A stretch of 30,542 bases of DNA from a virus: IMG/VR virus record IMGVR_UViG_3300004369_000088, positions 1 to 30,542 of that record; one strand, 5' to 3'. How positions within the stretch are numbered: the first letter of the stretch is position 1; each line of letters begins with the position of its first letter. Both the position numbers and the translations under genes were made by a program. This document shows positions 1 through 30,542 of this stretch, piece after piece. A model generated the notes under the pieces. It saw only the letters and a list, made by a program, of their open reading frames with translations. It did not search any database and was not told the DNA's origin.

Positions 1-1251
1 TGACATGTCGTAAACTGTAGGCACTTCATTTAATCTCCCCTGCGTTAGCAAACCAAAATCAGTTAAATCAAAAGTGCTTTCGTTAAGTGTCATCTTTGGT
101 GCGGATAAATGCGAGAAAGTCCACGCTGTCCAATTTATGTTATTAGTATTCATATAATCGGTTAATGGCTGTCCGAAACTATCTCTATCCTTTGCAGCCA
201 ATAAGTAAAACCCACCATCTTCTAAGTCATACCCCCATTCGGATATAAATACTGGTATAGTATCAGATGCGTCGCCAAATTTTCCATCTAATGACGTAAT
301 TTTTGTGTCTAGTGTAGTTGCTGCGACAGGATTTCCGAGATAATCCAATCGTGACCCTCCGGGTAAATGTCCGGGATAGATATGTTCAACATAAACAAGA
401 TTAGTTCCAGTTAATGGAGATGCAGGTACTTCATCAACCTTTTGGCACCACAACGGGGTAGGCACTAATATAATGTTGTCAGGGGCTATTGCTCTTACAT
501 AATCTACCCAACCTTGCACGAAAGGTTTAAAGTCAACCCAATCATTGCCTAAGGCCGTAGACGTAATAGGCTCGTTAAATATCTCAAATAAAACATGCGG
601 CAAATTTTTATATCTGGTAGCCGCAATATCCCAAAACGCTTTTAAACTTGTGTCAACTGATACTGTGTCCCAATTCTCTATAGCATGATAATCTATTATA
701 GAATAAACGCTATTTGTCTCAGCCCACTCAACAATTATATCTACAAAACTACTAAGAAACTCTTCTATTCCATAGTTATCTAAGTACGCCGGGGCGCATG
801 GGACGCGGATTATGTTCATACCCGTGAATTGTCCTAATCCGTCTTCGCAATAGTCTATACCCCAACCATTAGCAAACTCGTTTCCAGCTTCAGGTAAAGA
901 TACTCCTTTTAATTGTATATCAACGCCATTTGCTTTTATTTTATTTCCAACTACCGACAAAGCTGGTAAGGTTGCATTAACTCCTGTATAATCTAAACCA
1001 TTATTTCGAGATGCCGCCCTAGCGATGGTTGCCTGTGCCTCACTCATACCATAAGCTGAAATAGCTTCTTCCGTTATTGGTTCAACAACCCAGTGTTTGC
1101 CTACTTTCTTAGGATTTGAATTATACCAACTAGTTGTCTGCTGAGCGGTTGGGTTAAGGTTCCCATTCTTTCGCCCGACAACAGGAAACCAGTCACCGTT
1201 GAGGTCGGTGGATTTTGCTTGTGCTTCCCCTAAAGTGCGGTATTTGGTCAT
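1..1251 (-). CDS. Glycoside hydrolase family 5 (endoglucanase-like) tail enzyme, C-terminus cut by window edge
   Basis: The open frame runs from ATG at 1251 to the left edge without a stop, giving 417 residues. Residues 1-90 look like a virion-attachment or linker region. From about residue 95 the sequence has a GH5 TIM-barrel signature: Arg149 (NIIRVP), His189 (IIDYH), the acid/base pair Asn226-Glu227 (LFEIFNEP), His290 and Tyr292 (VEHIYPGH), nucleophile Glu338 (PVFISEWG) and Trp377. These are the residues conserved in GH5 retaining beta-glycanases such as cellulases and mannanases, so the enzyme should be active. No signal peptide is seen, as expected for a virion protein. It lies at the end of the fibre region, after a LamG-type lectin gene, which suggests a tail-borne depolymerase. 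The exact glycan cannot be read from sequence. The start follows the previous stop closely, with only a weak G-rich ribosome site. Confidence 0.88.
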   Translation of the reverse strand, partial: MTKYRTLGEAQAKSTDLNGDWFPVVGRKNGNLNPTAQQTTSWYNSNPKKVGKHWVVEPITEEAISAYGMSEAQATIARAASRNNGLDYTGVNATLPALSVVGNKIKANGVDIQLKGVSLPEAGNEFANGWGIDYCEDGLGQFTGMNIIRVPCAPAYLDNYGIEEFLSSFVDIIVEWAETNSVYSIIDYHAIENWDTVSVDTSLKAFWDIAATRYKNLPHVLFEIFNEPITSTALGNDWVDFKPFVQGWVDYVRAIAPDNIILVPTPLWCQKVDEVPASPLTGTNLVYVEHIYPGHLPGGSRLDYLGNPVAATTLDTKITSLDGKFGDASDTIPVFISEWGYDLEDGGFYLLAAKDRDSFGQPLTDYMNTNNINWTAWTFSHLSAPKMTLNESTFDLTDFGLLTQGRLNEVPTVYDMS

Positions 1252-1256
1252 TTCAA

Positions 1257-2075
1257 TTACAACCCCCATTTATTTGTTAAAAGATTTTCGACAAGTGCTT
1301 TTTCCTGTGCTGTTAACGGCCTGTTATATAAAACAACTTCAGCTATATTTCCACTAAGATAATATTCCCCCCCGCTACTATCCCTATTTCTACCTAAGTT
1401 GACTCCGTCTAACGAAGCCACATCGGAGAATGAGACTCTGTTAACATCGCCATTAACCTTTACACCGTCCACTGATATAACTGATTTATCGCCATCCCCG
1501 TCCGCTGTGTCCGATGTTTGATAAGTATATAAAAATGGATTCGCAGATGTATAAGCCCCAAGAAACTCTTGTCCAACCGCATATAAACCCGTGCCATTAT
1601 TTCTAGATAAAAGACCTATTGTACTAGAAAGTGTTTGATGTGCATGTTCCGAGCTAGGGTCTCCAGTATCACCAGCACTGAAAAATGTATGTCTGGCTGT
1701 AGAGTTTGTTTTGCCAACGATAAACAACGTGTATTCACTGTTCGCCTGTAGTGTTGCCAGCATACTATCCACAGTCATAAAATCACTAACACCATCAAAC
1801 GTTATTACATTTTTTCCGTTTATAGTATCACTACCTGTTATTGGTTGGTCGCTCCCTACGCCTTGTATAGCATGGTTACCACTTGAAGACTTATCGTCCC
1901 ATTGAGATACAAGCCCGGCAAGTTGGGTTATGGTTGATGCGTCAAAGGCATCTAGCCATAGATTTACACTATCCATATACGGCATCGACACTAAACCTGA
2001 ATAGGTAAACGATGCAGGGAGTTTCTTTATATTCCTTACATCCCTATTTTGATGCGCTGCTGGTATTCTGACCAT
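1257..2075 (-). CDS. LamG / concanavalin A-like lectin-fold virion protein
   Basis: This 272-residue protein has one laminin-G-3-type jelly-roll domain from about residue 35 to the end. It opens with a Trp/Asp-rich strand (LWLDAFDA), has the FDGVSDFM strand in the middle and closes with GNIAEVVLYNRPL...KWGL, the usual ending of this family. Such domains usually bind carbohydrate and are not catalytic. It lies directly upstream of the GH5 enzyme (stop 1257, next start 1251), so it is likely a co-produced spike or fibre component that holds the enzyme on its substrate. A related domain is fused to the L-like tail protein at 12435-14129. The ATG at 2075 has AGGAGG only two bases upstream, so a start at a nearby downstream Met is possible. 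Confidence 0.8.
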   Translation of the reverse strand: MVRIPAAHQNRDVRNIKKLPASFTYSGLVSMPYMDSVNLWLDAFDASTITQLAGLVSQWDDKSSSGNHAIQGVGSDQPITGSDTINGKNVITFDGVSDFMTVDSMLATLQANSEYTLFIVGKTNSTARHTFFSAGDTGDPSSEHAHQTLSSTIGLLSRNNGTGLYAVGQEFLGAYTSANPFLYTYQTSDTADGDGDKSVISVDGVKVNGDVNRVSFSDVASLDGVNLGRNRDSSGGEYYLSGNIAEVVLYNRPLTAQEKALVENLLTNKWGL

Positions 2076-2081
2076 AACCTC

Positions 2082-2681
2082 CTATACCCACCAATAAGTT
2101 AGAACATCTGTAGCCCCAAAACCTACAGCGGTTACGCTAGTCGCAGCGGGAAATATAAGAGACTGTAGACTACCTAAATACACACCACCATCCCCAGACG
2201 CATCACTGGCCACAGGAAACTCAGTCATGGTCATACCGTCAATCGTATGAGTACCTGTACCTGCGTCGGATATGGCTATTTCCGTACCCGCTAGGGCATT
2301 AACCTTTGTCGTAGCTAACTGAAAAACATCCGGGTCTGTAGCATCTGCGATTACGTAGTAGTCTGTAGCGGCACTTAGTCCAGTAGGTAGTGCTGTCGTT
2401 GTGGTCAGCTGGTAAGGCCCGTCTCCTGTTTCGTATTCATGCGCTACTCTGGTTAAATTATTATTGGCGAAATCCGCTGCTGTAACAACCAATGCAGCAA
2501 AGTTACCAACCTTAATCCGGAAAGAACCCTGATCTACCATTACTACGAGACTATTAGCACTGCCCGATTTACCTGTAGGGCGTATTAGCTGTGTGGGTGT
2601 TAAACCTACACAGTAGTATATGTCACCACTCAAAGGTAGTGCACCTAGTTTTTCTGGTCCGAGTGGTGTTTGTCCGCGCAT
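2082..2681 (-). CDS. Virion structural protein, probable fibre/baseplate component
   Basis: A 199-residue protein of short beta strands with no membrane segment or signal peptide. Residues of about 85-150 form a module with a YYVIADATDPDVFQLATT...GTGTHTI pattern that recurs in many phage structural proteins. The start has AGAGGA seven bases upstream. It lies between a fibre-adaptor-like gene and a LamG-like gene, so it is probably part of the host-contact apparatus. No enzymatic motif is visible and I cannot name a specific family. Confidence 0.65.
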   Translation of the reverse strand: MRGQTPLGPEKLGALPLSGDIYYCVGLTPTQLIRPTGKSGSANSLVVMVDQGSFRIKVGNFAALVVTAADFANNNLTRVAHEYETGDGPYQLTTTTALPTGLSAATDYYVIADATDPDVFQLATTKVNALAGTEIAISDAGTGTHTIDGMTMTEFPVASDASGDGGVYLGSLQSLIFPAATSVTAVGFGATDVLTYWWV

Positions 2682-2698
2682 ACTGGTATCCTCTTATA

Positions 2699-2986
2699 TT
2701 AATTTGTTACTATCTCTATCCAAAAGGAGGACTGTTTTATCCTACCTGCGGCAGTTGTAATCGTATTGGTTAATTTGTACCTATTCTTATTAGTACCGCC
2801 TTCCACCCACGCCGTAGCTGTTGTGGTAGTATTAGATACAGCAGGGGATGAAGATATTGTCAGCCCTGTGTCAACCGCCCAAACACTGCTGGCGATTGTG
2901 TCAACCCCTAACCAAGTGGCCCAATTGACTGTGTAATCAAGCTTCTCGTCAGGGTCTTTTCTTTTTATAGGTATTTCATCAGCCAT
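2699..2986 (-). CDS. Fibre-tail adaptor-like small virion protein
   Basis: 95 residues starting MADEIPIKRK. An in-frame TTG at 3004 would add six residues, but the ATG at 2986 is the more natural start. The pattern DYTVNWATWLG.DTI..S.W, then a Thr-rich loop, then NTITTAAGRI...FWIEI matches a widespread short phage protein often annotated as a phage fibre-tail adaptor. It has an all-beta, Ig-like composition. It sits among fibre genes. A copy of the dispersed GCAAACG-type palindrome lies just upstream at 3000-3013, with an AT-rich stretch before it. Confidence 0.7.
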   Translation of the reverse strand: MADEIPIKRKDPDEKLDYTVNWATWLGVDTIASSVWAVDTGLTISSSPAVSNTTTTATAWVEGGTNKNRYKLTNTITTAAGRIKQSSFWIEIVTN

Positions 2987-2999
2987 ATTACGTATTCCG

Positions 3000-3013
3000 T
3001 GCAATCGTTTGCA
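3000..3013. repeat. Dispersed palindrome copy 1 (TGCAATCGTTTGCA)
   Basis: One mismatch from the perfect palindrome TGCAAACGTTTGCA. It lies in the short gap upstream of the adaptor-like gene, about 36 bases beyond the start that would follow a TATAAT at 3050-3055. It is one of eight copies in the window. Confidence 0.8.
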
Positions 3014-3090
3014 AGTGTTAATCCTATAGCACCCTACCCTCCCGCCATTATTATATATTATTACGGGAATGTCCAGTGCAAATTATTATA

Positions 3091-3738
3091 TTAGTCTTGG
3101 TCTATAAATAGACTTATAGTAAACACTTCCGCGCTATAAGGCACATAAGCATTTCTAGCAACTAATACCCCGTATAAATTAGCGTCAGCAGCACATACAA
3201 AAGGTATATCAAGTACCCCCGCATTTAATACAAGATTACCTCCTGCATCCGCCGTAGCATCACCTACCTTTGCAGTGCCAGAACCAAACTCTATAATAGC
3301 TACGGGAAACTCGGTATCACTCGGAGTAAACAGCGCATTATCAAAACCTGCTGCTGCGGGTGCCGCATCGAACAGCCATAATTCACACTGTAGAGGTATA
3401 GCAGCGTTAGCGTTATCATATATAAACGCGCCTTTTATCGTACCAGCCCCACCCGTGACCCTAGCGCAAGAAGGGAAAGTCCATGCAGTACCCGATGCAT
3501 CATTTTCATTAATAACCTCACCTGCCACATAAGCTGTGGTATTCGCTGGCCTTGTTTTAGCCGTGGTCACTTTTACACGAGAGCCATTAGTTACAGGCAA
3601 TGGTGAAGTAGGTAACACGTCTGTGGCAGCCCCACTCGCCCCATATGCTAATTTTACGATCTGGTACTGTACACCACCCACATCGTCGGTTCTTATAGTC
3701 TTTCCCGTACCCGGGGTTACATCTACGTCATCAGCCAT
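3091..3738 (-). CDS. Virion structural protein of unknown role
   Basis: 215 residues. The N terminus (VTPGTGKTIRTDDVGGVQYQIVKL) is a motif shared by many phage structural proteins. The rest is beta-rich and Ala/Gly-rich, with no catalytic motif, membrane segment or signal peptide. The ribosome site is strong (TTTAGGAG, nine bases before the ATG). It is located directly after the lysis genes and before the fibre-adaptor-like gene, so it is probably a decoration, fibre or baseplate component. The assignment as virion protein rests on context and the N-terminal motif only. Confidence 0.65.
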   Translation of the reverse strand: MADDVDVTPGTGKTIRTDDVGGVQYQIVKLAYGASGAATDVLPTSPLPVTNGSRVKVTTAKTRPANTTAYVAGEVINENDASGTAWTFPSCARVTGGAGTIKGAFIYDNANAAIPLQCELWLFDAAPAAAGFDNALFTPSDTEFPVAIIEFGSGTAKVGDATADAGGNLVLNAGVLDIPFVCAADANLYGVLVARNAYVPYSAEVFTISLFIDQD

Positions 3739-3749
3739 TTAAACTTCTC

Positions 3750-4286
3750 CTAAATTATTTTATTTTCTACTTTAGCAACTTTTTCTTTACCCCTAAACCA
3801 CGAAGTCACACCCATTATAGCACCCCAGGCCATCATAACTTCGGGTGGCATACTCACTGAAGCCAGAGGAGGAGGCGGTACATTAAACCAAGGAAACACG
3901 AGAGAATTAACGATAGCGGGTAGGCCATAGTTGCAAAATAATGTAAGCCCGAAAGCCAGTCCGTTAAGGGGCCGCCAACTCCACTGTAACCAGTGCTCAC
4001 TTTTACTTTCTGCGCGCATAGTTCTGTTTACTGATTCTATCCTAGCAGTCTCGTTATCCATGACTATCTTTTGTAGAGCGGTCTGATTATCCATCTGGTA
4101 TTTTTTCAGCTCTACTATCTGTTCGCTTGTTGCACGCCCGAGTGCTTCGTCTACGCCCTCGGGCGTATTATCGCATCCTAGTATATCCGCTACTATTCCG
4201 GCTATAGCCGTTCCTCCCGGAATAGTACTGCTCAATAAATTAAGACCGTGCTTAGCTAATTTCTTTCCTACCTTATCCCAATCCAT
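3750..4286 (-). CDS. Holin, GTA-type 3TM family
   Basis: 178 residues. The segment around residues 86-107 (VNRTMRAESKSEHWLQWSWR) is the hallmark of the '3TM holin for gene-transfer-agent release' family. Hydrophobic segments lie at about residues 15-36, 108-130 and 149-164, and the C terminus is charged (FRGKEKVAKVENK). This fits a pore-forming inner-membrane protein that lets the endolysin reach the periplasm. It follows the endolysin gene with a one-base gap and has GGAG eight bases before its ATG, so the two are co-expressed. Confidence 0.8.
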   Translation of the reverse strand: MDWDKVGKKLAKHGLNLLSSTIPGGTAIAGIVADILGCDNTPEGVDEALGRATSEQIVELKKYQMDNQTALQKIVMDNETARIESVNRTMRAESKSEHWLQWSWRPLNGLAFGLTLFCNYGLPAIVNSLVFPWFNVPPPPLASVSMPPEVMMAWGAIMGVTSWFRGKEKVAKVENKII

Positions 4287-4287
4287 A

Positions 4288-4716
4288 TTAAATTCTCCTC
4301 TCTAAATGGCAAATATCGTGAAGTCTTTGGTCGGTGGTGTCAAAGTCACCGTCCCAATCCGCTCCGCATCTCACAGGTGTACCCAATAAAGCTGCCGTTG
4401 CCATAAATATACCCACCGCCATATAATAACCCGGCTTATCTTTCTCTTCATAGGTCGGTTTACCATTAACATAAAGTATAAAGTCAAAGGCATCAGAATA
4501 TTCTCTTAGAGGTGCTTCTATATTGTGTTTACTGTTAGGCCACCGTACCCTGCTCGTGCCCGCAAAAAACGCAGCGTCTTGCGCTTCCTTATCCCTTGCA
4601 CCACACGTAATCCCAAAATCAAATAACTGAAGGTCCATAACCTTCGTTGCAATCGTTTGCAGGTTCGGGTGGCATGTTGCCAAATTAGCCAGAGAGCGTT
4701 TACCTAGTACGAACAT
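4288..4716 (-). CDS. Endolysin, M15-family L,D-/D,D-peptidase
   Basis: 142 residues. Zinc-site residues are visible: Ser62-x-His64 (SKH), Asp78 in the A-x-D element (SDAFDF) and His137 in DICHLE. The stretch RCGADWDGDFDTTDQRLHDICHLE is typical of phage M15C peptidases such as L-alanyl-D-glutamate endopeptidases. It should cut peptide cross-links or stems in peptidoglycan at lysis. No signal peptide is evident, so export depends on the holin encoded next. The ribosome site AAAGGGG is well placed. A copy of the dispersed palindrome lies inside the gene at residues LQTIAT. Confidence 0.88.
   Translation of the reverse strand: MFVLGKRSLANLATCHPNLQTIATKVMDLQLFDFGITCGARDKEAQDAAFFAGTSRVRWPNSKHNIEAPLREYSDAFDFILYVNGKPTYEEKDKPGYYMAVGIFMATAALLGTPVRCGADWDGDFDTTDQRLHDICHLERRI
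4648..4661. repeat. Dispersed palindrome copy 2 (TGCAATCGTTTGCA)
   Basis: Inside the endolysin gene, where it encodes L-Q-T-I-A. It is identical to copy 1 and one base from the perfect palindrome. Confidence 0.8.
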
Positions 4717-4717
4717 A

Positions 4718-5050
4718 TCAATCCCCTTTATTATTATTGTTAGAGCTTTTTATAAGTAGATTAAGAAAATTATCTAGTCTATTATTTATATTAGTAATAC
4801 CTGTTTCCACACGTTCAGCGTGGTTTACTAAATCCTCCCTGCGGGCGAATGTATCCTTCATCTCAGTTATATGAGCATACACGTCTTTTAGCTTTTGTCC
4901 ATCATCTGCACGATGAAGCAACATTTCAGTATTTAATTCTGTACGAACATTTTCGATTTTGATTAGTAAAAACTTAATAATACCCCAAAGTGAACCTACC
5001 AAGGTCAGAAAAAAGGCGGCAATAGATAGTAAAGTGGGTAAGTCGTACAT
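4718..5050 (-). CDS. Small membrane protein with coiled coil, probable lysis accessory (holin/antiholin-like)
   Basis: 110 residues. One N-terminal transmembrane helix spans about residues 7-30 (LLSIAAFFLTLVGSLWGIIKFLL). A charged, heptad-like helical region follows (about 33-100) and the tail is Asn-rich. This layout resembles XhlA-like or i-spanin-like lysis accessory proteins. The gene directly precedes the endolysin (stop 4718, next start 4716) and has AAGGAG six bases before its ATG. No family-specific motif was recognised, so the lysis role rests on topology and position. Confidence 0.6.
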   Translation of the reverse strand: MYDLPTLLSIAAFFLTLVGSLWGIIKFLLIKIENVRTELNTEMLLHRADDGQKLKDVYAHITEMKDTFARREDLVNHAERVETGITNINNRLDNFLNLLIKSSNNNNKGD

Positions 5051-5051
5051 G

Positions 5052-5411
5052 TCAAGCTCCTTGTGTTGTTGGTTTAGGAATCGCTACTTTAATAGCCGCA
5101 CATTTATCGTACCAAATCTGTTCTAAAGGAGATAATACCTCCCCCGCCTCGATTCGTTTAGTGACTACCTCGAAGTACATCTCAGCAAACTGCCCGAAAT
5201 CGGGGTAAGCCAATCGTCTAGGTTTAACATGCGCTGTTAATTTGCGCTTTCTCACCATCTCCAAGTGCTGATCTTCGTGGTCGGCGGGTAGCTCCAGTAC
5301 TTTGGGGTTGGGTACGGATTGTACGAAGTTGGTGTCGGCTGTAACTCGTAGACGCTCAAATTCAGCACGCTGTTCTTTCGTCAATTCCTTTGTTAGTGCT
5401 TCTTCAGTCAT
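5052..5411 (-). CDS. Hypothetical phage protein ahead of lysis genes
   Basis: 119 residues if translation begins at ATG 5411 (MTEEALTKELTK), which has TAAGGT eight bases upstream and lies just after the previous stop at 5434. An in-frame ATG at 5450 would add 13 residues but lacks a ribosome site and would overlap the upstream gene. The protein is soluble, charged and mostly helical, with a Pro/Leu patch (VPNPKVLELP) and a C-terminal helix containing FAEMYFEVV. I do not recognise a family. Position suggests a tail-fibre chaperone or an accessory protein. Confidence 0.6.
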   Translation of the reverse strand: MTEEALTKELTKEQRAEFERLRVTADTNFVQSVPNPKVLELPADHEDQHLEMVRKRKLTAHVKPRRLAYPDFGQFAEMYFEVVTKRIEAGEVLSPLEQIWYDKCAAIKVAIPKPTTQGA

Positions 5412-5433
5412 TTTTAATACCTTATTTTTATAT

Positions 5434-6444
5434 TTAACCAACTCGTCCATAAGTAGCTAAGGTGCCCCCATCAATGTTACCGGAACTACATACGATACCT
5501 ACCAACAGAACAGCGGTGGCTGTATCTATACCTCCGAAGAAAGTACCTCCCTCCATTCTACCTGACGCTGCATCTCTATAGGTGAAATGTCCATCATATT
5601 CAAGATAATTCGTAGCGTCAGAAGGATGGTAAAAGTTTATAACAAAATTACATGCTTCTGTAGTCGCATTACCTAAGTTGTTTATAATAGGAACGTTGGC
5701 AGCTGATGTACTAGCTGCGGCAGAATAAGATGTGCTACCATCCGTCTTAGTCTCTATATGGTAGGAGTACCCTGCTGATTCAAAACTAGTGCCGTTTGTA
5801 CTTACTCGCATGTCGATGTTTACACCATCCGTCGCTACCTCGATTCCCGTGCCTACGAAGGTAACTATACCCCACCCCGTACCTACGGTAAGTGCTTGGT
5901 TGGTAGCGGGAGTAGATGACATATCTACCGCAGCTAATAAATGACCAAAATCCCCTCCGTGTGCGGCGAAGGCAGGTGCTGCACCCGTTGTAGGTATGGT
6001 CAGGGCCTGTCTTGTGGTACCTGCGGGTATTACGTAAGGAGCACCTGCTGTTGTATAACCTAGTACGTCCCCTATGGCCTGAGGTTTAAGTATTAAACCA
6101 GAAGCTGACCTAGATAGGAATACTTCATCTGCTTTTACCCGTAAGGCTGACACGTTATACTCTAGTCCCGGGTTCGTGTCCAACGTCAACGCCGGAGATA
6201 TTGTGAACGTATGAGCGTTGGAATCTACAATGAAAAATTCTAAATCGTTTGCGCCATCGTAAAAATATACCGTCCATATCGGGTCGGCTGTATCATCTAC
6301 CCACATACTGCACGCCACGACAGAAGCGGGACGACTAGGCCCTCTATTCATACTATTAAAAGCAGCAAAGACGTTATTTATCTCTGCTCTCATGGCTAGA
6401 CCCGAAGGATTTGCCGCTATACTAACGTCAGTTACTTGAGACAT
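5434..6444 (-). CDS. Tail fibre protein (second of tandem pair)
   Basis: 336 residues. The first 80 or so align by eye with those of the upstream gene product: both begin MSQ.TD, then GLA.R.E.N, then WVDD...W.IY.FDG..D. A second shared element is TNPGLEY/F...L..K at about residues 92-110. This indicates a duplicated attachment domain with diverged tips. The C-terminal part (about residues 180-336) is beta-rich, with Cys and Asn repeats and no enzymatic motif. It is probably a fibre or receptor-binding protein attached at the same virion site as its paralogue. Confidence 0.72.
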   Translation of the reverse strand: MSQVTDVSIAANPSGLAMRAEINNVFAAFNSMNRGPSRPASVVACSMWVDDTADPIWTVYFYDGANDLEFFIVDSNAHTFTISPALTLDTNPGLEYNVSALRVKADEVFLSRSASGLILKPQAIGDVLGYTTAGAPYVIPAGTTRQALTIPTTGAAPAFAAHGGDFGHLLAAVDMSSTPATNQALTVGTGWGIVTFVGTGIEVATDGVNIDMRVSTNGTSFESAGYSYHIETKTDGSTSYSAAASTSAANVPIINNLGNATTEACNFVINFYHPSDATNYLEYDGHFTYRDAASGRMEGGTFFGGIDTATAVLLVGIVCSSGNIDGGTLATYGRVG

Positions 6445-6451
6445 ATATCAC

Positions 6452-7759
6452 CTAAAAACTTATAATTACAACAAAACCATTTTTACCTGCGATACCCGCT
6501 ACTCCCCCTGCCGCTCCACCTGCACCACCACTACCCACAGAATAAGCTAAAGTAGCACCTACTGTCTGGGATGTGTACACCTGAGCAGATAAACCACCTT
6601 GACCACCGTTCCCACCTATTACGTTATTACCACTACCTTGATACTGAATACCCGCACCTCCACCGTTACCGCCGCCGCCAGACATATTTAGTGCACCCCC
6701 GCTGCCTGTACCGTCTGCCTGCTTGGATAAGTTATTTATACCTCCCTGTATGCCCCCAATACCTCCAGATGCCGACTGAGAACCAAAAGAACTGCTCCCT
6801 CCATTAGTGCCCGGATTAGTCTGAGCGGCAGAGCCACCCCCACCGGCACCCCCTACGATTACTATAAAGTTTGCGCTTAGAATTGTGAAATTACCCGAGC
6901 CGCTTGTGTAGACCGTCATGGCCGATGGCCCTTTAGCTATGTTCGCTGCAATGTTCGCGTAATCTGCCATTATACCTGCACCACTTAATGACAATCCCGC
7001 ACCCACTTTTGCCAATAACTTACCCGAACTAAATTCTAGGCCCGGGTTCGTTCCTATGTCCACTGACAATCTACGCGCCTCGTTACCCCCTCCGTTTAAG
7101 GTAGCCATAGCGATACCATCACCTATAACGATCTTATCTTCTACAAACCCCGGGGTTGTATCATCCGCAGATACCTTCATATTTCCCGCATCCGAAAATA
7201 CTACCGCTTTAAATGCGGTACCTGTACAGTGCACAAAAGCTGTATCGTTTAAGTTTCTAAGAACTAACGTAGTATCCCCATTTATTAACTCACCACCAGC
7301 AGGGTCTATCGTTATCGTATTCGCTGTAGCATCATTTTTAGTAATAATAGCATACCAACCTAACCCTAGCGTAGCCGCTGCTGTTAAATTCGAGGTAAAG
7401 CTCGCAGTGGTCGCATCACAGAATATCCCCTTACCTGCATGGGTACCATCCAACGTGTGCGTGGCAGCCTTGTCCACCGTGGCGTTTAAAAAGGATATAA
7501 GGGACGTTCCGGAAGGCACAAAGGTATTCGCGGAAATATTAACTACACCTATTGCTATATCGTCCGTGCCATCAAATAAATAAATTGTCCATACAGGTGC
7601 GGACGAATCATCAACCCACAACATACCACCTACAGCATACGTAGGGCGCACGTTACCTGTGTGGTTAGAGCCTATGGCAGTCAGTATACTATTTAATTCG
7701 GTTCTCTGTGCAAGACCCGTTATTGCTGCTGCTAATGTTATATCTGTTGACTGTGACAT
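6452..7759 (-). CDS. Tail fibre / glycine-rich adhesin (first of tandem pair)
   Basis: 435 residues. The N-terminal region of about 80 residues is shared with the next gene product and probably attaches the protein to the tail. A middle beta region (about 90-290) follows. The last 130 residues are strongly glycine-rich, with many GG, GGxGG and GGGG runs, ending GKNGFVVIISF. This kind of C-terminus occurs in phage fibre tips, including polyglycine-sandwich adhesins such as T-even gp38 types, where the loops between Gly runs contact the receptor. The gene follows the J-like gene in the usual position for side or tip fibres. Confidence 0.75.
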   Translation of the reverse strand: MSQSTDITLAAAITGLAQRTELNSILTAIGSNHTGNVRPTYAVGGMLWVDDSSAPVWTIYLFDGTDDIAIGVVNISANTFVPSGTSLISFLNATVDKAATHTLDGTHAGKGIFCDATTASFTSNLTAAATLGLGWYAIITKNDATANTITIDPAGGELINGDTTLVLRNLNDTAFVHCTGTAFKAVVFSDAGNMKVSADDTTPGFVEDKIVIGDGIAMATLNGGGNEARRLSVDIGTNPGLEFSSGKLLAKVGAGLSLSGAGIMADYANIAANIAKGPSAMTVYTSGSGNFTILSANFIVIVGGAGGGGSAAQTNPGTNGGSSSFGSQSASGGIGGIQGGINNLSKQADGTGSGGALNMSGGGGNGGGAGIQYQGSGNNVIGGNGGQGGLSAQVYTSQTVGATLAYSVGSGGAGGAAGGVAGIAGKNGFVVIISF

Positions 7760-7814
7760 GCCCTAAATCCCTAAATTTATATTACTATACATCATAAAAT
7801 TGAAAATTAAACAC

Positions 7815-10800
7815 CTAAGTTACAAAACCGTAGCCACGAGCTACATAGTCGAATGTTCTAGATACAGATGCAGACGCTGAATTAAAAAACTCTATATCGA
7901 AACCCGCAGCCGTTTTATTATCAATTACCCAGTAATCCCCTTGTTGTAGGTTCTGCGCCGCGATACCTATAGCAGGGCTTGCGCCCCTAAACGGAGTAGA
8001 GTAAGTAATTGTACTACCGTTAACGGCGACGACCAAGTTATCTCCACTTCGTAGGCTATCTGGCATATCAACCGTGACAGTCAGGCTGGTAACTGTGGGA
8101 GTAACTGTAGAGAAAAAGGAGAATAGTTTTAACCTAAACTCAAAAGCCCTTGCATTATAATCACCCACACTAAAATTCAACCACTCCGTCCACGTAGGAG
8201 TACCTGCTGGGTCATCGTCCGTAGTACGCACCTGCAATTGAATATCCCATTGACCCTCTTCCGACCCGTCTACGTTAAGCACTGCGTCTACGTTATCCCA
8301 TCCGTCCACACTATTAATTAGGTTGTTACCCGCCACATCAATAGCCGCTGATAACCTTGATGTATATACGGCACCTAAGTCCATAGAGTTATTGAATGTG
8401 TAAGTACCTTCCGCTATAACCGTACCCATACCTAGGTCGATATTATCCACAGCGTCTATATCGGCTACAGCGTCCATATCATTACCTGTAATATCCAACT
8501 GTATAGTATTATCTATCACAATCACATTATCTAAACTCCCCAAGAAATCCGGGTGCTCATTGACATCTACTACGAAGTTGAAGTCTTGGAAGAAATCAAC
8601 AGAAGTAGATAATGCTGTAGAATTAACGCTAGACACTCCCGAAGGAAAATCGACTGTGGCTAGAGTAACCGCCTTAATCAAGAATGACCCCGCCCTACTT
8701 AACGTGGCAACGCTAGTAGCGTCTTTAGGTACCTGTACAAATAGTACCTGTGACGTATTCCACGTAGCACCGACCACCGCAGTGTTATACCTTATTTCGT
8801 AATGAGATAAGTTGACCGCGTTAACTGCGGTCCATGATAACTCGGAAGTATTACCTAGTGGAGTTATATCAAAGTCCGTAACATCCGGTGGTGGCGTACT
8901 GTTTATAGTAAGGTAAACGGTATCTTCGGTTACATAAGGGCTAACATTACCGAATACATCTAAGGCTCTCACCCGAAAACCCCACAGACCATCATACGTT
9001 GGTCGTACATCAGCACCCACGCCCGAAGTAATAGACACCAACTCATAGTTATTATTACCCCCCGGCCTCCTAGCCTCTAGCTGGTATTTAACTACTCTTG
9101 AGTCCGTGGAAGCTTCCCACGAAATAGTCACCGCTGATTCAGAAAATACACCATTTCTATATAAATATTCCGTATGAGATATACTTAAAGGAGGTAGTAT
9201 CTGGCCGTCGGTGAGTCGAGAAAAGTTAAAAGGAGGTAGTTTAACATCGTTTTCAACGAGGTCAAATTTACCAGAAAAATAAAGTAAAGCGGTAATTACA
9301 AATTCATTATCTCCGTTCTCTGTAAGAGATATTACCCTGAACTGTCTAGGTTGTAAGTCTGTAGCGGTCACTATCCACATTGCGTTAGCCTCGGGGGCCG
9401 TAGTGAAGTCAGGTGTTACACTGACCGTGCTATACGTACCTGCACCATCCGTGATTGTGCGACTATCCAAGTTACCGTTAGGTAATACTATATCTATAGT
9501 ATATACCTGATCCGCAGCCAGTGTGATGCTGCTGTCGAGCGTCACCGTGCTGACTGTACCTGAGGTGATCCTGCCCCCAAAACGTACATCAGCGTAATCT
9601 TTATCCTGTACTTTTATAATACTACCCGGGCGCACGTCCGCGTCAGCCAAACTAACAGTAAAAGATACCACTTCGGTCTCATTAGACTCCGTGTACAGTA
9701 ACCACCTACCGAAGCGATGCGCTTGCGACCGACGAGTACATCCATACGCAACAATGTTAGTAGGCCTAAACCCGTATTGTTCTATTAGGTCGGCATCCTC
9801 CACCGCTTCTATAGCCGCTTGGTAGCCATCCTCGGGGTCGTTCCACGTTACGTACGCCACGCTGTGTCTTGTATTCAGGGCGCTACCACTATAACTAAAC
9901 AGACCACCTATAACATTTGCTTGGTTGTATATTTTCTCTGCATCTTTCGGCATATCGTTAATTACGGTAACTATTCCGGAATCACCTGCTGCCCCCCAGT
10001 ACATCATACCCTGAAACACGCTTGCAACCGTTTGCAGTATGTGCAACGCTTCTGCTTGATTATCAATTACAGCATTAAACGTAAACCGTGGCTCTAAATT
10101 ACCCGCCCCATCATCCACTAAGCCATCACAGTACTGTGCTATAGTATACAAACCGTACTTATCCACTTCGGCAACGTCAACATGCCCTCCTATACCGTAC
10201 CTATCATTAGTAATAAGGTCGTATAAAACCCACGCAGGGTTATCCGAATATAACGTCTGAAAAGTACCATCCCATACCCCTGTATATACGCGGGTAAGGG
10301 GATCATAGTTTGTAGGAACTTTAATCTTTATACCCTCTACATCATAAGACCTGACGGGTACAGATGCCCCGAATAACGACCCATCTACGCTTATACCTAC
10401 TATAGCAGTATCCGGGTACATCAATTTATTATCTATAATTCTAGTATACCTAGAAAAATATAGATCGTTAGACACATTAGCCAACAGATTATCCGCGGTG
10501 AGACGGGTAACTTTTATATTCCAAGGAGCAGACCCTGTTAGTGTCATACGATAACTGCGTTCATAAGGTGAAAGTGTTTTACCTGTTATAGTATCAGTGA
10601 CCGCGTCTACATAGCTACCCCCATCAGGCTGGTACGATACTTTGAATTGTACGGAAGAACCATTAAGGTCACCATTGGAGGTATCTTGTGCGCTCAGCGA
10701 AGGTATTCTTATAGTAACAGAGACAGCATCGGTATCTGCATCGGTTACCGTGCGTACAATGGGGGTTGCAAACTCAACTTTTACGCCAACGTTAAATTCC

Positions 10801-11105
10801 TCTTCTACGTTCGAAAAACCATTTATTACATCCTGAGAGGGTGTGCCTGTACGGGGTTCTATAGATATACCCTCGAAATTATTAGTCGAATCTGCGTTTT
10901 GTATAGGCGTATTATCTAGATACACGGACTGAAGGCCGTTCACCAAACCGTTGATCTCGCCTTCACTGATAACTTCTACTATCCTAAGCACCGCCTTACT
11001 CTGAAGCGTATTTGGTGCCTCTACAGCTACCCTAGGTCCGGGTTCGGCACCTTTACCACCCTTAGACCCGGATACTAAGCTATTAATAAGCTGGTTAGAT
11101 TTCAT
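7815..11105 (-). CDS. J: Tail tip attachment protein, lambda J-like
   Basis: 1096 residues, close to lambda J (1132). The N-terminal half carries features of the J family: an early VEVISEGEINGLVNG segment, SVYLDNTPIQN and NPAWVLYDLITNDRYGIGG at about residue 295. Further on come fibronectin-III-like segments (about 650-860; SWTAVNAVNLSHYEIRYN) and beta-rich C-terminal domains that probably vary with host. J forms the central tail tip and recognises the receptor. The start overlaps the end of the I-like gene (stop 11102), indicating translational coupling. One dispersed palindrome copy lies at residues LQTVAS. Confidence 0.92.
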   Translation of the reverse strand: MKSNQLINSLVSGSKGGKGAEPGPRVAVEAPNTLQSKAVLRIVEVISEGEINGLVNGLQSVYLDNTPIQNADSTNNFEGISIEPRTGTPSQDVINGFSNVEEEFNVGVKVEFATPIVRTVTDADTDAVSVTIRIPSLSAQDTSNGDLNGSSVQFKVSYQPDGGSYVDAVTDTITGKTLSPYERSYRMTLTGSAPWNIKVTRLTADNLLANVSNDLYFSRYTRIIDNKLMYPDTAIVGISVDGSLFGASVPVRSYDVEGIKIKVPTNYDPLTRVYTGVWDGTFQTLYSDNPAWVLYDLITNDRYGIGGHVDVAEVDKYGLYTIAQYCDGLVDDGAGNLEPRFTFNAVIDNQAEALHILQTVASVFQGMMYWGAAGDSGIVTVINDMPKDAEKIYNQANVIGGLFSYSGSALNTRHSVAYVTWNDPEDGYQAAIEAVEDADLIEQYGFRPTNIVAYGCTRRSQAHRFGRWLLYTESNETEVVSFTVSLADADVRPGSIIKVQDKDYADVRFGGRITSGTVSTVTLDSSITLAADQVYTIDIVLPNGNLDSRTITDGAGTYSTVSVTPDFTTAPEANAMWIVTATDLQPRQFRVISLTENGDNEFVITALLYFSGKFDLVENDVKLPPFNFSRLTDGQILPPLSISHTEYLYRNGVFSESAVTISWEASTDSRVVKYQLEARRPGGNNNYELVSITSGVGADVRPTYDGLWGFRVRALDVFGNVSPYVTEDTVYLTINSTPPPDVTDFDITPLGNTSELSWTAVNAVNLSHYEIRYNTAVVGATWNTSQVLFVQVPKDATSVATLSRAGSFLIKAVTLATVDFPSGVSSVNSTALSTSVDFFQDFNFVVDVNEHPDFLGSLDNVIVIDNTIQLDITGNDMDAVADIDAVDNIDLGMGTVIAEGTYTFNNSMDLGAVYTSRLSAAIDVAGNNLINSVDGWDNVDAVLNVDGSEEGQWDIQLQVRTTDDDPAGTPTWTEWLNFSVGDYNARAFEFRLKLFSFFSTVTPTVTSLTVTVDMPDSLRSGDNLVVAVNGSTITYSTPFRGASPAIGIAAQNLQQGDYWVIDNKTAAGFDIEFFNSASASVSRTFDYVARGYGFVT
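10023..10036. repeat. Dispersed palindrome copy 3 (TGCAACCGTTTGCA)
   Basis: Inside the J-like gene, where it encodes L-Q-T-V-A. One base from the perfect palindrome. Confidence 0.75.
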
Positions 11106-11707
11106 AGTAACTGCTCCACTGTAATACCTGCGCTAACGAGCACACTACCAGTACGTATTCTACCATATACTAGAGGTACTGGTGCTCCCTGCTTGCTCTT
11201 ATTAGACGGCCCATTAAAAACGAAAGATGACCTAGCGTCTGGTGACTCTACACTGTCGAAACTGCCCTGCCTAGGTGGTTGTGATAGTAATACAGCGGTA
11301 CCTGCTGCTACAAAAAAGAATCCTGCTTTTGCCAAGGACAGTGCTGGCCCGGCTAACGTACCTCCGGATATAATAAAGGTAGCTGCCGCAGCAACGATTA
11401 GTACAACGCCTATCACTTGCTTAATTATACCACCGTTTTTACTAGAGGAGCGACTCCCTGACAGTATAGGAATTATATGTATGTCTTTACCTCCCGCGTA
11501 AAAATTAACCCCTGTAGCATCTATTTCTACACCTGTGTCTTTATCTCCGATAATTACTCGGTAACTACCATCTTTAAAATCATTGTAGAACGTCTTAAAA
11601 TTAGCAGCAAGTGCTCGTGCAGCCTCGCCGGGGGAAGCTACATCGAACCGGTGGTTAGCCCCATACTTCTTAGCTAGATGGCCATATAACCTAATATTAT
11701 TTAACAT
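11102..11707 (-). CDS. I: Tail assembly protein, lambda I-like
   Basis: 201 residues. An N-terminal ubiquitin-like segment (about 1-75: NIRLYGHLAKKYG...RFDVASPGEAARAL) is followed by two Gly/Ala-rich hydrophobic stretches (about 92-140) and a C-terminal PVPLVYGRIRTGSVLVSAGI motif. This is the layout of lambda gpI family proteins. It is thought to take part in tail-tip initiator assembly with K, L and J. It overlaps both neighbours by a few bases (K stop 11697, J start 11105), a typical coupled arrangement. Confidence 0.9.
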   Translation of the reverse strand: MLNNIRLYGHLAKKYGANHRFDVASPGEAARALAANFKTFYNDFKDGSYRVIIGDKDTGVEIDATGVNFYAGGKDIHIIPILSGSRSSSKNGGIIKQVIGVVLIVAAAATFIISGGTLAGPALSLAKAGFFFVAAGTAVLLSQPPRQGSFDSVESPDARSSFVFNGPSNKSKQGAPVPLVYGRIRTGSVLVSAGITVEQLL

Positions 11708-12431
11708 TACGGTACCTCAAAAATATATCAGTTCGATCAATCCATGGGTTAGCCGCCTCTCTGCGGGATAGTCTCTTGGGTAGGTGGTGTATTAGTGTAC
11801 CATAACCATCTTCTTTATTAGACAGATATATCCCACCGTGGTTTATCTTAACAGACATAACCTTACTAAGCAACACATCACCGTCCTGTAGTTGAGATTT
11901 ATCTATGCGGTAGAATCCTGCCTGTGCAAATCCTTTAACATACATGTCCTCGTCCGATACCCACCATGCATCGTCTCTTGGAAATTCATCCAGAATTATA
12001 CCACGCTTCTGCTTATACCATTTCCTTATCAGACTGTAGCAGTCGTTAACCCCCGCATGAAATTCCTTACCCAACAACTCTTCGTCAAGTAAAAAATCAC
12101 CCCACCAGTAAGGTGTATTTACTATATCTCCATCAGTGTCTATAATACCCCAAGGAACACCCGTAGCAACCTGCCCTTCCATATCATGTTTACTAGGGCA
12201 ACTACGCCCCCACGTCCCGGACTGTGGGTGACTATGTATAACGGCCTGTAGCTCGCCTGACATTATATACTGGTTGACAGATGCTTCATTAATAACGAAA
12301 CCGGCACGCGGGTCCTCCGCAAGGTTATCATAGGGTATATAAGTGTCCGCTACTACTATACCGCAGCTTTCATTAGGGAATCCTGCTTTTGCATCAGCTC
12401 GTGCATCGGCTATAACAGTAGAATTAAACAT
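11697..12431 (-). CDS. K: Tail assembly protein, lambda K-like (JAMM + NlpC/P60 domains)
   Basis: 244 residues with two hydrolase domains. The N-terminal JAMM/MPN domain has Glu21 (NESCG), His66-x-His68-Pro and PSxxD (Pro79, Ser80, Asp83), the complete zinc-site pattern. The NlpC/P60 domain begins at about residue 120, with Cys131 in VNDCYSL and His198 in NHGGIYL. In lambda this protein belongs to the tail-tip complex, and its domains probably act on peptidoglycan or in tail maturation. Both catalytic sets appear intact. It lies between L-like and I-like genes, as in lambda. Confidence 0.92.
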   Translation of the reverse strand: MFNSTVIADARADAKAGFPNESCGIVVADTYIPYDNLAEDPRAGFVINEASVNQYIMSGELQAVIHSHPQSGTWGRSCPSKHDMEGQVATGVPWGIIDTDGDIVNTPYWWGDFLLDEELLGKEFHAGVNDCYSLIRKWYKQKRGIILDEFPRDDAWWVSDEDMYVKGFAQAGFYRIDKSQLQDGDVLLSKVMSVKINHGGIYLSNKEDGYGTLIHHLPKRLSRREAANPWIDRTDIFLRYRNVK

Positions 12432-12434
12432 AAT

Positions 12435-14129
12435 TTAGCCTCCAATACCCGGGAACGCCCGAGTAGGTAAGGGGTTATTTCCAAAGCGTAGTCTACATGA
12501 ATCTAGATTTTTTCCGCACTTATCCTCGGAAGAAGTAGAAGTAAAAACATTAGTCTTGGTGAACGAGGCAAGTTCTGTGTAAGGGCATGTTGCATTAGTA
12601 TAGTCAAAGGCCCCTGTATCAGCATCCCACACCCTATACCGGTGTGTACATAAATTACGTAAGCATAGTCGAGCGGGTATCATAACACCTTCTTGATCTA
12701 TGGACGCACCCAGCTCGAATTCTATATAGATTTTGTTATGAACTGCCTTCCGTGTAATCGTATATATTTCTTTTGGATATATAGCCGAGGGGTCGGGGGA
12801 CACGCCATCGTCTAAGAACTTCCTGAAAGTGCGTATACGTGTAAAAGTAGCACCTAACAGATCGTTAACACCTATAACAGCTGACAGTAATATTTTGTTA
12901 ACATTACTGACCTTTATTCTTGGCTGAGGTAGAGAGCCTTGGCCGTTCCACTCAAACCCCTCGGCTTCAAAAGCTATGGGTATATAACTATTACCATTGT
13001 ATACCATAGTATTTTCTAACCTAGTCATACTTAACGAGGATAGCGTAGTAGCGGGAGATGTGGTAGTACCCAGCATCACGTAAGTAAACGTTGTCGGGTT
13101 AATTACTGTAACTATAAAATCCCCAACGTAGCTAGTTTCTATAGGTCCTTTAATACGCACAGCCTCTCCTGTGACCATAGCATGATTTGTTGTGGTCTGG
13201 CATGTAGCTATTAACCCACTACTAGTCAACGAGGCGATGGCAAGTTCTGTATCTATAGAGCTTGTAAAACGATAAATACTACCGCCCACATTTGTAGCGT
13301 CTATTTCATATAGTTTAACCAAACGATCACTGGCTAGAGCCATAGTTGTTTGCTTAAAACTATTAGTGACGTAAATACCCCATTTTTCCCCTAAATGCTG
13401 ATTAAGCTCGGCGGTGTCTACGTCCCCTAAATTGTCGGAGTAGATAATAACCTCACCGACATCACCATTAAAATAAAGTGAAGTCCCCGCTGTTGAGCCT
13501 AAGCTCACGAAGTCTACGGTCGCGACGGATGTTCCTAGCTCGTTGGTGGCTATGATAGCGTTGTTTACTGCAAACGTTTGCAAGGTGCCCGATCTTCGGT
13601 AAGTATATACATTAAACTCATCGGTGGCAACACCTTCAAGTTGTACATGGTCCTGTACTGTGACGGAACATCCGGCTAGTGCTGTGGTTGATGTAAACAC
13701 AGGGGAAGATAGTGCCAATAGTAAGCCCTGCGCGTATCCTGTAATACCAAAGCGCATACCGCAGTTTACTACCCCCGCAGTAGAAAATCCCAGTAAAGTC
13801 TGCATGACGGCAGTGCTACTAGTTTTTGCCACTATCACAATAGTACAGTCACTATTTGGGATAGTGTACAAATCACTAGGTATTTCCAGAGAATCGTCGG
13901 AGCCGTCAAACCTTACTATAGAATTACCGTTAACTATATCCGTCTTAAACAAAGGTCTCGCCCCTGCGGTACCCTGCGTCATTAAATAGCCATTGACTTT
14001 ATCCACCCACTCCAGTGCGGTGTCACCCATTGCTTGCGAGTCCGCGTACAACGTGGAACCATCCGCCGTAGGGTCTACAGCGTCCCACCACGCTTCACAA
14101 TTAGGTGCTTGTATAGGTTCATATACCAT
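12435..14129 (-). CDS. L: Minor tail protein L-like with N-terminal LamG lectin domain fusion
   Basis: 564 residues, about twice the length of lambda L (232). Residues 1-255 are a LamG/concanavalin-A-like domain (AWWDAVDP at the start, IVRFDGSDDS, GDVGEVIIYSDNL...EKWGIYV at the end). The L part begins at about 262 and ends with the Cys-rich region typical of the family: Cys494, Cys515, Cys538 and Cys545 (CGKNLDSCRLRFG). In lambda, four Cys residues of L bind an iron-sulfur cluster. A small beta module is inserted at about 300-356 (HAMVTGEAVRIKGP...FTYVM). The fusion puts a probable glycan-binding domain on the tail tip. One dispersed palindrome copy occurs at residues LQTFAV. Confidence 0.88.
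   Translation of the reverse strand: MVYEPIQAPNCEAWWDAVDPTADGSTLYADSQAMGDTALEWVDKVNGYLMTQGTAGARPLFKTDIVNGNSIVRFDGSDDSLEIPSDLYTIPNSDCTIVIVAKTSSTAVMQTLLGFSTAGVVNCGMRFGITGYAQGLLLALSSPVFTSTTALAGCSVTVQDHVQLEGVATDEFNVYTYRRSGTLQTFAVNNAIIATNELGTSVATVDFVSLGSTAGTSLYFNGDVGEVIIYSDNLGDVDTAELNQHLGEKWGIYVTNSFKQTTMALASDRLVKLYEIDATNVGGSIYRFTSSIDTELAIASLTSSGLIATCQTTTNHAMVTGEAVRIKGPIETSYVGDFIVTVINPTTFTYVMLGTTTSPATTLSSLSMTRLENTMVYNGNSYIPIAFEAEGFEWNGQGSLPQPRIKVSNVNKILLSAVIGVNDLLGATFTRIRTFRKFLDDGVSPDPSAIYPKEIYTITRKAVHNKIYIEFELGASIDQEGVMIPARLCLRNLCTHRYRVWDADTGAFDYTNATCPYTELASFTKTNVFTSTSSEDKCGKNLDSCRLRFGNNPLPTRAFPGIGG
13569..13582. repeat. Dispersed palindrome copy 4 (TGCAAACGTTTGCA, perfect)
   Basis: A perfect 14-bp palindrome inside the L-like gene, where it encodes L-Q-T-F-A, at the end of the LamG part. 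Confidence 0.85.
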
Positions 14130-14131
14130 AA

Positions 14132-14473
14132 TTAACTTCCAAATACTTGTTCTAACGTAGCTGTTACCGTGTGACTGTTGAATGCAACGAAGGACCTGCT
14201 ATATTCTCTAACAATATAAGTATTATTATCCCCATTAAGGTCTACCCAGTTAAAAGATGTGACACCCGCCTGCGTATCAAAAAAATCAGTTATATCATCG
14301 GCCTCAGCTGTAGTTAGCAGATTCCATGTAAGATTCCATGACTGCTTTGCTACGTTAAGGCCGTCTCCTACCCTGTTAGCATATCCATCTCCGAAATCTG
14401 CGGAAAGTACCCGGAACTCCTTATTAGTAGACGAGGAATACGAGGGTGCTTTTGTTGGGGCGAATGTTACCAT
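14132..14473 (-). CDS. M: Minor tail protein, lambda M-like
   Basis: 113 residues, close to lambda M (109). It shows the family pattern: an early strand, FGDGYANRVGDGLN, then W.L.W..L....AD.I..FFD and a final Val/Thr-rich strand ending LEQVFGS. It belongs to the tail-tip complex beneath the tape measure. Its ATG follows the tape-measure stop immediately and has AAAGGAG upstream, so the two are coupled. Confidence 0.88.
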   Translation of the reverse strand: MVTFAPTKAPSYSSSTNKEFRVLSADFGDGYANRVGDGLNVAKQSWNLTWNLLTTAEADDITDFFDTQAGVTSFNWVDLNGDNNTYIVREYSRSFVAFNSHTVTATLEQVFGS

Positions 14474-17400
14474 CTATCTTACTCCTTTATTTAGCATACC
14501 ACCAATTCTTTGATTCTTCTGTATGAAAGCTGACATTCTAGCGTCTATCACATTACGCATCTGTTCTCCCATTTCCTTAGCGAAAGCGTCGTCTGCTCCA
14601 CGGTCACCAGAAGATGAGCCACCCTCTACCGTAACATACGTATTGCTTATATAGGTAACACTTCCACCGCCGCCGGAAGCCATTACGCCTAAATTACCAC
14701 TAGCATCTCTTCTTAAAGGCATGATGGCTTCAGGGCGATTTCCCTCGGCTAACGAACCCATCCGTCCACCCGCCATAGGGAACGTAGAAAAACTATCTAC
14801 AACGCCCCCTTTAGCAAACTCTTGCAGCGGTCCTATAAATTCGGGACTACCTCCTTTAATAGTACGATTTATACTACCTTGCCCTCCAAATATACCCTCT
14901 ACACCTCCACTAAAACCCCCACCAAGACCAAAACTAACTAAAGAGCCTAAAGCACTGATTAGTGCCTTCTTGATTTGGGACCTAACAACGTCGATAGCCA
15001 TTTGACGTAAGGTTTCTCTCCAGCTAAATTCGATACCCGTAAATAAGGCAGTAAAACCATCACTAAGAGTCTCTATCGAGCTTGCCATGATTTCCTGCCC
15101 CATCCTAAATGTGCCGTCCCTCGCAGCGTCTTGCAGTTCAAGAATCTTTGCCTGCGCCCCCGCTACGAAACTATCATTAGCCTTCCCTTCCTTTGTTATC
15201 TGCGCTATGCGCTCTTGATTAGCCTTTGTAAGCCGTTCATAAGTACCCTGCGCCGATAGGGCGTAAGCCTCATCAGCCTCCCTTTTTCTGTTTATAGCAT
15301 CTATCTCCGCGTTATGGCCCGCCAGTAGCTCACTCTTCCTCTCTGTATCCTTCGTCACGTTGTCCAGTGCCCTGAACGCGTTTTCAGCATCCCGTATAGC
15401 GGCATCCGCATCATTCCTAATCTTAGTAAGGTCGTTTTCTTTCAGGGAGGCAAGTCTAATATCAATATCCACCGCGCTTATAGCGGCTATGCGCTCATTA
15501 ACGTCAATTGTTATTTTTTCTATGTTATTATAGTAGTCCTCAAGACTCTGTTTATATGAAATCTCTGCTTCTTTTGAAGATAAAGTAAGTTGCGCCTTCC
15601 CCGCAGCAAACTCAGCGTCTGCGGCTGCCTTATTCGCCGCCCTAAGCTTAGCCGCAAGCTCATCGGTGAAGGTTACCGGGCTATCCCTTAAGTTATCCTC
15701 AATGGCTCTCTCCGAATCCCTCAAAGCTTTAGCGTGCACTGACGTGAGTCTAGTTACATCCGCCCTAAGCTTACCCTCGAAGTCGTCAGGTACAAGTTGC
15801 GCTAAAGCTGACACGGCCGAGAGGTTTTGATCCCTTATCTTAGTATAGGTATCCTCACCAAGACGTGCGTCTTTTAGTATATCGGCGATCATCTGTCTAT
15901 CAGCGGTCTTAACACCTACCGCTATTTTATTATTACTTTCCTCCACTAAACTAATAAGAGCCTCTGCGCCTCTATCCAGTAATTCCTTGAGTCCCTCATT
16001 ACTTGTTAACGACTTTATGAATTCTATTTTCTGTGCAACCACTGCTCGCGTATCGGCACTATTGACTATCTTAGGGAATGCCGCGTTACTAGCGTCTATC
16101 AGAAATTCCCCTGTGATAAACTTTATCAATTCAGGGTCATCCTTAAAGGCATCCACACTTCCCAGTGTTTTGAATATCTCGTTGGTTGCCACACCGTCTT
16201 TAATTTTCTCTATCTGCTCAATTAAAGACTTATCTCTTTTCTCAATAATAGCGGCTACTCTCAGATCACGGACTTCCTCGAAATTATGACTTAGTTCCGC
16301 TTCTGCTTCCTTCACACTGGCCGAGATAGCCTTAGCGTCTAATGCTAGGTTCTTCACATAGTCATCAAAGAGAACAAAGTTTTTATCCGACTCAACTGAG
16401 GCTTTCTTTAGTTTTGCTGCGACAACATCACTACCCTCACTTAAGTTTTCCGCTATAATAGTTACTACGTCTGGCATAGATAAAGAATTATCATCATTAT
16501 TTAGTGTATCTCGTATCACTTTGAGAAGACCTTGCTCCTCCGCCAAACCTGCTTTAAGTTCGGGTACGATCTTACGTAAACGTATATCACCATTAATGTC
16601 TGTAGTGGTTTTTAACAAAGCTATAAAATCTTCCGTAGCCAGTTCTCTATCGGCCTTAGCCTTAGCTGCTACACGCTCCAGTATCACGAGGTCCACCCCT
16701 GCCTTTGTTCCTTGCTGTCCTAACTCGTCTGTAAGCGCCTTTATGTTTATCCCTTCCTCGGCTATAAAAGCTAATACTTTACCTATAATAGTTTCGTTCG
16801 AACTTCCCGCGGACTTTTCGCTCGCTATTAATGTGTCTATCTGTTTACGGGCATCACCACCTTCTTTGAATACCTCTGCGAGAGCATCCTTGGATTTTAT
16901 CAGCTTGTATTGAACGTGAGCAGGTATATCCAGTACCGTTAGAAAGTCGGTACCTAAGAAGTAGGTGGCTATCGCGTCGGATATTTCCTCGGCCGTGTCA
17001 GCTTTAGTCGCCGCAGTGGCTGCCTCTATTTTGGTCAAAAGAGATGCCTTACCAAACCCCAATAATCTACCAAAGTCGAGTGCCGAACCTAGAGTATCAC
17101 CTACCCGCTCTAACGCGTCTGCCTGTCCGTCTAATTCGCTCAGAGCGCTCACTATACTGTCAAGGTTCTGTTGCTGCTCTTCTATAGCACCCTTTATTCT
17201 TTGCTGGAATGATTGCAGTACTCTATTTCTATCGAAAGAGCCTTCAATGCCTCTACCAAATGTTAAATCTATACGTTTAAGCTCTTTTTCTAAACGTGGT
17301 GCAAACGTTTGTATTGGTTCAAGCGTCCTATCCCCGAATATACCTGCCACTTCTTTAGCCCATCTTTTAGCGGGGTTAATCGCAAGGGATAAAAGACCTC

Positions 17401-18706
17401 CCGCTGCCGCAACTGCTGCAATACCAGCTCCTACTACAGCTAGTGCGCGGGCTACAGGATTTAGATTAAATAAGAAGGCACCCATAGCACCCACGATTCC
17501 GTTACTTCCTACCATGCGTAGAATTAGTCCATCTATGGCTGCGGTTGCTAGGGCTACATTGGCAGGGAGTGCAAATAAAGCCTTACCCAGTAACCATGTT
17601 GCCTTAGTAACTAATCCTGCGGTTAATGCCATTCCTGCGAGCGTGCCTAAATACTTTTTAGTAGGTTCGTCTAATTCTCTCCATGCTATAGTCATATTCG
17701 TCAATGCATCCGCTAATACACGTAAAACAGGTGCGAGAGTCTGCCCTGCCTCTATACCAAACTCTGTTATAGAATTCTCCGCTAACTCTAAAGAACCGTC
17801 AAAAGTATTTAATTGGTCGTTAGATACACGGAAAGCTTCTTGCGTGTTAGTTATTTGTTCTTCTAATTTCTTCCACGCCCCTGAGGTAGATTCCATTAAT
17901 ACTAAACCGGCGGCAAGGGCTTCCGTCCCGAAGATAGTACTTAACTGTGATTCAGCCAGATTTTTACTACGTAGCTCGCTTAGTATCTCGCTTAAATCCC
18001 TCATTTTACCTGTGGCATCCAGCGTGGATATACCCAACTTATCCAATATAACCTTTGCGGCACCCACAGGAGCCTCAAGCCTAACAATAATGTTACGTAA
18101 GGCAGTACCTGCTTGCTCACCTCGTAGACCAATATTAAATAGTACGCCTAAAGCAGCAGTAGTCTTTTCAATAGATATTCTAGCCGCTGCGGCAACCGGA
18201 CCTACCTGACGGAAGGCAAATCCCAACTTGGGTAGTGTTGCTTGTGATTTAGATATAGCCGCCACAAACACGTTGGAGATGCGCCCGGCATCCTGCGCTT
18301 CTAGACCAAAAGCTCTAATGTTGGAAGCGACAATATCCGCAGATTCTCCTATAGGCTCAAGAGTCGCTTGAGCAAGTAATAGCACCCCTGTCATAGCCGC
18401 ACCGGATTGAGCCACACTAAAGCCTGCCGATGATAGAAAATATAGGGCGTTGGCGGCTTCTGCTGCGCCAGCCGTAGATGCTAAGGCAAAGTCACGTACA
18501 GCTTTCTCCATATTTTTGAGGTCTTCTACTGTGCCACTAGCCACCGCGTTGGTAAGAGTTAACTGTTTCTCTAATTCTCTAAAAGCATTGAGTGATTTCC
18601 CTACCCCACTCGCCGCTGTTATCATGCTACCGAAGTGAAACGCCGCCTGCTGTAGTTCCTGTGATAATCTACCGAATTGTGCTGTGGCACCTTCTCTCTG
18701 TGGCAT
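14474..18706 (-). CDS. Tape measure protein (TP901 type)
   Basis: 1410 residues. The N-terminal region (about 20-330) is a TP901-type tape-measure domain, with LEKQLTLTNAVA...VRDFALASTAGAAEAANALYFLSSAGFS and FGTEALAAGLVLME. Hydrophobic segments at about residues 345-460 may insert into the host membrane. Long coiled coils rich in Lys/Glu/Ala/Asp follow (about 480-1230), and the C terminus is Gly/Ser-rich (GGSVTYISNTYVTVEGG). With the usual 1.5 angstroms per residue, the tail would be about 200 nm long. It follows the T ORF, with GGAG seven bases before the ATG. One dispersed palindrome copy lies at residues IQTFAP. Confidence 0.95.
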   Translation of the reverse strand: MPQREGATAQFGRLSQELQQAAFHFGSMITAASGVGKSLNAFRELEKQLTLTNAVASGTVEDLKNMEKAVRDFALASTAGAAEAANALYFLSSAGFSVAQSGAAMTGVLLLAQATLEPIGESADIVASNIRAFGLEAQDAGRISNVFVAAISKSQATLPKLGFAFRQVGPVAAAARISIEKTTAALGVLFNIGLRGEQAGTALRNIIVRLEAPVGAAKVILDKLGISTLDATGKMRDLSEILSELRSKNLAESQLSTIFGTEALAAGLVLMESTSGAWKKLEEQITNTQEAFRVSNDQLNTFDGSLELAENSITEFGIEAGQTLAPVLRVLADALTNMTIAWRELDEPTKKYLGTLAGMALTAGLVTKATWLLGKALFALPANVALATAAIDGLILRMVGSNGIVGAMGAFLFNLNPVARALAVVGAGIAAVAAAGGLLSLAINPAKRWAKEVAGIFGDRTLEPIQTFAPRLEKELKRIDLTFGRGIEGSFDRNRVLQSFQQRIKGAIEEQQQNLDSIVSALSELDGQADALERVGDTLGSALDFGRLLGFGKASLLTKIEAATAATKADTAEEISDAIATYFLGTDFLTVLDIPAHVQYKLIKSKDALAEVFKEGGDARKQIDTLIASEKSAGSSNETIIGKVLAFIAEEGINIKALTDELGQQGTKAGVDLVILERVAAKAKADRELATEDFIALLKTTTDINGDIRLRKIVPELKAGLAEEQGLLKVIRDTLNNDDNSLSMPDVVTIIAENLSEGSDVVAAKLKKASVESDKNFVLFDDYVKNLALDAKAISASVKEAEAELSHNFEEVRDLRVAAIIEKRDKSLIEQIEKIKDGVATNEIFKTLGSVDAFKDDPELIKFITGEFLIDASNAAFPKIVNSADTRAVVAQKIEFIKSLTSNEGLKELLDRGAEALISLVEESNNKIAVGVKTADRQMIADILKDARLGEDTYTKIRDQNLSAVSALAQLVPDDFEGKLRADVTRLTSVHAKALRDSERAIEDNLRDSPVTFTDELAAKLRAANKAAADAEFAAGKAQLTLSSKEAEISYKQSLEDYYNNIEKITIDVNERIAAISAVDIDIRLASLKENDLTKIRNDADAAIRDAENAFRALDNVTKDTERKSELLAGHNAEIDAINRKREADEAYALSAQGTYERLTKANQERIAQITKEGKANDSFVAGAQAKILELQDAARDGTFRMGQEIMASSIETLSDGFTALFTGIEFSWRETLRQMAIDVVRSQIKKALISALGSLVSFGLGGGFSGGVEGIFGGQGSINRTIKGGSPEFIGPLQEFAKGGVVDSFSTFPMAGGRMGSLAEGNRPEAIMPLRRDASGNLGVMASGGGGSVTYISNTYVTVEGGSSSGDRGADDAFAKEMGEQMRNVIDARMSAFIQKNQRIGGMLNKGVR
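17300..17313. repeat. Dispersed palindrome copy 5 (TGCAAACGTTTGTA)
   Basis: Inside the tape-measure gene, where it encodes I-Q-T-F-A. One base from the perfect palindrome. Confidence 0.72.
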
Positions 18707-18718
18707 GGTAATTCTCCG

Positions 18719-19078
18719 TTACTTGTGCAATAAACTAACATGGCCTGCCGGGGTATTTTTACTCTTTTTATTACTGTCCTTTATTGTCCCGCACGCCGTA
18801 AGTGTAGATTGCATAAGTCCCATTAATATAGGGAACATGCAGTGTTGGTCTTGGATTCCTCCCGAGTGAGGTAAGTACCCCGCTTGGTACTGATTGTACG
18901 CCCGAATAACCGTATTAAACATCCGAGGGTTTTCTAATATAGGTCTGCGAGGGCAACGGTTTTGTTCGTTACCCTCAAGGTCTTTCCAGTATTTGTATGG
19001 TGTTTCCTCTTCACAGCCTCTATCTACCTTCTTTTGTGCACTACAGTTATCGCAGTCGAAATCTGGGTATAACTCCAT
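18719..19078 (-). CDS. T: Tail assembly chaperone T ORF (made as G-T fusion by -1 frameshift)
   Basis: An open frame of 119 codons from ATG 19078, Cys-rich at the start (DFDCDNCSAQKKVDRGC) and basic at the end. It lies between the G-like gene and the tape measure, the position of lambda T. The frame is open upstream of the ATG to the slippery GGGAAAC at 19105-19099. A -1 slip there continues as L-R-S-G-I-I-A into this ORF and gives a 263-residue G-T protein (137 + 126). The ATG itself has only a weak ribosome site, so the frameshift product is the likely main form. The fusion is expected to bind the tape measure and recruit the major tail protein. Confidence 0.82.
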   Translation of the reverse strand: MELYPDFDCDNCSAQKKVDRGCEEETPYKYWKDLEGNEQNRCPRRPILENPRMFNTVIRAYNQYQAGYLPHSGGIQDQHCMFPILMGLMQSTLTACGTIKDSNKKSKNTPAGHVSLLHK

Positions 19079-19083
19079 CGCTA

Positions 19084-19509
19084 TTATCCCAGATCGAAGT
19101 TTCCCGCTAGACCAGCGTCAACATCATTAGATTCAAGTATCTTAGCACCAATCTCACGTATCAACCACAAAGGCATAGCTTGTAGCGAACTATCGGCTAA
19201 CGCTGTATACTGCTTGTTGTTCATGTATTGCTCGCCTGTAACAAAGGGGATTTCATTACCGTCCTTGTCCTTAAAGTTTTTCCAGCCGCGAAGACCAAAC
19301 TTTACAGTTTTAAGGTAAGTGGTGTTTTTGTTAGTACCAACATTCATACCGCCTGAACCATCACCTAAGCCCATTGAGTACATTTCGTCAGTAAGTTTTG
19401 CCTTGATGTCAACGTCAAGTGACCCTATTTCAAAAGGCACTTCTTTTTCCTTATCCTTAACAGAGAAAAAAGTCTCTGTCTCGAATTTTGATATTCCAAA
19501 TATAGCCAT
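19084..19509 (-). CDS. G: Tail assembly chaperone, lambda G-like
   Basis: 141 residues from ATG 19509 (MAIFGISKFETETFFSV), which has AAGGAAGG about nine bases upstream. An earlier in-frame start at 19557 has no such site and would cover the palindrome at 19552-19567. The pattern VKFGLRGWKNFKDKDGNEIPF recurs in phage tail assembly chaperones of the G type. It precedes the T ORF and tape measure, and its codons gcG-GGA-AAC near the 3' end form a -1 slippery heptamer. Lambda G has the same length (140 residues) and the same arrangement. Confidence 0.85.
   Translation of the reverse strand: MAIFGISKFETETFFSVKDKEKEVPFEIGSLDVDIKAKLTDEMYSMGLGDGSGGMNVGTNKNTTYLKTVKFGLRGWKNFKDKDGNEIPFVTGEQYMNNKQYTALADSSLQAMPLWLIREIGAKILESNDVDAGLAGNFDLG
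19099..19105 (-). other. Programmed -1 ribosomal frameshift site GGGAAAC
   Basis: The heptamer G-GGA-AAC sits in the zero frame of the G-like gene, five codons before its stop (GCG GGA AAC TTC GAT CTG GGA TAA). A -1 slip puts the ribosome into the open T frame with no stop. It matches the X-XXY-YYZ rule and differs by one base from the lambda G/T site GGGAAAG. Confidence 0.85.
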
Positions 19510-19551
19510 AACTAATACCCTTCCTTTAAATTGAGTTTTTGCTATGCACCA

Positions 19552-19567
19552 TTGCAAACGTTTGCAA
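19552..19567. repeat. Dispersed palindrome copy 6 (TTGCAAACGTTTGCAA, perfect 16 bp)
   Basis: The longest perfect copy. It lies in the gap between the small gene ending at 19570 and the G-like gene starting at 19509. I see no convincing promoter next to it. Confidence 0.85.
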
Positions 19568-19569
19568 GC

Positions 19570-19755
19570 TCACGCTTCAGGAGCAAATTTATCAGCAATC
19601 ATTTTGACTATCTTCGCTCCTTCTTGTCGTGTGCAAGCTGCTTCCGCACTAGCACGAGTTAATTTAGCCTCTAGGACTATTACCTGTTCTACACCATCCG
19701 CACTAATAAGTCCAGTACCTTTTATGACGAGGTAGATGGGCTGCTTTATAGCCAT
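19570..19755 (-). CDS. Small hypothetical phage protein
   Basis: 61 residues (MAIKQPIYLVIKGTGLISADG...). Two or three beta strands are followed by a helix with several Ala and a Thr-Arg-Ala-Ser stretch. GTGAGGT lies just upstream of the ATG. The hydrophilic C-terminal helix (EGAKIVKMIADKF) and compact size suit a small folded protein. It lies between the esterase gene and the G-like chaperone. I recognise no family; position suggests a tail-assembly accessory protein. Confidence 0.55.
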   Translation of the reverse strand: MAIKQPIYLVIKGTGLISADGVEQVIVLEAKLTRASAEAACTRQEGAKIVKMIADKFAPEA

Positions 19756-19830
19756 ATACTACCTCACCCTAGGTTCGTTGTGCACAACACAGCTTGAATA
19801 GTACTGTTCAGTCATTTTAAATTCTTTCGA

Positions 19831-20454
19831 TTAAGTATTAATATATTTAGTTACTTCTTTAAGCATATCTACGTTAGCCAGAACATCATCGAGTTTGTGC
19901 CCTACACCTGATAATAATATAGTCCTAGACCCCTTAGGGAATTGCTGCACGCGCTCCATTAAAGGTGAGTATAACAAAATACCCCCAGCGGTTACCACAC
20001 CGTCCACTTTCACAAGATCATCAGCAAGTCCGTGTATATGTAGTACTTTATTAGGGTAATTCAGCTCATCAAAGAACGTAGTGGATATACCTATCACGCC
20101 TGCAAAATCGTAAGGCACTAACTTTGCCGCGCGGTAGGCCATCATACCCCCCAGAGAGTGTCCTCCTATAAATATTCTGGTAAGAGTAGGGTGCAGCAAA
20201 ATCAAGCGGAATACCAACCCCGATAAGTAGAGAACGTCCATACTAGAATAACCAAACAAACCACCAGCTTGCCATAATTTAGTTTCGTCCGCACTAGGAT
20301 AAACTCTTAACACATCTTGTGGTAAAACATCGTCTATTCTATCGTGGATAAAATCAGGAGTTCCTGTGGCTCCATGTAGCATGATAATCGCCGTATCAAG
20401 CCCTACTAATGTATCAGGTTCCTTAATTATTAACTCTCTTCCTTCGTATAACAT
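19831..20454 (-). CDS. Alpha/beta-hydrolase (esterase-like), cargo gene in the tail operon
   Basis: 207 residues with a full alpha/beta-hydrolase set: oxyanion loop HGATGTP (27-33), nucleophile elbow GHSLGG with Ser100, the acid strand HIHGLADDLV with Asp145, and GVGH with His186. The layout resembles the feruloyl/acetyl-esterase and PHB-depolymerase-like branch (HG.AD, GHSLGG), but the substrate is unknown. There is no signal peptide, so it acts in the cytoplasm or is packaged in the virion. A strong GAGGAG precedes the ATG. The gene sits between the major tail protein and tail chaperones, where lambda has no counterpart, and behind its own terminator/promoter pair. It could modify host or exopolysaccharide esters, or be a lysogen fitness gene. 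Confidence 0.85.
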   Translation of the reverse strand: MLYEGRELIIKEPDTLVGLDTAIIMLHGATGTPDFIHDRIDDVLPQDVLRVYPSADETKLWQAGGLFGYSSMDVLYLSGLVFRLILLHPTLTRIFIGGHSLGGMMAYRAAKLVPYDFAGVIGISTTFFDELNYPNKVLHIHGLADDLVKVDGVVTAGGILLYSPLMERVQQFPKGSRTILLSGVGHKLDDVLANVDMLKEVTKYINT

Positions 20455-20480
20455 AGCAGTTCTCCTCTATAGTTATATGT

Positions 20481-20510
20481 AAAAACCCGCCAAGCTCTCA
20501 CCTGACGGGT
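20481..20510 (-). terminator. Rho-independent terminator after major tail protein gene
   Basis: On the minus strand ACCCGTCA (20510-20503) pairs with TGGCGGGT (20492-20485), an 8-bp stem with one G-T wobble and a 10-nt loop, followed by a run of T (20485-20481). It lies 43 bases after the major tail protein stop and 27 before the esterase ATG. Confidence 0.75.
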
Positions 20511-20512
20511 CT

Positions 20513-20541
20513 AGTATACTATAAGTTATTATTATTGTCTA
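20513..20541 (-). promoter_or_regulatory. Putative sigma70 promoter for the esterase gene
   Basis: TAGACA (20541-20536), a 17-base spacer and TATACT (20518-20513): each hexamer matches consensus at 5 of 6 bases. The predicted start is near 20506, inside the first arm of the terminator stem, so transcripts from here would lack ACCC and could not form the full hairpin. Confidence 0.55.
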
Positions 20542-20552
20542 CTACGCAAAAA

Positions 20553-22127
20553 TTATGCAAAGACCATGCGAATTTCATCATCTCCGTCTGAACTAAATTG
20601 AGAGAATCTTATACTTAGTTCATAAGTACGAATCTGGTTTCTATCACCATAGGCAACATTGGATATTTGTACAGAATCCGAAATCACCCGCACAATATTA
20701 CCAGCGACAGTACCTACCTTAACGTGGAAGGAAAACTGTGTTGAAGCGGCCAAGTATTCCCAGAACGGGAAGTGTTGTTCTTGGGTCGCCTCTGGATTAA
20801 TAGTACCTTGTGGGCTTCTTGCGGTCAAACGTACCCCATTAAATCCGTCACTGTTATTAATACAGTCACGAGGCACGATGTTGTTCTGCATGTCAATGTT
20901 AAATGACTGTGCACAGAAATCATCTATACCATCAACAGTTAGCTGAGCAAGCTCAATCTGACTCGGTATAGTTGCTTCGTAAACCGCACCTGTAGGTATA
21001 GCCGAGTCAAGCGGGGCGATGTACTGTCCTGTAAACGAGAACTGCGCCAACCCGAAATTACCGGATTCTCCGCTGAATACTACAGAACCCATGCAACCAG
21101 TTACTTTATGTAATAGTTGGTCAAGGTACATGTAAACAGTCAGACTCTCAAATCCAGTAGAAATAGGTGTGTAGTGCACTCCCGGTTCAAGTACCAAAAT
21201 ATCCCAGTAATCGTTAAAGGCAAGGTTACCTGTCCACGAAGGTGTAATGCCTGCGAGTGCAGCACCAATCACAACCTCAGTAACGGCGGTTGTTACTGCG
21301 ACAGGAAGAGCTGCACCAGCGAAAGTCACTGTAACAACAGCACCAGCCGAAGTAGATACGCAACGAGCGTCTGCATCAATAACAGCAGCTAACGCAGTGG
21401 CTACCCCATCCGCGTCTGTATCAGCGGTAACAACTGTATGGTAGAATTTCTTACCACCAACAGTGGCTACCATAATATCGCCTACAGTAAATGCACCGGC
21501 CACAGTATAAGTAATCGAAGTAAGGTCGGTCGGAGCTGTCAAACCCTGCGTAAGGGTCATAGTTCCCGCACCACCGTTACCATTGGTAACTTCCGAGGAA
21601 AATACTTCACTAGGAAGTACGGTTTCATCACCCGATGCTGGCGTACCGGATATTCTTAGCTTTGCGACGGTAGTAGCACCTCCTAAAGTACATGTAACAC
21701 GGTATCGACCCGTCTTTATCGAAGCTGTGTTCTCCGCCCATGTTATAGCTGCACCAGTGTTAGCCGTACCTGCCGTCACTGACGATATAGTAGCCGCCGC
21801 ACTGTTCGCAATAGTAGTTTCAGCGAAACCACAACCACGTAATAGCGTAGAAATAGCACCCGCAGTACCTACAGTACCCGAACCTTTAAGTTCATGGCTG
21901 AAAGTTACGTTTACTAGCTTTCTACCTAGCGACACCGCTTGCGGTGACAAACTCGGGCGTGCAAAGTTACGCTCAAGTACGTTAGGGTCTATAGTAATGT
22001 CTGCCTCATTTACAAGTAATGAGTTGGCGGCAGGTGTCGGTACTGCATCCGTATTGTAAGTAGTTTCAACTTTAGCAAGTACCAAAATCCGGTTACTTAG
22101 CATTGGGTCTTGTGCAACAAGTGTCAT
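20553..22127 (-). CDS. Major tail (tube) protein with inserted domain
   Basis: 524 residues, long for a tail tube protein (commonly 200-350). Residues 1-110 (SNRILVLAKVETTYNTDAVPTPAANSLLVNEADI) and about 300-524 fit the tail-tube pattern seen in many siphoviruses. The middle, about 112-298, is Thr/Ala/Val-rich and looks like one or two inserted Ig-like domains. It contains a TVGDIMVATVGGKKFYHTVV...VATALAAVIDADARCVS module common in phage structural proteins. The insert probably decorates the tail surface. The ATG has AAAGGAG nearby. The gene is followed by a terminator, suggesting separate control of this abundant product. Confidence 0.82.
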   Translation of the reverse strand: MTLVAQDPMLSNRILVLAKVETTYNTDAVPTPAANSLLVNEADITIDPNVLERNFARPSLSPQAVSLGRKLVNVTFSHELKGSGTVGTAGAISTLLRGCGFAETTIANSAAATISSVTAGTANTGAAITWAENTASIKTGRYRVTCTLGGATTVAKLRISGTPASGDETVLPSEVFSSEVTNGNGGAGTMTLTQGLTAPTDLTSITYTVAGAFTVGDIMVATVGGKKFYHTVVTADTDADGVATALAAVIDADARCVSTSAGAVVTVTFAGAALPVAVTTAVTEVVIGAALAGITPSWTGNLAFNDYWDILVLEPGVHYTPISTGFESLTVYMYLDQLLHKVTGCMGSVVFSGESGNFGLAQFSFTGQYIAPLDSAIPTGAVYEATIPSQIELAQLTVDGIDDFCAQSFNIDMQNNIVPRDCINNSDGFNGVRLTARSPQGTINPEATQEQHFPFWEYLAASTQFSFHVKVGTVAGNIVRVISDSVQISNVAYGDRNQIRTYELSIRFSQFSSDGDDEIRMVFA

Positions 22128-22162
22128 AATAACTCTCCTTTAAGAATTTATTTAATTTAATA

Positions 22163-22369
22163 CTAAACCTTAGGCACCCTAACGCCGTCCTCACCTACGG
22201 TGTATGCACCGCCCCTCCCACGATAGGAGTCTTTTACAAGGGGTTTTACTACTTCAGGGGTTTTCTTAGTTTTCTCAGGTGGAGATACTTCATCAGGTGT
22301 GATCACCACATCAGTTGCCACAATCGTAATTTCGGAAGTATCCGTTGATTTTCTATCTCTAATTCCCAT
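22163..22369 (-). CDS. Small hypothetical phage protein
   Basis: 68 residues, low-complexity and charged, with a Pro/Lys/Glu-rich centre (PDEVSPPEKTKKTPEVVKP) and a C-terminal GRGGAYTVGEDGVRVPKV. There is no membrane segment. AAGGAG lies eight bases before the ATG. It lies between the tail-terminator-like gene and the major tail protein. I recognise no family. The likely disorder suggests an assembly or tail-joining accessory. Confidence 0.6.
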   Translation of the reverse strand: MGIRDRKSTDTSEITIVATDVVITPDEVSPPEKTKKTPEVVKPLVKDSYRGRGGAYTVGEDGVRVPKV

Positions 22370-22379
22370 AATAATCTCC

Positions 22380-22850
22380 TTATGCTTGGTTTATAATATT
22401 GTAAGGGTCGGCGGTTCTGTGCTTATAATAAACCTCTAAGTACATAACTCCACCCGGACGCTTATCATTCCTATCCATAATCTGAGGGGCATTTCCCCTT
22501 TCTTGTATATCGTACCCGTTACTACCCATAGTGCGGTCCACAAATAGGGTATTCTGTAGGACTCCCAGATAATAATTGAATTCATCGTAAACGTCAACGC
22601 CTCTTTTGTTCTCGAATTTGAAGTCCACAGCTATTGATAATCTTTTTGTTATACACGGATACATTTCGCCGATTACTTCTTCCTCACCCTCTTCCATGCC
22701 CACTGCCGGTAGTTGCGTAGCATCTATATCGTCTAGGTTTTCTTTAAGAACATTATTGAATAATGCTAAGCCCGTCACCGGGTCTGCCGTAGCCTTTAAT
22801 AAGTCATACAGATACCCTATTATATTTTGCCTTATTGTATTATTTGCCAT
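22380..22850 (-). CDS. Tail terminator / tail completion protein (gpU-like)
   Basis: 156 residues. It has the size, position and general pattern of phage tail terminators: an N-terminal helix (IRQNIIGYLYDLLKAT), a beta sheet around residues 65-100 (CITKRLSIAVDFKFENKRG) and a closing strand GVMYLEVYYKHRTADPYNI. It starts one base inside the stop of the previous gene (TAATG). Such proteins cap the tail tube and join it to the head connector. The assignment rests on position and fold pattern. Confidence 0.72.
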   Translation of the reverse strand: MANNTIRQNIIGYLYDLLKATADPVTGLALFNNVLKENLDDIDATQLPAVGMEEGEEEVIGEMYPCITKRLSIAVDFKFENKRGVDVYDEFNYYLGVLQNTLFVDRTMGSNGYDIQERGNAPQIMDRNDKRPGGVMYLEVYYKHRTADPYNIINQA

Positions 22851-23590
22851 TATTGCCGTCTCCTTCTAGATAGACTTATGCGTGGGCGTAATCTACGTAA
22901 AGCAGAGGCTGCCACGGGTGCACTTAAATATTTTGCTGGCTGGTCTGGGTTATCCAGCACACTCATTATGTCTAGGTTAGCCATTTCAGTAGCCACGATA
23001 TTACCCCATGCCGCCATCAGGTCACCCATATTTGCAGAATGTGCTTTACGTAGACCCAACTTAGGACGCACCACCGATTTTTCTACATACATATACAGAA
23101 AAACTAATTCCCCCGCCTTATTTTTATATACAAGGTAGCCTTGCCCTGTACGTTTAGACGTATAACTGAATGTCCCGAACCGTTTCCAGCTTCTAGCCGA
23201 TCTAAACTTAGGACTACCATCCGCACGTAGGGCATCAGGTAATGGTATGGTTAGCACTCGCGCATTAACAGGGCGTATAACCCCGCCGTACTCCAGAATG
23301 GTGGCGTAACTAGCTCCTCGGTATACACCCGCTAAGGTGTCAAGCCTGCTACCCGTAACTTTCGTACCGTGATACAGAGACTTTGCGAGGTCACCCGTTA
23401 CTTGTGATAATTTAGTTCTGGCTAGAGATTCCGCTACAACATCGTCCATAAAGTTAAGCATAGCTACCTTCATCCGAGGTACGATGCGCCTTTCCATGGC
23501 AATAAGGCGGTTCTTAACTAAAGGAGCAAACGCCTTACGCGCGGATGGCGGTATGTTAAAACGGAATATAGGTGTTTTAACTGAGGCCAT
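22850..23590 (-). CDS. Head-tail joining / tail completion protein (HK97 gp10-like)
   Basis: 246 residues. N-terminal helices rich in Arg/Met are followed by a beta region with SLYHGTKVTGSRLDTLAGVYRGASYATILEYGG (about residues 70-103), the pattern of HK97 gp10-type proteins. A GTFSYTSKRTGQGYLVYKNKAG stretch and a basic C terminus (LRRLRPRISLSRRRRQ) follow. It overlaps both neighbours at TAATG junctions, so it is translationally coupled with connector and terminator. It is longer than typical gp10 (about 110-170 residues), mainly from the C-terminal extension. Confidence 0.7.
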   Translation of the reverse strand: MASVKTPIFRFNIPPSARKAFAPLVKNRLIAMERRIVPRMKVAMLNFMDDVVAESLARTKLSQVTGDLAKSLYHGTKVTGSRLDTLAGVYRGASYATILEYGGVIRPVNARVLTIPLPDALRADGSPKFRSARSWKRFGTFSYTSKRTGQGYLVYKNKAGELVFLYMYVEKSVVRPKLGLRKAHSANMGDLMAAWGNIVATEMANLDIMSVLDNPDQPAKYLSAPVAASALRRLRPRISLSRRRRQ

Positions 23591-24231
23591 TAAACCCTCC
23601 CAACTAGCTGCCTTCTGCGGGCATTAAGCAAAGCTCTTACCTGCGGTATTAGACCCATAACGGCTGCTGTAGACATTCTTAGGTTTGCACCCCCCGAGCT
23701 TTTCTTGTCCAAAAGCCCTGAGTCTTGGTTAACTATACGCTCCAATAAGAACGCTGACTGTAGAGCACACGCTTCCCTAATATCGGCGGGAACGGCTAAG
23801 GTCAAGCCGTCATCAGTCGATATAGCATAACCTGCTGTGTATGTAGCCTTGATGCTCCGGCCATGCTGCTGTGTGTCAAACAATAACGTAAGCTTGCCTG
23901 TAGCGTGATCCAAGTCATAGTAGCGAGTGTCTAGGGCATCTACCGCATCCCAATCCAAGGGGAAGCTATATGTTAACCGAAATATTGGTGCTGGCGAAGT
24001 CGCTATGTTGGTACGCTTCAAATAAAGGCTGACCGGTGCTGGTGATTCTGCCGTAGCTAGGTACTCTGTAACAACGCCTAGTGCGAAGCTGCCCTCTCTA
24101 CAGTAATTTTCTATTGCGGTGGATGCGTTAGGTATAATCTTATCGGATAGAAGCTTGTCATGCTCAGCGTAGTTGGCACCTACGCGTAAATAAGCTAAAA
24201 CATCTGATACTTCACAAAATTTATATGCCAT
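23590..24231 (-). CDS. Head-tail connector protein (gp6-like)
   Basis: 213 residues. The N terminus (EVSDVLAYLRVGANYAEHDKLLSDKIIPNASTAIENYCR) is the helical start of gp6/YqbG-type head-tail connectors. A beta hairpin region follows (about 90-140; YYDLDHATGKLTLLF...IKATYTAGYA), then PADIREACALQSAFLLERI, a diagnostic helix near the C terminus. Such proteins form the ring below the portal. AGGGG lies about nine bases before the ATG. The 67-base gap before it holds no strong terminator or promoter that I can see. Confidence 0.82.
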   Translation of the reverse strand: MAYKFCEVSDVLAYLRVGANYAEHDKLLSDKIIPNASTAIENYCREGSFALGVVTEYLATAESPAPVSLYLKRTNIATSPAPIFRLTYSFPLDWDAVDALDTRYYDLDHATGKLTLLFDTQQHGRSIKATYTAGYAISTDDGLTLAVPADIREACALQSAFLLERIVNQDSGLLDKKSSGGANLRMSTAAVMGLIPQVRALLNARRRQLVGRV

Positions 24232-24298
24232 CGTTGGTACCCCTGAAGGTTAAGGTGGAAAGCTACAAAGCAAGTGCTCCCCACCTCCCACCGGAACT

Positions 24299-30542: not shown

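Follow-up and report, generated by a model that had tools for sequence, protein, structure and literature searches.

Enzymes of glycoside hydrolase family GH5 have already been described from several phages and viruses. In Erwinia phage vB_EamP-S6, the two-part protein gp095 carries a C-terminal GH5 domain and degrades carboxymethylcellulose, the cellulose of the host is the first receptor, and the place of gp095 on the phage particle is still open according to a commentary (PMC9544554). The Klebsiella phages LASTA and SJM3 encode an endoglucanase, E1, that has been suggested to degrade host exopolysaccharide (PMC10052179). A GH5 enzyme of a peat-bog virus is an active endomannanase that cut mannans (PMC6786970), and a rumen viral GH5 is active on carboxymethylcellulose (PMC10465536). 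As these enzymes precede the one reported here, a GH5 phage depolymerase is of a known kind. An earlier note on the present DNA had called GH5 uncommon among phage depolymerases; this is correct as to number, but the kind had been published with S6 gp095, and the S6 GH5 domain matches 35 records of the phage collection, mostly from Erwinia, Klebsiella, Serratia and Pseudomonas phages and including three unverified 'Bacteriophage' entries. Relatives of the S6 type are found in LASTA, SJM3, SopranoGao, Parlo, PEp14, phiEaP8 and Hena1.

Here we analyse a GH5 enzyme encoded at one end of a viral contig. Similar to S6 gp095 and its relatives, its GH5 domain is C-terminal in a larger protein and probably belongs to a variable host-recognition region. 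In contrast to the S6 type, which comes from phages of Enterobacterales and Pseudomonas, the present enzyme probably belongs to a siphophage related to alphaproteobacterial phages, and its N-terminal region differs from the choice-of-anchor D region of S6. We propose, with a probability of roughly 0.7, that it is a retaining GH5 endo-beta-glucanase carried by the virion as a tail appendage, where it would cut the beta-1,4-glucan slime of the host.

The GH5 gene and its catalytic domain

The window, meaning the whole stretch of 30,542 bp that was analysed, is a complete IMG/VR record without terminal repeats, and the edge at which the GH5 frame stops is therefore the contig's own end. The frame is real, as had been claimed; it is read from the minus strand and is cut off by the contig end at base 1. 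The gene and its parts are as follows.

1–1251, minus strand: GH5 gene, cut short at its 3' end by the contig edge, with 417 residues visible from the ATG at 1251.
970–1251, minus strand: N-terminal region of about 94 residues, with no signal peptide and no relatives found in phages or IMG/VR.
25–969, minus strand: GH5 (beta/alpha)8 catalytic domain, residues 101–415 counted from 1269, located by PF00150, the AlphaFold2 model and Foldseek.
571–573, minus strand: glutamate codon of the NEP motif, E233 (E227 counted from 1251), predicted acid/base, invariant in three GH5 alignments.
238–240, minus strand: glutamate codon E344 (E338 counted from 1251), predicted nucleophile, invariant in three GH5 alignments.

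An alternative in-frame ATG at 1269 would give 423 visible residues, from 1269 down to 1 on the minus strand. Because a Shine–Dalgarno-like GGGGG lies about 13 bases upstream of the ATG at 1251 and nothing comparable precedes the one at 1269, the former is the likelier start. An exact search with a 26-base probe for the gene past the contig edge gave no match, the whole protein had no direct relatives in IMG/VR, and the PHROGs and NCBIfam profiles held no family for it.

The Pfam search assigned the protein to Cellulase, PF00150 (E=1.4e-36; score 126.8 bits, cut-off 23.5), with a match covering profile positions 2–269 of 272. The eight residues that the earlier note had named (Arg149, His189, Asn226-Glu227, His290, Tyr292, Glu338 and Trp377) are all in place when counted from the ATG at 1251; counted from 1269 they are R155, H195, N232-E233, H296, Y298, E344 and W383, and they are invariant or nearly so in GH5 alignments of 6, 23 and 20 sequences. 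From what is known of the GH5 family, we take E233 to be the acid/base and E344 the nucleophile. A sequence search of the PDB with the GH5 protein gave 29 matches at E<=0.01 (best 1.1e-24), headed by 5a8m, which is SdGluc5_26A of Saccharophagus degradans, and 4hty, a metagenomic Cel5A, both at about 1e-24. An AlphaFold2 model built from a 20-sequence alignment reached a block-mean pLDDT above 90 across most of residues 101–415 (from 1269), with weaker loops near 301–330 and 351–360; the barrel's final helix is at 404–414. With Foldseek, Cel5A 4hty came first among PDB structures (E=1.3e-24) and SdGluc5_26A followed (E=3.6e-24), with CjCel5C also among the closest; identity to 5a8m and 4hty in the fold alignments was 22–27%. 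SdGluc5_26A and Cel5A have the same catalytic residues as the phage enzyme and are its best solved-structure matches by both sequence and fold. The viral proteins matched by Foldseek include a cellulase from Erwinia phage phiEaP8 and an endoglucanase from Klebsiella phage SopranoGao.

Profile, hallmark residues and a (beta/alpha)8 model nearest to GH5 glucanases thus bear out the original identification, and the protein is a member of GH5 (clan GH-A). It is predicted to be a retaining hydrolase active on a beta-linked glycan. As the confident barrel model, including the last helix at 404–414, fits within the visible frame, the catalytic domain looks complete, and the missing part is probably only the 3' end of the gene.

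The N-terminal region

The extra N-terminal region, previously estimated at roughly 90 residues, amounts to about 94 from the start at 1251. Searched alone in phages and IMG/VR, it found no relatives and matched no known tail anchor; it was modelled at low confidence by AlphaFold2, with helices at 67–73 and 76–90. The maximum 13-residue hydropathy ahead of the GH5 domain is 0.5–0.8, which indicates that there is no signal peptide, whereas secreted relatives with signal peptides reach 3.05 (L018), 2.40 (L020), 2.62 (L019) and 2.06 (L023). Of the 73 homologous frames, 33 have a hydropathy window of at least 2.0; the contrast is therefore one with the nearest relatives and does not extend to all homologues as a rule. 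The GH5 protein lacks the secretion signal of its bacterial homologues that would be expected of a secreted glycoside hydrolase carried as an auxiliary metabolic gene. We presume that the N-terminal region is a virion-attachment or oligomerization part.

Gene neighbourhood and phage identity

The genes of the structural region are all on the same strand and are ordered as portal, protease, major capsid protein, tail tube-type, tape measure, L, K, I and J. After J come the genes at 6452–7759 and 5434–6444, the endolysin and holin genes and the gene of a 215-aa protein, followed by the gp77-type adaptor, a 199-aa protein, the LamG virion-type protein and, directly, the GH5 gene.

7815–11105, minus strand: tail tip protein J (phrog_31, 2.7e-250; PF24801; PF13550), which marks the tail module.
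3750–4716, minus strand: lysis genes, holin-like at 3750–4286 and endolysin at 4288–4716.
2699–3004, minus strand: gp77-type fibre-tail adaptor (PF23148; Pfam 7.9e-25).
2082–2681, minus strand: 199-aa protein with only a weak tail-family match (phrog_2885, E=0.0016).
1257–2075, minus strand: LamG/concanavalin-like virion-type protein (phrog_10356 virion structural protein, 4.8e-26; PF13385, 6.9e-5, below cut-off).

The LamG gene lies directly upstream of the GH5 gene, with its stop codon starting a few bases before the GH5 ATG, and the two genes are alike in base composition (GC 0.407 for GH5 versus 0.410 for LamG; GC3 0.326 versus 0.315). Modelled alone, the LamG protein had a mean pLDDT of 33, and the model was set aside. 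The gp77-type adaptor matches 114 phage records, some of which are annotated as minor tail protein. The lysis genes sit between the J/fibre block and the adaptor–LamG–GH5 block.

The closest relatives of the major capsid protein and portal are in Agrobacterium phage JP1 (53%) and Rhodobacter phage RcTiptonus (48%), and those of J are in Rhizobium phages. A close relative of J (77%) is also encoded on contig L005, which stops short of the GH5 region. As the genomes of the nearest capsid and portal relatives measure about 94–109 kb, the window is probably a fragment of an alphaproteobacterial siphophage genome.

Lineage of the GH5 domain

In a tree of 45 GH5 domains (IQ-TREE, LG+C20+F+G4 by PMSF), the GH5 of this phage groups with bacterial and haloarchaeal GH5s with a support of 99/93. 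Membership in GH5_26 was not supported, the enzyme being placed outside the clade of 5a8m and 4hty and in a neighbouring clade, and it falls outside GH5_2 too. The nearest enzymes by tree path are those of L018 (an Alphaproteobacteria MAG) and L020 (a Pseudomonadota MAG), at 30–35% identity; a sister relation to these two was neither shown nor rejected (P=0.34). They resemble the phage enzyme in lineage, but lie on bacterial contigs, have a signal peptide and do not have the phage-type N-terminal region.

Two further IMG/VR contigs encode comparable proteins. L016 (3300042923_000676) has, upstream of a CHAP-lysin gene, a frame at 190–2421 for a tail-type protein of 729 aa that carries GH5 at its C-terminus. 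L017 (3300036790_000015) has an SU10-type adaptor gene and encodes a protein whose C-terminal end is a GH5 domain. In both, as in the layout here, GH5 forms the C-terminal end of a virion-type protein, whereas the N-terminal parts differ. L016 is of another GH5 lineage and groups with GH5_2-like enzymes; L017 also appears to be of another lineage, at a weakly supported and unsure position. A single clade of the four phage GH5s (this phage, L016, L017 and S6) was rejected by the AU test at P=0.002, a value to be read with the long branches of L016, L017 and S6 and with the fact that a quick tree had been inspected before the group was chosen. In the same test, common descent within phages with the S6 gp095 GH5 was not recovered, and the lineage of the S6 type differs from that of the present enzyme. 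Subject to the long branches, recruitment of GH5 by phages thus looks repeated.

Three direct matches in the phage collection (INPHARED), MT835565, MT835628 and MT838263 (L002, L003 and L004), were dropped as bacterial-looking. They are human faecal records labelled 'Bacteriophage sp.'; no phage genes were seen in MT838263, MT835565 has topoisomerase/gyrase-like genes and MT835628 has SusC/SusD-type genes.

Exopolysaccharide clusters and the likely substrate

Both nearest bacterial relatives lie inside exopolysaccharide gene clusters, one of them xanthan/acetan-like. The GH5 gene of L018 adjoins Bac_transf, WecG, Poly_export (Wza-type) and Wzz genes, and that of L020 adjoins genes for a beta-barrel porin, Poly_export (Wza-type), Wzz/AAA (Wzc-type), a flippase-type protein, GumK, a glycosyltransferase and an acyltransferase. 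The GumK enzyme introduces glucuronic acid into polymers of the xanthan type. On a third contig of the clade, Bdellovibrio L044, a flippase gene is next to GH5. A putative endoglucanase is likewise carried by the gum-like clusters of Kozakia (PMC5050591). The inference on the substrate draws on the two contigs L018 and L020, since many other homologues of the same clade are cellulase-type secreted enzymes with no evident exopolysaccharide cluster nearby. Among 385 genomes of the class of L018, seven had a match (that of L018 included), with flanks too short to judge the context.

The earlier note had offered cellulose, a mixed beta-glucan or a mannan as substrates. The closest structures (SdGluc5_26A, Cel5A 4hty and CjCel5C) and the relatives in exopolysaccharide clusters favour an endo-beta-1,4- or mixed-linkage glucanase. 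These clusters also make a glucan-backbone slime a better guess than mannan, which is the least supported of the three. Our best guess from the two gene neighbourhoods is that the substrate is cellulose or an exopolysaccharide with a beta-1,4-glucan backbone. What appears to be new here is a GH5 lineage apart from the S6 type, with its nearest bacterial relatives in exopolysaccharide clusters.

Proposed role of the enzyme in infection

We propose that the GH5 enzyme is a structural component of the virion and forms a tail appendage. Its N-terminal region, at the place taken by the signal peptide in secreted bacterial homologues, would serve for attachment or oligomerization, and may dock through the gp77-type adaptor, whose gene lies three positions upstream of the GH5 gene. 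Its (beta/alpha)8 barrel at the C-terminal end, using E233 as the acid/base and E344 as the nucleophile, would bind an exopolysaccharide on the host surface, such as cellulose or a xanthan/acetan-like polymer, and cut its internal beta-1,4-glucan links; the virion, held at the slime layer, would then reach a second receptor. Location on the virion, substrate and first-receptor role are each what we infer from this analysis. The virion-type LamG neighbour, the nearby adaptor and the LamG-like base composition count for a tail appendage; the separation of the GH5 gene from the J/fibre block by lysis genes and an N-terminal region that has no known tail anchor count against it. To call the enzyme tail-associated, as had been done from the sequence alone, is plausible given the operon context (gp77-type adaptor, LamG), the missing signal peptide and the layout of L016 and L017.

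The closeness of the lysis genes would also suit a free enzyme encoded by an auxiliary metabolic gene, produced inside infected cells and released at lysis to degrade plant glucan or mannan in the environment rather than to serve in entry. Active viral GH5s have been so reported from the peat bog (PMC6786970) and the rumen (PMC10465536). We consider such a role unlikely here, as the adaptor and the virion-type LamG gene adjoin the GH5 gene, the N-terminal extension has no signal peptide, L016 and L017 have the same C-terminal GH5 layout, and the bog enzyme cut mannans whereas this enzyme is nearest to glucanases. Alternatively, the GH5 fold may chiefly bind polysaccharide as a receptor protein, with catalysis minor or lost; tail spikes commonly combine binding with cutting, and a LamG-type protein is encoded next door. 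This is less probable still, because none of the eight catalytic and subsite hallmark residues has been lost, which would be unexpected were activity dispensable. A bacterial gene at a mis-joined contig edge is highly improbable: although the gene is at a contig end and the three direct phage-collection matches looked bacterial, it follows the LamG stop codon directly on the same strand with no bacterial gene between, has a base composition like that of LamG and encodes no signal peptide.

With the enzyme read as a tail appendage, GH5-based host recognition would reach beyond Enterobacterales and Pseudomonas phages and include a siphophage with relatives among Agrobacterium, Rhizobium and Rhodobacter phages, which points to repeated recruitment of the same enzyme family. 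Tentatively, we go further and consider it possible, though doubtful, that phages repeatedly recruited GH5s as slime depolymerases and that this one came from the GH5 lineage of xanthan/acetan clusters and was turned on a charged heteropolysaccharide with a cellulose backbone; the literature searched yielded no virion GH5 acting on such a polymer. If the link with exopolysaccharide clusters holds, an enzyme in the slime operon of a host would help to predict the enzyme of its phages, and the present enzyme would offer a means of acting on the biofilms of bacteria that form cellulose or gum.

Other genes of the tail module

The two minus-strand genes that follow J (5434–6444 and 6452–7759) encode proteins with similar N-termini (MSQ.TD...GLA.R.E.N) and appear to be a pair of tail fibres that share an attachment part and differ in their distal portions. 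Minor tail protein L (12435–14129, minus strand) begins with a LamG-like extension homologous to the separately encoded LamG protein at 1257–2075 (27% over 242 columns, E=9e-13), and both match phrog_10356. Beside the tail tube-type gene, the tail module contains an alpha/beta-hydrolase gene (19831–20454, minus strand; PF02230, 1.3e-5), whose product also weakly matches a PHA depolymerase model; at the corresponding place, the related contig L005 has an HNH/NUMOD4-like frame (578–1201).
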